A DNA stretch of 64,000 nt, from NCBI GenBank assembly GCA_958296125.1, contig OY282444.1, positions 4,759,266-4,823,265 on the forward strand, given 5' to 3'. The translations under genes and the position numbers were made by a program. The notes under the pieces are model-generated. The model made no database searches. It was not told where the DNA came from and was given only the letters and a program-made list of their open reading frames with translations. The first letter of the stretch is position 1. Every line of letters starts with the position of its first letter. The stretch comes from an uncultured Poribacteria bacterium (lineage in GTDB: Bacteria > Poribacteria > WGA-4E > PCPOR2b). Below are positions 1 through 64,000 of this stretch, piece by piece.

Positions 1-1042
1 AGTTAAAAAAATAGAGCCCATCTACGCCAGCTTCCCAGTATCGGAGCGCGAGTGCCCTGAGCAATTTTTCGTCCAGAAATGGTCTGAGGGCTTCAAAACA
101 ACCGTAGATTTTACAACCGGTGCCTTCAGCAGCTTCAACCCATTCCCGGATTGGCATTTCAAACGGAATGAATCCACCGCCTGCGATGAGCATGTCCACC
201 ATACCTTCTCTCATCCACACTTCAGCGTCGAGCCCAATTCGTTTAGCATCTGCTAGGGTTGGTGGCACTCGCACTGCAAGATCAAGGTGTTTCTCCCTTT
301 TTTGGCTGACTTCGTCTAACTTTGCCCGCACACCGTATACAAAATCTGTCATTAGGTATCGGTATTGGTATGCTTCTGCAACGCGGAAGAAGGCGGGATG
401 GCGCATAAAGTCCAACTCGATGCCATCAATATCAAAGCGTTCAATTAGCTCGAAGATAATTCGGGCCATGTGGGCACGTACTTCCGGAAATGCGTAGTTC
501 AACCCAGTTCGGATGCCCCATTCAAGGCTGCCATGCGGTATTGATTCCTCGGGGCGACCGATACACAATTCAGGATGGTCTCGACGGAGTCGCCCGTAAC
601 TCGGAGATGCTTCGTCCATATCGTAATGCTCGTTCATTCTGACGGACGGGAAAAACGCCATATCCGCCTCATGACACAACTGCGCGATAACCGTCACTGG
701 ACCACCGTGTGTGTTTATCAGCTGACGGAGATTTTCAGACTTCCTTTGTTGTTCGGCATCAAGGGCTTGATACCCAGCACCGAATCGTTCTCCAACTTCG
801 GTTTCGTAGTCGTAAACCTCGTGTCCTCCAATAGACCAGAGGAAAACATCAACCGGCGATCCTGCGTAGGGAGCAATCATTTTGGCACGCATATCGTCTG
901 GAGTCAATGGGGGACCGTAGGCACCCATTATCCAACCGTCATCATTGCTGAGTACCCGCCACTGCTTCTGCGCTGTTGTCATGTCAGGGGCTCCTTGATC
1001 GGCAAATTCCCGCGCCGCTTTGTGCTTTATCGGTGCAAACAT
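1..1042 (-). CDS. TIM-barrel glycoside-hydrolase-like protein, partial (3' end outside window)
   Basis: A minus-strand reading frame runs 347 codons from an ATG at 1042 to the window edge without a stop, so the C-terminus is missing. AGGTGA lies five bases before the ATG and supports this start; another in-frame ATG is at 982. No signal peptide is visible. The stretch IDGIELDFMRHP (about residues 205-216) looks like a barrel strand carrying acidic catalytic-type residues, as in family-10-like glycosyl hydrolases (GHL10 and relatives). The text before it (NDDGWIMGAYGPP, about 33-45) and LNYAFPEVRAHM (181-192) fit that fold. The substrate cannot be read from the sequence. Family assignment is from motif style only; coding status is much surer than function. 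Confidence 0.7.
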   Translation of the reverse strand, partial: MFAPIKHKAAREFADQGAPDMTTAQKQWRVLSNDDGWIMGAYGPPLTPDDMRAKMIAPYAGSPVDVFLWSIGGHEVYDYETEVGERFGAGYQALDAEQQRKSENLRQLINTHGGPVTVIAQLCHEADMAFFPSVRMNEHYDMDEASPSYGRLRRDHPELCIGRPEESIPHGSLEWGIRTGLNYAFPEVRAHMARIIFELIERFDIDGIELDFMRHPAFFRVAEAYQYRYLMTDFVYGVRAKLDEVSQKREKHLDLAVRVPPTLADAKRIGLDAEVWMREGMVDMLIAGGGFIPFEMPIREWVEAAEGTGCKIYGCFEALRPFLDEKLLRALALRYWEAGVDGLYFFN

Positions 1043-1356
1043 GAATCACCTAAAAATCGATCTATTATAACACGCGCTAAGTTTTCCATCCACGAAAAAA
1101 TAGGGATTCAACGAGGGGGTGATGAATTGGTAAACTGCTTTGGGAAAGATTGAAAATGGGATGTTGATTGTGATATACTCATTGTTGATGCGGAAGATCT
1201 GAAGTTATTGTAGAGTTGTGAGTTAGATAAAACTGGTTCCGCCTTCCTGCTAAAGCACCATTGACCTACACCACCAATGGTTGGATGTACTTCGACAGGA
1301 TTTGTTAATATGTTACGCATTACGCTTCACGTTTGTGGGAAAGTAGATAGATAACA
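1043..1356. other. Divergent intergenic region, no gene seen
   Basis: This 314-base stretch separates the leftward glycosidase-like gene from the rightward ABC exporter. Short open frames inside it have no ribosome site or recognisable protein. The only feature I can support is a sigma70-like promoter facing right at 1150-1179. Confidence 0.5.
1150..1179 (+). promoter_or_regulatory. Predicted sigma70 promoter for the ABC exporter
   Basis: TTGAAA (1150-1155), an 18-base spacer and TATACT (1174-1179) match the housekeeping consensus. The site lies about 180 bases before the exporter start codon, leaving a long leader in which I see no clear structure. Confidence 0.35.
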
Positions 1357-3594
1357 ATGAAACCGTTTATGGAAGCCTTGCCTCCTGAAGTGAATACTAA
1401 GCTGAAACGGGTCAAGCCGCCCGAGGAACAGGTACTTTTCCAAGTTGCCACAGATCTCATCAACGATCAATTATTCGGGGAAAGGTGGCTGGTGGTAACC
1501 GATCGGCACTTGCTGTTTATACCGACTGAGGGCGTGGATGGCACTGTGGAAGTGTCCCTCGCAGCGGTTCAGGAAGCAAGGACAGAGGAGCTCGTTGGGG
1601 GAGGCCGTCTGGCGGTAGAACGCAAGGTGGGGGAACCTGTCTATCTACACTATTCCAGCTCATTAGCACCCAAATTTGCTGAGGTCGCCGAAGGCATTCA
1701 GCAGCTCTCCAAAGGGGAAACGCTCGAATTGCCAACGGAGATGGAGCGCACACGGTGTGAAAAGTGTGGACGGCTGCTCGCAGAGAAGGATGGCAAATGT
1801 ATTAATTGTGCGAAGAAGCGGGATACATTCTGGCGGATTATCAGCTACGTTAGACCTTATCGCCTGCAACTTATACTCGTTTTTGGGATTACGACAGTTG
1901 CTGCGCTCATCGATCTATTACCACCCCTTATCACGGAGCGCATTATTGACGATGTGCTCACACCGAAAGCAAACTTGGGGCTTCTAGCTTGGCTTGCGTT
2001 GGCACTTTTGGGGATCCGTTTATTGATGTGGTTATCCCAAGTGGGTCGGACAGCGATAAGCAGTTGGCTCGGATTTCGAGCAGCGGAAGACATTCGCACT
2101 GAACTCTATCGTGTGTTACAGTTCACACCTCTCAGATTTTACGATAAGCGAAAGGTCGGAAACCTCATCTCCCGAATGACTAACGACGCAGAACTGCTGG
2201 AGGAATACCTAATCTACGACCTGCCTTTCATCCTGTCGAATGTGTTGTTGTTACTCGGCATCTTGACGCTGTTATTATATAAAAGCTGGATGCTCACGAT
2301 ATATGTGCTGCTTCCTGTGCCGTTGATTGTCTTGGGCGGAGCACTCATCTGGAATCGCATGGAACGTTACTGGCGACGCTGGTCTGTTAAGTGGGGACGG
2401 TTTTCAGCCCATTTGAACGAGTCAATCACCGGCATTCGATTGGTCAAAGCCTTTGCCCAGGAAAAACGAGAGGGCATTCGCTTTAATCAGCGGAATGACG
2501 AACTGCGGCAGGTCAGTGTTAGCGCAGATCGGGCATGGTTCGTCTTTTTCACGGTAATGAATTTTCTAATGAGTTTCGGCGTGTTCTTTGTCTGGTATTT
2601 TGGTGGACGACAAATCCTTGGCGGAGAATTGACGCTCGGTGAATTGACAGCGTTTATCATTTACCTTTGGATGCTCTACCGCCCCCTCAAGTGGCTTGGT
2701 GACTTCTACAACTTTATGATCCGTGCCTATGCGGGTGCAGAGCGAATCTTTGAGGTCATGGACACACCCGTTGAACCGTTCAACTCCCCGGATGCGAAGC
2801 CGATGCCTCAAATCGAAGGACGGGTATCGTTCAAAGATGTTACATTTGGCTACGATCCGGGCAAGCCCGTTCTTAAAGGGATTAACCTTGAGGTGGCCCC
2901 CGGCGAAATGATCGGCTTGGTGGGGAAATCGGGGGTCGGTAAAAGCACGTTCATCAACCTAATCTGCCGATTCTACGATGTCAATCGAGGGAGTTTAGAT
3001 ATTGATGGCGAGGATATTCGGGACATCCGCCTTGAAGATTCGCGTTCCCAAATCGGAATGGTTCATCAGGAACCGACGCTGTTTAATGTGACAATTGCTG
3101 AAAACATCCGCTACGGCAAACCGGGTGCAACCTTTGACGAGGTGATTTGTGCAGCGATAGCGGCAGAAGCACATGAATTTATCGTTAGCAAACCGGATGG
3201 CTATGACACAAAGGTCGGTGAACGCGGGGGGAAACTCTCCGGCGGGGAAAAGCAGCGTATCGCCATCGCACGAGCCGTTCTGCATGACCCCAAAATTCTC
3301 ATCCTTGATGAAGCGACTTCCTCACTTGACACACCGACTGAGAAAAAGATTCAAACAGCGATTGCGCGACTGGTCAAAGGGAGAACTACCTTTGCGATTG
3401 CCCACCGACTTTCAACCCTACGGAACGCGAACCGGCTAGTTGTTCTGGACGACAGCAAAATTGCAGAGGTTGGCACACATGCGGAGCTGATGACGCGGAA
3501 GGGAATTTTCTACAACCTCGTGCATACGCAGCAGGCAACGACAGCTGTTATGGCGGTTGGGGGTGGGAAGGAGGATTCGGAGGAGGAGGAATAA
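1357..3594 (+). CDS. ABC exporter with N-terminal PH-like domain and zinc ribbon (DUF1854-linked type)
   Basis: A 745-residue half-transporter that should homodimerise in the inner membrane and export a substrate using ATP. Residues 1-120 resemble a PH-like domain (LVVTDRHLLFI). A four-Cys zinc ribbon follows (C134, C137, C148, C151), then an exporter membrane domain of about six helices (about 165-455) and an ATPase domain. Walker A GKSGVGKS is near 521-528, LSGGEKQ near 626, Walker B ILILDEATSS near 646 and the H-loop AIAHRLST near 681. The first 150 residues are extra compared with ordinary MsbA-type exporters. The next gene encodes DUF1854. I recall this ABC/DUF1854 pair being annotated as associated with cyanophycin metabolism, but no cyanophycin gene is in the window. 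Substrate unknown. The start-site ribosome signal is weak. Confidence 0.85.
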   Translation: MKPFMEALPPEVNTKLKRVKPPEEQVLFQVATDLINDQLFGERWLVVTDRHLLFIPTEGVDGTVEVSLAAVQEARTEELVGGGRLAVERKVGEPVYLHYSSSLAPKFAEVAEGIQQLSKGETLELPTEMERTRCEKCGRLLAEKDGKCINCAKKRDTFWRIISYVRPYRLQLILVFGITTVAALIDLLPPLITERIIDDVLTPKANLGLLAWLALALLGIRLLMWLSQVGRTAISSWLGFRAAEDIRTELYRVLQFTPLRFYDKRKVGNLISRMTNDAELLEEYLIYDLPFILSNVLLLLGILTLLLYKSWMLTIYVLLPVPLIVLGGALIWNRMERYWRRWSVKWGRFSAHLNESITGIRLVKAFAQEKREGIRFNQRNDELRQVSVSADRAWFVFFTVMNFLMSFGVFFVWYFGGRQILGGELTLGELTAFIIYLWMLYRPLKWLGDFYNFMIRAYAGAERIFEVMDTPVEPFNSPDAKPMPQIEGRVSFKDVTFGYDPGKPVLKGINLEVAPGEMIGLVGKSGVGKSTFINLICRFYDVNRGSLDIDGEDIRDIRLEDSRSQIGMVHQEPTLFNVTIAENIRYGKPGATFDEVICAAIAAEAHEFIVSKPDGYDTKVGERGGKLSGGEKQRIAIARAVLHDPKILILDEATSSLDTPTEKKIQTAIARLVKGRTTFAIAHRLSTLRNANRLVVLDDSKIAEVGTHAELMTRKGIFYNLVHTQQATTAVMAVGGGKEDSEEEE

Positions 3595-3696
3595 CATCAT
3601 TCTATCAAAGCCGTTTGACTTTTTTGCCTAGCACCCTGTATAATGTGAAACTCTACTTTCCTACCGGATCCACCGGAAATTAAACATAACCTAAAA

Positions 3697-3725
3697 GTAG
3701 TAGACATACTCTGTATGCCTACTAC
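3697..3725. other. Intergenic hairpin between exporter and DUF1854 genes
   Basis: GTAGTAG (3697-3703) pairs with CTACTAC (3719-3725) and CATAC with GTATG, around a TCT loop, with one A/C mismatch. No T-run follows, so it is not a typical terminator. It may tune downstream expression or protect the mRNA end. Confidence 0.5.
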
Positions 3726-3767
3726 ATAAGTGACAACTTGAGTTAGGGCACTATACTGGAGAATGCA

Positions 3768-4331
3768 ATGGCATCTGAAGAGGAAAAAACCGAAACGAAT
3801 AGAAAAGCAAAAACGGAGCGGACAATCACCCCCATTCAGGTAACCCATCCGGAGCGTGTGGATCCAGAGGCGATCCGCCTATTCCACGATCCACCGTGGG
3901 CGTTACGTCTGACGATTGAGGGGGACCGTTCCTACCTCAAGGTTCGGGTGGTTTGCGCTGCACCATTATCTCAACCGGATCGCTACATCTGCCTCTTGGA
4001 CGAAAAGAATGAGGTAATCTGTACGGTCGAAGATCCGATTGTTTTGGACGCTGCGTCTCAGGGCATCATCAAGGAAGAGCTCAATCAACGCTACATGACC
4101 GCCATTATCAAGCGGGTTGACTCGCTCAGGAGTGAGTTTGGGGTGTCTTATTGGGAAGTTCAGACCGATCGAGGCAACCGAGAGTTTGTTGTGCGTAATG
4201 TCTCCGAGAATGCACAGTGGATTACAGACCGCCGATTGTTATTGATTGATGTAGACGGCAACCGCTTTGAAATCTCTAACTTAGAGGTACTTGACAAAAA
4301 GAGCCGTGGGCTAATCGAAATGGTCCTTTAG
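3768..4331 (+). CDS. DUF1854 family protein, partner of the ABC exporter
   Basis: A soluble 187-residue protein. The core about residues 125-175 (YWEVQTDRGNREFVVR, ENAQWITDRRLLLIDVDGNR) is the pattern I know from DUF1854. That family is found beside ABC exporters of the type encoded just upstream and is named cyanophycin-metabolism-associated in some databases. The first 25 residues are charged and probably disordered. GGAG lies about 8 bases before the ATG. It is separated from the exporter by 170 bases containing a hairpin and is followed by a terminator, so the two genes likely form one transcription unit. Its biochemical role is not known to me. Confidence 0.8.
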   Translation: MASEEEKTETNRKAKTERTITPIQVTHPERVDPEAIRLFHDPPWALRLTIEGDRSYLKVRVVCAAPLSQPDRYICLLDEKNEVICTVEDPIVLDAASQGIIKEELNQRYMTAIIKRVDSLRSEFGVSYWEVQTDRGNREFVVRNVSENAQWITDRRLLLIDVDGNRFEISNLEVLDKKSRGLIEMVL

Positions 4332-4356
4332 AGCCCAATGATGATTTCGGTGGTGA

Positions 4357-4390
4357 AGGGTCTAGCGGATCTTCAGACCCTCCTATTTTT
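4357..4390 (+). terminator. Rho-independent terminator after DUF1854 gene
   Basis: AGGGTCT (4357-4363) and AGACCCT (4375-4381) form a perfect 7-bp stem with an 11-base loop, followed by CCTATTTTT. It ends the exporter/DUF1854 unit and lies just before the convergent dehydrogenase gene. Confidence 0.65.
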
Positions 4391-4403
4391 CACATATCAC
4401 GTT

Positions 4404-7349
4404 TCACGCGTCACGTATCGCATCAGCCAAAATTTCAATCAGATGTCTCGCCTCTTTGCCCGTCCCCTGTTTGACCTGCTCGCGGCAAGAGACTCCCGCC
4501 ACAGCCACCTCAAAATCGCCATCCTTTTTATCGATTGCTTTGAATAGTTGACGACCACCAACCTTCATTGACACATCGTAGTGTTCTGCCTCATAGCCGA
4601 ATGAGCCTGCCATGCCGCAGCAGCCAGAATCAACAACATTGACGTTATATCCCGATGGCAAATTCAAAACTTGCTCGGAAGGTTTCACACCGACGATGGC
4701 TTTCTGATGGCAATGGCCATGCAACAGAATCTCTTTCTGTGTATCCTCAAACTTCAAGTCTAATTCCCCTTTTTCGTGGAGAGCGATCAGGAACTCCTCA
4801 AGCATAAATGTGTGCTGTGCCACGAGGTCTGTATCCGCATCGGGGATGAGATCTACATAATCGTCCCGCAACGCCAAGAGGCAACTTGGCTCGCAGCCAA
4901 CAATGGGGATACCCTTGGCAGCATAAGGTAGGAGGCGTTCAACGTTATAACGCGCATTCTCAATCGCGTCCTCAAGCATCCCCTTGGAGATCATTGGACG
5001 ACCGCAACACCGCTTTTCTGGCAGAATCACCTCGAACCCTGCGGCTTCAAGCACGGCGGTGGCAGCCCTTCCGATACTTGGGTAGTTGTAGTTCATGAAG
5101 GTGTCGTGGAAAAGAACGACTTGCTTCGCCGTTTCGCGCCCATGATCGGTGTAGGCGTTCTGATGTTTCTGAAACCACTGCTCGAACGTTTCGCGGACAA
5201 AGTTGGGCAGAGATCTGCGTCGATCGATTCCGATGAACTTTTCCATCGCCCATTTGGAGATACCACTGTTCATGAACCAATTCGATAGCGGTGCAAACGC
5301 GGAACCCATTGCACTGAGTTCAGCGATATTGCCGAACACCCGATTCCGCAGGGGCAACCCATGTTCCTTGTAGTAGTGCGCGAGGAATTCATACTTCAGC
5401 TTTGCCATATCTACGTTGGACGGACACTCTGCCTTGCAGGCTTTACATTCTAGACAGAGGTCTAATACTTCGTAGAGCCGTTTACCCTTGAAGTGATCAT
5501 GCGGCAACGTTCCGGAGATTACGTTTCTCAGTGCATTTGCGCGACCGCGCGTTGAGTGCTCCTCTTCCAACGTTACCATGTAGGATGGGCACATTGTGCC
5601 GGTCAGTTTCTGGCGGCACGCACCGACACCGTTGCACATCTCAATGGCACCACCGAAGCCACCTTGACTGGAAAAGTCGAAATAGGTGTCGATCTTGATT
5701 GCATTGTATTTGGGGCCAAAGCGCAAATTTTCCGTCATCGGCGGCGGGTCAATAATCTTGCCGGGGTTCATGATACCCGTCGGATCAAATGCGGCTTTGA
5801 CTTCGCGGAATGCCTGATAAATCTGTGGACCGAACATACTCTCAATCCATTCACTTCGCACCAGGCCGTCGCCGTGCTCGCCACTCATTGCGCCGCCGAG
5901 TTCCATCAGTAGATCTCGAACATGCCGCGCGATAGAGTGCATTTTCTGAATATCCTCTTCCTTCTTGAGATTAATCACAGGACGGTTATGCAGCAATCCA
6001 ACGCTGGCATGGGCGTAATAGGAAGCCGTTGTGTCGTGATCGGTGACAATCTTCTCGAAGCGGCGGATATACTCCGGCAGATTTTCAATCGATACTGCCG
6101 CGTCCTCCACAAACCCGACCGGCTTATAATCGCTGCGTGCCCCCATGAGCAAGCCCAATCCCGCTTTCCGCGTATCCCATACCCGTGCTTTTTCCTCTGC
6201 TGTCAGGCAGCGCACAAAGGCGTAGCCGAGGCCAACGGATTTCATCTTTCGTTCAAGGGCATCGAGTTGATCGAACAGTTCGTCCTCCGATTCGCCGTAG
6301 AACTCCACAGCAAGAATCGCTCCCGGACTTCCTTGAATAAAGGTGCTGATGCGGGAAAACTCCAACGACTGTTTTGTCATATCAATGATGCTTTCGTCGA
6401 TGAGCTCAACGGCGGTAGGGTTACATTCAAGGATTGGCTGCATCGCTTCCATCGACTCGATCAGTGTGTGAAAGTGAATCACATTGAGCGCGGTCATCTT
6501 GGGCGTTGGCACGAGGTTAATCTTCGCTTCGACTGTTGTTGCAAGCGTTCCCTCTGATCCGACAACGATTTTCGCAAGACTGAACGGACGATCAGCGTCG
6601 CAGCCATCCCTGCGATACGGTGTTAAATCTCTTGATCCCGCGTTGGTGATGAACTCATCGAGGTTGTATCCGGCAACGCGACGGAGGACTCGCGGGAATC
6701 GTTTCCGTATCTCATCTTCATTTTCCGCCGCGATTCGGCATATCTCCCGATAAATATGGCTTTCGCAGGAGTTGCCCCGTTGTTTGAGGGCAAGCGCATC
6801 GAGTGAGAGTGGTTCAACAGTAATCGCTTCCCCGTTGGATAACCGCAGGTCCAGCGACATCACGTGGTCAACGGTTTTCCCGTAAATCAGGGAATGTGCC
6901 CCTGCTGAATTGTTGCCAACTGTGCCACCGATATTCGCCCGACTGCTTGTTGCCACATCGGCGGAATACATCAGGTTATGCGGCTTCAGATAGTGGTTCA
7001 ATTCGTCAATGACAACCCCCGGTTGCACCCGCGCCCAGTGCTCCTCAACGTTGACTTCGATAATCTCGTTCATATATTTAGACATATCGATGACAATTGC
7101 TTGGCCCACCGCCTGTCCTGCCAAACTTGTGCCGCCGCCGCGAGGCAAAATTGGTAGATTGCGGCCATAAGCGATCTGGATGGTCTTGGTTACGTCCTCC
7201 TTATGTCGTGGAACAACAACACCGATGGGCTCCATCTGGTATAGACTTGCATCGGTGCTGTATAGGACTTTGGAATACGGATCGAAGCGCACCTCACCTT
7301 CAAGCTCTTTTCTTAATACCTGTTCCAGTTCGTTGTGGGAACTATTCAT
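4404..7349 (-). CDS. Fused FAD-linked 2-hydroxyacid dehydrogenase / Fe-S oxidoreductase (GlcD-GlcF, YdiJ-like)
   Basis: At 981 residues this matches the large single-chain members of the D-lactate / D-2-hydroxyglutarate / glycolate dehydrogenase group. The N-terminal PCMH FAD domain shows LPRGGGTSLAGQA (about 55-67), GNNSAGAHSLIYGKT (about 110) and VGSEGTLA (about 264). The FAD-oxidase C-terminal domain has SGEHGDGLVRSEW (near 500). Two Fe-S motifs follow: CNGVGACRQ with GTMCPSY, and CLECKACKAECP. Then come two CCG domains (CCGRPMISKG, GCCGMAGSFGYE) typical of heterodisulfide-reductase-like electron transfer. It probably oxidises a D-2-hydroxyacid and passes electrons to the quinone pool. The exact substrate cannot be told from sequence. 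It is a single gene, convergent with the exporter unit. Confidence 0.88.
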   Translation of the reverse strand: MNSSHNELEQVLRKELEGEVRFDPYSKVLYSTDASLYQMEPIGVVVPRHKEDVTKTIQIAYGRNLPILPRGGGTSLAGQAVGQAIVIDMSKYMNEIIEVNVEEHWARVQPGVVIDELNHYLKPHNLMYSADVATSSRANIGGTVGNNSAGAHSLIYGKTVDHVMSLDLRLSNGEAITVEPLSLDALALKQRGNSCESHIYREICRIAAENEDEIRKRFPRVLRRVAGYNLDEFITNAGSRDLTPYRRDGCDADRPFSLAKIVVGSEGTLATTVEAKINLVPTPKMTALNVIHFHTLIESMEAMQPILECNPTAVELIDESIIDMTKQSLEFSRISTFIQGSPGAILAVEFYGESEDELFDQLDALERKMKSVGLGYAFVRCLTAEEKARVWDTRKAGLGLLMGARSDYKPVGFVEDAAVSIENLPEYIRRFEKIVTDHDTTASYYAHASVGLLHNRPVINLKKEEDIQKMHSIARHVRDLLMELGGAMSGEHGDGLVRSEWIESMFGPQIYQAFREVKAAFDPTGIMNPGKIIDPPPMTENLRFGPKYNAIKIDTYFDFSSQGGFGGAIEMCNGVGACRQKLTGTMCPSYMVTLEEEHSTRGRANALRNVISGTLPHDHFKGKRLYEVLDLCLECKACKAECPSNVDMAKLKYEFLAHYYKEHGLPLRNRVFGNIAELSAMGSAFAPLSNWFMNSGISKWAMEKFIGIDRRRSLPNFVRETFEQWFQKHQNAYTDHGRETAKQVVLFHDTFMNYNYPSIGRAATAVLEAAGFEVILPEKRCCGRPMISKGMLEDAIENARYNVERLLPYAAKGIPIVGCEPSCLLALRDDYVDLIPDADTDLVAQHTFMLEEFLIALHEKGELDLKFEDTQKEILLHGHCHQKAIVGVKPSEQVLNLPSGYNVNVVDSGCCGMAGSFGYEAEHYDVSMKVGGRQLFKAIDKKDGDFEVAVAGVSCREQVKQGTGKEARHLIEILADAIRDA

Positions 7350-7485
7350 ATTGATCGTGGCTCTCTTTCTATTGGAACGTTGTGTCGTTGAATCAGTAGA
7401 TTAACCCAACATCTTAACACAGTCGAGATGAAAAGTCTATCAAAATTTGCCACATGACCATGTTCACTCAAGTTGAGGAAATTAG

Positions 7486-7731
7486 AGCAGATTCGATCGG
7501 GCGGATAAAGGCCGCTCGCGTGAGATGGGGGGCACAGGGTTGGGGTTTTCGATTGCCAAGCACATTCTGCTACAACATGGCGGAAGGATATGGGTTCACA
7601 GCACCCCTGGGGCAGGTTCAGCCTTTCACTTTGCTTTGCCGTTGCAAAGGGGATTCTCAGCGACGGAACAGATCGCGCAACTTTCTCACATTGACGAGGA
7701 GCGAACCTTTGAATCCCTTAACAATTTATGA
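7486..7731 (+). pseudogene. Relic of a sensor histidine kinase (C-terminal ATPase end only)
   Basis: One frame reads [12 protein letters not shown] then [13 protein letters not shown] and [14 protein letters not shown] up to a stop at 7731. This is the F-box/G-box end of a PhoR/WalK-type HATPase domain (typical text: FYRVDKARSRE, GTGLGLSIVKHI). A TAG stop lies directly upstream at 7483, and no dimerisation domain, N- and D-boxes or sensor part are present. An ATG at 7525 could start a 68-residue peptide, but that would lack a complete ATP site. I read it as the tail of a kinase gene whose 5' part was deleted. Confidence 0.65.
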
Positions 7732-7740
7732 GGGGGGCGA

Positions 7741-7779
7741 AATAAAAAGCCCTATTCGGCAAAACACCGAACAGGGCTT
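7741..7779 (-). terminator. Rho-independent terminator of tRNA-Asn
   Basis: On the minus strand a 13-bp stem (AAGCCCTGTTCGG with CCGAATAGGGCTT, one G-U pair) closes a 7-base loop and is followed by TTTATTT. It starts 8 bases after the tRNA 3' end. Confidence 0.85.
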
Positions 7780-7786
7780 AGAATAA

Positions 7787-7859
7787 CTCTCCCGGACGGA
7801 TTCGAACCGCCGACAAAGTGGTTAACAGCCACCTGCTCTACCAACTGAGCTACGGGAGA
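7787..7859 (-). tRNA. tRNA-Asn (GTT)
   Basis: The acceptor stem TCTCCCG/CGGGAGA is a perfect 7 bp and the discriminator is G. The D-arm starts GCTCAGTTGGTAGAGC. The anticodon loop is CTGTTAA, giving GTT, and the T-arm carries GGTTCGAATCC. CCA is not encoded. The opposite-frame peptide SPVAQLVEQ...GGSNPSG is the usual false-ORF signature of such a tRNA. Confidence 0.95.
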
Positions 7860-7908
7860 TTGTTGTGCAAAAAATCGCTGGAAACGCGTTACAGCGCAAC
7901 AATGGATA

Positions 7909-7937
7909 ATTATACATAATCGTTTACGGAATTGCAA
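7909..7937 (-). promoter_or_regulatory. Promoter of tRNA-Asn
   Basis: On the minus strand TTGCAA (7937-7932), a 17-base spacer and a perfect TATAAT (7914-7909) lie about 50 bases upstream of the tRNA 5' end. Confidence 0.65.
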
Positions 7938-7956
7938 GGAAAATTGGATCAGGGTA

Positions 7957-7979
7957 GGGCTATTTAGTTTTCCGTTTTC
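7957..7979. repeat. Fragment of the dispersed GC-palindrome repeat (flank part only)
   Basis: GGGCTATTTAGTTTTC followed by CGTTTTC matches the left flank of the two full intergenic repeats near 16.1 and 18.9 kb. The preceding CAAGGAAAATT also resembles the 18.9-kb copy. The C/G palindrome itself is missing here, so this may be a decayed or partial copy. Confidence 0.4.
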
Positions 7980-8102
7980 TTCCTATCTGCGGAGGAAGTC
8001 GGGATTCGGAGATCCCTCCTACTGGAGAATTAAATGGGATAATAGAGGAAACCAGTTGATAGAAGACAGGCGGATACTGGGAGAAGCCCCTATAAAACAG
8101 TT

Positions 8103-10610
8103 CTATTTGACTATCACCATCCGCCGTACCGCAGTATAATCCCTCGCCCGGAGTTGATAGAAATAGATTCCACTCGTGACCGATTCCCCACTTTCGTTGC
8201 GGCCGTTCCAATATGCTGCTCTCCGCCGATCTGTGTAATATCCCGCCAATTGATGTCCCAAATCCAACCGACGCACTAACGCCCCCTTTATGTCATAAAC
8301 CGTGAGTGTTACCTCCGCATCGTGAGCGAGGTGATACGGTATCCATGTCACCGGGTTGAACGGGTTTGGGTAGTTGGGCAACAGGGCAGTTTTTTTCGAG
8401 GTCAATGATTCCAAGAGCTGCTCTAAGAAGAGAATCCCTCTTCGCAATGTTGCATCCGTGAGGTGTAACCCTTGTGCTTGAGTAATCCACCCTTGGACAT
8501 CGCCGACGGTCAGGGTTGCGAGCATTAAAGATTGCGCGGAAGGTGCAGCTGCAGCGTCCCCTAATGCCCCGGCAACCGCGACAAGATCGAAAATATTGAC
8601 AATACCATCCTCGTTGATATCGGCATCATTCTGTCCTGTCTGCCCGAAACGGGAGCCAATGAACATCAAATCCGAAATATCCACCACACCATCGCGGTTG
8701 GCATCTCTGAGCCGTAGTGATTTCGTTATAAAGGGAATGCCCCACAGGAGCACCGTGCCATCCAAACTCCCACTGGCGAGGGTCTGTCCATCCGGGCTAA
8801 AGGCAACGCTCCCGACCACATCTGTATGCCCGGTGAAGTGCCCCTGGTGTGTGCCTGTTATCCCATCCCACAAACGGATAGTATCGTCAGAACTCCCACT
8901 GGCGAGGGTCCTGCCATCTGAACTAAATGCGACGCTCCTGACACTATCTGTATGCCCGATGAGGGTCTGCTTGTGTTCCCCCGTGATGGCATCCCACAGA
9001 CGCACTGTGCCGTCCGACCCCCCGCTGACAAGTGTCCTACTATCTGGGCTGAAGGCGACACTATTGACCCAAGTATGTCCGGTGGGGATTATTTTTTCTT
9101 CACCTGTGATGGCATCCCACAGACGGATGGCTTCCCCACGACGGGAAGCAGAACCCAGATCCACACCTCCACTGGCGAGTATCCTCCCATCTGGGCTGAA
9201 GGCAACGCTCTCAACCCCATGCTTTTGTCCGGTGAAAGCCCGCTTGTGTTTACCTGTGACAGCATCCCACAGACGCACTGTGCCGTCCGACCCCCCGCTG
9301 GCGAGGGTCCTACCATCCGGACTGAAAGCAACGCTCAAGACATTATCCGCACGTCCGGCAAGGGTCATTTTGTGTTCACCCGTCCCGACATCCCACAGAC
9401 GCACTGTGCCGTCCGACCCCCCACTGGCAAGTGTCCTCCCATCCGGGCTGAAGGTGACATCCCATATACTATTATCCCTATGTCCGGTGAGGGTCATTTT
9501 GTATTCACCCGTTATGACATCCCATAGATGGATAGTCTTGTCATTCCAATTCCAACTACTAGCGAGGGTGTCCCCATCTGGACTGAATGCGATGTTACTA
9601 ATAGACTTCGTATACCCGGCGAGGGTCATTTTGGGTTCACCCGTCCCGACATCCCACAGGCGCACGGTGCGATCCCAACTCTGACTAGCAAGGGTCCGTC
9701 CATCCGGGCTGAAGGCGAGACTTTGTACCCAACTCGTATGTTCGGTGAGGTTCATTTTGTGTTTACCCGTTGCGACATCCCATAGCCGGATGGTGTCCTC
9801 ATAACTTCCACTGGCGAGGGTCTGTCCATCCGGGCTAAAGGCGACGGTCAGAACCGAATTCCTATGCCCGGTGAGGACCTGCTTGTGCTCGCCTGTTACG
9901 ACACCCCATAACCGGATGGTCTCATCGTAACTCCCACTGGCGAGGGTGTTCCCATCCGGGCTGAAGGCGATACTACTGACCCAATCCCTATGTCCAGTAA
10001 GTGTACTTTTTTGTTCACCTGTAACAGCATCCCACAATACGATGCTGTCCCGACTTCCACCGGCGAGGGTCCTGCCATCTGGACTAAATGCGACGCTATT
10101 GACCTCACCCGTATGCCCGATGAGTGTACTTTTTTGTTCACCTGTAACAGTATCCCACAATACGATGCCATCCTGACTCCCACTGACGAGGGTCCCGCCA
10201 TCTGGACTAAATGCGACGCTATTGACCTCAGCCGTATGCCCGATGAGCGTGCCATTGTGTTCACCTGTAACAGCGTCCCACAGATATACGATGCCATCCC
10301 AATTCCCACCGGCGAGGGTATTCCCATTCGGACTGAAGGCGACACTACTGACCCAATCCCTAGGCCCGGTGAGTAGACCTATCTCTTGATAGGTTGCCGT
10401 ATCATAGAGCCAAATACCGATGGCACTGGAAACCGCAAGCCGAGTACCATCGGATGAGTAGGCAATATCACCAGTTATCATGCCTTTACCCAGACGTGCT
10501 TTGGCACCTTTAGGTAAACTCCATTGTAGGGAATCTTGAGCGAAACCGTTCGGTACAAACGCGCGTGTTGCAAAGAGGGTGATTAACGTCAAAAATAACG
10601 CGGTTTTCAT
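8103..10610 (-). CDS. Secreted 14-repeat WD40 protein with dockerin-like segment and C-terminal sorting-type domain
   Basis: 835 residues; AAGGAG lies about 10 bases before the ATG at 10610. An N-terminal signal peptide (hydrophobic about 4-22) is followed by 14 WD40 repeats of about 42 residues ([20 protein letters not shown]), enough for two seven-bladed propellers. Next is a dockerin/EF-hand pair ([26 protein letters not shown]), a spacer, and a last 95 residues with [15 protein letters not shown] and GIYFYQLRA. That ending closely resembles the one in the LRR protein at 32-36.7 kb and Por/FlgD-Ig-like sorting domains. It is probably exported and displayed or secreted as a binding scaffold; no catalytic motif is visible. 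The repeats are very similar at DNA level, suggesting recent duplication. Confidence 0.85.
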
Positions 10611-10615
10611 TATGA

Positions 10616-10770
10616 AGACTCCTTTTTTTCGCTAAGGCACTGTGGGTGAGTGGAGTCAATTCATGGCGTGCAAGGTCAATAAATTCTGCGACTCGTTCCC
10701 TGACCTCTGCTACAATATCCGGTTCCCATTCGCGTAATTTCGCGTCCAATCTTTCGGCTAACACATCCAT
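10616..10770 (-). pseudogene. Possible truncated antitoxin-like small gene
   Basis: A frame from the ATG at 10770 begins MDVLAERLDAKLREWEPD and continues EVRERVAEFIDLA, a helical start that resembles small antitoxin-type proteins I remember from cyanobacteria and Poribacteria. After about 33 residues the resemblance stops and the frame runs into the WD40 gene's leader, so the gene appears cut off at its 3' side. No toxin partner is next to it. The remaining sequence between 10770 and 10911 shows nothing. Confidence 0.3.
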
Positions 10771-10931
10771 TGATTGCCCGCCATTGGTCCATTGCTTCCA
10801 CAAGCTTATAGACGATGAAAATCTGCGAAAGTGGGCAGATATTTTCTAAGGATAGACACCATAACACACGCTTGCCTTCTATGTCAAGCCGAAATTGACA
10901 GGTATAATCCCTTGACAGTAATTCTCACAAG

Positions 10932-10987
10932 CCCAATGCTTGCCTGCCTGTCCCGTTCGCGGGGGTCTCGGCACGGACAGCATTGGG
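10932..10987. repeat. Left-end palindrome of the IS element
   Basis: CCCAATGCT (10932-10940) pairs perfectly with AGCATTGGG (10979-10987). Inside, CTGTCC (10948-10953) can pair with GGACAG (10975-10980), and CCCG-TTCG-CGGG forms a small hairpin at 10952-10963. Subterminal hairpins like this are bound by TnpA in IS200/IS605 elements. Confidence 0.65.
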
Positions 10988-11005
10988 TCAAACGGCGTTT
11001 TTTTA

Positions 11006-11034
11006 TTGCAACCATAGTAAAAATGTGTTATAAT
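11006..11034 (+). promoter_or_regulatory. tnpB: Strong promoter for tnpB and its structured leader
   Basis: TTGCAA (11006-11011), a 17-base spacer and a perfect TATAAT (11029-11034). Transcription should start about 11041, exactly where the structured leader begins. Confidence 0.7.
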
Positions 11035-11040
11035 TGAATG

Positions 11041-11112
11041 TCTTTCAGTGAGGGAGTAGCGCACCGCCGCTCGGCGGTGTCCCTCACATCCTGCGCTACA
11101 GGATATGAAAGA
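11041..11112 (+). ncRNA. Structured leader RNA upstream of tnpB, three-way junction or pseudoknot
   Basis: Nearly every base can pair in perfect helices. The outer stem TCTTTCA (11041-11047) pairs with TGAAAGA (11106-11112). P1 is GTGAGGGA (11048-11055) with TCCCTCAC (11080-11087). P3 is ACCGCCG (11063-11069) with CGGCGGT (11072-11078). The 3' arm can be ATCCTG (11088-11093) with CAGGAT (11099-11104). Alternatively, GTAGCGCA (11056-11063) can pair with TGCGCTAC (11092-11099), an 8-bp helix that excludes the 3' arm and crosses P1, forming a pseudoknot. The predicted transcript 5' end coincides with the outer stem, and the tnpB start follows 15 bases after the structure. It could be a cis-regulatory RNA, a ribozyme-like element or a DNA cruciform used by the transposon. 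Confidence 0.6.
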
Positions 11113-11127
11113 TAGAGAAATATTCCT

Positions 11128-12336
11128 ATGTTAAAAACTCACACAATCGCATTAGCCCCAAACAACGTCCAAGCGACCCAGTTTGCCCAGCATTGTGGTT
11201 ACGCCCGGGTCGCCTACAATCACGGATTAGCCGACTTCAAAACAGGACTTGATGAAGGTGTCTGGCATTCGCATATAGACCTGTGTCGCCGTTTCAATGC
11301 TATCAAGCATGATACATACGATTGGTGCGGTGATATGTCACAGAACGCCTCCAAGAATGCGATTTACACAAATCTCAACGATGCCGTCAAACGCTGGCGG
11401 TCGGGTCAAAACAGATTCCCTAAGTTTAAGAAAAGGGCTCATAGCAAGAGTTACCAAGCCGATAGCGGTCGAGGCACAATCTCTGTCGTAGGCAAGCGAA
11501 TTAAACTCCCCAAAATCGGTTGGGTTCGCATGTTTGAAAACCTACGCTACCTCGGCACGATTTGCAAAGTTGTTATCTCTAAACACGGGCACCGTTGGTT
11601 CGCTTCTATTCTCGTTGACACATTCGTTGATGACCCAATATCTGACCCACGCGGCAAGCCTATTGTTGGTGTAGACGTTGGCATCAAGCATTTAGCCGTA
11701 ACGTCGGAAAGACAGTATTTTGAGAATCCGAAAGCATTGCGTCGGCATGAACGGAAACTCAAACGGCTTCAGCGTCAATTCAGTCGCAAAGTCAAAGGCA
11801 GCCGCAACTGGTATAAACTGAAGGACAAGATAGCCAAGTTGCACTATCGGATAACCTGCATTCGCAAGGATGCCCACCATAAGGCGACAACGGCTATTGT
11901 CAAAGGTGCAAGTCGTATCGGCATAGAATCGTTGAACGTTGCGGGTATGATAAAGAATCATAGACTTGCTAAAGCATTGGCAGATGCGTCATTGTCAACG
12001 TTCCTTGAGATGTTGAAGTATAAAGCCGAACAGATGGACGTAAAGATAATTGAAGCAGACAGATTTTATCCGTCAAGTAAGACCTGTTCTGCATGTAGTG
12101 TGGTAGACAGCGACTTATCTTTATCTGATAGGACATATCATTGTAGGGCTTGTGGTCATACACAAGACAGAGACTTAAACGCTGCGATAAACCTTAGAAC
12201 CGTCGCCGAGGGGCACTCGGAGACTGAAAACGCCTGTGGAGATTCTGTAAGACCTCAGCAGTTGGGGCGCGAATCGTCGAATCAGGCAGATAGCACAGTA
12301 ATAGATGAACAATTATTGCTGTTCAGTCTATCATAG
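11128..12336 (+). CDS. tnpB: TnpB, RNA-guided RuvC nuclease of IS200/IS605 elements
   Basis: 402 residues, the normal TnpB size. The RuvC-like triad is readable as D183 (VGVDVGIKHLA), E267 (GIESLNV) and D349 (DRDLNAAINL), with a zinc ribbon C320/C323...C339/C342 between the last two. An N-terminal helix-turn-helix/wedge region precedes it. TnpB is known to cut DNA using an omega RNA transcribed from the element's right end, next to a TAM equal to the left target site. The gene looks intact: no frameshift and all three acidic residues present. The Shine-Dalgarno site is weak and directly follows the structured leader, so translation may be controlled there. No transposase gene accompanies it. 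Confidence 0.92.
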   Translation: MLKTHTIALAPNNVQATQFAQHCGYARVAYNHGLADFKTGLDEGVWHSHIDLCRRFNAIKHDTYDWCGDMSQNASKNAIYTNLNDAVKRWRSGQNRFPKFKKRAHSKSYQADSGRGTISVVGKRIKLPKIGWVRMFENLRYLGTICKVVISKHGHRWFASILVDTFVDDPISDPRGKPIVGVDVGIKHLAVTSERQYFENPKALRRHERKLKRLQRQFSRKVKGSRNWYKLKDKIAKLHYRITCIRKDAHHKATTAIVKGASRIGIESLNVAGMIKNHRLAKALADASLSTFLEMLKYKAEQMDVKIIEADRFYPSSKTCSACSVVDSDLSLSDRTYHCRACGHTQDRDLNAAINLRTVAEGHSETENACGDSVRPQQLGRESSNQADSTVIDEQLLLFSLS

Positions 12337-12369
12337 GAATCCCAAGCATTTATGTTTGGGAGCAGTCAA
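12200..12369 (+). ncRNA. Predicted omega RNA (TnpB guide RNA scaffold), 5' limit approximate
   Basis: By analogy with characterised IS605-type elements the guide RNA covers the 3' part of tnpB and the right end. The right-end hairpin CCCAAGCAT/ATGTTTGGG (12341-12360, TT loop, one G-U pair) and the closing AGCAGTCAA (to 12369) are visible. The guide would be the flanking bases from 12370. The 5' boundary is a guess. Confidence 0.45.
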
Positions 12370-12385
12370 GCTATTCGCTATGATC

Positions 12386-12394
12386 TGATATAAT
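12386..12394 (+). promoter_or_regulatory. mqnD: Extended -10 promoter for mqnD, abutting the IS right end
   Basis: TGATATAAT is a perfect extended -10 (TGN-TATAAT). No good -35 is present: at 17-bp spacing the -35 position is TCAAGC, which includes the last bases of the IS element. Transcription would start about 12401. Confidence 0.5.
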
Positions 12395-12471
12395 CAGCAC
12401 GAAATCCATTTGAGGGGAGCGTATGTCAATTTCCACAACTAGCAAACCTCTATCCGTAACGGGAGAAACTG

Positions 12472-13314
12472 ATGTCACAACTGCAACAGATTCGTATTGG
12501 TCATAGCCCTGATTCTGATGATGCCTTTATGTTCTATGCTATCGCTAATGGGTTGATTCCAACCGACGGTTTTGAGATTGTCCAAGTTGCCGAGGACATT
12601 GAGAGCTTGAATCGACGCGCGCTCAATGGAGAATTGGAGGTGACGGCTATATCGGTCCACGCCTACGCTTACGTTGCCGAGCACTATGCACTGATGCCGT
12701 GTGGGGCAAGCATCGGCGATCGGTATGGTCCACTCGTCGTATCCAAAGAACCGATGCAGCGGGAAGGCCTTGCAGGTAAAAAAATCGCAATCCCCGGGAA
12801 GATGACAACCGCTTACCTGACGTTGCGCCTTTTTCAACCCGACTTTGCCCCTGAAGTTGTCCAATTTGATCAGATTTTGCCGTATGTTCAGGAAGGCAAC
12901 GCAGACGCGGGATTGATTATCCACGAAGGGCAGCTAACCTACAGTCGCATCGGGCTGCATAAAGTAGCCGATCTGGGGGAATGGTGGCATCAGGAGACCG
13001 AATTGCCGCTACCACTTGGAGCGAATGCCATCCGTCGAGATCTCGGTGCAGAAAACACCCGCCGTCTTACCTCACTCATCAGGCAGAGCATTCAGTATTC
13101 ACTAGAGCATCGAGAGGGGGGCTTGGCTTATGCTATGAACTATGCGCGCGATATGGAGACGGAACTAGCAGCCCGATTCGTTGGCATGTATGTGAACGAC
13201 TACACACTTGATTACGGTGAAAAAGGTAGGGCAGGGGTCAGAGCGTTGATGGAACGGGGGTATCAGGCTGGTGTTATTCCCCATCAGGTCGATGTTGAAT
13301 TTGCAGCAGGATAG
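12472..13314 (+). CDS. mqnD: 1,4-dihydroxy-6-naphthoate synthase (futalosine menaquinone pathway)
   Basis: 280 residues with a periplasmic-binding-protein-like fold. It starts with the family hallmark GHSPDSDDAFMFYA (about 9-22) and continues with VTAISVHAYAYV, YGPLVVSK, GKKIAIPGKMTTAYL and DAGLIIHEGQLTY, all typical of MqnD. The enzyme converts cyclic dehypoxanthine futalosine to 1,4-dihydroxy-6-naphthoate. GGGAGA lies 7 bases before the ATG; an ATG at 12423 is out of frame. No other mqn gene is in the window. It is separated by about 100 bases from the IS element, which sits at its promoter. Confidence 0.92.
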   Translation: MSQLQQIRIGHSPDSDDAFMFYAIANGLIPTDGFEIVQVAEDIESLNRRALNGELEVTAISVHAYAYVAEHYALMPCGASIGDRYGPLVVSKEPMQREGLAGKKIAIPGKMTTAYLTLRLFQPDFAPEVVQFDQILPYVQEGNADAGLIIHEGQLTYSRIGLHKVADLGEWWHQETELPLPLGANAIRRDLGAENTRRLTSLIRQSIQYSLEHREGGLAYAMNYARDMETELAARFVGMYVNDYTLDYGEKGRAGVRALMERGYQAGVIPHQVDVEFAAG

Positions 13315-13386
13315 TCACTCGTAGGTAGATTCGACGTAATAACACAAGTTGCTACTTTTAGAATTTCGATTGGACGGTAGGTCGAT

Positions 13387-14211
13387 ATGCAAAAGCCAAC
13401 ATTAGATATATCCACTCGCTTCGGGGTCGATCCCTTCTTTGAGGAAGTGGGTGTCTGTATTATCAATAACGACGTTTGTAACTCCAATCTGTTTGCAGGT
13501 GAATTTATTGACCTAATCGTCACATCCCCGCCATACAATGTTGGCATTGATTACGATTCCAATGACGATACGCTAGGTTATGAGGATTACCTCGATTTTA
13601 GTAGACAATGGATACAGAATTGTTACGAATGGAGTAAGCCGCACGCTCGCCTGCTTCTAAACATTCCACTTGATAAGAACAAGGGTGGGAATCGAAGCGT
13701 TGGTGCGGATCTCACGAGAATTGCACAAGCGGTGGATTGGAAATACCACGCTACAATTGTCTGGAATGAAGGAAATATCTCCCGCCGAACTGCATGGGGG
13801 TCTTGGATGTCCGCATCTGCGCCTTATGTCATTGCCCCTGTTGAGTTGATTGTCATTTTGTATAAGGAATCTTGGAAGAAGCAGCTCGGCAGTAAAGAAT
13901 CGGACATCTCACGCGATGAATTTATGGCGTGGACGAATGGGGTATGGACATTTAACGGAGAAAGTAAAAAACGGGTAGGACACCCTGCCCCCTTTCCGCG
14001 TGAATTGCCGTATCGTTGCATCAAATTGTTCAGTTACGTTGAGGATGTTGTATTCGATCCATTTTTGGGGAGTGGAACGACTTTAATAGAAGCACACAAT
14101 AACGGGCGATTTGGTGTTGGTGTCGAAATTGATAGGGGCTATTGCGAATTGGCTCAGAAACGGATAATGAATAGTCGGAGCTTATTCACAACGTTAAGAG
14201 AACCAGAATGA
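13387..14211 (+). CDS. Type II DNA methyltransferase, beta class (N4-cytosine or N6-adenine)
   Basis: 274 residues. The catalytic motif TSPPYNVGIDY (about 50-60) precedes the AdoMet motif FDPFLGSGTT (about 223-232), the beta-class order. TSPPY is most common in N4-cytosine enzymes but some N6-adenine enzymes use it, so the modified base is open. GHPAPFPRELPYR before the AdoMet motif is typical of small type II methylases. Its last four bases overlap the start of the HNH nuclease gene (ATGA), so the two are translationally coupled. It should protect the host DNA from the partner nuclease. The recognition site is unknown. Confidence 0.88.
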   Translation: MQKPTLDISTRFGVDPFFEEVGVCIINNDVCNSNLFAGEFIDLIVTSPPYNVGIDYDSNDDTLGYEDYLDFSRQWIQNCYEWSKPHARLLLNIPLDKNKGGNRSVGADLTRIAQAVDWKYHATIVWNEGNISRRTAWGSWMSASAPYVIAPVELIVILYKESWKKQLGSKESDISRDEFMAWTNGVWTFNGESKKRVGHPAPFPRELPYRCIKLFSYVEDVVFDPFLGSGTTLIEAHNNGRFGVGVEIDRGYCELAQKRIMNSRSLFTTLREPE

Positions 14212-14792
14212 CTAAGAAAATCACTCAAGTAGCGTTGGTAATGGAATACTTTACGATGCATCCGAATCGGGCTATTGAACATCCCGAAGTGGTTGACTGG
14301 GTTACAAAAGAATACCAAGAGAGAACGGGCGGACGTTTTCGAGATCCGGATCGGGCAATTCGCAAATTGGCACAAGAAGGAAAACTAATAAAACTCAGTA
14401 AAGGCGTTTATAAATATGATCCCAATCTCATTACAAATCCTGAATTAGAAGATTTCACATCCGCCCAAAGGGAACAGATTTTCAAGCGGGATGACTACCG
14501 TTGTGTGATATGCGGCAGAGGACAACGCGATGGTGTCGAAATTCAGGCGGATCATATCAAACCGAAAGACTTAGGCGGCAAGGCAACTATCGAGAATGCT
14601 CAAACGCTTTGTGCTACTCACAATTTCCGTAAGAAAAATCTCGGACAGACAGAAACAGGAAAGAGGATGTTTATTCGTTTATACGAACGTTCAGAATCCG
14701 TTGGAGACCATGAGATGCGAGATTTTTGCCGTAACATTCTTGAGGTTTTTGAGGAACACAACATAAATGATCACGTTGAATGGAAACACTGA
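14208..14792 (+). CDS. HNH restriction endonuclease paired with the methyltransferase
   Basis: 194 residues. The N-terminal part (about 1-75) reads as a winged helix (DPDRAIRKLAQEGKLIKL, then GVYKYDP) likely used for DNA binding. The C-terminal HNH domain has CVICGRGQRDG, QADHIKPKDLGG (catalytic DH) and NAQTLCATHNFRKKN, with two Cys pairs/His for zinc. Overlap with the methylase stop (ATGA) and its position strongly suggest the cutting half of a type II R-M system. The ORF is complete. It could also be a solitary HNH repair nuclease, but the coupling argues against that. Confidence 0.82.
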   Translation: MTKKITQVALVMEYFTMHPNRAIEHPEVVDWVTKEYQERTGGRFRDPDRAIRKLAQEGKLIKLSKGVYKYDPNLITNPELEDFTSAQREQIFKRDDYRCVICGRGQRDGVEIQADHIKPKDLGGKATIENAQTLCATHNFRKKNLGQTETGKRMFIRLYERSESVGDHEMRDFCRNILEVFEEHNINDHVEWKH

Positions 14793-14891
14793 CACAAAAG
14801 GACTAATAGAGAAGGGGGTTCCACGACGGATTTGGGAAATCTCGCAGGAAGAATTCTAATATCGCTACACTAACATAGGAAATCTAAAACG

Positions 14892-15185
14892 ATGAATCAT
14901 ACTATTAAAGCTATCAAAACCGATCACGGTCTTGCTGGAAAGAAAAACCTTCTGACCGATGCTCTATACGAAATGGGTTATGGCCATGATGACAGCTTGG
15001 TAGACACCTTGATAGAGAGAAATGTCATTGATTTCAGTAGAGCCTGTTACACAAGCCACATTATTGATGATCTCATTGAACACTATGGAGAAGAGGTATT
15101 ATGTGGTGGTCTTATAAAGGCTGTTATACGTGAAGGCTTGATCACTGGGTTGAAAGATATTAACGGGAACAGATACTGCGGATAG
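14892..15185 (+). CDS. Small protein of unknown function next to the R-M system, maybe frameshifted
   Basis: 97 residues, no signal peptide, no family I recognise. It looks like a compact helical protein (SHIIDDLIEHYGEEVLCGGLIKAVI). AGGAAA precedes the ATG by about 10 bases. Just after the stop, the +1 frame continues with a protein-like charged helix (DSEKAKRFEHFIEELKEAGS, 15181-15240) up to a stop at 15279, overlapping the end of the SDR gene. That suggests either a frameshift near 15165 in a longer original gene or the remains of a second one. Possible roles as an R-M accessory or control protein are speculation. Confidence 0.55.
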   Translation: MNHTIKAIKTDHGLAGKKNLLTDALYEMGYGHDDSLVDTLIERNVIDFSRACYTSHIIDDLIEHYGEEVLCGGLIKAVIREGLITGLKDINGNRYCG

Positions 15186-15240
15186 CGAAAAAGCCAAACG
15201 ATTTGAACATTTTATCGAAGAGCTGAAAGAGGCAGGCAGT

Positions 15241-16023
15241 TTAGACATCAACCGCGATGCGCTGTCCAATACCCGTTAGTAAACGTCCACCATCAACGAC
15301 AAAGGCACTTCCCGTAACAAACGACGCATCATCAGAAGCGAGATAAGCGACAGCTTTGGCGGTGTCTTCTGGTTCGCCTGCACGTCCAATCGGCAACTCT
15401 TGCGCCCATCGTTCAAGTGCGCTTTGTCGGTCAGTATCAGGTGGAACGATCATCGGTGTCGCCGTTGGACCGGGACAAACTGCATTGACGCGAATGTTGT
15501 GTTTTGCGAAATCGAGAGCCATGCACTGCGTCAGAAGAATAACCGCTGCCTTCGATGCACCGTAAACAGCATAACCGCTGCCGCCAGACATTCCAGCGGT
15601 GGAAGCCGTATTGATAATCACCCCACCGCCTGTTTGTTGCATTGCGGGGATAGCGTATTTAGAAACGAGATAGACACTTTTCAGGTTGATGTCGATGCAC
15701 CGATCCCAATCGGCTTCCGATATTGTGGTCACATCGCCAACAATTAGGATACCCGCGTTATTATGCAGGATATCTAACTGACCGTGCTGGCGAAGAGTCT
15801 CTTGGATAAGGCGGTCTGCATCAGCCGCTTTTGAAACATCGGCTTGAACGAAGGATATCCTCTTTTGGGTCCCCTGACTAATCTGTTGTGCAACGGTTTT
15901 GCCATCAGGATTTACGTCAGCGATGACGACATTCGCCCCTTCGGAGGCAAACTGTTCAGCGGTCGCCTTTCCAATGCCTGAGGCTCCTCCTGTTACGATG
16001 ACCGATTTTCCTTGAAATCTCAT
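15241..16023 (-). CDS. Short-chain dehydrogenase/reductase (SDR)
   Basis: 260 residues, a classical SDR. The nucleotide-binding TGGASGIG is at about 11-18, NNAG near 88, and the catalytic Ser-Tyr-Lys in NTASTAGMSGG and YGASKAAV (about 138-160). PGPTATPM follows, with the C-terminal SAFVVDGG. The acidic residue after the second strand (ADVNPDG) suggests NAD+ rather than NADP+. The substrate is unknown; such enzymes often oxidise sugars or small alcohols. It stands alone, convergent with the small unknown gene. Confidence 0.9.
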   Translation of the reverse strand: MRFQGKSVIVTGGASGIGKATAEQFASEGANVVIADVNPDGKTVAQQISQGTQKRISFVQADVSKAADADRLIQETLRQHGQLDILHNNAGILIVGDVTTISEADWDRCIDINLKSVYLVSKYAIPAMQQTGGGVIINTASTAGMSGGSGYAVYGASKAAVILLTQCMALDFAKHNIRVNAVCPGPTATPMIVPPDTDRQSALERWAQELPIGRAGEPEDTAKAVAYLASDDASFVTGSAFVVDGGRLLTGIGQRIAVDV

Positions 16024-16113
16024 CTGTTCCCCCTATCGTAATTATAGTTATTGAATGCGGCGCAATTGTACCTTACTCCGTAAATCAAGTCAACGCTCCT
16101 TACGTTTTAACTC

Positions 16114-16233
16114 GAGCTATTTAGTTTTCGGTTTTTTGACTGATTTTGGCGGGTCGTCCGTTCCAGTCTGGCCCCCCTCCCCCCGCCCCGATAGATCGGG
16201 ATGAAGACACTTGCGGGGGGATTAAGGGGGGTA
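16114..16233. repeat. Dispersed C/G-rich palindromic repeat, copy 1
   Basis: The core is an inverted repeat: CCCCCC (16172-16177) with GGGGGG (16226-16231), CCCCCCGC (16179-16186) with GCGGGGGG (16213-16220), and an inner CCCGAT-AG-ATCGGG (16187-16200). A shared left flank (GAGCTATTTAGTTTTCGG, then TTGGC...TCGTCCGTTCCAG) makes it about 120 bases long. It lies upstream of ychF. Confidence 0.85.
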
Positions 16234-16276
16234 CCGGTTAGATCATCAATGGACCCCTAGAAAGCAGGTCTCATGA

Positions 16277-17365
16277 ATGAAAATTGGTATTGTTGGCCTT
16301 CCTTATGTCGGGAAAACCTCCCTTTTCAATGCCCTGACACAATCCGAAGCAGAAACAGGGACTTACGCCGCTAAAAAGGGATGGAACATCGGGTCGGTAA
16401 AAGTCCCCGACGAGCGGTTAGCGGCGTTAGCAGGGATATTCAACCCAAAGAAGGTTACTCCAACAAGCATTGATTATGTAGATGTCCCCGGCGTTGCCAA
16501 GGGTGATATTGCACGCGAAGGATTGGAAGCGAGCGTCATCGCTGAACTCCGCGAGGTTGACGCACTCGCCCATATCGTCCGTGTATTTGAAGATGATGCT
16601 GTGCCGCACGTTGATGGCGATGTAGACCCAAAGCGGGATAGCGAAACGATTGACATTGAGCTCGCCTTTGCGGATTTGGGGATTATTGACAATCGATTAG
16701 ATCGGCTCAGTCGGGAGCTTCGGACACAAAAAATTCCAGCGTTAGAGCATGAGCGTGTGGTGTTGGAACGGTGTAAGGACACACTCGAAGGGGGCACCGC
16801 CATTCGAGAGCTGCCGCTTTCCCCTGAAGATGAGCGGGCGATACGCGGTTACGGATTCTTGACGCAAAAGCCGCTGTTATTGATTCTCAATATTGGCGAA
16901 GCTGAGTTGGATAGCGCAGAAGCGAGACGTGCCAGTTTTGCGGAGTACGCACAAACACGGCAGATTGAAATTATCACACTTTCCGCAAGCTTGGAGATGG
17001 AGATTGCGCGGCTGGACGCAGAGGATGCAGAAATTTTCCGAGCTGAAATGGGACTCAACGCATCCGCACCGGCACGAGTGATTGAGGCTTCGTATCGCAC
17101 GCTTGAACTGATAACCTTCTTCACCATCGTTTCGGATCAGCTGCAGGCTTGGACGCTCAAAAACGGGATGACCGCCCTTGATGCGGCAGCGGCAATCCAT
17201 ACAGACATGGCGCGGGGGTTTATTCGGGCGGAAACCATCCACTGGGCGGATTTGGTGGATTGTGGGGGCTTAACAAAAGCGCGGGACGACGGGTTGTTAC
17301 GGCTTGAAGGGAAAGACTATACTGTATCAGATGGTGATGTATTGACGATACGATTTAACGTTTAG
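16277..17365 (+). CDS. ychF: YchF/Obg-family P-loop nucleotidase (divergent)
   Basis: 362 residues, the usual YchF length. Family features are NIGSVKVPDERLAAL after the G domain start, a coiled-coil insert, and the C-terminal TGS-like DUF933 region (AAAIHTDMARGFIRAE, then DYTVSDGDVLTIRFNV). YchF binds ribosomes and hydrolyses ATP. This copy is unusual: the P-loop is GLPYVGKTS where YchF normally has GLPNVGKST, the switch II region is DVPGVAKG rather than the common DIAGLVKG, and the G4 region is NIGE. The long intergenic repeat lies just upstream. Nucleotide choice is therefore uncertain; it may be a paralogue rather than the housekeeping copy. Confidence 0.82.
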   Translation: MKIGIVGLPYVGKTSLFNALTQSEAETGTYAAKKGWNIGSVKVPDERLAALAGIFNPKKVTPTSIDYVDVPGVAKGDIAREGLEASVIAELREVDALAHIVRVFEDDAVPHVDGDVDPKRDSETIDIELAFADLGIIDNRLDRLSRELRTQKIPALEHERVVLERCKDTLEGGTAIRELPLSPEDERAIRGYGFLTQKPLLLILNIGEAELDSAEARRASFAEYAQTRQIEIITLSASLEMEIARLDAEDAEIFRAEMGLNASAPARVIEASYRTLELITFFTIVSDQLQAWTLKNGMTALDAAAAIHTDMARGFIRAETIHWADLVDCGGLTKARDDGLLRLEGKDYTVSDGDVLTIRFNV

Positions 17366-17369
17366 GAGC

Positions 17370-17852
17370 TTAGGACTCCTTGACATATAAGACACCATCT
17401 TCCACTTTAACAGGTAATTTTTCTATCGGCTGGGGCGGTGGACCGGCAACGACATTTCCCGCGCTGTCGAACACCCCACCGTGGCAGGGACAGAAGAACT
17501 GATCCCTCCCCTCATCCCATCGCACAAGGCAGCCAAGATGGGAGCAGACACGCGAATAGACCACAAAATTTCCATCCCCCTGATCTGTCACATAGACAGA
17601 GCGTTTTTTATTAGTCTCAACCCAACCATCTTTGGCTTGAAAGACGTAGTTGATTTTTTTATAGCGACTCCCCTTCAGCAGATCGACGATACCGAGATCT
17701 ACCCATTTTTTTGATACTTTCCTGAAAGCGGGTGAAATGGCGAACCCTATCAACGGCACAGCCATCGCTAGGCTGATTAGACCGCCGATAACTGCCATAC
17801 ACGCCTTAAAAAATGTGCGCCGTTTCTGCCTTTCATCAGGGCCGTTTATCAT
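17370..17852 (-). CDS. Rieske [2Fe-2S] protein, Tat-exported
   Basis: 160 residues. The N-terminus QKRRTFFKACMAVIGG is a twin-arginine signal/anchor. The cluster motifs are CSHLGC and CPCHGGVFD, with the GPPPQPIEKLPV ending of bc/bf-type Rieske proteins. Two Cys and two His ligands are intact. It should carry electrons at the outer face of the inner membrane. No cytochrome b gene is adjacent; instead an FMN-binding-like protein gene lies 11 bases upstream in the same direction, so the pair may form a dedicated redox unit. AGGAGG precedes the start by 8 bases. It ends 4 bases from the convergent ychF. Confidence 0.9.
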   Translation of the reverse strand: MINGPDERQKRRTFFKACMAVIGGLISLAMAVPLIGFAISPAFRKVSKKWVDLGIVDLLKGSRYKKINYVFQAKDGWVETNKKRSVYVTDQGDGNFVVYSRVCSHLGCLVRWDEGRDQFFCPCHGGVFDSAGNVVAGPPPQPIEKLPVKVEDGVLYVKES

Positions 17853-17863
17853 ACCAAGTCCTC

Positions 17864-18820
17864 CTAATTTAAATCCTCATCCAGTTCAACCTCCTCCACG
17901 CTGAAGCGGAGATGTACCTTGTTGACCAAATCGATGACCTCCTGCCACTGTTTTTGGGTTCTCTCAGAAATCCCCTCGGTTGCGAGGGTTTGGGTAAATT
18001 CATGAATAGTATCGTGGAACTGTTCCCGAAAGTAGGTATATTCCTCTGTGTTGTTTGGGTTCTTCGGCGGCTCAAAATCGGCGATTAATTCGGCGTGCTT
18101 CCCAAGCTGTTTTGCCGCTTTCACTGCTGCTTCTTTATCCCGATTATCTCCCTTTTGGAAATACGCACGGATAAGGTCATATTCATCCTTCATCATAGCC
18201 ATGACCTCTTTTAAATCCTCCGGTTCAATGGTTTCTGGGGCATCTTCCTCAGCTTTTGCTGGTCTTTTCAGAAACAGGGCATAACTGATCGCAAGGGTCT
18301 TTTTCGGCATGAGTGCGACAGCTTGGGAGGCTACCTGCGCCCCGGCAAGTGGTTCAATATCTTCACCGACTTTGAATTTATCATCGATTCCTTTACCATT
18401 AAACTGTTGGAGGAATTCATCGTTAGCAACCCCAGCGACTTCGCTGTGTTTATGGATATCGACTTTGACCACCTTTCCCGTCATATCCAGTCCTACGCCG
18501 CCGCTGATGACACCGTTGGGCCCTTTAACCTCTAGCAACAGAGCTAACCCGATCGGCTTCTTATTCTCGTTGAAAGCGATGTAGAATGTCGGTTTAAGGT
18601 CTTTGGGATGCAGCTTCGTTCCGATTTCCGCCTCGATGGAAGCGACTTTTTCGGGTGTTAAATCCGCTTTTTTTTCTGTGAAGCTCTTCGCATTTGGAAA
18701 AATGGACACCAATTTCTCACGGGGCAGGGTCGTCTCCTCCGCCCATGTGATAGCGAATGGTAAGACAATTAACCCACTTAAAAGGACAATTCGGCAAAAT
18801 GCAACGGCTTTGAATTTCAT
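17864..18820 (-). CDS. Secreted FMN-binding-domain-like protein with helical C-terminus
   Basis: 318 residues with a signal peptide (hydrophobic about 10-27, cut near WAEE). Residues about 90-180 resemble the periplasmic FMN-binding fold of RnfG/NqrC (GVISGGVGLDMTGKVVKVDI, HSEVAG, FLQQFNGK). The usual covalent flavin site, an SGAT-type Thr, reads LAGAQVASQAV here, so the Thr is Gln and covalent attachment is doubtful. The C-terminal 110 residues form helices (KDEYDLIRAYFQKGD, EYTYFREQFHDTIHEF) reminiscent of a cytochrome c' bundle but with no CXXCH. GGGAGA supports the start. It is co-oriented with the Rieske gene 11 bases downstream. The exact function is unknown. Confidence 0.65.
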   Translation of the reverse strand: MKFKAVAFCRIVLLSGLIVLPFAITWAEETTLPREKLVSIFPNAKSFTEKKADLTPEKVASIEAEIGTKLHPKDLKPTFYIAFNENKKPIGLALLLEVKGPNGVISGGVGLDMTGKVVKVDIHKHSEVAGVANDEFLQQFNGKGIDDKFKVGEDIEPLAGAQVASQAVALMPKKTLAISYALFLKRPAKAEEDAPETIEPEDLKEVMAMMKDEYDLIRAYFQKGDNRDKEAAVKAAKQLGKHAELIADFEPPKNPNNTEEYTYFREQFHDTIHEFTQTLATEGISERTQKQWQEVIDLVNKVHLRFSVEEVELDEDLN

Positions 18821-18903
18821 CGATTTTTCTCCCTCGCAAACTATTTTTGTATGTCAGTATAACTGACACAGATAACAGCTGTCAAGACAATCAAGGAAAA
18901 ATT

Positions 18904-19024
18904 AGGGCTATTTAATTTTCGGGTTTTTGACCGATCTTGGCAGCTCGTCCGTTCCAGTATGGCCCCCCTCCCCCCGCCCCGATAGATCGGGATGAAGACA
19001 CTTGCGGGGGGATTAAGGGGGGTA
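18904..19024. repeat. Dispersed C/G-rich palindromic repeat, copy 2
   Basis: Nearly identical to the 16.1-kb copy over about 120 bases in the same orientation: flank GGGCTATTTAATTTTCGG, then TCGTCCGTTCCAGT, the C-runs, CCCCGATAGATCGGGATG and the G-runs. It separates the copper-type operon from the FMN-binding/Rieske pair. A false ORF across it encodes APIDRDEDTCGGIKGG. Confidence 0.85.
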
Positions 19025-19060
19025 GACTATCGCTGCGAAAATTGAATCAATCCTGCTCTC

Positions 19061-20398
19061 TTAACTTAGACCTACTTTTCCCAGATCACGACGAAGTTCA
19101 TCTGCCGAGGCAACCGCTGCGACTGTGCCCGGGGGATGTTTATACCACCCCGGATCGTCATAGCTGGCAAGCTGTTCCCGAACCTTTAGGATGGTAAACA
19201 TACCACCCATTGTGATGTAATCGAACGGGCCCCGTGCACCGACCATGGGGATGCTATTCTTTGGCACCGCCATGTGTCCTGCTTCGACGTGAATCCCGTG
19301 TTCCCCCATACCGTGTTCGCCCATTGTCATATATGCAGGCAGCAAGCGACGAATTTTTTGATCGAACTCACCTTTCTGAACGCCCACCACATTTGGGAAA
19401 TCGTGTCCCATCTGATTCATGACGTGATGGGTCATGTGGCAGTGGACCGCCCAATCCCCCGGTTCACTGGCGACAAACTCAATATCCTGCGTATCGCCGA
19501 CAGGGACAAGGAGGGTGCTAGCGGGTTGCTGCGCTGAAACGGGGATGTTGCCTCCGTTGGTTGCGGTAATCTTGAAGTAGTGTCCGTGCAGGTGAATTGA
19601 ATGATGGTCCATCGCCGAGAGATTCCCAAGGCGAATCCGCACCCGATCCCCCATTTTGGAGACCAACGGCTCGGTTCCGGGATAACATCTCGCGTTCATC
19701 GTTAGAACGTTGAAGTCTGTCATCTCGTTGGGATTAGGAGTAGATGTTCCCGGATCAATCCGCCACTCACTTAACAGAATAGCAAAGTCTCGATCTACCT
19801 GGTAATCAGGCGAGGCTTTTCTGGGATGGAAAATGAGCATTCCCATCATGCCCATCGCCATCTGCGTCATTTCGTCATGGTGGGAATGGTACATATAGGT
19901 CCCCGATTGGCGCACCGTCCACTCGTATTTGAAGGTCTCGCCCGGTTGAATAGCGCGCTGGGTTAATCCCCCGACCCCATCCATCCCATTCGGGAGAAAG
20001 GCACCGTGCCAGTGAACAGACGTGGGTGCTTTAAGTTTATTGGTGACGTAGATGCGGATCCGGTCGCCCTCCACCGCCTCGATGGTTGGACCGTGAACCT
20101 GTTTGTTGTAACCCCAACACTTCGCCTTCAAACCGGGAGCGAAGTTGTGCCATACCTCCTCAGCGACCAAGTGAAAGACTTTGATGCCATCAACAACCTT
20201 CCACGGTAAAGCGGAACCATTGGGCGTGATGACCGGCGTATAGTCCTTATCGGGCAGCCCTGGTGCCAACGCGGTCCGTTGCGCGGTGCCAGCGTAAGAT
20301 TTCTCCCATTGGGACTCTGTCGCGTTGGATTTAGCCGCTCCCAGAGCGACGGCACCGCCAGCCAGTGCCCCTGTTTTCAGCATATCTCTACGATTCAT
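19061..20398 (-). CDS. Multicopper oxidase, Tat-exported
   Basis: 445 residues from the ATG at 20398; GGAGGG in the last codons of tolC supports this start over one 7 codons upstream. The N-terminus MNRRDMLKTGALAGG is a twin-arginine signal. Copper ligands appear in order: HWHGAFLPNG, HSHHDEM, HSIHLHGHYF and HCHMTHHVMNQM (the last gives the type 1 Cys-His-Met set). All four motifs are intact. Members oxidise Cu(I), phenols or metal ions in the periplasm. Its operon partners (TolC channel, DUF3347 lipoprotein, Cys/His-rich protein) point to copper tolerance. It ends before the intergenic palindromic repeat. Confidence 0.9.
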   Translation of the reverse strand: MNRRDMLKTGALAGGAVALGAAKSNATESQWEKSYAGTAQRTALAPGLPDKDYTPVITPNGSALPWKVVDGIKVFHLVAEEVWHNFAPGLKAKCWGYNKQVHGPTIEAVEGDRIRIYVTNKLKAPTSVHWHGAFLPNGMDGVGGLTQRAIQPGETFKYEWTVRQSGTYMYHSHHDEMTQMAMGMMGMLIFHPRKASPDYQVDRDFAILLSEWRIDPGTSTPNPNEMTDFNVLTMNARCYPGTEPLVSKMGDRVRIRLGNLSAMDHHSIHLHGHYFKITATNGGNIPVSAQQPASTLLVPVGDTQDIEFVASEPGDWAVHCHMTHHVMNQMGHDFPNVVGVQKGEFDQKIRRLLPAYMTMGEHGMGEHGIHVEAGHMAVPKNSIPMVGARGPFDYITMGGMFTILKVREQLASYDDPGWYKHPPGTVAAVASADELRRDLGKVGLS

Positions 20399-20399
20399 T

Positions 20400-21860
20400 T
20401 TAGTGCCCTCCTTCTGCACCTACACTATTGTGATCTTTAACAGCACTGTTCTCTTGCGATAGGGAGGTGTCTACCCGTGCCTCCAAGCCGAGCCGGCCGT
20501 TGAGAATCTGATCGAACGCTGCCCGTGCAACATGATAATTGTAGAGTGCTTGGATGTAATCTCGACCGGCATCAATCTGCTGTTGTTTCGCCAGTAACAG
20601 TTGCGGTGTCCCCACCTGCATGGCATTATACTGTAGTTGGACCTGTTCGAGAATCTTCTCTTGGAGTGGAAGTATCTCGTTCTGATAGGCCAATGCGGTC
20701 TGTCGAGCAGTCAGTAGGCGATGTCGCGCGGCGCGAACCAAGGAACGAATCTCAACCGCCAGCGCGTGGTATTCCCACTGCCGACGGCGCAACTCTGCCG
20801 CTGCCGCCGCTCGCTGACCCTGATTCCGATCGAAAAGTGGAATCTCAAACCCCAATACGGGTCCGGCTTTCCAGTCCCCTTCTTCATACTCAAGCTCGCC
20901 ACCAATCTCCAAGCGCGGCACGAGTGACATTGCTTCGATCACACCGAGTTGTTTCCCAATAGATACAATGCCTTCCCGTGCCATGGCGAGATCTATGCTG
21001 TTTTCAATGGCAACTTTCTCAACGTTATCAAGTTTCAGCGGTTCTGCTGGGATGTCCGGTAGCCGAGATTCAACGGTCCAAGTTGTATCCTTGCCCCACA
21101 GTCCCATCAACCGATTGAGTTGTTCGCGGCTTTCGGCCAGGGTGACCTCTGCGACAGCGAGTGCTAGTTTTGAACCCTCATAAAGGGCGCGCTGCAGAAA
21201 CAAATCTAGCTCTGGGATATTCCCAGCTTCGTGAAGGTGGCTAGCAAAGTCGTATCCCGCTTGAGTTGCCAGAACAACCTGACGGAACATCTCCAACATC
21301 TGCTTTTCAGCCTGAACGCGATAAAACGCCATGCGTGTCTGTCCTGCTAAATCCATCACCGCAGCGGTCACGCGGAGTTTTGCTGTCTCGAACTCCGATT
21401 TTGCAACTGACTTTCGCATCGACCCATACAGCAGCGAGAGGAAATCCATCTCAATCTCGAAGGTGTAGGTGTCGTGAGCGGGCTGCGCTGTCGCTGTATC
21501 TACGGGGAGACCAAACGTCGCGCCTCCATGAAAAGCAGGATTCGAGATAGAACCGGCATCAACGACAGCGGCGTATGCGATGCCGATTTCCTCGTAGGTT
21601 GCCTGTAGGCGACGGTTATTCAACAGCGCAATTTGCACAGTAGTATCGGCAACCAGCGGCCTACCCAGCAGCTCTTTAATCGTATGCGCTACTTCATCAG
21701 CTGGATTCGCGCTCGTATTCCAGTGAATAGGGAAGCCGATGCGTTTATCTACCTGCTGCTGGACTTCGCTAAAAGCCGCTTTTTTCGACACACCGGCGCA
21801 ACCGGCTAGGATGAAGAACGCCGCGAAAAATAACGCGGCGTATCTCATTTTTTCGTTCAT
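20400..21860 (-). CDS. TolC/CusC-type outer-membrane efflux lipoprotein
   Basis: 486 residues. The signal peptide ends in the lipobox LAGCAG (Cys at about 21). The rest is the long helical two-repeat pattern of OEP proteins (LLNNRRLQATYEEIGIAYA, LAMAREGIVSIGKQLGVIEA, PLFDRNQGQRAAAAAELRR, YNAMQVGTPQLLLAKQQQ). It should form the outer-membrane exit duct of a tripartite pump. GAGGAG precedes the start. The stop is one base from the multicopper oxidase start, so the two are coupled. Notably no RND pump (CusA) or adaptor (CusB) gene is in this operon. Confidence 0.9.
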   Translation of the reverse strand: MNEKMRYAALFFAAFFILAGCAGVSKKAAFSEVQQQVDKRIGFPIHWNTSANPADEVAHTIKELLGRPLVADTTVQIALLNNRRLQATYEEIGIAYAAVVDAGSISNPAFHGGATFGLPVDTATAQPAHDTYTFEIEMDFLSLLYGSMRKSVAKSEFETAKLRVTAAVMDLAGQTRMAFYRVQAEKQMLEMFRQVVLATQAGYDFASHLHEAGNIPELDLFLQRALYEGSKLALAVAEVTLAESREQLNRLMGLWGKDTTWTVESRLPDIPAEPLKLDNVEKVAIENSIDLAMAREGIVSIGKQLGVIEAMSLVPRLEIGGELEYEEGDWKAGPVLGFEIPLFDRNQGQRAAAAAELRRRQWEYHALAVEIRSLVRAARHRLLTARQTALAYQNEILPLQEKILEQVQLQYNAMQVGTPQLLLAKQQQIDAGRDYIQALYNYHVARAAFDQILNGRLGLEARVDTSLSQENSAVKDHNSVGAEGGH

Positions 21861-21881
21861 TTGGCAAACTCCTCACCCATG

Positions 21882-22610
21882 TTAATGGCTATGCTTGTGC
21901 AGCTTCATGTCTTCCATATCGGACATGCCCGCACTTGAGGCAGCCATCTGCGTTTTCATTGTGTGACATCCGAGCATCGCACTCCCGAAATACGGGTTAC
22001 GAACAGACTCGCCAGTTTGCAGCCAAATCCCTGCTTCGGGAAAATTGGGTGCCATCCCGCACACATAGCTGTAGACTGGTTCCTCGTAATTCGTGGGCAC
22101 GCCCACAGCAGCGATAAAATGCTTGAAACTACTACTCAGGGCACCGTAAGCGATTCGAGCAGCTTTGAGGTCCGAGAGATCGCCAAGTTGATGTCCGGTG
22201 TCGTGGATGGTATTGGTATGGGATTCCTGAGCACTCCACAACTCGGCAGGGGCTTCGCCTTTGACGGTATGGAAGGCTTCAAGCATTACATGCGCCTTCG
22301 CATTGACATCTTCCATCGTATCGGACGCGAGTTGCTTCCCGATGGCGAGGTAGGCATCGAGCATCGTCCCCAATGCTTCCGTGCCATCGGGTGAGAGTTC
22401 CGCACTGCTATGACCGCCAGCCCCTTCGTGCATCTCTGCTGTCGGCATATTGTGGAGATCGGCAGATATCCCCTGTTGGGCGCTGGGATTTGCCGGATGG
22501 TCTTGTGAGGTGGTGAGATCAACGGTTTTGCTACCGCAGCCGATAGCTAGGAGTAAGAACAGCGTAATGAGTATGGGTAGAATTTGTTGATTGGAAACTC
22601 TGGATAACAT
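21882..22610 (-). CDS. DUF3347 copper-related lipoprotein
   Basis: 242 residues from the ATG at 22610, chosen because GGAGG lies 8 bases upstream; a longer frame would add 22 unlikely residues. The lipobox LLLAIGCGS gives a membrane-anchored protein. The body is the DUF3347 pattern, with VYSYVCGMAPNFPEAGIW and VRNPYFGSAMLGC near the C-terminus, where Cys, Met and His could bind metal. The tail MSDMEDMKLHKHSH is Met/His rich. DUF3347 is found fused to or beside CusB-type adaptors and copper proteins, matching the neighbours here. It probably acts as a periplasmic copper chaperone or sensor; that is inference. Confidence 0.75.
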   Translation of the reverse strand: MLSRVSNQQILPILITLFLLLAIGCGSKTVDLTTSQDHPANPSAQQGISADLHNMPTAEMHEGAGGHSSAELSPDGTEALGTMLDAYLAIGKQLASDTMEDVNAKAHVMLEAFHTVKGEAPAELWSAQESHTNTIHDTGHQLGDLSDLKAARIAYGALSSSFKHFIAAVGVPTNYEEPVYSYVCGMAPNFPEAGIWLQTGESVRNPYFGSAMLGCHTMKTQMAASSAGMSDMEDMKLHKHSH

Positions 22611-22733
22611 GAGAATAACCTCCGTTTTGAATGAACAATGATCAAAGATAGGATGGCGGCGTTGCGGCATGGACACGCGGAGACACCAACCAAGTATGAC
22701 TTGTCAAAGTTGGGAAAAGCGTATATGGGAAAA

Positions 22734-23198
22734 TTAGGCGAGCAGAAACGGAGGTGCCCGAGGAGAAAACTGCAGGGTGGGTGGATCTGTGTAGGGGGTG
22801 TAGGGGAAATAAAGATAAGTAGTGAAAGGAACGGAGCCGGAAGAAATTTTAGGAGTTGCGGGGATTAGGAGGACAAATGAGAATTTGTCTCTTTGTATTT
22901 GCGAGACAAGTTGAGGTTCGCTCGCTCCAAGCGATTCCCACCGACTGAAGCAACAATGCCCTCCTTCATCTCCTTGGTGTTCATGGGAAGAGGGTGGTTG
23001 ATTTTCAGGCTGACAACAAGTAGACTGGTTCGTTTCATCGGTGGTTTGTGTGCCAGTCAGATGCTGTTGATGAATCGAAATCTGATCGGATGTCGCACTT
23101 TCACTTGTTTCTCGGATCGCTGCACATTGTATCGGACAAATGAAGTAAACTGAGGCTATTGAGAGTAAAAAAAGCGCGCAAAGGTTTTTGAATTTCAT
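22734..23198 (-). CDS. Small secreted Cys/His-rich protein, first gene of the copper-type operon
   Basis: 154 residues from the ATG at 23198; GGAGAGGG lies about 7 bases upstream, while the 13-codon longer frame has no such site. A signal peptide (KNLCALFLLSIASVYFICP) is followed by a hydrophilic region with STCCQPENQPP, SSHEHQGDEGGHCCF and further polar text, giving two CC pairs and several His. The family is unknown to me, but short Cys/His-rich exported proteins commonly lead copper-resistance operons. A 123-base gap separates it from the DUF3347 gene. Metal binding is inferred from composition only. Confidence 0.6.
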   Translation of the reverse strand: MKFKNLCALFLLSIASVYFICPIQCAAIRETSESATSDQISIHQQHLTGTQTTDETNQSTCCQPENQPPSSHEHQGDEGGHCCFSRWESLGASEPQLVSQIQRDKFSFVLLIPATPKISSGSVPFTTYLYFPYTPYTDPPTLQFSPRAPPFLLA

Positions 23199-23263
23199 TG
23201 AATCGCCCTCTCCCATGCAATCATACGCTTGTGCCATGAGAACAATTACTGTTTATTATCCCC

Positions 23264-23294
23264 AGCTCCCGAAAGGGTCCAACCTTCGGAAGCT
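23264..23294. other. Hairpin at the 3' end of the acidic-protein gene
   Basis: AGCTCCCGAA (23264-23273) pairs with TTCGGAAGCT (23285-23294), 10 bp with one G-T wobble and an 11-base loop. It overlaps the stop of the acidic-protein gene. No T-run follows on either strand, so it is at best a weak or factor-dependent terminator. Confidence 0.45.
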
Positions 23295-23877
23295 AGGGTA
23301 ACTGCATATATTCTTCATCATCATCCTCAGCGGGGTAGATGTTGACATCCAATAAGGAGATTGAGTCGCCGACGTAGAAGGTCAACCAATTCCCGACCAA
23401 TTCGACCGACATCATCTCTTCATCTTCGTTCGTGTATTCGTGCAGCTCCGCATCGAACGTCTCCATTTCTTGAACATCTACAACGGTCAGCTGCGTCGGG
23501 ACAATCTCCTGACGAACGTATTCAACATCTTCGTCATCAAGGTCGGGGTAGTGAAGCGTAATCGTATCCGGAAGAGCCTCATCTAACTCATCCTCACCGT
23601 CGATAATCCACCGAGAGATTTCATACTCGTTCGTGCTTCCAATCCGATCCACCCCCAAAACCACAACTTCATCATCGTCCTCAAGCCGATACATATAGCG
23701 TAGCAAACTGTTGCTTTCATACTTCTTCCGCTCCGTCACCTCAAACGTGCGGGAAGCTGCTTCGCTCATTTCAAACGTAATCGGATCAGAAAGCTCAATC
23801 ATGCTTCCAAGCGGAATATCCAACAATTCGTGCCGCTGCGGTTGGTCATCTCTTGATTTGCGGCGAAATAGTTCCAT
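23293..23877 (-). CDS. Acidic protein of unknown function (weak DUF4178 resemblance)
   Basis: 194 residues, very rich in Asp and Glu (ends YPAEDDDEEYMQLP), no signal peptide and no membrane segment. The pattern LGSMIELSDPITFEM, FEVTERKKYESNS and YMYRLEDDDEVVVLGVDRI weakly recalls DUF4178 beta-rich domains; I would not insist on it. The 3' part is a second beta-rich stretch (VELVGNWLTFYVGDSI). It follows, in the same direction and 109 bases downstream, a strongly basic Ser/Arg-rich membrane protein. Opposite charges suggest the two could interact. Unknown role. Confidence 0.65.
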   Translation of the reverse strand: MELFRRKSRDDQPQRHELLDIPLGSMIELSDPITFEMSEAASRTFEVTERKKYESNSLLRYMYRLEDDDEVVVLGVDRIGSTNEYEISRWIIDGEDELDEALPDTITLHYPDLDDEDVEYVRQEIVPTQLTVVDVQEMETFDAELHEYTNEDEEMMSVELVGNWLTFYVGDSISLLDVNIYPAEDDDEEYMQLP

Positions 23878-23986
23878 TGCCTTTACCTCTACTTACATAA
23901 CGAGCGATCCGAAGATTTAGTTTATGCGTTGTGATCTATTGGTTTCTGGACAGCATCGGGGGTCCCACACAGCACTCCATACCGAT

Positions 23987-25147
23987 TTAGAAGTAGCCTT
24001 TATTATACATTATCAAAACGACGATGCCAACAATCAAAACGCTGCCGAAAACAAGGAAGAACCAAGTCCCCCCAGAGGTCTTTTTCTGAACAACAATCTT
24101 TTGAGGTTGTGTTTGAATCTTTTGACGTTGTGCTTGCGTCGTTGATGTTGATGCCGTTTGACCGCCGCCAGCCAAAACAATGTTACTCAGTGCAGCTTCG
24201 TCTGGGAGTTCTTCAACCGTCACCGTTTCTTCGGCATTTGCACCATAAAATTTGTCTGCGTTCTTCTCGACATGCGACTGGATATAGTCCTCATCTCGAT
24301 TTGTCCCGGGATCGACATAGCGCGAATCTGGCTTGATGTTTTGACTGTCATAGTAGGCTCGCCACCGTTCGTATTCCATCTGTTTTTCACGGGACCAATG
24401 CGATCTATCGTAATTCGGATGGTGATGATGCCATAGCCAACTGTGGTGGAGCCGGTGGTTATAGTAATCATGGAAGTAAATCCCCGAAATCATATTTGCA
24501 AATACCATACTCGCAGTCAGGCTGTACATGGAGTAGCCCATCACTGGATAATAGGCACCGAAATTGTTAGCGTTAATTGGGGACTGCGCCTCACGTGCTT
24601 GGCGGCGGGCGCGGGCGGTGTCTCGCTCTGCCCGTCTAACTTGACGTTTGAGGTTCCGATTTTCCGCCTTGAGGTTTCGGGTCTCCTTGCGCTGTTGGGA
24701 TTTCAGCGATCGCTTTTGGCTGCCGGTCATGTTTTTCGTGGAGACAGCGGAGCTGGTCTTTGCACTGCTCGTCGCGCTCTGTTTTTGCCGTACTGCGCTG
24801 CTTGAGCGTGCAGTGTTACTTGATCGTGCCGCACTCGCTCGTGCTGCACTCGCCCGTGCTGCACTCGCTCGCGATGAACCAACGGCACTCTTGCCGTAGC
24901 TTCTGCTGCTGCTTTGCCTGGCCGTTCGGGAACTGGCGCGTGTCGAACTCCCGTAAGACCTCGACGATGAAGAGGTGCTACTTCGATATGATCTTGAAGC
25001 TGATCCGCTGTAGCTCCTGCTAGAACTTCTGCTACCGTAGCTTCTGCCACTGGATCTGTAGCCTTTTGAAAAAACGTCAGAACCGATGCTGAATGCGAAT
25101 AAAACAAGAGCCGCTACAATCGACACTTTTTGGAAAGGATGTCTCAT
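23987..25147 (-). CDS. Ser/Arg-rich low-complexity membrane protein
   Basis: 386 residues from the ATG at 25147, chosen because the text then starts as a signal peptide (MRHPFQKVSIVAALVLFAFS); the Shine-Dalgarno site is poor. Residues about 35-130 are low-complexity Ser/Arg/Tyr/Ala (repeats such as ASAARASAARAS and SRSYRSSTSSSS). A basic coiled-coil (SLKSQQRKETRNLKAENRNL), a His/Tyr/Trp-rich patch (YYNHRLHHSWLWHHHHPNYD) and an acidic region follow. One C-terminal transmembrane helix (WFFLVFGSVLIVGIVVLIM) ends the protein. It is likely exported and membrane anchored. Family unknown; the gene pair with the acidic protein downstream may be functional. Confidence 0.65.
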   Translation of the reverse strand: MRHPFQKVSIVAALVLFAFSIGSDVFSKGYRSSGRSYGSRSSSRSYSGSASRSYRSSTSSSSRSYGSSTRASSRTARQSSSRSYGKSAVGSSRASAARASAARASAARSSNTARSSSAVRQKQSATSSAKTSSAVSTKNMTGSQKRSLKSQQRKETRNLKAENRNLKRQVRRAERDTARARRQAREAQSPINANNFGAYYPVMGYSMYSLTASMVFANMISGIYFHDYYNHRLHHSWLWHHHHPNYDRSHWSREKQMEYERWRAYYDSQNIKPDSRYVDPGTNRDEDYIQSHVEKNADKFYGANAEETVTVEELPDEAALSNIVLAGGGQTASTSTTQAQRQKIQTQPQKIVVQKKTSGGTWFFLVFGSVLIVGIVVLIMYNKGYF

Positions 25148-25518
25148 CGAATCTTCGCAGTGGAACCCCATCTTTTAAGGTGGGGCGGAAACTGCCCTCC
25201 TTTAATTTTTTTAATCTACCTTACACTTTTGGGGTAGATTGGTGATGTAATAAATTTTGTAGCTCGAAGCCATTAGAAACGGTCGTTTCGCTTCCTCCTG
25301 CTAACCTAACCGTTACAGGTAGGAAGGTCTGAGGTTTCGCACGGAAGGCAGACAGGGTCCGTCACCGACTTAACTTGGAAACCTTCTAATAGGACAGGGT
25401 AGCTGACATTAACTGCCTTCTTAGGAAGTTGGGGCATCTCTCTTATTACACACTCGTACCGTTGTAAAAGTTCCCCGCACACGAGAAATAGCGAGAAATT
25501 GGCATCACCAGAATTTGC
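25148..25518. other. Intergenic region with a TnpB-right-end-like hairpin, perhaps an IS relic
   Basis: CCCCATCTT-TT-AAGGTGGGG (25166-25185) is a 9-bp stem with a two-base loop and one wobble pair, the same architecture as the right-end hairpin of the intact TnpB element. On the minus strand the stretch before it has short open frames with no convincing protein (one is 78 codons, 25306-25542). This could be the decayed 3' end of a second IS605-type element, but I cannot show TnpB motifs. Otherwise no gene is seen. Confidence 0.3.
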
Positions 25519-25548
25519 TTGACAATTGATGATACATTGCATTATTAT
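25519..25548 (+). promoter_or_regulatory. Promoter of tRNA-Arg
   Basis: A perfect TTGACA (25519-25524), an 18-base spacer and TATTAT (25543-25548), 13 bases before the tRNA 5' end. Confidence 0.7.
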
Positions 25549-25561
25549 TACAATTCACAGT

Positions 25562-25635
<74 letters not shown>

Positions 25636-25638
25636 CCA

Positions 25639-26065
25639 TCCTACCTCATCTCTTTTTTCTTTTACACCCCCGACTTGAAATCACCATCAGTTTGCATATC
25701 CAATAGGAAAATTATACTATCTATCTGCTATCGTTGTCAATGATTTGTTTTCCTGTCGATCACATTTTTTGTCTCCTTGCAAAACCGCAACAACCTGCTA
25801 CGATTTTGCCGTTATTATTGAAGTGCAGCTTTTGTAGAAACGAAAACCGAGCGTCTCCCCCGATTCATGCCTATCTAAAACGACCTTCGTTGTCAATGTA
25901 TCCGATTTTTTGCTTGTATTATTATTGGGGGTATGCTACTTTATCGCACGTGTATTTGGTATGATAACCTCAAACTTTCACGTTTTACACATCACATTTT
26001 ACATCCGCTGTGATGCTGTGGCAAGCAGAATATCTGTTAGCATACGAAAGACAAAGGAGGCGTAT
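25639..26065. other. Intergenic region, no gene seen
   Basis: This 427-base AT-rich region follows tRNA-Arg. The open frames in it do not look like protein, and no clear terminator or RNA structure was found. Confidence 0.4.
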
Positions 26066-26950
26066 ATGAGTCTTGATGTTCGATCCCCAAAATTATTAGA
26101 CCTGATTGACCCCGACGCGCAACTGGAACAACTTGGAACCGGCTGCGAGTTCACAGAGGGACCTATCTGGAATGCTGAAGGGGAGTTTCTGTTGTTCAGC
26201 GACATTCCTGCAAATCAGATGAAAAAATGGACCCCAGAGTCAGGTATCACAAACTTCCGTGTCCCTTCGGGGAAGTCCAACGGTTTAACCTATGATAAGC
26301 AGGGCAGGCTGGTGGCGTGTGAACATGCCAATCGCCGAGTTTCACGGACCGAAGCTAATGGGACCGTTATCACGATTGCATCACATTATGAGGGCAAGCG
26401 GTTGAACAGTCCGAATGATGTGGTTGTGAAATCGGATGGAAGCATCTATTTTTCCGATCCGCCCTACGGTTTAACAGCTGATTATGGTATTGAAGGGGAG
26501 CAAGACCTCGACTTTCAAGGGGTCTATCGACTTTCGCCCGACGGTCAGACGCTGACCCTATTGATTGATGATTTTGATCGCCCAAATGGTCTTTGCTTTT
26601 CACCGGACGAGTCAATCCTTTATATTAACGATACTGAACGTATGCACATCCGTGTGTTTGATGTCCAGTCAGATGGCACAATTGCAAACGGGCGGGTTTT
26701 TGCCGAGGAAGAAGGCGAAGGCGCGGCACCAGATGGTATGAAAGTTGACGGGCGCGGCAATGTCTATGTCACTGGTCCAGACGGTATTTGGATTTTCGAT
26801 ACCTCCGGGCAGCATCTTGGGGTCATCCAAATCCCTGAACGAAGTGCGAATCTCGCTTGGGGCGGCGACGACTGGAGCACACTCTTTATCACGGCGAGCA
26901 CTTCGGTTTATCGTGTCCAGTGTAAGGTCGCGGGAATTCCTGTGCCATAA
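26066..26950 (+). CDS. SMP-30/gluconolactonase family hydrolase
   Basis: 294 residues from the ATG at 26066; AGGAGG lies 6 bases upstream, whereas a 52-codon longer frame is not protein-like. It is a six-bladed propeller enzyme that opens sugar lactones using a divalent metal. Metal-ligand motifs are readable: FTEGPIWN (Glu), LNSPNDVVV (Asn), RPNGLCFSPD (Asn) and LYINDTE (Asp). FSDPPYGL is also typical of bacterial members. No signal peptide, so probably cytoplasmic. It heads a plus-strand run through folA and beyond; with the amidohydrolase and ThuA-like neighbours it fits sugar or lactone catabolism. The substrate is not known. Confidence 0.88.
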   Translation: MSLDVRSPKLLDLIDPDAQLEQLGTGCEFTEGPIWNAEGEFLLFSDIPANQMKKWTPESGITNFRVPSGKSNGLTYDKQGRLVACEHANRRVSRTEANGTVITIASHYEGKRLNSPNDVVVKSDGSIYFSDPPYGLTADYGIEGEQDLDFQGVYRLSPDGQTLTLLIDDFDRPNGLCFSPDESILYINDTERMHIRVFDVQSDGTIANGRVFAEEEGEGAAPDGMKVDGRGNVYVTGPDGIWIFDTSGQHLGVIQIPERSANLAWGGDDWSTLFITASTSVYRVQCKVAGIPVP

Positions 26951-26980
26951 ATGCTGTCATTGGCTAAGGAGGCGACAAAC

Positions 26981-27475
26981 ATGAAGAAGGTGACGCGGTT
27001 GGCGATTCTGATTGCTGTTCTTTCTGTTCTGATACTCAGTGCAAATACACCTATAAACCCACAAGTCGGGGAGGAGGATAACAAGATGGATATGAAAATT
27101 TGGAAAATTGCGTTATTGATGAGCGACATGGAAAAAGCGGAAGACCTGTATGTCAATAAACTCGGTCTTAAAGTTATAGACCGCCTAGATCTCGGTGAAC
27201 TTGGTGAGGCGATTTTTTTGGACGCGGGTAATGTGAACCTAGAGCTCATCCCCGCCGCTGCATTTGAGGAGGTCTGGGGGCTAGACCGTCCCGGTGTACA
27301 TCACATCTCTTTTAAGGCTGACGATGTTGAGGCGAGCACAGAAGCACTGCGCGAAAAAGGCGTTACTGTCAAAAAGGAGCCTTTCCAGCCGCTTGAAGGA
27401 ATGACCCTTGCCTTCTTTGACGGACTTGATGGGGTCAATCTGCAACTATATCGGCATGATAAGGGAGAGGAGTAA
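26981..27475 (+). CDS. Exported VOC (glyoxalase-like) protein
   Basis: 164 residues from the ATG at 26981, supported by AGGAGG 9 bases upstream. A signal peptide or anchor (MKKVTRLAILIAVLSVLILS) precedes one VOC domain (IWKIALLMSDMEKAEDLYVNKLG, VHHISFKADDVEAS, MTLAFFDGLDGVNLQLY). The domain has two beta-alpha-beta-beta-beta units; possible metal ligands are His in GVHHISF and Glu in NLELI. A second start at 27086 with GGAGGAGG would give a cytoplasmic protein of bare VOC length, so two products are possible. The substrate is unknown; VOC members include glyoxalases, dioxygenases and resistance proteins. Confidence 0.75.
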   Translation: MKKVTRLAILIAVLSVLILSANTPINPQVGEEDNKMDMKIWKIALLMSDMEKAEDLYVNKLGLKVIDRLDLGELGEAIFLDAGNVNLELIPAAAFEEVWGLDRPGVHHISFKADDVEASTEALREKGVTVKKEPFQPLEGMTLAFFDGLDGVNLQLYRHDKGEE

Positions 27476-27552
27476 GGGCGGCATAAACCTTGCCCTGATT
27501 TAGCAGCTGACTTGCTTCCTGATAAATGGCTTCATTACGGATTTGCATACCT

Positions 27553-27990
27553 ATGAAAGTCAAAATCAAACGCCTTGATAAAGATTTACCACTACCGAGG
27601 TATGAAACGAGTGGTTCCGTCGGTTTTGATCTACTATGCCGTGAATCGGTGATGGTTGCGCCTCAGACCGTGGCGTTGATTCCTGCAAACGTTATCGTTA
27701 AAACGCCTTCGGGATATATGTTAATGGTAACTTTGCGCAGCAGCACGCCTCGCAAACGGGGGCTGCTGATCCCGCATGGCGTTGGAATTATTGATCCGGA
27801 CTACTGCGGCGAAGGCGACGAGATCCAGATCCAGGTCTATAATTTTACCGACCAACCCGTTACGGTCGAGCGTGGCGATAGGATTGCACAAGGCGTTTTT
27901 GTGCGAGTGGATACCCCCGAATGGTCAGAGGTGTCCGAAATGCGATCGGAGCCGCGCGGGGGGTTTGGCAGCACGGACCATAAGAATTGA
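27553..27990 (+). CDS. dut: dUTP diphosphatase
   Basis: 145 residues from the ATG at 27553. All five dUTPase motifs are present: SVGFDL (1), LRSSTPRKRGL (2), HGVGIIDPDYCGEGDE (3), RGDRIAQGVF (4) and the P-loop-like RGGFGSTD (5). The trimeric enzyme hydrolyses dUTP to dUMP, which keeps uracil out of DNA and feeds thymidylate synthase, encoded next. Motif 3 has Cys where many enzymes have Arg (DYRGE), a mild variation. The ribosome site is weak. It starts the dut-thyA-folA group. Confidence 0.88.
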   Translation: MKVKIKRLDKDLPLPRYETSGSVGFDLLCRESVMVAPQTVALIPANVIVKTPSGYMLMVTLRSSTPRKRGLLIPHGVGIIDPDYCGEGDEIQIQVYNFTDQPVTVERGDRIAQGVFVRVDTPEWSEVSEMRSEPRGGFGSTDHKN

Positions 27991-28024
27991 TGCTTTGAAA
28001 CCCTGTTGCATTGGAAGGGTGAGG

Positions 28025-28056
28025 CGATGAAGCAATATTGACGATGAAGCAATATT
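28025..28056 (+). repeat. thyA: 15-bp direct repeat creating a 4-codon minicistron before thyA
   Basis: CGATGAAGCAATATT occurs at 28025-28039 and again at 28042-28056. The first copy, after GGGTGAGG, encodes ATG AAG CAA TAT TGA; the second is the real thyA start. The TGA ends two bases before the thyA ATG, so translation may restart there. Confidence 0.85.
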
Positions 28057-28862
28057 TAGATGCGTTGAGACAGATTATGGAAACGGGTGTAGATCGCGGC
28101 GGGCGTAACGGTCTCACCCGCGCGCTGTTCGGTATGCAGATGCGTTATGACATGGCAGATGGTTTCCCGGCTGTCACGACCAAAAAGCTGGCGTTCAGGG
28201 TTATGAAAGCTGAGCTTCTCGGCTTTTTGAGAGCTTACTCCGATGTCAAAGATTTTCAGAAATTGGGGTGTCATGTCTGGGACGCGAATGCAGCTGCGGA
28301 CTACTGGAAACCAAGGGCGCGGTTTGAAGGCGATCTCGGGCGAATTTACGGCGTGCAGTGGCGGGCGTGGCAGGCACCCAACGGGCAAACCGTAGACCAG
28401 CTTGCCGAGGCCATTGAAGGCATTCAAACGCAACCCTACAGCCGTCGCCATGTCGTAACAGCGTGGAACCCGGGTGAGTCTGATCAGATGGCACTTGAGC
28501 CGTGTCCCACGCTTTTTCAATTTTTTGTGGCGGACGGGAAACTATCGCTTCAGTTGTACCAGCGAAGTTGTGATATGGTTCTTGGCGTGCCGTTCAATAT
28601 CGCTTCATACGCTTTGCTACTGCACATGGTCGCTCAGGTGACAGATTTAGTGCCGAGCGAGTTTATCCACACCTTAGGCGATGCACATATCTACCACCTC
28701 CATTTCGAGCAGGTGGAAACACAGTTGCAACGGGAACCGCTTGAACTGCCTGAACTTTACTTGAACCCGAAGATAAAATTAATTGACGACTTCAAGAGGC
28801 AGGATATCAAGCTGTGCAACTACAAACATCATGGCACTATTAAAGCACCGATGGTTGTATAG
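28044..28862 (+). CDS. thyA: Thymidylate synthase
   Basis: 272 residues from the ATG at 28044 (an in-frame TTG at 28038 is possible but unneeded). It makes dTMP from dUMP using methylene-tetrahydrofolate. The catalytic Cys is C154 in EPCPTLFQF; most ThyA have PCH there, so His to Pro is a notable variation. Family motifs: FPAVTTKKL, GRIYGVQWRAW, QLYQRSCDMVLGVPFNIASYA (folate/dUMP site), GDAHIYHLH and a C-terminal APMVV. The direct repeat at its start places a four-codon minicistron before it. It is followed 10 bases later by folA, which regenerates the folate ThyA oxidises. Confidence 0.93.
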   Translation: MKQYLDALRQIMETGVDRGGRNGLTRALFGMQMRYDMADGFPAVTTKKLAFRVMKAELLGFLRAYSDVKDFQKLGCHVWDANAAADYWKPRARFEGDLGRIYGVQWRAWQAPNGQTVDQLAEAIEGIQTQPYSRRHVVTAWNPGESDQMALEPCPTLFQFFVADGKLSLQLYQRSCDMVLGVPFNIASYALLLHMVAQVTDLVPSEFIHTLGDAHIYHLHFEQVETQLQREPLELPELYLNPKIKLIDDFKRQDIKLCNYKHHGTIKAPMVV

Positions 28863-28872
28863 GGGTGTATAG

Positions 28873-29373
28873 ATGATTATCTCCATCATTGCGGGTATGG
28901 ATAAAAATCGCCTGATTGGTCAGGGCAAGCGGTTGCCTTGGAAACTACCCGCCGATATGAAACACTTCCGTCGAAATACGTTGGGCAAGCCTGTTTTGAT
29001 GGGACGTAAGACTTTTGAATCCATCGGCAAGCCGTTGCCGAAGCGGACCAATATCATACTGACACATAACCTCAATTACCGGGCGGAAGGCTGCACCGTG
29101 ACGCATTCCATCAAAGACGCGTTGGATACCGCTAGCGGCTGCAAAGAAATCATGATAATCGGCGGTGCCTCAATTTACGAACTGTTTTTGTCGCGTGCCA
29201 ATCGTCTCTATCTGACATACGTCCACGGCTGTTTTGAAGGTGACGTTTATTTCCCAGCATTTAATCTGACTGACTGGCAAGAGGTCAAACGGGTTGACTG
29301 CCAATCGGACGACAAAAATCCGCATTCATACAGCTTTCTCTTCCTGCACAGAAGGAGCGAAGATGCCCAATAA
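28873..29373 (+). CDS. folA: Dihydrofolate reductase
   Basis: 166 residues, standard DHFR length. It shows IIAGMDKNRLIGQGKRLPWKLPADM (substrate pocket with the acidic Asp of PADM), GKPVLMGRKTFESIG (NADPH) and IMIIGGASIYELFL. It reduces dihydrofolate made by ThyA, completing the dut-thyA-folA set. Its end overlaps the start of the ThuA-like gene by 11 bases, indicating co-transcription. Confidence 0.95.
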   Translation: MIISIIAGMDKNRLIGQGKRLPWKLPADMKHFRRNTLGKPVLMGRKTFESIGKPLPKRTNIILTHNLNYRAEGCTVTHSIKDALDTASGCKEIMIIGGASIYELFLSRANRLYLTYVHGCFEGDVYFPAFNLTDWQEVKRVDCQSDDKNPHSYSFLFLHRRSEDAQ

Positions 29374-30031
29374 TCGGTTAAAGCTCTGTATGCTCTCCGG
29401 CTCTTTTGAATACGACTCAGAAGCATCCCTTGCCGTTTTCCATGAGTATATAGAGAAAAACCATCCTGTCCGAGTAACACAGATTATTTATCAAAGTGAA
29501 GACGATAATCAATCCCTTGAACCGTTGCGAGAAACGGATGTGCTGTTAGTCTTCACACGACGGTTGAATACCACAGGTAAAGCACTCGATCATTTCAAAG
29601 CGTATTGTGCCGAAGGTAAACCCATCGTGGGGGTCAGAACAGCGAGTCACGCTTATCAGAATTGGCTCGGCTTCGATAGAGAAGTTCTCGGTGGGGACTA
29701 CCAGGGGCATTATGGTAGCGGTGCCATCGCACACGCTGAAATCAATCCCGGTGCAAAAGACCATCCTGTTTTGCATGGCATCTCTAACTTCGACTCCTAT
29801 GGAAGCTTGTATAAAAATCCCTCCCTCGCTGCCGATACGACACTCCTATTGACGGGGAAAACGGAAGAACACGCGGAGCCGATAGCATGGACACGCCTCC
29901 ATTGCGGTGGACGCGTCTTCTACACCTCACTCGGACATCAGAGAGACTTTGAGGTTGAGATGTTTCTACACCTGCTCGCAAACGCGGTGCTTTGGGTGGG
30001 GGGACGGCTGGATACGAAAGGTGAAACCTAA
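29363..30031 (+). CDS. ThuA-like glutamine-amidotransferase-fold protein
   Basis: 222 residues from the ATG at 29363, preceded by AAGGAG inside the end of folA. It matches ThuA-like proteins: LSGSFEYDSEASL at the start, LRETDVLLVFTRR, CAEGKPIVGVRTASHA, then HPVLHGISNFDSYGSLY and CGGRVFYTSLGHQRDF. The nucleophilic Cys of true amidotransferases is replaced (GVRTASHA), as usual in ThuA. Such proteins are linked to sugar utilisation; their chemistry is poorly known. TAATG overlap with the next gene. Confidence 0.8.
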   Translation: MPNNRLKLCMLSGSFEYDSEASLAVFHEYIEKNHPVRVTQIIYQSEDDNQSLEPLRETDVLLVFTRRLNTTGKALDHFKAYCAEGKPIVGVRTASHAYQNWLGFDREVLGGDYQGHYGSGAIAHAEINPGAKDHPVLHGISNFDSYGSLYKNPSLAADTTLLLTGKTEEHAEPIAWTRLHCGGRVFYTSLGHQRDFEVEMFLHLLANAVLWVGGRLDTKGET

Positions 30032-31023
30032 TGGGAACGATTGATTACAGAGATTTTGACCGTGACATCTGGGAAAGAGAGCTGGAGGATTTTGTGCCTT
30101 CCGTGGTCTATGACATGCACACCCACATCTGGTCGGAGGCGCACAAAGGGACGCTCACAGATCCACCCACCGGACTCCGTTGGGAGATTGATTATCAGGA
30201 CCATCTGGCGTGGGCGGCAAAACTGTATCCAGGGCGAGAGATGCACTACCTTGTTTTGGGGACCCCGATGCCGGGCATGGATGCGGAAGGGCACAACGAC
30301 TGGATGGCGGCGCAGATGGCGGCGGATCCGCAATCGGAAGTGAACATGATAGTCACGCCAGATATGACATCGGACTATGTCGCAGCCCAAGTCAAAAAAC
30401 ACGATTTCTTCGGGCTAAAACCGTATCGCACGTTTGCACCGGATCCGGCGAATGCTCGCATCCGGGATTTCCTGCCCGAAGCTTTTATTGAGGTGGCACA
30501 CGACAAGGGACTGGCGATTACCATGCACCTGTCCAAGAAAACCGGTCCGGCTGACCCCGAAAACATAAAAGATCTGCAATATTACACGAAACGATATCCG
30601 AGAGCCCAATGGATTCTCGCGCACTGTGCTCGCGCCTTCAACGCGTTTATGATGGAGGAGGCAATTCACCTCCTCAAAGCGATGCCAAATATCTGGTATG
30701 ACACTTCAGCGGTGAACGACATCTATTCCCACTTCTTGTTGATGAAACATGAAGACCGTAGACGGGTTATGTTTGGATCGGACAATATCGTGGCGGGGTG
30801 TGCACGGGGCAAATACATCACTTATGGTCGGGCGTGGGAGTATTATGGCGGTTTCCCAGATCTGCCACACTGTGATCCGACCCCGACGTTTGTGATTTAT
30901 GAGCAGTTACGCCAAGAACGGCAGGTCGCAGATATGCTCGGCTTGACACCCGACGAGATTGAGGATCATTTCTCCGGTAATGCAATACGGTTCATTAAGC
31001 AGGTGCGAGCGGCACGTAACTAG
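30031..31023 (+). CDS. Amidohydrolase-2 family metal-dependent hydrolase
   Basis: 330 residues; the ATG shares one base with the stop of the ThuA-like gene. A TIM barrel with VVYDMHTHIW (HxH, residues about 25-34), ITMHLSKKTG, AQWILAHCARAF, NIWYDTSAV and RVMFGSDN (the metal-binding Asp at the end of the last strand). Members hydrolyse or decarboxylate cyclic carboxylates and lactones. The partner lactonase and ThuA-like genes suggest a sugar-derived substrate, but it cannot be named. Confidence 0.85.
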   Translation: MGTIDYRDFDRDIWERELEDFVPSVVYDMHTHIWSEAHKGTLTDPPTGLRWEIDYQDHLAWAAKLYPGREMHYLVLGTPMPGMDAEGHNDWMAAQMAADPQSEVNMIVTPDMTSDYVAAQVKKHDFFGLKPYRTFAPDPANARIRDFLPEAFIEVAHDKGLAITMHLSKKTGPADPENIKDLQYYTKRYPRAQWILAHCARAFNAFMMEEAIHLLKAMPNIWYDTSAVNDIYSHFLLMKHEDRRRVMFGSDNIVAGCARGKYITYGRAWEYYGGFPDLPHCDPTPTFVIYEQLRQERQVADMLGLTPDEIEDHFSGNAIRFIKQVRAARN

Positions 31024-31042
31024 CAAAAGGGAGATTCAAACG

Positions 31043-32134
31043 ATGAAAAGAACACCACTCTATGAAACCCATCATACACTTGGGGCAGCGTTTACGAAAA
31101 ACGACGAGGATTGGGAACTTGTTGGGCATTTTACTGACCCCCACCAAGAACACTGTGCAGTGAGACAGGGGGTCGGCGTTATAGATCTCTCGCATCGGGG
31201 GAGGCTCCATCTTACCGGGAACGACCGTGCAGCATATCTCCACCGCATTATCTCTAACGATGTCGAAGGGCTTGCAGTGGGAGCAGGGAACTACGCAACC
31301 ATTTTGACCAACCGTGGGAAAATCATCGCCGATCTGAAAGTATACGCTTTCGAGGATTCCATAGGTATTGATACCAACGCCGAAACGACATCAATCCTTT
31401 ATCAGGAACTAGACAAATACCTGATTGCTGACGATGTGACCATCGAAGTGATCATGGAGCGCACCGGGGTTGTTGGTGTCCATGGGCCAAACGCCCCTGA
31501 ATTGCTTCGGGATGCCTATGGATTCGATGTCGAGCAGCTCCCGGAGCACCACAGTGTTGCCCATGAAATTGACGGACGACGCATTATCTGTATCTGTGCC
31601 AACGAAACCGGCGAGGTTGGCTACAATCTCTATACCGAATCTGAATCGATGGAGTGGCTGTGGGATACGACCTTGATGAAGGGACGAACATTTAGCGCGC
31701 AGCCTGTGGGCTTAACCGCCTTGAACTCTCTCCGAATTGAGGCAGGTATCCCTCGATACGGGGCAGAATTGGACGATTCGATCCTGCCGCTGGAGGCGGA
31801 GTTGGAACAGGCAATCAATTTCGAGAAAGGCTGCTATATCGGTCAGGAAATTGTCGCTCGCATGAAGTATCGAGGCCACCCGAACCGCCTGCTACGCGGG
31901 TTTGAAATCACGAGCGATACTCCACCCCAGAAAGGCGACCGCCTCTTTGATGGGGATAAAGATGTCGGTTGGCTGACCAGTGTGATTGTTTCACCCACGT
32001 TTGGAAAGACGATTGGGATGGGGTATGTCCGAATCGCGTTTACCGATGAAGGCAGTCAAGTGGAAGTCGAAACGGCAGACGGTCGAGTAAACGCGACGGT
32101 TCGGCTGCTACCATTTTATCAACGTGATGCGTGA
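31043..32134 (+). CDS. GcvT/YgfZ-type folate-binding protein
   Basis: 363 residues from the ATG at 31043, with GGGAGA about 9 bases upstream; an upstream frame overlapping the amidohydrolase is rejected. GcvT-fold features: VIDLSHRGRLHLTGNDR, YLHRIISNDVEGL, ATILTNRGKIIADLKVY, and the YgfZ signature KGCYIGQEIVARM (about 275-287). YgfZ proteins bind tetrahydrofolate and help Fe-S enzymes; other relatives are aminomethyltransferases or demethylases. The signature favours YgfZ-like, while the length is closer to GcvT. It closes a group rich in folate genes (thyA, folA). Confidence 0.82.
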   Translation: MKRTPLYETHHTLGAAFTKNDEDWELVGHFTDPHQEHCAVRQGVGVIDLSHRGRLHLTGNDRAAYLHRIISNDVEGLAVGAGNYATILTNRGKIIADLKVYAFEDSIGIDTNAETTSILYQELDKYLIADDVTIEVIMERTGVVGVHGPNAPELLRDAYGFDVEQLPEHHSVAHEIDGRRIICICANETGEVGYNLYTESESMEWLWDTTLMKGRTFSAQPVGLTALNSLRIEAGIPRYGAELDDSILPLEAELEQAINFEKGCYIGQEIVARMKYRGHPNRLLRGFEITSDTPPQKGDRLFDGDKDVGWLTSVIVSPTFGKTIGMGYVRIAFTDEGSQVEVETADGRVNATVRLLPFYQRDA

Positions 32135-32253
32135 TCTGCATATTCAAACGCAAGTGGCTAGTAGTAGGTTAAAAATAGAGAAAGCAATCTGCTAATACCG
32201 AGGCAAAGATTTTAGAATCGATCAACGAAACTATCTATAAGGAGAAACGCTCT

Positions 32254-35200
32254 GTGTTTAATTGTCATGTCATACCCTATTTGATTAGGGCTCAATATCG
32301 CATCACACTCATTGTCCTAATGTTCATCATCGGTTCTCAAAATGTATCCGCCCAAATCGCGCAAGATGCTTATGCTATCTTTGAACAACGCTGCCTCATC
32401 TGCCACGGCCCCGACGGTGCCTATCGGGAGACCCTCTTAATTGAACACAACGCACTCATCGGAGAGGGGAGCGTTGTCCCGGGAAACCCCGATGCCTCCG
32501 AACTGTATAACCGACTCCTAACCACTGACCTAGCCAAACGGATGCCGCTCGCACAACCGCAGCTGTCCCCTCAAGCAGTTGACACCATCCGAAACTGGAT
32601 TTTAGCCGGCGCACCCGATTGGGCGGTCACCTCTACAACCGATGGTGACTTCATCTCCCCCAGTGAAATCCTCAATACCATCGAGACCCACCTGATGTCA
32701 CTTTCAGCTTTTGACCGTGCGTTTGCCCGTTACTTCACAATGACACACCTCTACAACGCAGGGGAGACACCGAGGAGGCTCCAAGAATACCGTAAAGGAC
32801 TCTACAAGCTGGTCAACAGCCTCTCATGGGGGGTGACAGTTACCAACCCACAGCCTATTGACCCACAGGGGACAATCTTCTACATCGACCTGAGACACTA
32901 CGAGTGGGATGTCAATGACGGTTGGACGCAGATTGAAAAGGAGTATCCCTATCACATTGCGTTTAATGCGGCAACACAGACCGCGCTGCGGGAACAGTTG
33001 GGGCGGTTGCAGACGGAGATGAACTGCGATGTGCCATCGGTTCATATCGACTGGTTTCTGGCAACGGCATCTTTACCCCCACTATACCACGAGCTGCTCT
33101 CTCTGCCCTTAACGGATAGGGAGCTAGAGACCCGATTGGAAGTGGATGTGGTCCGCAATCTACGCAATGCGCCGGGGGTGCGTGTCTGGCGGGCAGGCAC
33201 CAACGATTCCGGTGTCTCCAATCACAACCGGGTGATAGAACGACACACCTCCCGATATGGCGCGTATTGGAAGAGTTACGACTTCGCGGGGAGTGTTGGC
33301 ACACAGAACATCTTCACCTATCCCCTCTCATTTACCCATGATGGTGGAGAGGTTATCTTTAATCTACCCAATGGGTTACAGGGATACTATCTTGCCAATG
33401 CGTCCGGTTTTCGTTTAGATGACGCACCGATAAACATCGTTTCCAACCCCGCTGCGAGCGATCCGACGGTGCGGAATGGGTTGTCCTGTTTGGGGTGCCA
33501 CACGGATGGGATGAAGACGTTTGAGGATCAGGTGCGTTCCGTGATAGAGAGCAATGCCACGCCAGCGTATGACAAAGCCCAAGCCCTACGTCTATACGTT
33601 GAACAGTCAGCGATGGACGCACTTGTTCAAGCAGACACGGATAGATACAAGGCGGCACTGGCAGCGACGGGAGGGGCGTTTGGTGATATTGAACCGATTT
33701 CACGATTTCATGAAGCGTTTGAGGGATCGGTAGACGCGGCTTATGCCGCTGCGGTGGTTGGGTTGGAGACCGCAGCCTTCCAAGAGAAGATACGTGAGAA
33801 TATAGGACTACAGAACGCAGGCTTGCTGGTGTTAGAGGGTGAGAACGGGAGTATGAAACGGGACGCGTGGACATCAAGGTTTCGGGATGTGATTTTTGCG
33901 TTGGATTTCCCGGAGCAGTTCACCCCTCCAACAGTCATAACACCGCCGGAACAGACACCGAGTGCGGTTGTTCATATCCCTGACCCGAACCTGCGCGCTG
34001 CGATTGCGGAGGCACTTGGCAAAGGGCCCAACGCCCCGATTACTGTGGAGGAGATGGGAAGATTGGGAAGACTTGAGGCACTGAACAAGGGCATCCGTGA
34101 TTTGACAGGACTTCAGGTTGCGACCAATCTGAGATTTTTACGACTTGACGATAATGAGGTTTCCGACCTTTCACCGCTAGCAGGCCTAGTCAACCTGGGT
34201 GAGCTCTGGCTTCACGAGAACCTCTTATCCGATATATCACCTGTGAGAAGCTTAACAAATCTCACTCGCCTTGAGGTTGATCACAGTAACGTATCTGATA
34301 TATCGCCCGTGAGGAACTTAACAAATCTCACCTACCTTGAGATTGATCACACTCTGGTATCCGATATATCACCTGTGAGAGGCTTAACAAATCTCACTCA
34401 CCTAGAGTTGGACGAAACTCTGATATCTGACCTGTCGCCCCTTGCAGGATTAATCAATCTGAAGGGGTTAGGTATAAATAGAACCAACGTATCTGATCTG
34501 TCGCCGCTTGCAGGACTGATTAATCTAGAGTGGTTACGTTTTAGCGGTCGCGGCATATCCGACCTCTCGCCTTTGGCAGGGTTAATCAACCTGAGAGACG
34601 TGCGCCAGTGGGACAATCCTATATCCGATTTATCACCTCTAGCAGGATTAACAAAACTGGAGGCGATAGATTTTTGCAACGGAAATATATCAGATCTTAC
34701 ACCCTTGGTGGGCTTAACAGGTTTGGAGGAACTGTATCTTGCCGGCCAAAACATATCGGATATATCCCCCCTTACGGGATTAACCGGGTTGACCCGTATG
34801 AATCTTGAAAGGAACAATATATCGGGCGTATCGCCGCTTGCGGGGTTAACCAACTTGACATGGCTAAATCTTGAACACAACGATATATCGGGCGTATCGC
34901 CGCTTGCGGGTTTGACCAATTTGACATGGCTAAGTGTTGCAGACAACGATATATCGGACATTTCACCCTTGGCGAGGTTACGCGAGAATATAACGTTCTT
35001 GTGGCACGAGAACCCGGTATTCCCAAAAGGGGGGCCAAAGATAGAGGGTCCGTGGCTATGGGTTGTGTTGCCAGACACAGTGGGCGAGCGTCTGAATGAC
35101 ACCGATTTACTATCAGAGGCGAGTGGGGGCACAGTGAAAGAGACGGAGATTGCCACCCACGGGGCAACAGTGGGAAAATCGGTCGGGGATAGCGTGTGGA

Positions 35201-36684
35201 CATCCCACAGACTCCCGCCTGCGGGGGGGAATAACATTGAGGATATGCTGAAACGCACCATTCCTAACGGAGCCATTTACGGCACGGTATCCCTCTATTC
35301 GCCACAGGAACAGGACACAACGATGTACGTCGGCGGCGATCGCGGGGTAAGGGCTTGGCTCAATGGAACTTTAATTTACGAAAATCTCGGTGGGAGGGGT
35401 AGCAGCGATTACAGTGATTTTTTCCCGGTCACGCTACAGCAGGGAAGCAATGTTCTGTTAGTCGCGGTTCACACCTTGGGTAACGGCTTTTTTGGATTTG
35501 AACCCGGCACCGAATATACAATCTCCAACCCCAGTGTCGGCTACGCCTTTTCCAACAGCTCAATTCATACGGGCGATACCTTCACCCTTGATATCCGCGC
35601 AGAAAATATCTTCGACTTGGCAGGGTGGCAGTTTGATATTGAGTTTGCCCCTGCCGCCCTCGAAGCTATCAACGTGACCGAAGGCGATTTCCTGAAGGCG
35701 GACAGCGGCACGACCTTCTTTCAAGGGGGCAGCATTGATAACGCAGCGGGTAAAATCACAGGACTCAGCGCGGTGCGGCTTTCTAGCAGCGGTGTGAGCG
35801 GCACCGGCACCCTACTTCAGGTAAGATTCAAGGCGAAATCGGGCGGTGAAACAGAGTTGATGCTGCAGAACTTTCAGTTCGCCTCCGTCACCGGCGATAG
35901 TATCCCCGCCGGACCGCATAAAATCCGCATCGCTGTGGAGGGGCAACTGGCGACCGGGGACGTGAATCGAGATGGCGTGGTCAGCGTTGTGGATCTGGTG
36001 CTTGTCGCTCAGCAGTTGGGGAAAAGGGTGCCTGCTAACTCGCCGGTGGATGCTAACGGCGATGGTGTGGTCAGTATCCTTGACCTCATCCTCGTGTCAC
36101 AGGGAATTGGGAAGACTACAGCGTCTGCTGCACCCCCCTTAATCCCCCCGCAGGTGTCTTCATCCCGATCTGTCGGGGTGTCTTCATCCCGATCTATCGG
36201 GGCGGGGGGAGAGAGGATGTTAGACGCTGCGAGGAGAGAAGGGATAGTAGATCCTGTGGGGAGAGAGAGCATGGTAGATGCTGCGCTGATAGAGGAGTGG
36301 ATAGTGCAGGCGCGGGTGGCAGATGACGGTTCGCTTGCCTTCAAAGAGGGTATAGAGAATCTCCAAAAACTGTTAGCCTCAATGATTCCTGAAGAGACTG
36401 CGTTGTTGGCAAACTATCCGAATCCGTTTAACCCGGAGACGTGGATACCGTATCAGTTAGCAGAGTCGGCAGAGGTAACGCTGACGATTTATGATATGAA
36501 CGGGGGAGTAGTTCGGCGTTTGGCGGTGGGGCATCGAGCGGCGGGTATGTATCAGAATCGCAGCCGTGCAGCCTATTGGGACGGACGGAATCAGTTGGGT
36601 GAGTCTGTCGCCAGTGGTCTCTATTTTTACACGCTGACCGCAGGAGAGTTCACAGCGACGCGACGGATGCTGATACTGAAGTAG
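32254..36684 (+). CDS. Giant secreted cytochrome c / LRR / cohesin / dockerin protein with C-terminal sorting-type domain
   Basis: 1476 residues from a GTG start with AAGGAG 9 bases upstream. Order: signal peptide (LIVLMFIIGSQNVSAQ); a planctomycete-type cytochrome c domain with CLICH (47-51); a region with a second haem motif CLGCH (412-416); 13 leucine-rich repeats of 22 residues (about 622-915, consensus ISDLSPLAGLTNL); a beta domain (VRAWLNGTLIYEN); a cohesin-like domain (about 1089-1227, FTLDIRAENI..GWQFDIEF); a dockerin pair (DVNRDGVVSVVDL, DANGDGVVSILDL; about 1232-1286); a linker made of the dispersed DNA repeat; and a final 95 residues with [16 protein letters not shown]. It is probably an extracellular or surface haem protein that binds partners. 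This domain mix is unusual. A terminator follows. Confidence 0.85.
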   Translation: MFNCHVIPYLIRAQYRITLIVLMFIIGSQNVSAQIAQDAYAIFEQRCLICHGPDGAYRETLLIEHNALIGEGSVVPGNPDASELYNRLLTTDLAKRMPLAQPQLSPQAVDTIRNWILAGAPDWAVTSTTDGDFISPSEILNTIETHLMSLSAFDRAFARYFTMTHLYNAGETPRRLQEYRKGLYKLVNSLSWGVTVTNPQPIDPQGTIFYIDLRHYEWDVNDGWTQIEKEYPYHIAFNAATQTALREQLGRLQTEMNCDVPSVHIDWFLATASLPPLYHELLSLPLTDRELETRLEVDVVRNLRNAPGVRVWRAGTNDSGVSNHNRVIERHTSRYGAYWKSYDFAGSVGTQNIFTYPLSFTHDGGEVIFNLPNGLQGYYLANASGFRLDDAPINIVSNPAASDPTVRNGLSCLGCHTDGMKTFEDQVRSVIESNATPAYDKAQALRLYVEQSAMDALVQADTDRYKAALAATGGAFGDIEPISRFHEAFEGSVDAAYAAAVVGLETAAFQEKIRENIGLQNAGLLVLEGENGSMKRDAWTSRFRDVIFALDFPEQFTPPTVITPPEQTPSAVVHIPDPNLRAAIAEALGKGPNAPITVEEMGRLGRLEALNKGIRDLTGLQVATNLRFLRLDDNEVSDLSPLAGLVNLGELWLHENLLSDISPVRSLTNLTRLEVDHSNVSDISPVRNLTNLTYLEIDHTLVSDISPVRGLTNLTHLELDETLISDLSPLAGLINLKGLGINRTNVSDLSPLAGLINLEWLRFSGRGISDLSPLAGLINLRDVRQWDNPISDLSPLAGLTKLEAIDFCNGNISDLTPLVGLTGLEELYLAGQNISDISPLTGLTGLTRMNLERNNISGVSPLAGLTNLTWLNLEHNDISGVSPLAGLTNLTWLSVADNDISDISPLARLRENITFLWHENPVFPKGGPKIEGPWLWVVLPDTVGERLNDTDLLSEASGGTVKETEIATHGATVGKSVGDSVWTSHRLPPAGGNNIEDMLKRTIPNGAIYGTVSLYSPQEQDTTMYVGGDRGVRAWLNGTLIYENLGGRGSSDYSDFFPVTLQQGSNVLLVAVHTLGNGFFGFEPGTEYTISNPSVGYAFSNSSIHTGDTFTLDIRAENIFDLAGWQFDIEFAPAALEAINVTEGDFLKADSGTTFFQGGSIDNAAGKITGLSAVRLSSSGVSGTGTLLQVRFKAKSGGETELMLQNFQFASVTGDSIPAGPHKIRIAVEGQLATGDVNRDGVVSVVDLVLVAQQLGKRVPANSPVDANGDGVVSILDLILVSQGIGKTTASAAPPLIPPQVSSSRSVGVSSSRSIGAGGERMLDAARREGIVDPVGRESMVDAALIEEWIVQARVADDGSLAFKEGIENLQKLLASMIPEETALLANYPNPFNPETWIPYQLAESAEVTLTIYDMNGGVVRRLAVGHRAAGMYQNRSRAAYWDGRNQLGESVASGLYFYTLTAGEFTATRRMLILK
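36131..36211. repeat. Dispersed C/G-rich palindromic repeat, copy 3, inside a coding sequence
   Basis: The reverse complement of the intergenic repeats at 16.1 and 18.9 kb lies in frame within the LRR protein gene. CCCCCCTTAATCCCCCCGCA leads into two tandem 24-base units (36155-36178 and 36179-36202) of TGTCTTCATCCCGATC plus TRTCGGGG, then GCGGGGGG. The units encode two copies of VSSSRSVG/VSSSRSIG. Length multiples of three keep the frame open. Confidence 0.85.
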
Positions 36685-36711
36685 GGCTGATCCATCGGAT
36701 GCCGATGAAAT

Positions 36712-36744
36712 CACCTTTTTGGTTTGACAAAGGTGCTCCTTTTT
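36712..36744 (+). terminator. Rho-independent terminator after the LRR protein gene
   Basis: CACCTTT (36712-36718) pairs with AAAGGTG (36729-36735) around a 10-base loop; CTCCTTTTT follows. It lies 28 bases after the stop codon. Confidence 0.55.
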
Positions 36745-36820
36745 GCTAAACTTCTGCGCCAATGTTAGAGCAAGTTATCTCGATGCCTATCGCGAAAACC
36801 CAAAATGGGGGAGGAACAAT

Positions 36821-37093
36821 ATGATAGGAAACGATAAAAACCGTGCCTATTGGAAGAAGAATCTGCAATATCTGAGTGCCTTGTTAGTCGCATGGTTCAT
36901 CGTCTCTTACGGTTGTGCCATCCTGTTTGTCAACTATCTCGACAAAATTAAAATCGGCGGTTTTCGTCTCGGTTTCTGGTTCGCGCAACAAGGGTCAATT
37001 TATGTCTTTGTCGTGCTGATTTTCATCTATGTCTACCTGATGAATCGCCTCGATAAGCAGCACAGCGCGGCCGAAAAGGAGGAGGCGGAATGA
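36821..37093 (+). CDS. Small subunit of a two-component Na+/solute symporter (DUF4212)
   Basis: 90 residues from the ATG at 36821, with GGGAGGA just upstream. Two transmembrane helices (YLSALLVAWFIVSYGCAILFV and IYVFVVLIFIYVYLM) with the conserved GFRLGFWFAQQGS between them are the DUF4212 hallmark. These proteins always pair with a large SSS-family permease, here encoded immediately downstream with a 4-base ATGA overlap. The pair imports organic acids (often acetate-like) with sodium. Confidence 0.9.
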   Translation: MIGNDKNRAYWKKNLQYLSALLVAWFIVSYGCAILFVNYLDKIKIGGFRLGFWFAQQGSIYVFVVLIFIYVYLMNRLDKQHSAAEKEEAE

Positions 37094-38796
37094 GCGTGCA
37101 GGCGTGGACATTTGTAATGGTTGGCTTATCCTTCACACTTTATATTGGCGTGGCAATCTGGTCAAGGGCAAGTTCAACTGGAGAGTTTTATATTGCAGGG
37201 AGGGGTGTGCCCTCGGTTGTCAACGGCATGGCAACTGCAGCCGATTGGATGAGTGCCGCATCGTTTATTTCGATGGCGGGCCTCATTTCGTTCATGGGAC
37301 GCGATGGCTCCGTCTATCTCATGGGCTGGACGGGCGGCTATGTATTGCTGGCGTTACTGTTAGCACCGTATCTGCGGAAGTTCGGCAAGTACACCGTCCC
37401 TGATTTTGTCGGCGACCGTTACTACTCACGGACAGCCCGTATCGTCGCGGTCATCTGTGCAATTTTTGTATCCTTCACGTATGTCGCAGGACAGATGCGC
37501 GGGGTCGGCATCGTCTTTTCAAGATTCCTGAACGTTGACATCACCCTGGGTGTGCTGATTGGGATGGGCATTGTGTTCTTTTACGCGGTGCTAGGTGGTA
37601 TGAAGGGGATCACCTATACGCAGGTTGCACAATATTGTGTCCTGATTTTCGCCTATCTGGTGCCAGCAATCTTTATTTCCCTGTTGATGACAGGCAATAT
37701 TATCCCGCAGCTCGGTTTTGGTGGGGTGTTGGCGGACGGTTCGGGGGAATTTTTACTCGACAAACTCAATGGGTTGAGCCAAGAGCTCGGCTTCGACGCA
37801 TACACCGATGGACGCAAAGCGACGATTGATGTCTTCTTTATCACAGCAGCACTGATGGTCGGCACGGCTGGGCTCCCGCATGTCATTGTCCGCTTCTACA
37901 CCGTCCCGAAGGTTTCTGCGGCACGGAGTTCTGCGGGCTGGGCGTTGTTATTTATCGCCATTCTTTATACCACTGCTCCTGCGGTGGCAGCTTTCGCTCG
38001 AACGAATCTTTTGAATACGGTTTCAGATACAAAATACACGGAAGTTCCGGACTGGTTCAAAAACTGGGAAGCAACGGGCCTGATTAAATTTGATGATAAA
38101 AACGGGAATGGTAGCATCCAGTATCGAGGAGCACACTCGGAGATTGAGAATGAACTGACCATTGACCGTGACATCATGGTGCTTGCCAACCCTGAAATCG
38201 CCAAGCTGCCAAACTGGGTTGTGGGGCTGGTTGCCGCGGGTGGACTGGCAGCTGCGCTCTCGACAGCAGCAGGACTGTTGCTAGTGATTTCAACTTCGAT
38301 CGCCCACGACCTATTGAAGCGGGAACTTGTTCAAGGGATTAGCGAGAAAAGCGAGTTAATCGCCGCACGCATCGCGGCGAGTGTTGCTGTTTGCATTGCG
38401 GGTTATTTTGGTATCAATCCACCGGGCTTCGTTGGACAGGTAGTTGCATTCGCATTTGGCTTGGCTGCTGCCTCATTCTTCCCGGCAATCATTATGGGGA
38501 TTTTTTGGAAACGGATGAACAACATCGGCGCAATCAGTGGCATGATTGTTGGCATCACCTTCACGGCAGGCTATATCATTTTCTTCAAATTCATTCGTCC
38601 TGACCTGAATGCACCCGCGCACTGGTTGTTCGGCATATCCCCCGAAGGCATCGGGACGCTTGGTATGGTCCTCAACTTCTTAGTGTCAATTCCCATCTCT
38701 TTAGCCACGCCGGTGCCACCGCCTGAAGTCCAAGAGCTTGTTGACAATATCCGTATCCCTCAAGATGAAGGGTCGTCCCACGAATTATCTGTCTAA
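37090..38796 (+). CDS. Sodium:solute symporter family permease, large subunit
   Basis: 568 residues with about 13 membrane helices. SSS-family features: FYIAGRGVPSVVNGMATAADWMSAASF near the N-terminus, YVAGQMRGVGIVFSRFL, AVLGGMKGITYTQVAQY and GTAGLPHVIVRFYTVP. A loop of about 60 polar residues (about 310-360) interrupts the helices, as in the DUF4212-linked subfamily. It overlaps the small-subunit gene by four bases. Likely substrates are acetate or other short carboxylates; the exact one is unknown. Confidence 0.9.
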   Translation: MSVQAWTFVMVGLSFTLYIGVAIWSRASSTGEFYIAGRGVPSVVNGMATAADWMSAASFISMAGLISFMGRDGSVYLMGWTGGYVLLALLLAPYLRKFGKYTVPDFVGDRYYSRTARIVAVICAIFVSFTYVAGQMRGVGIVFSRFLNVDITLGVLIGMGIVFFYAVLGGMKGITYTQVAQYCVLIFAYLVPAIFISLLMTGNIIPQLGFGGVLADGSGEFLLDKLNGLSQELGFDAYTDGRKATIDVFFITAALMVGTAGLPHVIVRFYTVPKVSAARSSAGWALLFIAILYTTAPAVAAFARTNLLNTVSDTKYTEVPDWFKNWEATGLIKFDDKNGNGSIQYRGAHSEIENELTIDRDIMVLANPEIAKLPNWVVGLVAAGGLAAALSTAAGLLLVISTSIAHDLLKRELVQGISEKSELIAARIAASVAVCIAGYFGINPPGFVGQVVAFAFGLAAASFFPAIIMGIFWKRMNNIGAISGMIVGITFTAGYIIFFKFIRPDLNAPAHWLFGISPEGIGTLGMVLNFLVSIPISLATPVPPPEVQELVDNIRIPQDEGSSHELSV

Positions 38797-38899
38797 TCAG
38801 CGTTTTCTGATGAGCAATGGGTGCTACTTTCGTAAATTCATCAGGGTTATGCGGCAGACGAAATCCGGGCGATTATCAACAGTTTAGAGAAGGGAATCT

Positions 38900-40069
38900 A
38901 TGCTACCTTGGCTCTCTTGGAATCGTAATTTTCGGTTATTGGCACTAGCGGTCTTCGGATCTGGCATCTTTTTTGGAGTTCAATTTTCGCTTTTCCATAA
39001 TTTTATCGTTGATCGAATCGGCATTGAAGCCCATGAGTTGGGTTACATGGAAGCATTGCGCGAAGTCCCCGGCTTTCTTAACGCGCTCTTTATCGCGGTT
39101 ACAATCTTTTTGGCACCGCCGCTGCTTGGTGGAATTTCGCTCATCGTGATGGGATTTGGTTTAGCGTTATACTCGCAAGCAAACAGTTTTTTATCGGTCC
39201 TTATCTACTCATTTGTGTGGAGTATCGGGTTTCACGCATGGCTGCCGCTGCAAGGGACAATGGCACTCTTCTATTCGGAAGGAGAGGAGAAAGGAAAGTG
39301 GCTGGGTAGCTTGAGGAGCGTCCAGAGTCTTTCGATGTTAGCCGCAATTATTTTGTGCAAGCTGGCTGTGGATGTGTTAGAATTTAGCGGGCTGTTCCAG
39401 ATTGGGGGTGTAGCGGTTGCCATCGGCGGCGTTGTGTTGATGTTCGCCTCACGTCAGTTGCAGACTGAGCGCGAAAATCGTTTTGTGCTGAGAAAACGCT
39501 ACTGGCTCTACTATCTGCTATCCTTCCTACAAGGCTGCCGCAGACAAATTTTTATCACCTTTGCGATTTTCGCCCTTGTGAAAGTGTATCGCACCGATCG
39601 GGATATAATTATCACGCTCATCCTAATCAACCAACTCATCGTATTACTCTTTTCACCATTGATGGGCTGGCTTGTGGACAAACTCGGCGAACGCATTATG
39701 TTGAGTGCCAGTTACATCGGTCTAATTTTTATATTTGTTGGATACGCGTTGCTGAAAAACCCGCATCATTTGTATATTCTCTACTGCGTTGATAACTTCC
39801 TGTTTGTCGGTAGCATTGCGATGACAACTTACGTGAACAAGATTACGCCCAAACGCGACCTCAAACCGACGCTAGCGATGGGTGTTACCATGAACCACAT
39901 TGCGGCGGTGGCTGCCCCATTAATCGGGGGGTTGGTATGGATGAAACTCGGCTACGAGGTTATCTTTCTCAGCGGAGGAGCTATCGCGTTTATCACGCTC
40001 ATCGTTACGCAGTGGATGAAGCCTCAACCTTTGCTCGCCGATGCGAAACCGGGGATGGCTGCGGATTAG
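38900..40069 (+). CDS. MFS transporter
   Basis: 389 residues with about 12 predicted membrane helices (for example LLALAVFGSGIFFGVQFSLF, then ALIVLLFSPLMGWLVDKLGER, the last being an MFS loop 8-9 motif). The MFS loop 2-3 motif is weak. No substrate-specific motif is visible. GAAGGGA lies before the ATG. It follows the symporter by about 100 bases; whether they are co-transcribed is unclear. The 276 bases after it, up to topA, are AT-rich and hold no gene. Confidence 0.82.
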   Translation: MLPWLSWNRNFRLLALAVFGSGIFFGVQFSLFHNFIVDRIGIEAHELGYMEALREVPGFLNALFIAVTIFLAPPLLGGISLIVMGFGLALYSQANSFLSVLIYSFVWSIGFHAWLPLQGTMALFYSEGEEKGKWLGSLRSVQSLSMLAAIILCKLAVDVLEFSGLFQIGGVAVAIGGVVLMFASRQLQTERENRFVLRKRYWLYYLLSFLQGCRRQIFITFAIFALVKVYRTDRDIIITLILINQLIVLLFSPLMGWLVDKLGERIMLSASYIGLIFIFVGYALLKNPHHLYILYCVDNFLFVGSIAMTTYVNKITPKRDLKPTLAMGVTMNHIAAVAAPLIGGLVWMKLGYEVIFLSGGAIAFITLIVTQWMKPQPLLADAKPGMAAD

Positions 40070-40345
40070 AGTACACATCAACATCAATTGAGAAACTCAT
40101 ATTTTATACATGGCGTAATATCACAATATATTTTATTTGGCAATAAGTCGTTGCTGATTTCTCTGTGCTCCCCGCGCTCGCAAAAAAATGGTGCGTAAAA
40201 AACGGTGTCTACGAAATGACGGTGATCGTGCAGATAATCCCTTATGCATGACTCGTTACGTGTTACTGTCCTAATACATGGAGAGTTCAAAAAAGAACAA
40301 CTTATTGCGTTTTATTGCTGAAAATTATCATCTGGAGCACTTATA

Positions 40346-42622
40346 ATGCCTAAATCATTAGTTGTCGTTGAGTCTCCCGCGAAAGCGAAGACAATCAACA
40401 AATTCCTCGGCCGAAATTATATTGTGCGTTCTTCAGTAGGGCACATTCGGGACTTACCCGCAAAAAAATTGGCTGTAGATATTCAAAACGGATTTACCCC
40501 GGAATATATCACCATCCGGGGCAAAGCGAAAGTAATCAAAGAGATTCAAGCAGCAGCAAAGAAGACCGATGCAATCTACCTCGCCGCCGACCCGGACCGA
40601 GAGGGCGAGGCAATCTGCTGGCATATTGCTGAAACGCTAAAAAGCGTGAAAAAACCAATCTACCGGGTAATCTACAACGAGATTACGGAAGGTGCAATCC
40701 GAGCAGCGATGGAGAATCCCGGTCAAATTGATCAACGGCTTGTGGACTCCCAACAGGCTCGGCGTGTTTTGGATCGGTTGGTTGGCTATCAAATCAGCCC
40801 GATTTTGTGGCGCAATGTTAAATCGGGGTTAAGTGCCGGACGGGTGCAATCCGTCGCGGTCCGACTTACCTGTGAGCGGGAAGCGGAGATTGAAGCCTTT
40901 GTCCCCCAAGAATACTGGACAATTACCGCAAACCTGAGGGGGAAAAACTCTTCACCGTTTGACGCGAAGCTGCTTCGGATTGGGTCGGAAAAGGGAAGTA
41001 TCAGTACTTACGGTTTCCCAATTGATGAAGCCCGTGCCAAAGCAATCGTCGAAGATGCAGGGACAAAGCCGTTTATCGTCAAAAACATCAAGAGACAGGA
41101 GCGTAAACAGCGGCCTGTCCCATCATTCATCACGAGCACGCTACAACAGGAGGCGGCTCGCAAACTTCGGTTCACTGCCAAACGCACGATGGCGGTTGCC
41201 CAACAACTCTATGAAGGGTTGAACGTCGGCGTGGAGGGTGCTGTCGGTTTGATTACTTACATGCGAACCGACTCAACGCGTGTTTCAGAGGAAGCCCTCA
41301 GAGAAGCGCGGGGGTACATCCAGAAGACTTACGGGCCCGATTACCTTCCGAAGAGGGCTGTCCATTACAGGAGTAAGGGGGGAGCACAGGATGCACACGA
41401 AGCGATTCGCCCAACTTCAGTGGAACGGACACCTCAATCGCTGAAAACCTATCTTTCCCCTGACCAGTATCGACTGTATGATCTGATTTGGAAACGGTTC
41501 GTCGCCAGTCAGATGAACCCTGCTATTTTGGATGTAACGACGATTGACATTTCCGCGGAAGAGTATCTATTCCGTGCAACTGGATCTATCCTCAAGTTCG
41601 ATGGGTTCATGCGGCTCTACCTGGAGGGGCGCGACGATAGTAACACAGAATCCAATAAAGATGATGGGACTGATGCGATCCTACCTATGCTAGAAATTGG
41701 CGAGCGGCTTGACCTGCGTAAACTTACACCCAAACAGCACTACACGCAGCCACCGCCTCGATATACCGAAGCGACCCTCGTCAAGGCGTTGGAGGAGAAG
41801 GGAATCGGTCGTCCGAGCACGTATGCAGCGATTATCTCGACGATTCAAGACCGGGAGTACGTAGTCAAGGCGGAGCGGCGTTTTCAGCCGACAGATATTG
41901 GCAAGCTGGTCAACCAACTGTTGATTAAGGGATTCCCCGATATCCTTGACACACAGTTTACGGCAAAGATGGAAGACCAGCTTGATGAGATTGCCGAAGG
42001 GAAATCAGACTGGGTAGGCGTTCTGAGCGCGTTTTACACACCTTTTAACCATGCCTTAGAAGCGGCACCGGATGCGATGTATGAAGCGCGTAAAGAGATG
42101 GAAGAAGAGTCTAATGAAGTGTGCGAAAAGTGCAACACCAAAATGATTATCAAGTGGGGGAAATATGGTCGTTTTCTGGGGTGCTCAAATTATCCGGAGT
42201 GTCGTAACATCAAGCGTTTAACGGAAAACGACACCCCCCTCCCTGAAACGGAACCTACCGATGAAACCTGCGATAAATGCGGCAGTCCGATGGTGATTAA
42301 AACCAGTCGTGCCGGTGGGAAATTCCTCGCGTGTACGGCGTATCCCGAGTGCAAAAACGCAAAGTCTATCAACATCGGTGTCGATTGCCCTGAAGCTGAA
42401 TGTGACGGCTATATCGGTGAGCTGCGTAGTAAACGCGGGAAAGTTTTTTATGGTTGCAGCAACTATCCAAAATGTGACTTCATCTCATGGGATAAACCGG
42501 TGAACAGGGAATGTCCAGAGTGCCAAGTCCCATTCCTCGTCGAAAAGACAACGAAAATGAAGGGGCGTTACCTTGCATGCAATGATAAAGCATGCGGCTA
42601 CACGGAGCCCTTGAAAGACTGA
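40346..42622 (+). CDS. topA: DNA topoisomerase I
   Basis: 758 residues, type IA. The TOPRIM domain opens with KSLVVVESPAKAKTINKFLG, and AADPDREGEAICWH carries the acidic metal site. The active-site Tyr is Y305 in GLITYMRTDSTR. QDAHEAIRPT follows. From about residue 590, four C-terminal four-Cys zinc ribbons occur (CEKCNTKM, CDKCGSPM, CPEAECDGY, CPECQVPF), each ending in a Cys pair such as GCSNYPEC. It relaxes negative supercoils. Intact and normal length; a useful taxonomic marker for this contig. Confidence 0.96.
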   Translation: MPKSLVVVESPAKAKTINKFLGRNYIVRSSVGHIRDLPAKKLAVDIQNGFTPEYITIRGKAKVIKEIQAAAKKTDAIYLAADPDREGEAICWHIAETLKSVKKPIYRVIYNEITEGAIRAAMENPGQIDQRLVDSQQARRVLDRLVGYQISPILWRNVKSGLSAGRVQSVAVRLTCEREAEIEAFVPQEYWTITANLRGKNSSPFDAKLLRIGSEKGSISTYGFPIDEARAKAIVEDAGTKPFIVKNIKRQERKQRPVPSFITSTLQQEAARKLRFTAKRTMAVAQQLYEGLNVGVEGAVGLITYMRTDSTRVSEEALREARGYIQKTYGPDYLPKRAVHYRSKGGAQDAHEAIRPTSVERTPQSLKTYLSPDQYRLYDLIWKRFVASQMNPAILDVTTIDISAEEYLFRATGSILKFDGFMRLYLEGRDDSNTESNKDDGTDAILPMLEIGERLDLRKLTPKQHYTQPPPRYTEATLVKALEEKGIGRPSTYAAIISTIQDREYVVKAERRFQPTDIGKLVNQLLIKGFPDILDTQFTAKMEDQLDEIAEGKSDWVGVLSAFYTPFNHALEAAPDAMYEARKEMEEESNEVCEKCNTKMIIKWGKYGRFLGCSNYPECRNIKRLTENDTPLPETEPTDETCDKCGSPMVIKTSRAGGKFLACTAYPECKNAKSINIGVDCPEAECDGYIGELRSKRGKVFYGCSNYPKCDFISWDKPVNRECPECQVPFLVEKTTKMKGRYLACNDKACGYTEPLKD

Positions 42623-42688
42623 GGTCTCGGAAATGAGATAGCTTCAAGTCAATCGCATTCAACAGCTGAGAGGGTTTTTCAGACTCAA

Positions 42689-43345
42689 ATGATCCAAGTT
42701 TACAACGTCTCAATGAGTTATAAGGAGGACATTGAAGTCCTTCACGAAATCAACTTTCACGTCAAAGAAGGGGAGTTTGCCTTCCTCGTTGGCACCAGTG
42801 GGGCAGGGAAAACAACGATTCTCCGGCTCTTGTATCGGGAGCTTGCCCCTACCTCGGGGCACATTATCCTTGCGGGGAAAAACCTTTCCCAAATTTCTCG
42901 ATCGCAAATTCCCTATCTACGCCGAAGAATGGGTGTCATTTTTCAGGACTTTAAGCTACTGCCGAATAAAACAGTTCAAGAAAATATCGCGCTCGCTATG
43001 AAAGTAACGGGAGCGAAGCGATCTCAGATTCGGCAGCAGGTTGATCAGCTGCTCCATCAGATGAGCCTAGTCCATCGAAAAGACGCACTGCCAGAGGATA
43101 TTTCGGGAGGAGAGCAGCAGCGCGTAGCTATCGCTCGGGCGATGGCAAACGATCCGGTACTCCTCCTCGCTGACGAACCGACAGGGAACTTGGACCCGAA
43201 ACTGTCGCTTGATATTATGCATCTGTTTGAAAGCTTCAACTTTCGTGGGACAACGGTAATGGTTGCAACCCATGATCTCTCACTCGTCCAGCAACTCGGG
43301 AAGCGTATGATACGGATTGAAGATGGGAGGAATGTTGAAGATTAA
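42689..43345 (+). CDS. ftsE: FtsE-like cell-division ABC ATPase
   Basis: 218 residues. Walker [11 protein letters not shown]-loop [15 protein letters not shown] (the FQDFKLL text is typical of FtsE), signature [14 protein letters not shown], Walker [13 protein letters not shown] and H-loop VATHD. FtsE works with the membrane protein FtsX to activate septal wall hydrolases. Here the next gene is not ftsX but the small partner of a GMC oxidoreductase, so FtsX must be elsewhere or this ATPase serves another permease. Upstream is topA, 66 bases away. Confidence 0.88.
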
Positions 43346-43479
43346 TGAGGCGTAAAAGGTTCAGCACTCCCAGATCTGGGAAGTTGCTCTCTTGAGTTGT
43401 AATCTAAGGTGCAGCTGCCCGCCGCTTTGACGACCGCTTGTGCTACAAGCCACGAGTATGCCCGCAGCAGCTAAATTGC

Positions 43480-43917
43480 ATGGCCTTGAAATTCTTCAGT
43501 CCTACGGAAGTCGAGATTCTGACAGCTCTGACCGAACACATGGCGGGGATAGATTTCCCCGATGTGTGGAAACGACCCTATGGGCATGAAGCTCCAATGC
43601 CAGCGCACTCTCCTACGGTGATAACTATCGATACCTTTGTTGTCGGACTACCGTTAAGTTTGCAAGTGCAACTCCGTCGGGCACTTCACCTATTTCAATG
43701 GGGTCCGATTCTCTTCATCGGAAGCCTCCGTCCTTTTACCCGGCTCTCGCCGCGTGATGCGGAAACCTATATTCGGTCGTGGGCGGAAAGTCGTTTCGGG
43801 CTACGACGACGGCTCTTTCGAGGCTTGCGGGATGTAACGTTTCTCGGCTACTACAGCCAATCGGCTACCGGCATCTACCAAACCTCAACTGACGAACCGG
43901 GGGCGGAGGGAAGATGA
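43480..43917 (+). CDS. Small partner protein of the GMC oxidoreductase
   Basis: 145 residues from the ATG at 43480; an in-frame TTG 14 codons earlier is possible. It looks like the helical N-terminal region that precedes the FAD domain in long-chain alcohol oxidases, or the small subunit of multi-subunit sugar dehydrogenases (FSPTEVEILTALTEHMAG, LRRALHLFQWGPILF, FTRLSPRDAETYIRSW, FRGLRDVTFLGYYS). No Tat signal is seen. The last four bases overlap the GMC gene start (ATGA), so the two products are made together and probably form a complex. Confidence 0.6.
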   Translation: MALKFFSPTEVEILTALTEHMAGIDFPDVWKRPYGHEAPMPAHSPTVITIDTFVVGLPLSLQVQLRRALHLFQWGPILFIGSLRPFTRLSPRDAETYIRSWAESRFGLRRRLFRGLRDVTFLGYYSQSATGIYQTSTDEPGAEGR

Positions 43918-45515
43918 CCATCCAGGGGCGTGACGTGAGGCAAGATCTCCGTGAAACGGTTGATGTCTGTGTTATCGGATCGGGAGCGGGGGGGGCTGTG
44001 GCTGCCAAGGAACTTGCTCAAGCCGGACTCTCGATGGTCGTGCTAGAGGCGGGCGAAAATCACGATCCAACGACATTCAGTCGACACATGCCGGAGATGT
44101 TGCTGCGCCTGTTTTGGGAGGGCGGCATGCGAACCACTCACGATGGATCGGTGTTAATTTCCCAAGGACGGGGCGTAGGTGGCTCTACCGTCCATAATCT
44201 GTGCTATACGGTGCGTACCCCTGACCCAATCTTGGAGAGATGGGAAACCGAGTTTGGGATTCGAGATCTGGCACCGAGCGATCTGGGCCCCTCCCTTGAC
44301 CGAGTGGAGGTGGCCTTGGGGGTGAAGCCGATTCGGGAAAAGCAGGTCAACAAGCTTAACCGAATCATTCGGCAAGGCTGTCAAGCCATGAACTGGCGTG
44401 GGGTAATACAGCGACATAATCGCGGTCCCTGCCCAGATTGTTCGGCGGGATGTCTACTTGGGTGTCGCGCTTCCCAACCGGGAATTGGGAAGCAGAGCAT
44501 GGCGGTCAGCTACATTCCTCAGGCACTAGCAGCAGGGACTCGCCTTTACACTGACTGCTTTACCGAGACTATTGACGTGGAAAATGGTCGCGTGGTTGGA
44601 GCAACCGCTCGATTTCTGTCTGGTGATATGAGGCTGCCTAGACAGGCTGATACACAAACTGACCGATCCAATGATTCAGGGGACAAGCGCAGACGCGAAG
44701 TTTGCCGACTCACAGTTCGTAGCAAAGCGGTAGTGCTAGCAGCGGGGGCAATCAACTCGCCTCAACTCTGGTTGAACAGCTGCCTTCCCGATCCAGGGAA
44801 GCAAGTAGGGCGCAATCTGCATCTCCATCCCGCTATCTTTGTAGGTGGTATCTTCGATGAGGAAGTTGATGCCTATCAGGGGATTCCCCAAAGTTTTTAC
44901 GTTGACCATTTTCTGGATCTGGCGCGTAATCCTGACAGTGGTTATCTCCTCATGCCGGCCTCCGGACCAATAGCACTGGTCGCAGCCAGCATGCCTTCCT
45001 TCGGGCGAGAGCATAGGGACCTGATGCAATCTTACCGCAGTCTCGCTGCACTACTTGTGTTGCTCCATGACCGCTCCTCAGGACGAGTGACGGTGAATCG
45101 ACGAGGGGTGCCGGTGATTCGTTACCGCCTCAGCCGCGCGGATCGAGCGTCATTAATCGAAGGGTTAATCCACGGTGCCCAACTCCTTTTCGCCGCCGGT
45201 GCAAGGGAGATTACACTTCCCTATACGCGACGAATCGTTATTAAGCGGGATAGCGACCTTGAGGTGATTCGTCAACGCGGCATTGTCGAGAACGATATTT
45301 TGATTGCCTCTAGCCATCCCCAAGGAACGCTACGGATGGGTAGCGTTCCGCGTGAATCCGTTGTGGATTCCTATGGAGAGGCACACGCTGTCAAAGGATT
45401 GTTCGTGGCTGATGCGAGTCTGTTTCCGACCTCAATTGGTATTCCGCCGATGTTGACAATTGCCGCTATGGCAGACCGCATTGCCCGACGACTGGCTGCA
45501 AATTGGCCGCCCTGA
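43914..45515 (+). CDS. GMC family FAD-dependent oxidoreductase
   Basis: 533 residues. The FAD dinucleotide-binding fold is at the N-terminus (VCVIGSGAGGAVAAKELAQ, then VVLEAGEN). GRGVGGSTVHNLCYTVR matches the GMC signature region. The C-terminal domain has SSHPQGTLRMG (active-site His region) and GLFVADASLFPTSIGIPPML. A Cys-rich insert CPDCSAGCLLGCRASQPG (about 176-193) is seen in some alcohol oxidase or dehydrogenase relatives. It oxidises an alcohol or sugar; the acceptor is unknown. Coupled to the small protein upstream by ATGA. Confidence 0.9.
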   Translation: MTIQGRDVRQDLRETVDVCVIGSGAGGAVAAKELAQAGLSMVVLEAGENHDPTTFSRHMPEMLLRLFWEGGMRTTHDGSVLISQGRGVGGSTVHNLCYTVRTPDPILERWETEFGIRDLAPSDLGPSLDRVEVALGVKPIREKQVNKLNRIIRQGCQAMNWRGVIQRHNRGPCPDCSAGCLLGCRASQPGIGKQSMAVSYIPQALAAGTRLYTDCFTETIDVENGRVVGATARFLSGDMRLPRQADTQTDRSNDSGDKRRREVCRLTVRSKAVVLAAGAINSPQLWLNSCLPDPGKQVGRNLHLHPAIFVGGIFDEEVDAYQGIPQSFYVDHFLDLARNPDSGYLLMPASGPIALVAASMPSFGREHRDLMQSYRSLAALLVLLHDRSSGRVTVNRRGVPVIRYRLSRADRASLIEGLIHGAQLLFAAGAREITLPYTRRIVIKRDSDLEVIRQRGIVENDILIASSHPQGTLRMGSVPRESVVDSYGEAHAVKGLFVADASLFPTSIGIPPMLTIAAMADRIARRLAANWPP

Positions 45516-45517
45516 TT

Positions 45518-46537
45518 ATGTTCCAATCGATCGCCCCACCAATCATATTTCAGAAATATCCATACCTCAACAAATATATCCCGTGGTCCCCGCTTGGAAA
45601 ATTCCCGACTCCCGTGCATCAACTCGCCAAACTTGAGTCTGCGCTAGGATTCGATTCGCTGTGGATTAAACGGGACGATCAGAGCGGGCATTTGGGGGGC
45701 GGCAACAAGGTCAGGAAGTTGGAATATTTGCTGGCAGATGCGAAGGCTAAAGGGTGTGAGACATTGTTCGCAGTGGGGGCCGCAGGATCAAACCATGTTC
45801 GCGCTACAGTTGTCTATGGAAAGGCGGCGGGATTTTATATCCACTGTTTGCTGTTTAATCGGTCACACACCGATTCCCTCGCGGATAACTTGCAAGTGAT
45901 ATGTGATCAGGCAGATCAGGTGCAACAGGTCAGTAATCGGACAACCTTGGTGGGTCGCTATGGGTATGAATCTCTCAAACAGTTTTTCGGGCTGCACAGG
46001 TTACGATATTTTCTTGCGCCGGGCGGATCTTCGCCCCTTGGCTGTCTTGGGTATGTCAACGCTGCATTTGAACTCAAGACACAGATTGAGGCAGGATTGC
46101 TGCCTGAACCCAAACTGATTTTCGTGGCATTGGGAAGTTGCGGAACAATGGCTGGATTGGTAGTCGGTGCGAGGTTAGCGGGTTTAGAAACCAGAATCAT
46201 CGGGGTGCGTGTTGTTGATTGGATTATGGGGAATGCCCAGGCAGTGGCACGACTTGCACGTCGCACCATGCGATTGATTGAAACGTGGACTGAATTGCAC
46301 AACGACAAACGAATTGGTGCAGGCGAGATCGAGATCTGGCATCGCGATTTGGGAGCTGGCTATGCCATTCCCACTGAGTCGAGTTTACGCGCGGTGCAGA
46401 TGATGCAGGAGCATGAAGCTATCCCGCTCGAAACCACCTACACCGGAAAGACGCTCGCCGGACTTATCCACTACGTTCAAAAGTATCGATGTGAGAAGCA
46501 ACCGATTCTGTTTTGGAATACGTATGGACGAGCGTAA
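45518..46537 (+). CDS. PLP-dependent enzyme of the ACC deaminase / D-cysteine desulfhydrase family
   Basis: 339 residues from the ATG at 45518, two bases after the GMC stop. Fold-type II PLP enzyme: the Schiff-base Lys lies in LGGGNKVRKLEYLL (about 61-74), with IKRDDQSGH before it and VGAAGSNHVRATV after. It ends with TYTGKTLAGLIHYV, typical of D-cysteine desulfhydrase/DcyD. It may deaminate D-cysteine or another D-amino or aminocyclopropane acid. Substrate not certain. Confidence 0.85.
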   Translation: MFQSIAPPIIFQKYPYLNKYIPWSPLGKFPTPVHQLAKLESALGFDSLWIKRDDQSGHLGGGNKVRKLEYLLADAKAKGCETLFAVGAAGSNHVRATVVYGKAAGFYIHCLLFNRSHTDSLADNLQVICDQADQVQQVSNRTTLVGRYGYESLKQFFGLHRLRYFLAPGGSSPLGCLGYVNAAFELKTQIEAGLLPEPKLIFVALGSCGTMAGLVVGARLAGLETRIIGVRVVDWIMGNAQAVARLARRTMRLIETWTELHNDKRIGAGEIEIWHRDLGAGYAIPTESSLRAVQMMQEHEAIPLETTYTGKTLAGLIHYVQKYRCEKQPILFWNTYGRA

Positions 46538-46565
46538 ATCTGTGTTCAATAATCGGGAGGTTATC

Positions 46566-47618
46566 ATGAAAAAGTTAAGCGTTGGAATTATCGGGTTGGG
46601 CGGAATTGCCCGCTCCCACTGTGATGCGATTGCGACACTGGACAACGTAGAGGTTGTGGCGGTTGCCGACCTCTTCGAGGAAAAACGTCGCGAATACATG
46701 GAGAAATACAATATCCCAAAGGGGTATGAGACTCACACAGAACTGTTGCAGGACGACGAAATTGACGCTGTGGCAGTTGTGCTTGGGCACCAACTCCATC
46801 ATCGTCTCACTGTGGATGCCTGTAATGCCGGTAAGCATGTCTTGGTAGAGAAGCCTATGGCGATCAGCCTGCAGCAGTGTGACGACATGATAGCGGCGGC
46901 AGCGGCTAACAATGTTAAGTTGATGGTTGGGTATAGTCAGCACTATTACGGCACAAGTGTAAAGGCGAAGGAAATCCTCGATTCGGGCGAACTAGGGCAG
47001 CTCATAACAGCAGTGTGCTACATGTCCAAGAATTGGGGCTATTCGGGACGTCGGCCTCAGTACCGCAGTCGCTACCACGGCGGTGGTATGTGGTTGACCA
47101 ATGGCGTTCATGTCGTAGACCGTCTCACATGGGTGATGGCATCACAAGCGGTGTCGGTATCGGCATCTATTGGTGCACGGGCGCATTACCAAGCGGGCGA
47201 TGATTCTGCCACTGCTTTTATTCGATACAAGAACGGCCTTGCCGGGGTTGCCGTGGCGATTGGATACGCCGACGGTGCTCCAGACTTTAGTTGTCAAGTG
47301 ATTTGCGCCAATGGCACGTTGCGGTTCAGCCAACACGGTGAAAAATATGTCAGGGTAGGAAAGGGAGACAAGTGGGAAGATGTGCCATTCGATGATCCGC
47401 CGGTTGAGATGCACAACGAGTGGAAATTTTTTGCTGAGGCGATTGAAAAGGACATCGAGCCACCGACGCACGGGGAATGGGGACGGCACATTATGGAAAT
47501 CCTATTTGCTGCCGAACAGTCTGCAATCACCGGCCGAGAGATACTACTAGACAGTGGCCACAGTTGGGCAACTCAGACATCTGGCTCCCCCATCACGATC
47601 CAACACGGTTGGGTTTGA
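46566..47618 (+). CDS. Gfo/Idh/MocA family oxidoreductase
   Basis: 350 residues from the ATG at 46566, with GGGAGG 6 bases upstream. The NAD(P) fold is VGIIGLGGIARSHCDAI; the EKP motif is VLVEKPMAI (about 94-102); the following domain has GGGMWLTNGVHVVDRLTW with the conserved His. Such enzymes oxidise or reduce sugars and inositols. It is the first of a sugar-type group running to the Fe-ADH at 54984. Confidence 0.9.
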   Translation: MKKLSVGIIGLGGIARSHCDAIATLDNVEVVAVADLFEEKRREYMEKYNIPKGYETHTELLQDDEIDAVAVVLGHQLHHRLTVDACNAGKHVLVEKPMAISLQQCDDMIAAAAANNVKLMVGYSQHYYGTSVKAKEILDSGELGQLITAVCYMSKNWGYSGRRPQYRSRYHGGGMWLTNGVHVVDRLTWVMASQAVSVSASIGARAHYQAGDDSATAFIRYKNGLAGVAVAIGYADGAPDFSCQVICANGTLRFSQHGEKYVRVGKGDKWEDVPFDDPPVEMHNEWKFFAEAIEKDIEPPTHGEWGRHIMEILFAAEQSAITGREILLDSGHSWATQTSGSPITIQHGWV

Positions 47619-47682
47619 GGGCATCGTGATAGAAATATACAAATACCCCGAATTGTGCTGGTAGAAGAGATGGAGGCGAAAA

Positions 47683-47874
47683 ATGTCCAACCCAATTTTG
47701 AAGGAAGCCTTGACACACAGCGATGCAGATAAAAATATCGTTCTGCTGTCAGAACATGGCTGTGGCCGTGCCACCGCGATACAAGCATATTTGAAATGGG
47801 GTAAAAACAATGAAAATTCGAGATGTTCAAGCCTTTCCACTCGCATACCCAGAACCTCACTACAAAGGCATTGA
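47683..47874 (+). CDS. Small ORF with strong ribosome site, overlapping the enolase-superfamily gene
   Basis: 63 codons, with GGAGGCG 5 bases before the ATG. The peptide (MSNPILKEALTHSDADKN...) has no family I know, and its last 22 codons overlap the next gene in another frame. It might be a coupled leader peptide or the remnant of a gene. Weakly supported. Confidence 0.25.
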   Translation: MSNPILKEALTHSDADKNIVLLSEHGCGRATAIQAYLKWGKNNENSRCSSLSTRIPRTSLQRH

Positions 47875-48937
47875 ACGGTATATCACCCTCGCCCGCGTGG
47901 AAACCGATGATGGTGTGGTCGGTTGGGGAGAATGTATTTCACAATTCCGGGAGGCATCGCTAGCAACCAAGATTATTATCGAACAGGGGCTTGCGCCGTT
48001 GCTTGTTGGTGAGGAGGCGATAGATGTTGATCGGCTCTGGCACAAAATGCAGTCCCGTATCTGGTGGTATGGACCTGAAGGGATTGCTGCCTTTGGTGTG
48101 AGTGCCTTGGACATGGCACTTTGGGATGTGAAAGGAAAAGCACTGGGCTTGCCCGTTTGCCGATTGCTGGGAGGACAGTTGCGCGACAAGGTCGTCGCTA
48201 TGGCATCCTTTATCTTTGACATGGAGGATTTTGACTGGACGCTCAACGAGTTTCGTTTGCTCCGCGAGGAGGGATATCAGGTTGTCAAAGCGGGTTGGGG
48301 TATGCGGCCCGAAGCACTCTTCGGTCAAAATCGGCAGCGCGATATCGAAATTATCCGGCGGGTGCGGGAGGTTATCAGCGATGACCTTGAATTGGTGGTT
48401 GACACACCCGGGCATCATGGGCTCTGGGATGTCCCAACAGCCATTCAGCGTTTTCGAGACTTGGAGCCGTATCGACTCAGATGGATCGAGCAGCCGCTCC
48501 CTCCTCACGACCTTGAAGCCCATGCCCGACTCCGATCGGCGGTCGCTACTCCCATCGGGACGGGCGAGGACGAGTGGAACGTTGAGAGTTACCGGCATCT
48601 CATCCAGTCGAGGGGTGTAGATGTGGTGCAGATAGACCCCGGTCGTTGTCACGGCATCACCGGCTCTCACCACGTCATCAAACTCATTGAAGCTGAAAAT
48701 CTGGAGTTTAGTTTTCACACATGGAGTAGTGCCCTCAACACCGCTGCCAGCGTGCACCTACTTGCCGGTTCGACACATGGCGTGGCAATGGATTTCAAAC
48801 CGCATGAGTCGCCGATGCAACACGAATTGGTCAGCGACCCTTGGGTGCAAAAGGATGGTTATCTCGCCGTGCGCGAAACCCCCGGGTTAGGGGTTCAGGT
48901 GCGGGAAGATATTGTAAAGAAGTACTTATTTGACTGA
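47810..48937 (+). CDS. Mandelate racemase/muconate lactonizing enzyme family (enolase superfamily), copy 1
   Basis: 375 residues. The N-terminal capping domain has the usual VVGWGECIS. The barrel carries VVKAGWGMRP (the catalytic Lys strand, with Ala-Gly instead of the KxK pair), LVVDTPGHHGLWD (metal-ligand Asp), RWIEQPLPPHD (Glu) and IGTGEDEWN (Glu). FSFHTWSSALNTAAS holds the His of the seventh strand. These enzymes abstract an alpha-proton from acid sugars, for dehydration or racemisation. GGGGT precedes the ATG. Neighbours suggest sugar-acid breakdown. Confidence 0.88.
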   Translation: MKIRDVQAFPLAYPEPHYKGIERYITLARVETDDGVVGWGECISQFREASLATKIIIEQGLAPLLVGEEAIDVDRLWHKMQSRIWWYGPEGIAAFGVSALDMALWDVKGKALGLPVCRLLGGQLRDKVVAMASFIFDMEDFDWTLNEFRLLREEGYQVVKAGWGMRPEALFGQNRQRDIEIIRRVREVISDDLELVVDTPGHHGLWDVPTAIQRFRDLEPYRLRWIEQPLPPHDLEAHARLRSAVATPIGTGEDEWNVESYRHLIQSRGVDVVQIDPGRCHGITGSHHVIKLIEAENLEFSFHTWSSALNTAASVHLLAGSTHGVAMDFKPHESPMQHELVSDPWVQKDGYLAVRETPGLGVQVREDIVKKYLFD

Positions 48938-48985
48938 CACCCTCCGAAGATTTTAACTGATGACCCTTTTACGGAGCATATCGAG

Positions 48986-49972
48986 ATGAATTCACACGTC
49001 GTCGGTATCGACATCGGCGGGACAAAAATTGCTACTGTTGTCGCCGATAGGGACGGAAACATTCTTCAGAACGTCCGGAAGCCAACCGAGTCAGAGAAAG
49101 GACCTCGCCATGCCGTGCAACTCCTTTTAGAGATGGTTGATGAGGTGCTTCATTTGGCAGGTTTGAGGCGCGAAGACATCTCAGGGATTGGTGTGAGCTG
49201 TGGCGGGCCTCTCGACACACAAACCGGCATTATCTATTCTCCACCAAATCTGCCGGGGTGGGATGCGCTGCCATTAAAGGATATGATAGAATCGGAGTTT
49301 CATATTCCAACGGTCATTGAGAATGATGCGAATGCCGGCGCACTCGCAGAAGCGAGATTTGGGGGCGGACGTGGCTACGATTATGTCCTCTACATGACGA
49401 TGAGCACAGGCATCGGCGGCGGCATCGTTACCAATGGGAAGATTTATCACGGCGCAAACGATAGTGCTGGAGAGGTTGGACACCAGATCCTGCTCCCCGA
49501 TGGCCCCCTCTGTGGATGTGGTCAATATGGGTGTCTGGAAGCGTTATGCTCAGGACCTGCGATTGCACGCCGCGCGCAGGAGACGATTACAAATCAACCA
49601 CACACGAGGATTTTGGTGCTCGCGGACGGACAGATTGATCGCGTCAGATCGGAGCATGTACTCCAAGCTGCGCGGGAGGGTGATGCCTTGGCACTTGCTT
49701 TAGTGGAGGAAACCGCTTACTACATGGGTTGGGGTATTGCAAATCTCGTCAATATCTTGAACCCCCAAATCGTTCTGCTTGGAACAATCGCGGTCGCTGC
49801 CGGCGATTTGCTACTGGACCCAATCCGACGCACCGTAACGGAAATGGCGATGCAGCGTCCCTTAGAATCTGTTAAAATTATGCCTGCGGAGTTGGGAGAT
49901 TCCATCGGTAACCTTGCTGCAATTTCGTTGGTGATTGAAAATCAGGACCGTAAAAACGAATTCAGTACGTAG
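48986..49972 (+). CDS. ROK family sugar kinase
   Basis: 328 residues. Phosphate loop GIDIGGTKIATVV; GVSCGGPLD; catalytic Asp in VIENDANAGALAE; second phosphate motif MSTGIGGGIV; zinc site GHQILL plus CGCGQYGCLE. These are the ROK signatures, with the ExGH-type motif AGEVGHQ present. It likely phosphorylates glucose, mannose or an N-acyl or amino sugar. The SIS isomerase gene follows after 10 bases, so the two probably act in series. Confidence 0.92.
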   Translation: MNSHVVGIDIGGTKIATVVADRDGNILQNVRKPTESEKGPRHAVQLLLEMVDEVLHLAGLRREDISGIGVSCGGPLDTQTGIIYSPPNLPGWDALPLKDMIESEFHIPTVIENDANAGALAEARFGGGRGYDYVLYMTMSTGIGGGIVTNGKIYHGANDSAGEVGHQILLPDGPLCGCGQYGCLEALCSGPAIARRAQETITNQPHTRILVLADGQIDRVRSEHVLQAAREGDALALALVEETAYYMGWGIANLVNILNPQIVLLGTIAVAAGDLLLDPIRRTVTEMAMQRPLESVKIMPAELGDSIGNLAAISLVIENQDRKNEFST

Positions 49973-49982
49973 GAGATAATTC

Positions 49983-50543
49983 ATGGAACGTATCCAAGAA
50001 TATATTTCACATCTACAGGGTGTCTTGGAACGCCTTTCTTTAGCTGATGTTCGTCAATCCATTGATCTCATGATGGAGATATATCAGGCGGATCGGCAAA
50101 TTTTCGTCATCGGCAACGGCGGCAGCGCGTCTACCGCGTCGCACATTGCCAACGACTTGGGTAAAGGCGCGAGCGTTCCCGGGGTACGCCGCTTCCGGGC
50201 GATTAGCTTGACCGATAATGTTGCGACCATGACAGCATGGGCGAATGATGTATCTTATGACGATGTGTTTGTCGAACAACTCAAAAACTTGATCAACCCC
50301 GGTGACCTCGTGATTGGGATCAGCGCAAGTGGCAACTCGGAAAATATTATTCGAGCGATTCGTCATGCCAAGGCTATCGGATGTAAAACCATCGGTTGGA
50401 CCGGGTTCGGCGGTGGAAAGCTCCGAGAAATCGCGGATGTCAGTGTAGTTGTAGACAGCCACGACTACGGACCTGTTGAAGATGTACATCTTATCCTCAA
50501 TCATATTCATCATGCGTGGATTCGGAGAGAGCTCGCGGATTGA
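49983..50543 (+). CDS. SIS-domain phosphosugar isomerase (GmhA-like)
   Basis: 186 residues, one SIS domain: VIGNGGSASTASHIANDLGKG (sugar-phosphate loop), ISLTDNVATMTAWANDVSY and GISASGNSENIIRA. This text is characteristic of sedoheptulose-7-phosphate isomerase-like proteins, also used for other phosphosugars. GGAG lies 7 bases before the ATG. Pairing with the ROK kinase suggests isomerisation of the phosphosugar it makes. Confidence 0.88.
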   Translation: MERIQEYISHLQGVLERLSLADVRQSIDLMMEIYQADRQIFVIGNGGSASTASHIANDLGKGASVPGVRRFRAISLTDNVATMTAWANDVSYDDVFVEQLKNLINPGDLVIGISASGNSENIIRAIRHAKAIGCKTIGWTGFGGGKLREIADVSVVVDSHDYGPVEDVHLILNHIHHAWIRRELAD

Positions 50544-50684
50544 GAATTAAAGTGTCATCCCTTTTTATCCCTTCGGGGTAGGGTCCGTTCCGAGACCAGG
50601 GAACGCAGATTTGTGTTTCCCACCAACCGCTTTGTCCAATAAGTAGCAAATTAGGTTAGGATAAAAATGAAAGGAGAAAAGACC

Positions 50685-51584
50685 ATGGAACATCGGAGAC
50701 TTGGACGCACGGAGTTAGAGGTGTCAGAACTCGGTTTCGGTGCATGGCACATCGGTTGGACACCGCCGGAGGAGGGGGATGCAGTCGGACATCTCCTCAA
50801 CCGCGCCCTTGACGCTGGTGTCAATTTTATCGATTCTTCAGCGGCATATCGTTGGAGCGAAGAGCTGATTGCCAAGTATATTGGGCATCGTCAAGACGAG
50901 TTTTATTTCGCCACTAAATGTGGTTCGGGGCGGGTGCAGCAGCCGAATGGCGAATGGGTACAAACCTTGGACTATTCTGCCAAAGCCATTGAGCCGCAGA
51001 TTGATCGGAGCCTACAACGACTGAAAACAGACTGTATTGATATTATGCAACTGCACAGTCCCAAGTATGATGATGTGGCATTTGGAGACGGATTGGAAGG
51101 GCTCAAGAAGGCACAGGCAGCGGGAAAGGTGCGTTTTATCAGTCTATCAGCAGACGGGGATACCGCGCTCAAAGCAATTGAGATTGGCGAATACGACACG
51201 CTGCAACTCACCTATAACGTGCTGCAGCAGGAACCCGCGGCAGTCATCGCTGCCGCCCGCGAAAAGGATATGGGCATCATCATCAAGGGGCCCATTGCAA
51301 GTGCCATTTACGAACAGTCGCACCCCAATGAAAACAACGCCAAGACGTGGTACAACGCCCGAAAGATTCTTGCCCCAGAGGTGATAGGCGATCTATCCCG
51401 CGTAGAGGCTTCGCTGCGGTGGCTGCTGTGCGATCCAGATGTTCACACCGCTATTGTTGGCACCACCAACATTGACCATTTTAAAGACAATCTCGCCGCT
51501 ACAGAACGTGGGCGGTTGCCTGACGAAATGTTATCGGAAATCAGAAATCGATTTGAACAGGTGACAACAGATAGTGCTGAATAG
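50685..51584 (+). CDS. Aldo/keto reductase
   Basis: 299 residues from the ATG at 50685 (AAAGGAG 7 bases before; an ATG 18 bases earlier overlaps that site). AKR barrel with LGRTELEVSELGFGAWHIGW, DAGVNFIDSSAAYRWSEELI (catalytic Asp and Tyr), YFATKCGSG (Lys) and DIMQLHSPKYDD (His). The C-terminus LLCDPDVHTAIVGTTN binds NADPH. It reduces or oxidises a sugar aldehyde or ketone. Part of the sugar-type run. Confidence 0.9.
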   Translation: MEHRRLGRTELEVSELGFGAWHIGWTPPEEGDAVGHLLNRALDAGVNFIDSSAAYRWSEELIAKYIGHRQDEFYFATKCGSGRVQQPNGEWVQTLDYSAKAIEPQIDRSLQRLKTDCIDIMQLHSPKYDDVAFGDGLEGLKKAQAAGKVRFISLSADGDTALKAIEIGEYDTLQLTYNVLQQEPAAVIAAAREKDMGIIIKGPIASAIYEQSHPNENNAKTWYNARKILAPEVIGDLSRVEASLRWLLCDPDVHTAIVGTTNIDHFKDNLAATERGRLPDEMLSEIRNRFEQVTTDSAE

Positions 51585-51625
51585 GGATTGCCGTGCATTT
51601 GGAACTTAAAGAATAGGATAAAAAT

Positions 51626-52489
51626 ATGCTACGATATGTTTTTGCCGTGATATTTTTTGTATTTGCAGCGTCTATTTCGGAAAGCTTGGAGGTCGGCGAT
51701 AGTGCCTTACGGACTACTATTGTGTCCGGTGATAAGGAAATAAAATTCGCTGATTTTCATGGGAAATCCAATCTCATCGTTGTGCATGATGCAGTGAAGC
51801 GTTCAGAATTTATCGCTCAGTTGGATCAGAAAGCGAGTGCATTCGAGAGCACCTATGATGCGACCATTATCCGTTTGCAGGGAGAAGGTGAAACCCTCAT
51901 CATCGACAAATCGGGATACGTCCGTTGGAAGTTGCCCAACGCCGCCGATTCGGCACAACCCACGATTAAACAACTCGAATCCGAACTAGCAAAACTCAAA
52001 CGCGATAACCCGCTGCCGATTGGTTCACCGGCCCCGGACTTCCGACTAGTAGATGTGGAAACTGGCATCCCTTTCAACCTTTCCAACTACAAAGGAAAAA
52101 AGCACCTACTAGTTACGCTATTGCTGCAAACCTACTGACCGCATTGTGCCAATTTCACGTCGCAGTTTGCGACAAATCGCCAGTTATTTGATGAGAAGTA
52201 TGAGACCGCTGTTGTTGCTATCAAACCTGAACCGAAGCCGGTTGTCTTTCGCTTTAAGGACCCGGTCACAATGAACCTACCACTGTTGGCAGATCCCGGC
52301 TCCTCCATTCACGAAGCGTACGGAATCGTTGAACCGTATCGTTTCCACAACCGGGATATGTATCTGCCAGCAACACTTCTCATTGATAAGCAGGGCGTTT
52401 TGAGATGGATGTATATTAGTAAGAAAAACTCTGATCGTCCCAGTTTGGATTCAATCGTCGAACAACTTGACAAATTGAACGCTGAATGA
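51626..52489 (+). CDS. Predicted selenoprotein: thioredoxin-fold redoxin with in-frame UGA in a UxxC motif
   Basis: The frame from the ATG at 51626 meets TGA at codon 171 (52136-52138) and then continues open in the same frame to a stop at 52489, 287 residues in all. Order: signal peptide (about 1-19), a degenerate thioredoxin-like domain, then a full AhpC/TSA-redoxin-like domain starting LPIGSPAPDFRLVDVETG. Around the TGA the text is LLLQTY-U-PHCANFTSQF, so the UGA falls on the first Cys of a CPHC motif (C174 is the second). Downstream PLLADPGSSIHEAYGI and LPATLLIDKQGVLRWMYISK are standard redoxin text. A hairpin after the UGA fits SECIS rules. Alternatives are a nonsense mutation or a base error. 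Sec machinery is not in the window. Confidence 0.65.
52159..52173 (+). promoter_or_regulatory. SECIS-like hairpin downstream of the UGA codon
   Basis: GTCGCA (52159-52164) and TGCGAC (52168-52173) form a perfect 6-bp stem with a GTT loop; flanking ATTT (52152-52155) and AAAT (52174-52177) can extend it past a CAC bulge. The loop starts 26 bases after the UGA and begins with G followed by U. Known bacterial SECIS elements have the loop roughly 16-37 bases from the UGA, with a G in its first positions. Confidence 0.5.
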
Positions 52490-52505
52490 ACTGTAGGAGT
52501 ATACC

Positions 52506-53753
52506 ATGACCTCAAAAGATTTTATCGTCAAAGACATCGAACGGATTGTGCTAAATATACCTTTCCACCCACGTTGTGCCCACGTCAAAGAGGTAAGGGT
52601 TTCCGACTGGTCGGTCGTGGAATTGTGCAAAGTGACTACGGCTGCGGGAGTCGTTGGAATCGGAGAGACACTTCCGCATTATACTTGGGGCCGATCGGGA
52701 GATGAGCAGTTTAATCGGGTGCTTGATCAGAACCTCTTTGATTTTCTCATGGACGATAGTCTAGGTGCTGGACTACAGATGGCACTATTCGATGCCGCCG
52801 GCAAATTACTGGAGGTGCCGTGCCATCGCCTGATGGGAGCACAGTATCGCGAGACCTGTCCGGTGTCTTGGTGGGCGCAAGATATGAAACCCGAAGAGTG
52901 GGCAGCGGAGGCAAAAACGGCGGAGGCGCGCGGTTTTACAAATATCAAAGTGAAGGCGCGTCCGTGGTTCGACATTGACCAACAGTTAGGGGCAGTCTGC
53001 GAAGTGGTATCACCTCACTTTAAGCTGGACGCGGACTTCAATGGGTTGCTGTTGGGAGTAGATTTGGCTGCGCCGTTAATCAGCCGTTTGGAACAGAAAT
53101 ACAGCAATTTGGCAATCGTGGAATCCCCTATTCCTCAAGAAGATGTGGCGGGAAATGCGCTGCTACGACAGAAAATCCGGACCCCGATTGCTATGCACAT
53201 GGGAAGCCCGCCGGTGATGACTGCAATTCGGGAAGGTGTATGCGACGGATTCGTCATCGGGGGAGGGGTCAACCGCACCCTGAAGGACGGCATTCTGGCA
53301 GAGCGAGCTCAGATGCCGTTCTGGTTGCAGATGGTGGGAACAGGTTTGACCACAATGTTCTCCGTCCACTTGGGAGCTGTGTTGGAGAGCGCACGTTGGC
53401 CCGCCATTCCGTGTATCAACATTTATTCGCACACCTTGCTCAAGGAATTTAAGGTGGAGGGTGGACATGTTAAAGTTCCGGAAGGGCCGGGCCTGGGGGT
53501 TGAACTTGACTGGGATGCGATCGAGCAGTTCCGTGTTGAACCCGATTTCAAGAAGCCGATTGCACGTCAAATCCACACCATTCTATGGCCGGATGGTCGA
53601 CAAACGCACTATCCGGATGGGGGGTATCGATCGGTTTTCCTAGCGGGCAAACTTCCGCCGTTTCTACCGGGCGTTTCCTTAGAACGCCGCTTGGACGACG
53701 GTTCGGAGGCGTTTGATCGGGAATATCGGGCCCTGTTCCCCGAAGCGAGTTGA
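52506..53753 (+). CDS. Mandelate racemase/muconate lactonizing enzyme family (enolase superfamily), copy 2
   Basis: 415 residues, more divergent than the first copy. GVVGIGETLPHYTW is the capping-domain motif; TNIKVKARPWFD has the KxK catalytic lysines; FKLDADFNG, AIVESPIPQED and IAMHMGSPP are the metal strands (Asp, Glu, and His where Glu is usual). The third ligand change is notable. It starts 14 bases after the predicted selenoprotein and may be co-transcribed. GTAGGAG precedes the ATG. Substrate unknown. Confidence 0.8.
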   Translation: MTSKDFIVKDIERIVLNIPFHPRCAHVKEVRVSDWSVVELCKVTTAAGVVGIGETLPHYTWGRSGDEQFNRVLDQNLFDFLMDDSLGAGLQMALFDAAGKLLEVPCHRLMGAQYRETCPVSWWAQDMKPEEWAAEAKTAEARGFTNIKVKARPWFDIDQQLGAVCEVVSPHFKLDADFNGLLLGVDLAAPLISRLEQKYSNLAIVESPIPQEDVAGNALLRQKIRTPIAMHMGSPPVMTAIREGVCDGFVIGGGVNRTLKDGILAERAQMPFWLQMVGTGLTTMFSVHLGAVLESARWPAIPCINIYSHTLLKEFKVEGGHVKVPEGPGLGVELDWDAIEQFRVEPDFKKPIARQIHTILWPDGRQTHYPDGGYRSVFLAGKLPPFLPGVSLERRLDDGSEAFDREYRALFPEAS

Positions 53754-53793
53754 CGATATCTGACGCACCGTCTTTAGCCAAAGGAGCAGCGCG

Positions 53794-54984
53794 ATGAACT
53801 TTTCAAATACGACAGTAGCTTCCTTCACGATTCCACCAACTGTTATCAGCGGCATCGGAGCGGCGCAGCAGGTCGGCGAGCAAGCGAAACGATTGGGAGG
53901 ACAGAAAGCGTTGGTAGTCACCGATCCGGGCATCGTCAAACTCGGTTACGCCGATGAGATTGTAAGTCAGCTTAACGCCGCTGGGATTGACGCATCGGTT
54001 TTCGAGGATGTGACACCCGATCCAACGCTGCAAAACGTCAACGACAGCTTGGAACAATACCGTAGTGATGGTTGTAATCTGATTGTCAGTATCGGCGGCG
54101 GTAGTGCGATCGACTGCGGAAAAGGCACCGCCGTGAAATTAACCAACGACGACCCACTCGCAGAGTACATGGGTGTGGACAAAATTCCTAACCCGGGTGT
54201 ACCGCTCATCGCTATCCCAACGACAGCCGGAACAGGGAGCGAGTGTACCAAAGTCACAGTGCTCACCGACACTGAGAACAACGTGAAGATGATGCTCAGC
54301 AGCCCGTGTCTGCTGGCGCAGGTCGCGCTTATCGATCCGTTGTTATCGTTGACAACACCACCACATCTGACTGCGGCGGTTGGGGTTGACGCTCTGACAC
54401 ATGCTATTGAAGCCTACATCTCCAAACGGGCTCAACCGATCACTGACGCACTATCACTGAAGGCAATCCGTCTGATCTCAGGTTCAATGCGTCAAGCGTG
54501 GGCGAATGGTGAAAACATTGAGGCGCGGACGGATATGATGATCGGGGCATCCATTGCCGGTATGGCGTTTAGCAATTCATCCGTTGCGTTGGTGCATGGG
54601 ATGTCCCGCCCGATCGGGGCATACTTCCACATCCATCACGGCTTATCAAATTCCGTTTTGCTGCTGGATGTCATGGAGTTCAGCGTTGTTGGAACCCCTG
54701 CTCGCTTCGCCGATATCGCTCGCGCCATGGGTGAACCGACTGAGGGTTTATCGTTAATGGGGCAGGCAGATTGCGCGATTGCAGCGGTAGAGCGGCTAAT
54801 TAACGATATTCAGATGCCGCGCTTAGGGGAAATTGGCATTGATCTGGACAAGTTTGAGGCGGTCGTTGATCAGATGGCATCGGACGCAATTGCGAGTGGC
54901 AGCCCCGCCAACAACTCACGCCAGCCAACACACGAAGAAATTGTCGCGCTATATCGGAGATGCTTCGCAGAACGGAAGGGGTAA
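53794..54984 (+). CDS. Iron-containing alcohol dehydrogenase
   Basis: 396 residues, group III ADH. NAD site SIGGGSAIDCGKG (about 99-111), PTTAGTGSECTKV, and iron ligands in GVDALTHAIEAYIS and SVALVHGMSRPIGAYFHIHHG (His residues). The Asp ligand is in the GVDALTHAIEA strand. It oxidises an alcohol or reduces an aldehyde in the cytoplasm. It ends the plus-strand sugar/acid run; the next genes face the other way. Confidence 0.92.
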   Translation: MNFSNTTVASFTIPPTVISGIGAAQQVGEQAKRLGGQKALVVTDPGIVKLGYADEIVSQLNAAGIDASVFEDVTPDPTLQNVNDSLEQYRSDGCNLIVSIGGGSAIDCGKGTAVKLTNDDPLAEYMGVDKIPNPGVPLIAIPTTAGTGSECTKVTVLTDTENNVKMMLSSPCLLAQVALIDPLLSLTTPPHLTAAVGVDALTHAIEAYISKRAQPITDALSLKAIRLISGSMRQAWANGENIEARTDMMIGASIAGMAFSNSSVALVHGMSRPIGAYFHIHHGLSNSVLLLDVMEFSVVGTPARFADIARAMGEPTEGLSLMGQADCAIAAVERLINDIQMPRLGEIGIDLDKFEAVVDQMASDAIASGSPANNSRQPTHEEIVALYRRCFAERKG

Positions 54985-55023
54985 TCCTTTGCTGAGTTAT
55001 ACACTCGAGGTAAACAGTGGCGT

Positions 55024-55782
55024 TCAAACCGCTAAGATAAATCGTTTCGCCTCACTCAGACGGGCGTGTGTATCCGGATGGAGAAATTTGCGCTGGTCCG
55101 TCAATTGCTTTTGATCGCGGCGGCAGAAATAGGCGAGCATCCCATGGCGCGGCGAGTCGGTTTGATTCAATCCGCCCGCATGCCAGAGATGCGAATTGAA
55201 GATAATGACAGTCCCCGATGAAGCTATCAATTGAATTTCTTTGGGATGTTTTTGTGCTGCAGCTTCTAGCGCATCCTTGGGGTGCTTGCCGCTACGATGC
55301 GACCCCGGCACAACACGCGTCGCGCCATTCTCCACCGTGAAATCGTCCAGTAACCACATGGAGTTGCAAACGTAGTAATCGCCCGGCTGCACGCCCGAAC
55401 GCCAATCCGCGTGAAACGCTTGGTGCCCTTGTCCGGGCAGCGCCATTCGGCAATCTAAAGAGGAAAGTTTGAACCGAGGCCCTATGACATGCCGTATGGC
55501 GGCAAGCACCCGCGGGTGCGAAAAACCAACCTCGAACATCGAACCTTTATTAATGAGGTTGCTCACCCTGATTGTCCCTCCTTCTTGATGGAGCTCTTTG
55601 CCTGCATCCTCTCCTTCTAAGGCTGCCAATTCGTCCAATCGACTAATCATGTTCGTAATCTGTTTTTGGGTGAGAATATTCTCAAGCGGGAGGTAGCCGT
55701 TCACGTCTAATACGTGCTTTTCTTCTGACGATAGCGTGTCGTCCCGGACACCGAACTCGTGTAGAGCTTGGTCCATGTTCAT
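55024..55782 (-). CDS. PhyH family Fe(II)/2-oxoglutarate dioxygenase, copy A
   Basis: 252 residues from the ATG at 55782 (AGGAG 9 bases upstream); the longer 314-codon frame runs back over the neighbouring PhyH gene. Iron ligands: HAD in GHQAFHADWRSG and His in NSHLWHAGGLN. The Arg that holds 2-oxoglutarate is likely R in DSPRHGMLAYF. GATRVVPGSHRSG is the standard strand between them. Family members hydroxylate lipids or small molecules. Seventeen bases separate it from copy B, so they share an mRNA. Confidence 0.88.
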   Translation of the reverse strand: MNMDQALHEFGVRDDTLSSEEKHVLDVNGYLPLENILTQKQITNMISRLDELAALEGEDAGKELHQEGGTIRVSNLINKGSMFEVGFSHPRVLAAIRHVIGPRFKLSSLDCRMALPGQGHQAFHADWRSGVQPGDYYVCNSMWLLDDFTVENGATRVVPGSHRSGKHPKDALEAAAQKHPKEIQLIASSGTVIIFNSHLWHAGGLNQTDSPRHGMLAYFCRRDQKQLTDQRKFLHPDTHARLSEAKRFILAV

Positions 55783-55798
55783 AGTCAACTTCTCCTGT

Positions 55799-56680
55799 TT
55801 AGATTGGCTCTGGCGGAGTTCTTTTTGCCTCCCACATTTCCCAAGATTCGACGGTTTCGGGCTGCTGCTGACTGCGTGCGATAAAACCGGGCCACTTCTG
55901 AAGCAACCATTCCAATGGACTGCCGGTTGGACTGTAGCGCAGGTCAATACTCCAGCGAATATCTTCACTCGTATTCTCTAGGGAGTGGTGAAAGGTCAGA
56001 TTACCAAACACAAAGACATCTCCTACCTTCATGCGGACGTTTTGTACCTCCCCCCAGCTTTCAACATCCTCGACAGGAACGAGTCGCCGATTTTCATCTC
56101 GATGTGACGGTCGAAGCCCCCGTTTGTGACTTCCAGAAATTACTTGTAAGCAGCCGTTCCGCTCATCAACATCTACCATGGGAATCCATACCGTCAGGAT
56201 TTGGCTTTCCTCCGAAAGAGGGACCTGCTGACCTGGATCGACGTTACCATTGTAGTAGATGCTGTCTTGGTGCCACGGAAAGACGGACTCTCCGCCGGTC
56301 GGCATCTTGAAGCGAATCCAGTAATCCCCGTTGACGGTAAGCTCCGGACCAATTAGCGAAGCAACAATATCCAAGATCTTCGGATGGGTTATCAGTTCGT
56401 AAACCTCGCGACTGAAGACCTCTTTATTCCAATTCCAACTCAAGAGCGGTCCCCCCTGAGATTCGCGGAGAATGCGTGTCAATCGATGGTAAAAGGACAA
56501 ATCTTCATACAGACTTGAGATTTTGCCTGTGTCGTAGAGTTCTTTGGCACGATGGTCAATAGTAGATGCAATGACCCGGCGGATCGGGACAAAATCCTGC
56601 TCATTAAGCACGCCACGAACTAGCAGATACCCCTGTTCGTCGAATGCTTGGCGTTGCGCTGCACTTGACAAATTATTCAT
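55799..56680 (-). CDS. PhyH family Fe(II)/2-oxoglutarate dioxygenase, copy B
   Basis: 293 residues from the ATG at 56680, with GAGGAGAGG 6 bases upstream. Opens FDEQGYLLVRGVL. HQD ligands in VFPWHQDSIYY; distal His in FGNLTFHHSLENTS; Arg in DIRWSIDLRYSP. GCLQVISGSHKRG is present. The Trp-rich C-terminus (EWLLQKWPGFIAR) is common in bacterial PhyH. Substrate unknown; middle gene of a three-PhyH run. Confidence 0.9.
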   Translation of the reverse strand: MNNLSSAAQRQAFDEQGYLLVRGVLNEQDFVPIRRVIASTIDHRAKELYDTGKISSLYEDLSFYHRLTRILRESQGGPLLSWNWNKEVFSREVYELITHPKILDIVASLIGPELTVNGDYWIRFKMPTGGESVFPWHQDSIYYNGNVDPGQQVPLSEESQILTVWIPMVDVDERNGCLQVISGSHKRGLRPSHRDENRRLVPVEDVESWGEVQNVRMKVGDVFVFGNLTFHHSLENTSEDIRWSIDLRYSPTGSPLEWLLQKWPGFIARSQQQPETVESWEMWEAKRTPPEPI

Positions 56681-56766
56681 GAAGAACCTCTCCTCCCGGT
56701 AAGATTGGAATTTCGCTACGCTCAACCTGCTAGGTATCTGCGAAGGCTGCCCCACAAGAAATTCCG

Positions 56767-57612
56767 TCAACCCCAACGCTGCTCTGGCGGGTCAAATAGG
56801 AAACCGTGAAAGAGCTTACGTTGTTCCGGGGAAAGGCGGCTGTTGTAGAACCCTTTGGAATATCCCCAATGCTCTTGAGAGGCAATCATCCATGGGTGCT
56901 CATAGGCATAGTAGAGCATGAACCGTAAGCCGCCCGCTTGGGTAAATGGGCCCGCCGAATGCCAGAGGGCGTTGTGGAATAGAATTGCTGTTCCCGCAGG
57001 AGCGCAGATCTGCACTGCACCGGGAAACAGGTCAGGCCGCTGCAAATCATCCTGAGGTGGCGCGTGCGTCGCTTTGTGGCTTGCAGGGACAACACAAAGA
57101 TTTCCCTGTCCGGGGGAGGTCATATCGTTCAGGTAGTAGCCAATCTTGAGTTGGAGAAAGGGAATCGGCGCACCAAGTCCACGGTATCCCTGGTCATGCC
57201 CATCAATATGCCACCCCATCCCCCGATCCGCGAAATCCATTTCATACTCAACGATAGCATCGGAAGCGTGATGGTGAGGCATTTCATTGAGTAACCCTTT
57301 GACGTAAGGCATCATTGGGGACCAATCCAGCATCTCAAGGAACAGCGGATCGTCGTCTAGAATATAAAAGATGCGGGTGCTTTTCTCGCCTTTAACATCC
57401 GTTCTGCCGGTATGGGGGATTTCTTTTTCCTGTTTTTCGCGCCGTCGGGCTATTGTGCGGAACAAAGCTTCTTGGAGTTCGTTGACGTGGGATTCCGCTA
57501 GGAAATTCTCCAGCACCAGATAGCCGTTATTGTCGAAAAAGAAGTGCTCTGACGGCGTTGGTTGCGCTTCCTTTGTAGAGCGCGATACATGCGTTACATG
57601 CTTTCCTGACAT
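56767..57612 (-). CDS. PhyH family Fe(II)/2-oxoglutarate dioxygenase, copy C
   Basis: 281 residues. FFFDNNGYLVLENFL at the start, HID ligands in GMGWHIDGHDQG, distal His in FHNALWHSAGP, Arg in GGLRFMLYYAYEH. GNLCVVPASHKA lies between. It ends 86 bases before copy B and follows the RNase Z-like gene by 63 bases. Substrate unknown. Confidence 0.9.
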   Translation of the reverse strand: MSGKHVTHVSRSTKEAQPTPSEHFFFDNNGYLVLENFLAESHVNELQEALFRTIARRREKQEKEIPHTGRTDVKGEKSTRIFYILDDDPLFLEMLDWSPMMPYVKGLLNEMPHHHASDAIVEYEMDFADRGMGWHIDGHDQGYRGLGAPIPFLQLKIGYYLNDMTSPGQGNLCVVPASHKATHAPPQDDLQRPDLFPGAVQICAPAGTAILFHNALWHSAGPFTQAGGLRFMLYYAYEHPWMIASQEHWGYSKGFYNSRLSPEQRKLFHGFLFDPPEQRWG

Positions 57613-57675
57613 AATATAGGCCCCTCTGCGATCACGGTTATGTAAATTGTAAATTTGCCAGGGGAATCCGCTCGC

Positions 57676-58497
57676 TCAGATCAGCAGCTGAACGCGCGAG
57701 CGATCCTCTGGTGAAAGCACGGCGTGAATCCGCTTTCGGATCATTTCGGGGGGATACCGCCGCGAAAAATGGGTTAAGATAATGTGTTCGCTCTCAAACA
57801 TCTCTAGCAACGCGGGCAATGTATCTAGGTGTAAGTGCATCGTCTGTGCTGCCCGCGCCCGATGCTCAGGAAGTAGAAAGGTGCACTCACAGATTAATAC
57901 TTGACACTGCTTGAGCAACGGGTGGGAGTCAATAGCAACAGTGCGGGTGTCTCCCAGATAAGCGATGAGTGGCAGTTCGACCCGGTCTGTAACCGCTACG
58001 CCATCGCGTCGCAACCGAGCAATCTCAGGGCCCGGTAAACCGAAAAATTCGGATTTGAGCTTGGCCCGTCTCTCGCAAACGAGGTAGCCTACCGATGGGA
58101 CGCGGTGATCGAGCGGTAGGACATGCGCCACAAGATTCTCACGAAATGGAATGTTATCGCCCACTTCCACCGGGGTCAAATGGTAATCCCACACTTTTCC
58201 GCAATCCAACAACGAAATCCGTTCAATGAGTTCTCGCAGCTGATCTGTCCCTTCTTTGGGAACGTAGATGTTCCCCGGCGGTATGCCGTTGAGCCATCGT
58301 TGGCTGACATAAATCGGGATCCCAAAGTAGTGATCTAAATGGAAATGGGAGATGAAAACATGGCTGGTGCCGATAAAACTCATTGGACATCTGCCCAGGT
58401 CAAAGATGAGATCGAGTTCCTTCACCCGCAGGTAGGTCGCCACAGCGGAACTTGATTCACCCTCAATCTCTAAATTTCCACAACATAATGATACCAT
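57676..58497 (-). CDS. RNase Z-like metallo-beta-lactamase-fold hydrolase
   Basis: 273 residues from the ATG at 58497; a GTG 48 bases earlier, overlapping arsS, has a close GGGGA and is a real alternative. The zinc motif is SHFHLDHYFG (HxHxDH, about 51-60), with further ligands in VLPLDHRVPSVGY, YLGDTRTVA and IILTHFSRRY. This is the pattern of RNase Z and related nucleases. With only tRNA-processing relatives known, a role in tRNA 3' maturation is possible, though context (arsS, PhyH genes) suggests another hydrolytic job. Confidence 0.82.
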   Translation of the reverse strand: MVSLCCGNLEIEGESSSAVATYLRVKELDLIFDLGRCPMSFIGTSHVFISHFHLDHYFGIPIYVSQRWLNGIPPGNIYVPKEGTDQLRELIERISLLDCGKVWDYHLTPVEVGDNIPFRENLVAHVLPLDHRVPSVGYLVCERRAKLKSEFFGLPGPEIARLRRDGVAVTDRVELPLIAYLGDTRTVAIDSHPLLKQCQVLICECTFLLPEHRARAAQTMHLHLDTLPALLEMFESEHIILTHFSRRYPPEMIRKRIHAVLSPEDRSRVQLLI

Positions 58498-58513
58498 CTG
58501 ACCCAAGTTCTCC

Positions 58514-59467
58514 TTACGCCAATGCGCCGGTACAGGATGACCCACTCCCCGCTGTACATCCGAAACAGTAATTTCCGGTTACGATTCTCCGACGTGCAAA
58601 AAGGGCCGGATCGAAATCTTTTATATGTTGCGGTAGCCCTTCTGCCACTGGCAACTTGAGTGCTAAGTTGAAATCACAGTCGTATATGCTCCCATCCCAC
58701 CCAATGTTGATCTGATGGCGACACATCAGTCCATCCAGTGTCGCCGGATTAAAGGAATCTCGGAGGAGTTGATTATACACTTCAAGCCTATTCTCTCGCT
58801 TCAAATCGCTACGAAATCGTCCGATGGGCATATTGGCGATTGTCAGTAGATGGGTAAATGCTATCCCGTGTTTTGATTGCAATTCCTGTCTGTAGTCCAC
58901 CTCAAGTTCAGACTGGTCGGAGGGCAGCGTGGGGCCAACAGGGTTGTATACAAGGTTTAAGGGAAGATGGGGTAGGATTCCATACCCGTAGCTGTTGAGG
59001 CGTTTTAACGCTTTGATACTTGCCTCAAAAACGCCTGTGCCGCGTTGCGTGTCAACGTTTTCTTCGAGATAACAGGGTAGAGAAGCACAAAGTTGGACCG
59101 ATTGCTCCCGAAAGAAATCAGGGGAGGTCTCAAAGCCTGGCTGAAGTAAAATCGTGAGGTTGGTTCTCACCATGACAGGGAACCCCTTTTCCCGAACTGT
59201 TTTCACAAACCGACGAAACTTCGGGTGCATTTCTGGTGCGCCGCCTGTAATATCTACCAGTTTTGCATTTGTCTTTTCCGCAGCAGCTATCACGTGCTCC
59301 ATCGTCTCCCAATCCATCATCTCCTTCCGCCTCGGTGAGGAAACCACATGACAATGGACGCACTCCAGATTACACTTGAGCCCGATATTCACTTGGATTG
59401 TCTCAATATCCAAGCTGTGTAACCCTTCTCCATTGTATTTTGCGATCGCCTTTTCAAACCCATTCAT
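58514..59467 (-). CDS. arsS: ArsS-like radical SAM enzyme with Cys-rich C-terminus (arsenosugar biosynthesis type)
   Basis: 317 residues. The radical SAM cluster motif is CNLECVHCHV (CxxxCxxC, about 33-42), preceded by IQVNIGLK. LVDITGGAPEMHP is the GGE-like region, CASLPCYLEENVDTQRGTGVFE the family-specific stretch, and the C-terminal DUF3641 part ends YCFGCTAGSGSSCTGAL. This matches ArsS, which attaches a 5'-deoxyadenosyl group to methylated arsenic. I recall that some family members carry selenocysteine; this one has Cys throughout. No arsM is in the window. It is first in a minus-strand run and divergent from mtnP. Confidence 0.82.
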   Translation of the reverse strand: MNGFEKAIAKYNGEGLHSLDIETIQVNIGLKCNLECVHCHVVSSPRRKEMMDWETMEHVIAAAEKTNAKLVDITGGAPEMHPKFRRFVKTVREKGFPVMVRTNLTILLQPGFETSPDFFREQSVQLCASLPCYLEENVDTQRGTGVFEASIKALKRLNSYGYGILPHLPLNLVYNPVGPTLPSDQSELEVDYRQELQSKHGIAFTHLLTIANMPIGRFRSDLKRENRLEVYNQLLRDSFNPATLDGLMCRHQINIGWDGSIYDCDFNLALKLPVAEGLPQHIKDFDPALFARRRIVTGNYCFGCTAGSGSSCTGALA

Positions 59468-59658
59468 GACCTAAGTCTCCTTATTTGCTGAAAATCGGTT
59501 GAAAACAGTGTGCCGATCTGATAGAATAGCCAAGCATTTTTGCTTTATTGAGGGATGCCCCCGGGTTTGTTAACGATAGGAAGTATAACGACTTAAATGG
59601 AATGGGTGACGTGATATAGTTCACACTTTCCCAATTCATTGGATAGAATGGAGAACTT

Positions 59659-60522
59659 ATGAGCGTTAAAATCGGTGTGATCGGCGGCTCAGGATTTTAT
59701 CAGATGGAGGGGCTAACGGACGTTGAAGAGATTGAGGTTGAGACCCCCTTTGGAAAACCGAGCGATTCGTTAATTTTAGGTGCAATCGAAGGAACGCGCG
59801 TTGTATTTCTACCGCGTCACGGCGTGGGGCATCGGCTACTCCCGTCGGAGATTAATGTTCGTGCCAACATCTACGCCTTGAAAAGCTTAGGGGTTGAGTG
59901 GATTATCTCTGCAAGCGCAGTCGGCAGCCTCAGAGCTGAGATCGAGCCACGCCACTTTGTTGTTCCGGATCAACTCTATGACCATACCAAAAATCGGGTG
60001 AGCACCTTCTTTGGCGAAGGACTCTCTGCCCACGTCAGTCTTGCCCACCCGTTCTGCCCTATCCTGAGTCAACTGCTGCATGACGGTGCTAGCGATGTTG
60101 GCGCAACCGTTCATAAAGGTGGTACATATATCTGTATGGAAGGACCCGCTTTCTCTACCGAAGCCGAATCGAATGTTTATAGACAACTTGGATTCGACAT
60201 CATTGGCATGACAGCTGCCCCGGAGGCAAAACTTGCCCGTGAGGCAGAAATCTGCTACGGCGTTCTCGCTTGTTCAACCGATTACGACTGCTGGCATCCC
60301 GGTCACGAGGCGGTTACAGCGGAGATGATTTTCCAAAACTTGTCCGCAAATGTGGAAATCACTAAACGCATTTTCAGGGATGTGATACCCAAAGTTCCTG
60401 AGAAACGCGCAGGCTGTGCTTGCCCCCAAGCCCTTGAAAAGTCAATTGCCACAGATCCAACACGAATGTCCGCATCAACGAAGCAGAAACTCGATCTGCT
60501 AGTCGGCAAGTATCTGAAGTGA
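59659..60522 (+). CDS. mtnP: 5'-methylthioadenosine phosphorylase
   Basis: 287 residues. GVIGGSGFYQMEGL (phosphate-binding start), FLPRHGVGHRLLPSEINVRANIYA, CMEGPAFSTEAESNVYR, DIIGMTAAPEAKLAREAEICY and STDYDCWH are diagnostic of the MTAP branch of nucleoside phosphorylases. It releases adenine from methylthioadenosine. It is transcribed away from arsS across a 190-base gap. The ArsS product is also a 5'-substituted deoxyadenosine, so this enzyme could act on it as well; that is inference. Confidence 0.93.
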   Translation: MSVKIGVIGGSGFYQMEGLTDVEEIEVETPFGKPSDSLILGAIEGTRVVFLPRHGVGHRLLPSEINVRANIYALKSLGVEWIISASAVGSLRAEIEPRHFVVPDQLYDHTKNRVSTFFGEGLSAHVSLAHPFCPILSQLLHDGASDVGATVHKGGTYICMEGPAFSTEAESNVYRQLGFDIIGMTAAPEAKLAREAEICYGVLACSTDYDCWHPGHEAVTAEMIFQNLSANVEITKRIFRDVIPKVPEKRAGCACPQALEKSIATDPTRMSASTKQKLDLLVGKYLK

Positions 60523-60533
60523 CCTCGCAAGCT

Positions 60534-61541
60534 TTATGATGCTTCAAGCGTTGTAAGTAGGTCCGCTGCCCTCTCTCGTTTTGTTGGATCGGTGTCGCGG
60601 GCGACGATCCGTTGCAGCACCGAAACCGCGCGTTTGTCGCCCTTTGCCGCCATCTCGAACCCCAACCGATCCCGTTTTTCGTGGTAGCTATTATCGTATT
60701 CCTTGACCTCCAAATCCCATTTCTGCCAATAGTATTGCAAATCGTTGGGGGGCCAATCGGCGTAAATCTCCTCCCAAGTGTGCGGCTGGCTGTGTGGTAG
60801 CAGGCTGCCCGGCGCAATCGGGTCACTGATTTTCTGGTATCTAGCGTCCATCGACATGCGGAGCCGGTCGCTGGAATTGGACGCGCCTTTGTGCACCGCC
60901 ATGCTGTGAAAAATCAGGACATCTCCCTGCTTAAACGGATTGTTCACCCAAGTGCCTTCAAGTGGATTGATGACTGCCATACCCCCCGCGCCCATCGCGG
61001 GTCGAAAGTCGTAGATGCCGTGTCGATGCGAGCCGGACGCTATCTGGAGTCCACCTAATTCCGGCGGTATGTCGCTTAATGGTATCCATGCGGTGTAGGT
61101 GTCGGCTGTGCCTTGGATAGGAATGAAGTCTTGATGCGGTGGGGTGGTGAACACTTCCCGTTGGGGGAAGATTGTTCGCCCGATGATGCGTGCGTGGGGC
61201 ATCACGGGCTCCCCTAGTATCCGCTCCATTACCCCAATCAGATTTGGGTGATGCTGTAGTGCTTGAAACTCTTGGAGTTTGTACATGTGGTAATACACCC
61301 CCATGTACTTCGGATCCGGTTCGACGCAAAAACCCTTCAGGTCTGCGATGGCATCTTCCAACGGTGTGTCTTTCTTAACCCAGCCTGCATCATGCACAAT
61401 CTCAAGGCACTGCAGCCGCAGGCTTTCTAGCACATCGGTGGGCAGCAGTCCACGGATGAATAGATATCCGTCTCGCTGCGCGCGCTCCCGCAGTTCAAGT
61501 TCGTCATTCACAATGTCTGTAGAATCGAGAAAAGGTTGCAT
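60534..61541 (-). CDS. PhyH family Fe(II)/2-oxoglutarate dioxygenase, copy D
   Basis: 335 residues; AAGGAGGG precedes the ATG. QRDGYLFIRGLLP at the start, HQD ligands in TTPPHQDFIPIQ, distal His in FHSMAVHKGASNSS, Arg in DRLRMSMDARYQ. GLQIASGSHRHG lies between. The C-terminal 60 residues (HEKRDRLGFEMAAKGD, then RDTDPTKRERAADLL) form extra helices beyond the core. It is convergent with mtnP, 11 bases apart. Confidence 0.9.
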   Translation of the reverse strand: MQPFLDSTDIVNDELELRERAQRDGYLFIRGLLPTDVLESLRLQCLEIVHDAGWVKKDTPLEDAIADLKGFCVEPDPKYMGVYYHMYKLQEFQALQHHPNLIGVMERILGEPVMPHARIIGRTIFPQREVFTTPPHQDFIPIQGTADTYTAWIPLSDIPPELGGLQIASGSHRHGIYDFRPAMGAGGMAVINPLEGTWVNNPFKQGDVLIFHSMAVHKGASNSSDRLRMSMDARYQKISDPIAPGSLLPHSQPHTWEEIYADWPPNDLQYYWQKWDLEVKEYDNSYHEKRDRLGFEMAAKGDKRAVSVLQRIVARDTDPTKRERAADLLTTLEAS

Positions 61542-61642
61542 CTGATTCCCTCCTTAAAGATGCTTCATAGAAAAGCTTATCATGGATTCTGAGCGGTGTC
61601 AACTTCCTTTTTAACGCGAAAGATGGGTAAATGGCAGACTGT

Positions 61643-62491
61643 TTACGGTAAGTGTTTAGGGGTAAAGTTTGTTACCAATGCCTCAAGCACAGGTTTTCTA
61701 TTGGCTTCCTTTGCACCAACATGATAAAAATGTTCCTTAGTGAGGATGTTAAATCGTGACCACAGCGTGCCGAGGAAGGCATTTTCTCGGTGCTGGTTAC
61801 TATGCCAAGTCGACAAAATAAACCGGCAAGGACACTGACTCAGAATTGTGAACAGCTGTCGTTCATTCTCTTCATTCCAACTATCGAAGTAATCAACGTG
61901 CCTCCCAACGTAAGGCGGATCACAATATACAAAATCACCCTCAGAAATTCCGCTCAATGTTTCTCTAAAGTCTTGGCATACGAATGACCAGTTGAAAGTC
62001 CGCGAAATGGTGTGAACGAAATCAACCTGATTCACGATCTTGGTAATATATGCTTTGGAAAATCGCTGAGGTTTGTGGCCAAAGGGCACATTGAAACCTC
62101 CCTTGCTGTTAAACCGAATTACGCCATTGAAGCAAGATCGGTTAAGAAAAAGAAAATCTAAGGGGTGGTGATACCTATTGAACCGCGCCCGCACCTCATA
62201 ATAGTAATCTTGACCACGTTGAGACAGGATTGCGCCTTCACGTTCAAGAAAACTTCTAACTTTCAAACCGTCAAGTTTTCCGTTAGCAATCGCCTCATAG
62301 AAGTTAATTAAGTGCGGGTTACTATCTGCAAACAGTGCATTGCGCGGCATAATATTGAAACCGACGACCCCCGATCCCATAAAAGGTTCGATCCATGTCC
62401 CATCGAAAGACCAGTCTACGGTTCGCTGAATCAAAGGTATAAGCTTGCTCTTTATCCCCTGACACTTAATCGGTGGAACCCTAACTTTCAT
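61643..62491 (-). CDS. Dam-type (D12 class) DNA adenine methyltransferase
   Basis: 282 residues; TAGGAGT precedes the ATG. The AdoMet motif is [13 protein letters not shown] (about 33-45) and the catalytic DPPY is in [16 protein letters not shown] (about 188-203), the alpha order of D12 methylases (Dam, M.DpnII). [16 protein letters not shown] is also family text. The N-terminal [16 protein letters not shown] replaces the usual KWAGGK with CQGIKSK, a mild variation. No nuclease gene is adjacent, so it is probably an orphan regulatory or protective methylase; GATC is a plausible but unproven target. Confidence 0.88.
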
Positions 62492-62620
62492 GAAAGACTC
62501 CTATTGTTAATCCGAATCGGTGTCAGAAAACTTGTTAATGTTTCCAGTATTTGCGGTATTCCCGATGCCACTTTTATCGCTCGCGATTCTCCCCTTCTCT
62601 GCCACGAAAATAAGAATAAG

Positions 62621-63964
62621 TCAAGGTTTTACTCGTTCCAAGGCATCTATCAGGCTTTTTTCAATCAGGTCGCACAGTTCATCTATATCCGACTTCTCCG
62701 CAATCAACGCCGGTGCGACCGCAAACCAAGTCGGATCGACACGGATAACCAGACCGTTTTTGAGCGCAGTCCGTTTCAAGGCACTCCCCAATTCAGGATA
62801 AGGCTGCATGGTATGGGTATCCTTCACCAACTCCACGCCGCGCAATACACCTCGTCCACGGACTTCACGGACAACGCCGTACTGCTTCAATCCCTCAAGT
62901 CTTGCTGCGAGATAATCTCCCAGTTCACGCGCTTTGTGGTCAAGTTGTTTTTCCACAATCTCATCGATGACAGCGATGCCCACAGCACACGCCAGCGGAT
63001 TGCCCGCGAATGTATGACCATGTGCAAAATTCACGTCGTCCGCTGCGGGCCCATAGAAGGCCTCTCCCATACCCTCCCGGGCTATCATGGCACCCAAGGG
63101 GATCGCTCCGCTCGACAGTCCTTTGCCGCCGCAGATAATATCCGGCATCACTCCGAAGGTCTGCGCCGCGAACATAGCTCCTGTCCGAGCAAATCCGGTG
63201 ATGATTTCGTCGTAGATTAGGATAATATTATAACGATCGCAGATTTCGCGGATTAGCTGGAAATACGCTACAGTTGGCGTGATGATGCCTCCTGTATTGC
63301 CGATTGGCTCGATAATAATGCCAGCGACGGTATCCGGATCTTCGTTGATGATTACGTCCTCGAACATCTGTGCACAAAAACGGTTGCACTCCTCCCAAGA
63401 AGAGAAGCGGTCCCGGTAATAGGTTGGCGGAAACACCTTGAGAAAGCCCCCCATCTGCGGCTCAAACGCGGTTTTGCGCTTGCCGGTGCCGCTAGCGGAC
63501 ATGGCACCGAAGGTCGCCCCGTGATACCCAAAATACCGGCTGATGAACTTGTATTTTCCCGGCTGTCCGCTCTGCTTGAAATACTGACGGGTGAACTTCA
63601 TGGCGGACTCGATCGACTCCGAACCCCCACTGTAAGGTTTGATATAGTTCAAATTACCAGGGGTGACCTCGCCCAACTTCTCAATGAAATCCAGCGTGAT
63701 GTCCGCAATCCCGTGCATCGAAGGCACAAAACTCAACGTTTCCATCTGCCGCTGCATCGCCGCCATCAGTCGCGGGTGTTTGTGACCAAGTGTGGCGACA
63801 AATATCCCGCCAATCCCGTCGAAATAACGCTTCCCTTCCACGTCCCAATAGTAAAGCCCTTCCGCCCGCTGCACAATGAGCGGATTTTTGAAAAATTCCG
63901 CTGTCTGCTGGTAATCCAGAAAGGTGCGCTTGAGCACTTTCCTTTGACGTTCGTTAAGATTCAC
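62621..63964 (-). CDS. Class III (omega) aminotransferase
   Basis: 447 residues from a GTG start with AAAGGA 8 bases upstream. PLP fold type I: YSGGSESIESAMKFTRQYF binds the cofactor phosphate, YFGYHGATFGAMSASG follows, ILIYDEIITGFARTG holds the Asp, and the Schiff-base Lys lies in IICGGKGLSSGAIPLGAM. It transfers amino groups between omega-amino compounds, such as beta-alanine, GABA or taurine-like amines, and keto acids. The substrate is not defined. Complete within the window. Confidence 0.92.
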   Translation of the reverse strand: MNLNERQRKVLKRTFLDYQQTAEFFKNPLIVQRAEGLYYWDVEGKRYFDGIGGIFVATLGHKHPRLMAAMQRQMETLSFVPSMHGIADITLDFIEKLGEVTPGNLNYIKPYSGGSESIESAMKFTRQYFKQSGQPGKYKFISRYFGYHGATFGAMSASGTGKRKTAFEPQMGGFLKVFPPTYYRDRFSSWEECNRFCAQMFEDVIINEDPDTVAGIIIEPIGNTGGIITPTVAYFQLIREICDRYNIILIYDEIITGFARTGAMFAAQTFGVMPDIICGGKGLSSGAIPLGAMIAREGMGEAFYGPAADDVNFAHGHTFAGNPLACAVGIAVIDEIVEKQLDHKARELGDYLAARLEGLKQYGVVREVRGRGVLRGVELVKDTHTMQPYPELGSALKRTALKNGLVIRVDPTWFAVAPALIAEKSDIDELCDLIEKSLIDALERVKP

Positions 63965-64000
63965 TCGGTTTTCCTTTCTCCGTTCAAGAACTGTCGTTGG

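Follow-up and report, generated by a model that had tools for sequence, protein, structure and literature searches.

Organization of the tnpB element

The window, by which we mean the whole stretch of 64,000 nucleotides that was analysed, lies in the genome of an uncultured Poribacteria bacterium, which consists of one contig of 5.16 Mb. It contains a TnpB-only element of the IS200/IS605 type, whose ends were set by comparison with the other copies in the same genome. TnpB is the ancestor of Cas12, and work on its control has centred on the omega RNA at the 3′ end of such elements; to our knowledge, the restraint of TnpB cutting by cells and elements is poorly understood. The element and its larger features are as follows.

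10912-10915, target NTGA, after which the element starts
10916-12369, forward strand, TnpB-only IS200/IS605-type element
10932-10987, forward strand, left-end hairpin CCCAATGC..GCATTGGG, read from the sequence, its loop interrupted by an inserted repeat; not part of the leader
11006-11034, forward strand, sigma-70-like promoter read from the sequence: TTGCAA (11006-11011), 17 nt, TATAAT (11029-11034)
11128-12336, forward strand, tnpB, 402 aa, frame intact (PF01385, 2e-27; PF07282, 2.5e-21; PF12323, 2.2e-8)
12226-12369, forward strand, 3′ region where an omega RNA is expected, by position and fold only; no match to the leader

The left end reads CAGTAATTC.. and the right end ..GCAGTCAA; the left-end motif is present in eight of nine copies in this genome and the right-end motif in seven, and the left ends were also aligned. 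The tnpB product carries OrfB_IS605 and Cas12f1-like TNB domains, and the TnpBs that are 76-77% identical to it come from Candidatus Poribacteria. At an identity of 85% or above the genome yields 11 tnpB matches, of which two are the halves of a single broken gene. The left-end hairpin recurs in other copies, where its loop is short; in the window the loop holds a short palindromic repeat resembling CCTGTCCCGTTCGCGGGGGTCTCGGCACGGAC (10940-10979), and a related palindromic repeat sits inside one hairpin (P3, below) of the leader L039; sister copies are without the insertion. Three loci of this genome (L017, L019, L021) have the left end and the promoter and no leader, and in L017 a right-end motif follows soon after, so it may be a short derivative. 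The neighbour of the element, on the reverse strand at 8103-10610, encodes an 835-aa WD40-repeat protein with a C-terminal tail that we take to be of the sorting type.

A pseudoknotted leader upstream of tnpB

Positions 11040-11113 open the tnpB message as its 5′ untranslated leader, which in the predicted transcript is a pseudoknotted RNA of ∼75 nt. It has four helices, P1 to P4, and a pseudoknot between a bulge and the loop of P4, with the strands, all in the forward sense, listed here.

11040-11046, 5′ strand of P1, GTCTTTC, predicted transcript start; pairs with 11107-11113
11048-11055, 5′ strand of P2, GTGAGGGA; pairs with 11080-11087 (fold, parsing, covariation)
11056-11061, 5′ strand of the pseudoknot, GTAGCG, in the bulge between P2 and P3; pairs with 11094-11099 (covariation)
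11062-11079, P3 hairpin CACCGCC-GCTC-GGCGGTG, arms 11062-11068 and 11073-11079
11080-11087, 3′ strand of P2, TCCCTCAC (fold, parsing, covariation)
11088-11104, P4 hairpin ATCCT/AGGAT, arms 11088-11092 and 11100-11104 (parsing, covariation)
11094-11099, 3′ strand of the pseudoknot, CGCTAC, inside the P4 loop (parsing, covariation)
11107-11113, copy 1, GAAAGAT, the 3′ strand of P1a (parsing, covariation)
11115-11121, copy 2, decayed here to GAGAAAT (GAAAGAC in relatives), between copy 1 and the ATG (alignment)

An earlier note on this DNA had described these helices and a predicted transcript beginning at the outer 7-bp stem, which is P1, and we find them so placed, with the promoter just upstream. 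A −10-like hexamer ends 5-6 nt upstream of the leader in 60 of 70 parsed leaders, a spacing that would start the predicted transcript at about the first leader nucleotide. The leader folds as RNA with a minimum free energy of −37.8 kcal/mol, against −20.7 ± 2.9 for 200 shuffled sequences, none of which does as well (z = −5.9). With DNA folding parameters the z-score is −7.2, as extreme as that for RNA, so that folding energy alone does not separate an RNA from a single-stranded DNA structure. This raises the alternative that the constraint acts on DNA, either as TnpA-recognized palindromes at the element end or as repeated operator boxes of a repressor, since the P1 strand and the two copies can be read as three such boxes. 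The sequence variation described next makes this very improbable, as do the location of the left-end hairpin elsewhere and the leaderless copies with left end and promoter; by the same position and the same three loci, the left-end hairpin or a TnpA site is ruled out as an identity for the leader.

Relatives of the leader and covariation of its helices

Genomes were searched with two covariance models, R1 built from 11 leaders of the same genus and R2 from 10 leaders of family f3, both with structures that omit the pseudoknot and the pairing of copy 2. R1 matches 17 of 97 genomes, with 30 matches in the genome of the window, and R2 matches 48 of 97, with up to 44 matches per genome; together they place the leader in at least 51 of the 97 (three by R1 only), all of families f1 and f3. 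The motif does recur upstream of other tnpB genes, the outcome for which the earlier note had proposed such a search. Within the phylum R2 matches 48 of 84 genomes, and none of 54 genomes of other phyla or of the 13 other-phylum genomes among the 97, an empty result that carries no weight by itself because the search had no positive control. Plasmids gave no match, phages only 20-nt chance matches, and three further viral pattern scans found no leader. The type-c leaders of one genome (G045) were found only by reading upstream of tnpB, and the models thus miss subtypes.

Two alignments were examined, A7 with 30 R2 matches (30 genomes, a single locus per genome) and A8 with 43 leaders closer to that of the window, damaged leaders included. 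Standard pairs fill 99.5% of 960 cells in A7, with 21 of 32 pairs changed on both sides in 163 double-sided cells, while slid controls are 26-40% paired. All five misses fall in pseudoknot columns and trace to a single misaligned row (L224), whose pseudoknot pairs when that leader is parsed directly. In A8, 94.3% of 1307 cells are paired, and 24 of 31 pairs have changed on both sides (197 double-sided cells); P1a is 96.0% paired with double-sided change in six of seven pairs, and the pseudoknot 92.0% paired with double-sided change in all five counted pairs. The search models lack the pseudoknot, yet it covaries, in A7 at five of seven pairs. Neither the pair percentage nor the covariation score was reached by any of 500 shuffles in A7 or in A8, although the shuffles ignore kinship. 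At paired positions G.U outnumbers A.C by 21:1 in A7 and 60:24 in A8, which fits a structure in the transcript sense and, together with the covarying pseudoknot, argues against a constraint on DNA. Covariation thus shows that the pseudoknot and all four helices, P1 as P1a, are formed in the sense of the predicted transcript.

Both the pseudoknot and P4 covary within the same sequences in A7 and A8 and are hence compatible. It had been proposed that the pseudoknot and a hairpin ATCCTG/CAGGAT exclude one another; this is wrong, since the P4 loop itself supplies the pseudoknot strand, and a switch between these two helices is ruled out. What does hold is a structured 5′ RNA that covaries in homologous elements and is neither the left-end hairpin nor the omega RNA region at the 3′ end; neither an absence of covariation nor matches confined to left-end palindromes, the outcomes named beforehand as counting against it, occurred.

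Upstream of the tnpB copies in the window's own genome, a sequence difference in one strand of a helix is matched by a difference in the other. The pseudoknot is GTAGCG/CGCTAC in the window and elsewhere ATAGAG/CTCTAT, ATTGTAG/CTACAAT, ATGTCG/CGACAT, GTTGCA/TGCAAC, GTTCGG/CCGAAC, GACTAA/TTAGTC or GTATCA/TGATAC. Its mean pairwise distance is 0.39-0.42, whereas P3 has 0.30, P2 0.17 and the 5′ strand of P1 0.14, and such variability with pairing retained fits a helix kept for pairing alone. The 25 leaders of the window's genome likewise have few P1 strands and many pseudoknots.

The parsed set comprises 81 leaders, of which 70 were parsed and 11 were not; as read, two of the latter (L077 and L087) are P3-less and the others carry deletions or mismatches. 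A further 60 upstream regions yielded 26 parsed at a score of at least 60, only one of which (L092) joined the 81; an automatic search for the P3-less subtype parsed only some of 26 regions, and the others were read by eye. Parsing requires a pseudoknot of at least 5 bp, so that pseudoknot pairing within the parsed set holds by construction, and the A7 and A8 counts are free of this. In four loci (L180, L183, L186, L194) the tnpB frame is lost or broken and the leader pseudoknot is damaged, as expected under relaxed selection; L037 is a counterexample, with an intact tnpB frame and no pseudoknot.

A second copy of the closing strand next to the start codon

The true mutually exclusive pairing predicted in the leader is that of the 5′ strand with either copy 1 (P1a) or the near-identical copy 2 (P1b). 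The earlier suggestion of a switch is plausible, although the pairings it named, pseudoknot or P4, are not the ones that compete; the choice that recurs is between copy 1 and copy 2. On A7, P1b is paired in 98.1% of 210 cells, 20 of them double-sided. It reaches at least 7 bp in 53 of 70 parsed leaders, and 51 of 68 leaders have at least 7 bp of complementarity between copy 2 and their own 5′ strand, against 175 of 3858 swapped strands. Copy 2 is weak in some leaders, among them that of the window, where its decay leaves P1b only 5 bp.

The copies abut in type-a leaders (CCTGATA CCTGATA), are separated by one base in the window's genus, and lie ∼8-17 nt apart in P3-less leaders as judged by eye. 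The second pairing of G045 extends further and uses a different register (GTTACCGTT/AACGGTGAC as against CCGTTG/CAACGG), and is therefore not merely a copy of the first. The energy of P1b minus that of P1a has a median of 0.9 kcal/mol, with 38 of 62 leaders within 2 kcal/mol, the pseudoknot being ignored in these energies; the near-equality arises largely because the copies are alike.

Copy 2 ends 4-7 nt upstream of the ATG in 49 of 58 leaders, and a Shine-Dalgarno-like motif is found in only 4 of 58, compared with 25 of 44 long open reading frames of the window and 14% of random 19-mers, which places copy 2 at the ribosome site. These two observations are also consistent with a leader that recruits or positions the ribosome, the pairing of copy 2 setting the distance from the body to the ATG and replacing the Shine-Dalgarno sequence, so that P1b would be the on state; a pseudoknotted body, presumably rigid, would suit this. 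We regard it as unlikely because a helix at about −5 to −12 would normally block the mRNA channel, and because copy 2 of genus g1 (AGAAAG) could itself pair with the 16S rRNA end CUUUCU.

A long-range partner for the pseudoknot and P1 strands in the 1.5 kb downstream was considered and rejected: their 7-mers recur in 5/38, 5/38 and 3/50 cases, against 0.085, 0.118 and 0.105 per element with swapped strands. Upstream, 6-mers of the pseudoknot and P1 strands are likewise about as frequent as under swapping.

Genes downstream of the leader

The gene after the leader encodes TnpB, with both domains by Pfam, in seven of seven tested cases of different kinds, a count that leaves out three genes picked as exceptions, which are not TnpB. 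TnpBs that are only 22-33% identical to one another can each be preceded by a leader. In genus g1 the leaders of such distant TnpBs (22-33% identity, apart from one pair at 76%) are 63-77% identical, a likeness within the genus that is overstated because the sample was drawn with the leader models; in another genus, locus L200 has a TnpB 58% identical and a leader 53% identical. Association with TnpB genes might suggest autorepression, in which TnpB bound to the leader would shut down its own synthesis, but likeness that follows host genus more than TnpB family makes a host component or a second leader the likelier partner, rather than any single TnpB, and in model searches the leader is unlike the 3′ region; we consider autorepression quite unlikely.

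No leader was seen upstream of tnpB in five loci (L066, L075, L081, L082, L089), in which tnpB overlaps the upstream gene; in three of three tested, that gene encodes an IS607-type resolvase (tnpA) with a MerR domain.

A few leaders precede other genes. L196 (G000:C1:2207791-2209800) has leader and promoter before a 588-aa chromosomal gene with no Pfam match, and its pseudoknot is intact, copy 2 is lost and its own AAGGAG is kept; the orthologues of this gene in five genus mates have no leader. L198 precedes a 449-aa non-TnpB protein with no Pfam match and also has an intact pseudoknot and no copy 2, and L216 precedes a 145-aa non-TnpB protein with a sub-threshold match to UPF0242. On a 54-kb viral contig (IMG/VR; L237:2516-2600) a promoter and a full-length type-a leader are followed by a small non-TnpB protein with DGTHPFLGGK-like repeats.

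Retention of the pseudoknot with loss of copy 2 in L196 and L198 would be expected if the fold served to protect the 5′ end of the message, or were a stable trans-acting small RNA like the 5′tnpA RNA of IS200, with regulation of tnpB secondary. That P1 starts at the predicted first nucleotide also favors this, as does the IS200 precedent (PMC12594629). Such a role is doubtful in our view, as it leaves the complementarity of copy 2 beside the ATG unexplained.

A proposed model for control of tnpB translation

From the observed fold and its two competing closing partners we infer, with moderate confidence, that the leader would act in cis as a gate on tnpB translation, its first helix moving from one copy to the other; the assignment of the on state and of the trigger is tentative. 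The folded body would be rigid and hold the 5′ end of the message next to the start codon. With the 5′ strand on copy 1 the start region would be open, and with it on copy 2 a helix of 7-8 bp would cover the Shine-Dalgarno position and translation would stop. As P1a and P1b are close in energy, the equilibrium could be shifted by ribosomes, by a host factor or by a further RNA, which would hold the nuclease at a low level. In the window element, where copy 2 has decayed, the switch may be weakened. Several observations weigh against gating: nothing evident would anchor the ribosome in the open state of leaders that lack a Shine-Dalgarno site; copy 2 is weak in the window element and some others; three leaders precede other genes, with copy 2 lost in two of them; and L037 lacks the pseudoknot although its tnpB frame is intact.

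The few P1 strands and many pseudoknots among the 25 leaders of the window's genome hint at a broader reading, which is speculative and rather improbable: the leader might be a common translational gate for divergent TnpBs of one order, in which shared closing strands would let dozens of selfish messages restrain each other in trans and private pseudoknots would keep each folding on itself.

A conserved 5′ RNA common to divergent TnpB families offers a point of control that can be tested, a small RNA part with two states and a means of detecting and grouping such elements, and it also occurs on a viral contig and ahead of genes of the chromosome.

Comparison with known RNA families

At the gathering score Rfam matches only tRNA in the window and does not match the leader, which receives only chance matches at permissive E-values; in nine other upstream regions every match falls well short of the gathering score. 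A catalytic RNA, which the earlier note had also entertained, is not borne out: no Rfam ribozyme matches the leader or the nine other regions, and an unpaired core shared by every subtype was not seen. Type-a leaders do have invariant UU and AAA joiners, which by eye are not seen in the other subtypes. Titles and opening abstract lines of the open-licence literature, a body of work that mostly excludes subscription papers, do not describe a 5′ leader RNA of tnpB, and a word search of the paper on the processing by TnpB of its own mRNA gave no mention of one (PMC10278001). Given no Rfam match and, within that literature, no such leader, we regard it as a new RNA family whose functional kind is already known.

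The folds of omega RNAs often contain a pseudoknot. The leader resembles the TnpB omega RNA (reRNA) in coming from the same kind of element, but differs in lying at the 5′ end and not 3′ of tnpB ending at the right end; it has no match at the 3′ end, where neither R1 (in the window) nor R2 (30 loci with 30 matches, one each) found a second copy. Nor does it have the place of a TnpA-bound left-end hairpin, which lies at the element end and is kept in short derivatives. With ribosomal protein leaders and riboswitches it shares a position in the 5′ untranslated region, helices with tertiary pairing and a possible alternative pairing at the start codon, P1a and P1b resembling an expression platform; unlike those in Rfam, it reaches no family's gathering score, and a ligand pocket common to all subtypes was not identified.

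Transposable elements provide closer parallels. In ISPpu9, another insertion sequence, the transposase message is reported to be regulated through structure in its 5′ untranslated region (PMC8450116). The 5′ untranslated region of IS200 tnpA forms a stem-loop that hides the ribosome site and is the source of the 5′tnpA small RNA (PMC12594629). It is the nearest precedent among those compared: both are structured 5′ leaders in elements of the IS200/IS605 group with pairing over the ribosome-binding region, which is where P1b is positioned, and they differ in that IS200 has a stem-loop before the transposase gene tnpA, whereas here a pseudoknot with two possible closing strands precedes the nuclease gene tnpB.

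Follow-up and report, generated by a model that had tools for sequence, protein, structure and literature searches.

The gene at positions 51626 to 52489 of the window, which is the whole 64,000-nucleotide stretch of an uncultured Poribacteria genome (contig OY282444.1) analysed here, is proposed to encode a selenoprotein through an in-frame UGA, with a probability of about 0.93 judged from sequence evidence. The conservation of the codon among orthologues, the complete Sec machinery and a co-varying SECIS hairpin support selenocysteine (Sec) as the predicted first residue of a UxxC redox motif. The features of the gene, all on the plus strand, are the following:

51626..52489, plus: putative selenoprotein gene, 287 aa with UGA as Sec (frame, orthologues)
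51626..51685, plus: residues ~1-20, predicted to be a signal peptide or a segment for membrane export (inspection only)
51689..52006, plus: N-terminal domain, apparent decayed tandem redoxin copy without active-site Cys/Sec (L027, self-comparison, model)
52010..52486, plus: C-terminal AhpC/TSA-redoxin domain with UxxC (PF00578, PF08534; Bcp/AhpE folds)
52136..52138, plus: in-frame UGA, predicted Sec171 (TGA in 19/19 orthologues)
52145..52147, plus: putative resolving Cys174 of the U-P-H-C motif (invariant in 19/19)
52159..52173, plus: bSECIS-type hairpin GUCGCA-GUU-UGCGAC, 6 bp with a G-U-U loop (codon-shuffle, frozen sites, covariation)

By sequence inspection, the frame contains one in-frame TGA, at codon 171, and runs from the ATG at 51626 through 170 codons, Sec and 116 further codons to the final TGA at 52487-52489, with AGGA visible 7 bases upstream of the ATG. 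The sequence-only reading had described the same open frame with redoxin sequence on the far side of the TGA, which was confirmed, including by PF00578 and PF08534 matches; it had also expected routine annotation to yield ORFs of 170 and 72 residues, and exactly these 170-aa and 72-aa pieces appear in the mechanical ORF list of the gene. Under ordinary annotation, the stop codon splits the gene at its active site.

Conservation of the In-Frame TGA

A search of 98 genomes found clear orthologues in 18 further genomes (49-76% identity, E < 1e-78). All 19 orthologues, window copy included, have TGA at aligned codon 171 and one TGA inside each protein; neither Cys, nor another sense codon, nor a frameshift was found at this codon among the 18 other Poribacteria orthologues, and no further internal stop or frameshift is present in any of the 19. 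When 84,980 species were scanned for the motif, 16 loci were found; each carries a Poribacteria title and has its TGA in the corresponding codon. These 16 contigs come from a GTDB-based collection, and their genomes probably overlap those of the 98-genome search. A profile search that covered 387 relatives, some of them from other phyla, brought up neither a further member with a strong match over the full length nor a form with Cys, and no Cys orthologue was found in these 387 genomes or in the motif scan. In these searches, every member of the family came from Poribacteria and had the Sec form. The sequence-only reading had suggested asking whether homologues have Cys at position 171: none does in the orthologous family, and Cys was seen there only in more distant redoxins (for example, FYRGLFCPYC in L029).

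Substitution counts against the five nearest orthologues gave dN of 0.04-0.10 and dS of 0.64-1.03 downstream of the TGA (dN/dS ~0.1), and the codons 3' of the TGA are, by these counts, under strong purifying selection. Gene loss does happen, as one genome (G048) retains only residues ~1-50 and ~235-end, which is what could be said for a pseudogene or a sequencing error, with the TGA as a nonsense mutation or a misread TGT/TGC. The orthologues refute this reading, which has next to no probability left: the identical TGA occurs in 19 genomes with identity down to 49%, other stops and frameshifts are missing and selection continues past the TGA. Because of the shared TGA and the purifying selection, a sequencing error or a recent nonsense mutation is excluded without reads. 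The sequence-only reading had considered the TGA unlikely as a chance nonsense change, which agrees with its presence at the same codon in the 18 orthologues, and the unrelated stops or frameshifts in relatives that it had named as evidence to the contrary were seen in none of them.

SECIS Element and Selenocysteine Machinery

The bacterial SECIS is a stem-loop directly 3' of the UGA with a small apical loop containing G (PMC1088965). The hairpin after UGA171 has this form, weakly in one subgroup, with its stem starting 20 nt and its loop 26 nt after the UGA. In the codon-shuffle control, where synonymous codons were redrawn for the same peptide, hairpins of equal quality were rare: p was 0.016 in the window, about 0.001-0.03 in most relatives and 0.001-0.01 in several of these. 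In L016, L018, L019 and L022-L025 (part of one family), a G-A mismatch interrupts the stem; here p was 0.07-0.18, and the advantage over shuffled codons is not convincing. At the invariant residues of codons 174-182, a region picked after inspection, there is almost no synonymous variation, with a mean entropy of 0.15 compared to 1.17 when every invariant column is counted (p=7e-5, random draws). Across orthologues and paralogous Sec redoxins, 72 of 77 stem cells are paired, with two-sided changes at most positions; the arms were hand-anchored on the apical loop, as MAFFT had misplaced these short arms, and included 3-nt-loop hairpins only. None of 10000 arm shuffles matched the observed pairing, in a test inflated by the kinship of the sequences. 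RNAfold has the hairpin in its predicted fold, but the stability of the region is ordinary (z -0.4), and the Rfam scan at the hairpin gave no relevant RNA match.

The four genes that the sequence-only reading had proposed to look for, selA, selB, selC and selD, are all present in the genome. selA (601 bits, cut-off 268), selB (370 bits, cut-off 242) and selC, the tRNA-Sec (76.6 bits, cut-off 47; anticodon UCA), lie side by side on one strand (G000:C1 47917-51463). selD (370 bits; L054, G000:C1:1302552-1303472) has one in-frame TGA inside, and the selenophosphate synthetase is therefore probably a selenoprotein itself. Of 82 related genomes from the same class, 70 have a selA above the cut-off; no selA above it was found in two orthologue-bearing draft genomes (G008 and G060), perhaps because of genome incompleteness. 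A contig of the latter (G060:C125) was considered as a stand-alone N-terminal domain and rejected, being the same gene truncated at the contig end.

Decoding of the UGA without Sec, by genome-wide reassignment to Trp or Gly or by near-cognate readthrough, is very improbable. Plain readthrough would likewise keep the downstream frame under selection; however, tRNA-Sec, SelA, SelB and SelD are all encoded, the SECIS hairpin lies 3' of UGA171, and codon 171 corresponds to the redox Cys of other redoxins. Code reassignment in particular was rejected on account of this machinery and hairpin, and because TGA still serves as the terminal stop of the gene itself and of most orthologues. For Sec insertion, the SelB-Sec-tRNA complex would bind the hairpin 3' of UGA171, and Sec would be inserted in place of termination.

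Domain Architecture and Proposed Function

Residues 132-276 match AhpC-TSA (PF00578, 66.2 bits, cut-off 26) and Redoxin (PF08534, 52.1 bits, cut-off 26.6). The AlphaFold2 model (pLDDT 78, pTM 0.75; pLDDT about 56 near the active site) has two consecutive thioredoxin-like strand/helix patterns, and its closest structural matches are the Bcp and AhpE peroxiredoxins, with TMt of 0.8 or more over one domain. In the orthologue L027, the N-terminal domain is a fuller copy that shares 37% identity with the C-terminal domain of the same protein (E=2e-20) and has lost the active-site motif, with QTQQ-IDTT aligned to QTYUIFCAG; the window copy can be recognised solely at the end of this domain (E=5e-6 over 36 aa). 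From these comparisons and the model, the N-terminal third is interpreted as a second redoxin domain, arranged in tandem and since decayed. As an ex-redoxin from which the catalytic motif and much of the core have gone, it would probably have only a structural or docking role. In many orthologues, by inspection, the hydrophobic stretch closes with A-x-A-like residues ahead of LEVGD, and the product is predicted to be an exported two-domain redoxin selenoprotein.

Sec171 and Cys174, where the active-site helix begins, would form a redox centre of the type U-P-x-C. The residues between U and C vary among orthologues (PH, PS, PY, PI, PV and IF). The sequence-only reading had named the motif a DsbA-type CPHC; Sec as the first residue of a UxxC redox motif is supported, and the DsbA-type assignment is not supported because the fold is Prx/ResA-like (Bcp/AhpE/ResA-like). 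DsbA membership was rejected, with no PF01323 match up to E 1. By analogy with the chemistry of ResA/TlpA and UxxC redoxins, Sec171 may act as the low-pKa attacker, Cys174 may resolve it through a Se-S bond, and a thioredoxin-like donor may reduce this bond. The protein would likely reduce disulfides or peroxides, and do so outside the cytoplasm.

Among these chemistries, that of a thiol-disulfide oxidoreductase is somewhat favoured, by analogy. A peroxiredoxin-type peroxidase into which Sec is inserted is a live, although less likely, alternative, since the Bcp profile alignment places Cys174 on or close to the peroxidatic residue and pairs Sec171 with the Thr of TxxC; the PF00578 match and the nearest folds, those of Bcp and AhpE, also favour it. 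Against a peroxidase, the redox residues are arranged as in thioredoxin/ResA (UxxC), and the top NCBIfam score is for ResA, though far under the cut-off (40 vs 170 bits).

Other Predicted Selenocysteine Redoxins

At least five more in-frame TGA codons at redox sites were found in redoxin genes (PF00578 matches) of the same genome, where Cys redoxins are also present. L073/L074 (G000:C1:3702845-3703666, minus strand) is one frame with two peroxiredoxin domains, each with DFTGGU, and this tandem Prx with two in-frame UGA codons is apparently a double selenoprotein. Three further PF00578 genes have TGA at the redox position, L077 (WUPFC), L079 (WUPNS) and L084 (YUPKD); L079 and L084 are without the usual resolving Cys, and the G-loop hairpins after the UGA are clear in L077 and L084 and weaker in L079. 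Another type of Sec redoxin occurs in other families of the class (L028, L030 and L033), with longer proteins in which upstream HEAT-like repeats are followed by a redoxin with LLADWU(P/G)xC and with a SECIS-like hairpin.

Genomic Context and Significance

In the window genus, the gene lies between aldo/keto reductase-like and mandelate-racemase-like genes, whereas in other Poribacteria its flanks are tsaB-like and polysaccharide-exporter-like genes (names by inspection). As the flanks differ between these groups, the neighbours give no functional clue. In the single-contig genome G048, the orthologue remnant (L031:1344-1663, residues ~1-50 fused to ~235-end) has these tsaB-like and polysaccharide-exporter-like genes on its two sides; from the sequence, the gene was lost there by internal deletion while selA was kept. 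In the window, adjoining the neighbourhood of the selenoprotein gene, positions 55024-57612 on the minus strand hold three consecutive ORFs that resemble PhyH-like dioxygenases by inspection and are syntenic in the genus.

Poribacteria are a phylum known from marine sponges. The co-occurrence of SelA and SelB has been reported in most sponge-symbiont genome bins, from various phyla (PMC5649159), and the literature search found no mention of Poribacteria and selenoproteins together. The gene and its paralogues suggest redoxins as a use of the Sec machinery in Poribacteria. Since standard annotation splits Sec redoxins at the active site, it probably overlooks redox enzymes in this phylum. A broader proposal, tentative and somewhat short of even odds, is that of a Poribacteria-only, Sec-only family of tandem redoxins, with one half non-catalytic and Sec obligatory in the other, within an expanded extracytoplasmic Sec redoxin set of sponge symbionts.

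Comparison with Known Families

No curated NCBIfam model matches the window protein with a score as high as its cut-off, and automatic annotation would therefore probably miss the gene. Similarity to the SelL-related redox protein NF040769 was detectable in 17 of the 17 members scanned, and the window protein missed the cut-off of this model (32.8 vs 120 bits). With ResA/TlpA it shares an exported redoxin, export being predicted here, and an xPxC centre, and ResA gave the best NCBIfam score, below its cut-off (NF002854, 40.3 vs 170 bits); it differs in having Sec for Cys and an additional N-terminal domain. The PH dipeptide of DsbA (CPHC) is shared by the window copy, but varies in the orthologues. 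Unlike classical peroxiredoxins, the protein lacks T-x-x-C with the peroxidatic Cys, having Sec at the Thr position and the motif UxxC.

The Prx-like thiol:disulfide oxidoreductases UxxC/UxxU (PF00578) and the Redoxin UxxC proteins (PF08534) are predicted selenoprotein families in reviews (PMC13188914, PMC9312934). The Redoxin selenoproteins share with the window protein the Redoxin match (52 bits) and UxxC, and the architecture appears to differ by the fused decayed N-terminal copy. The protein has PF00578 above the cut-off together with U171-P-H-C174, as in Prx-like UxxC selenoproteins, with which it shares the AhpC/TSA domain, Sec as the first residue of UxxC and a predicted bacterial SECIS; it differs from them in its fusion to a decayed N-terminal redoxin, its restriction to Poribacteria and the lack of any Cys orthologue in the searches. 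Of the earlier proposal of a probable new selenoprotein, the selenoprotein is retained and the new kind is not, the gene being a lineage-restricted member of a family already listed (PMC13188914, PMC9312934). By the naming of the field, it would fall among the predicted Prx-like UxxC (PF00578) selenoproteins, with the fused decayed redoxin domain as its unusual feature.
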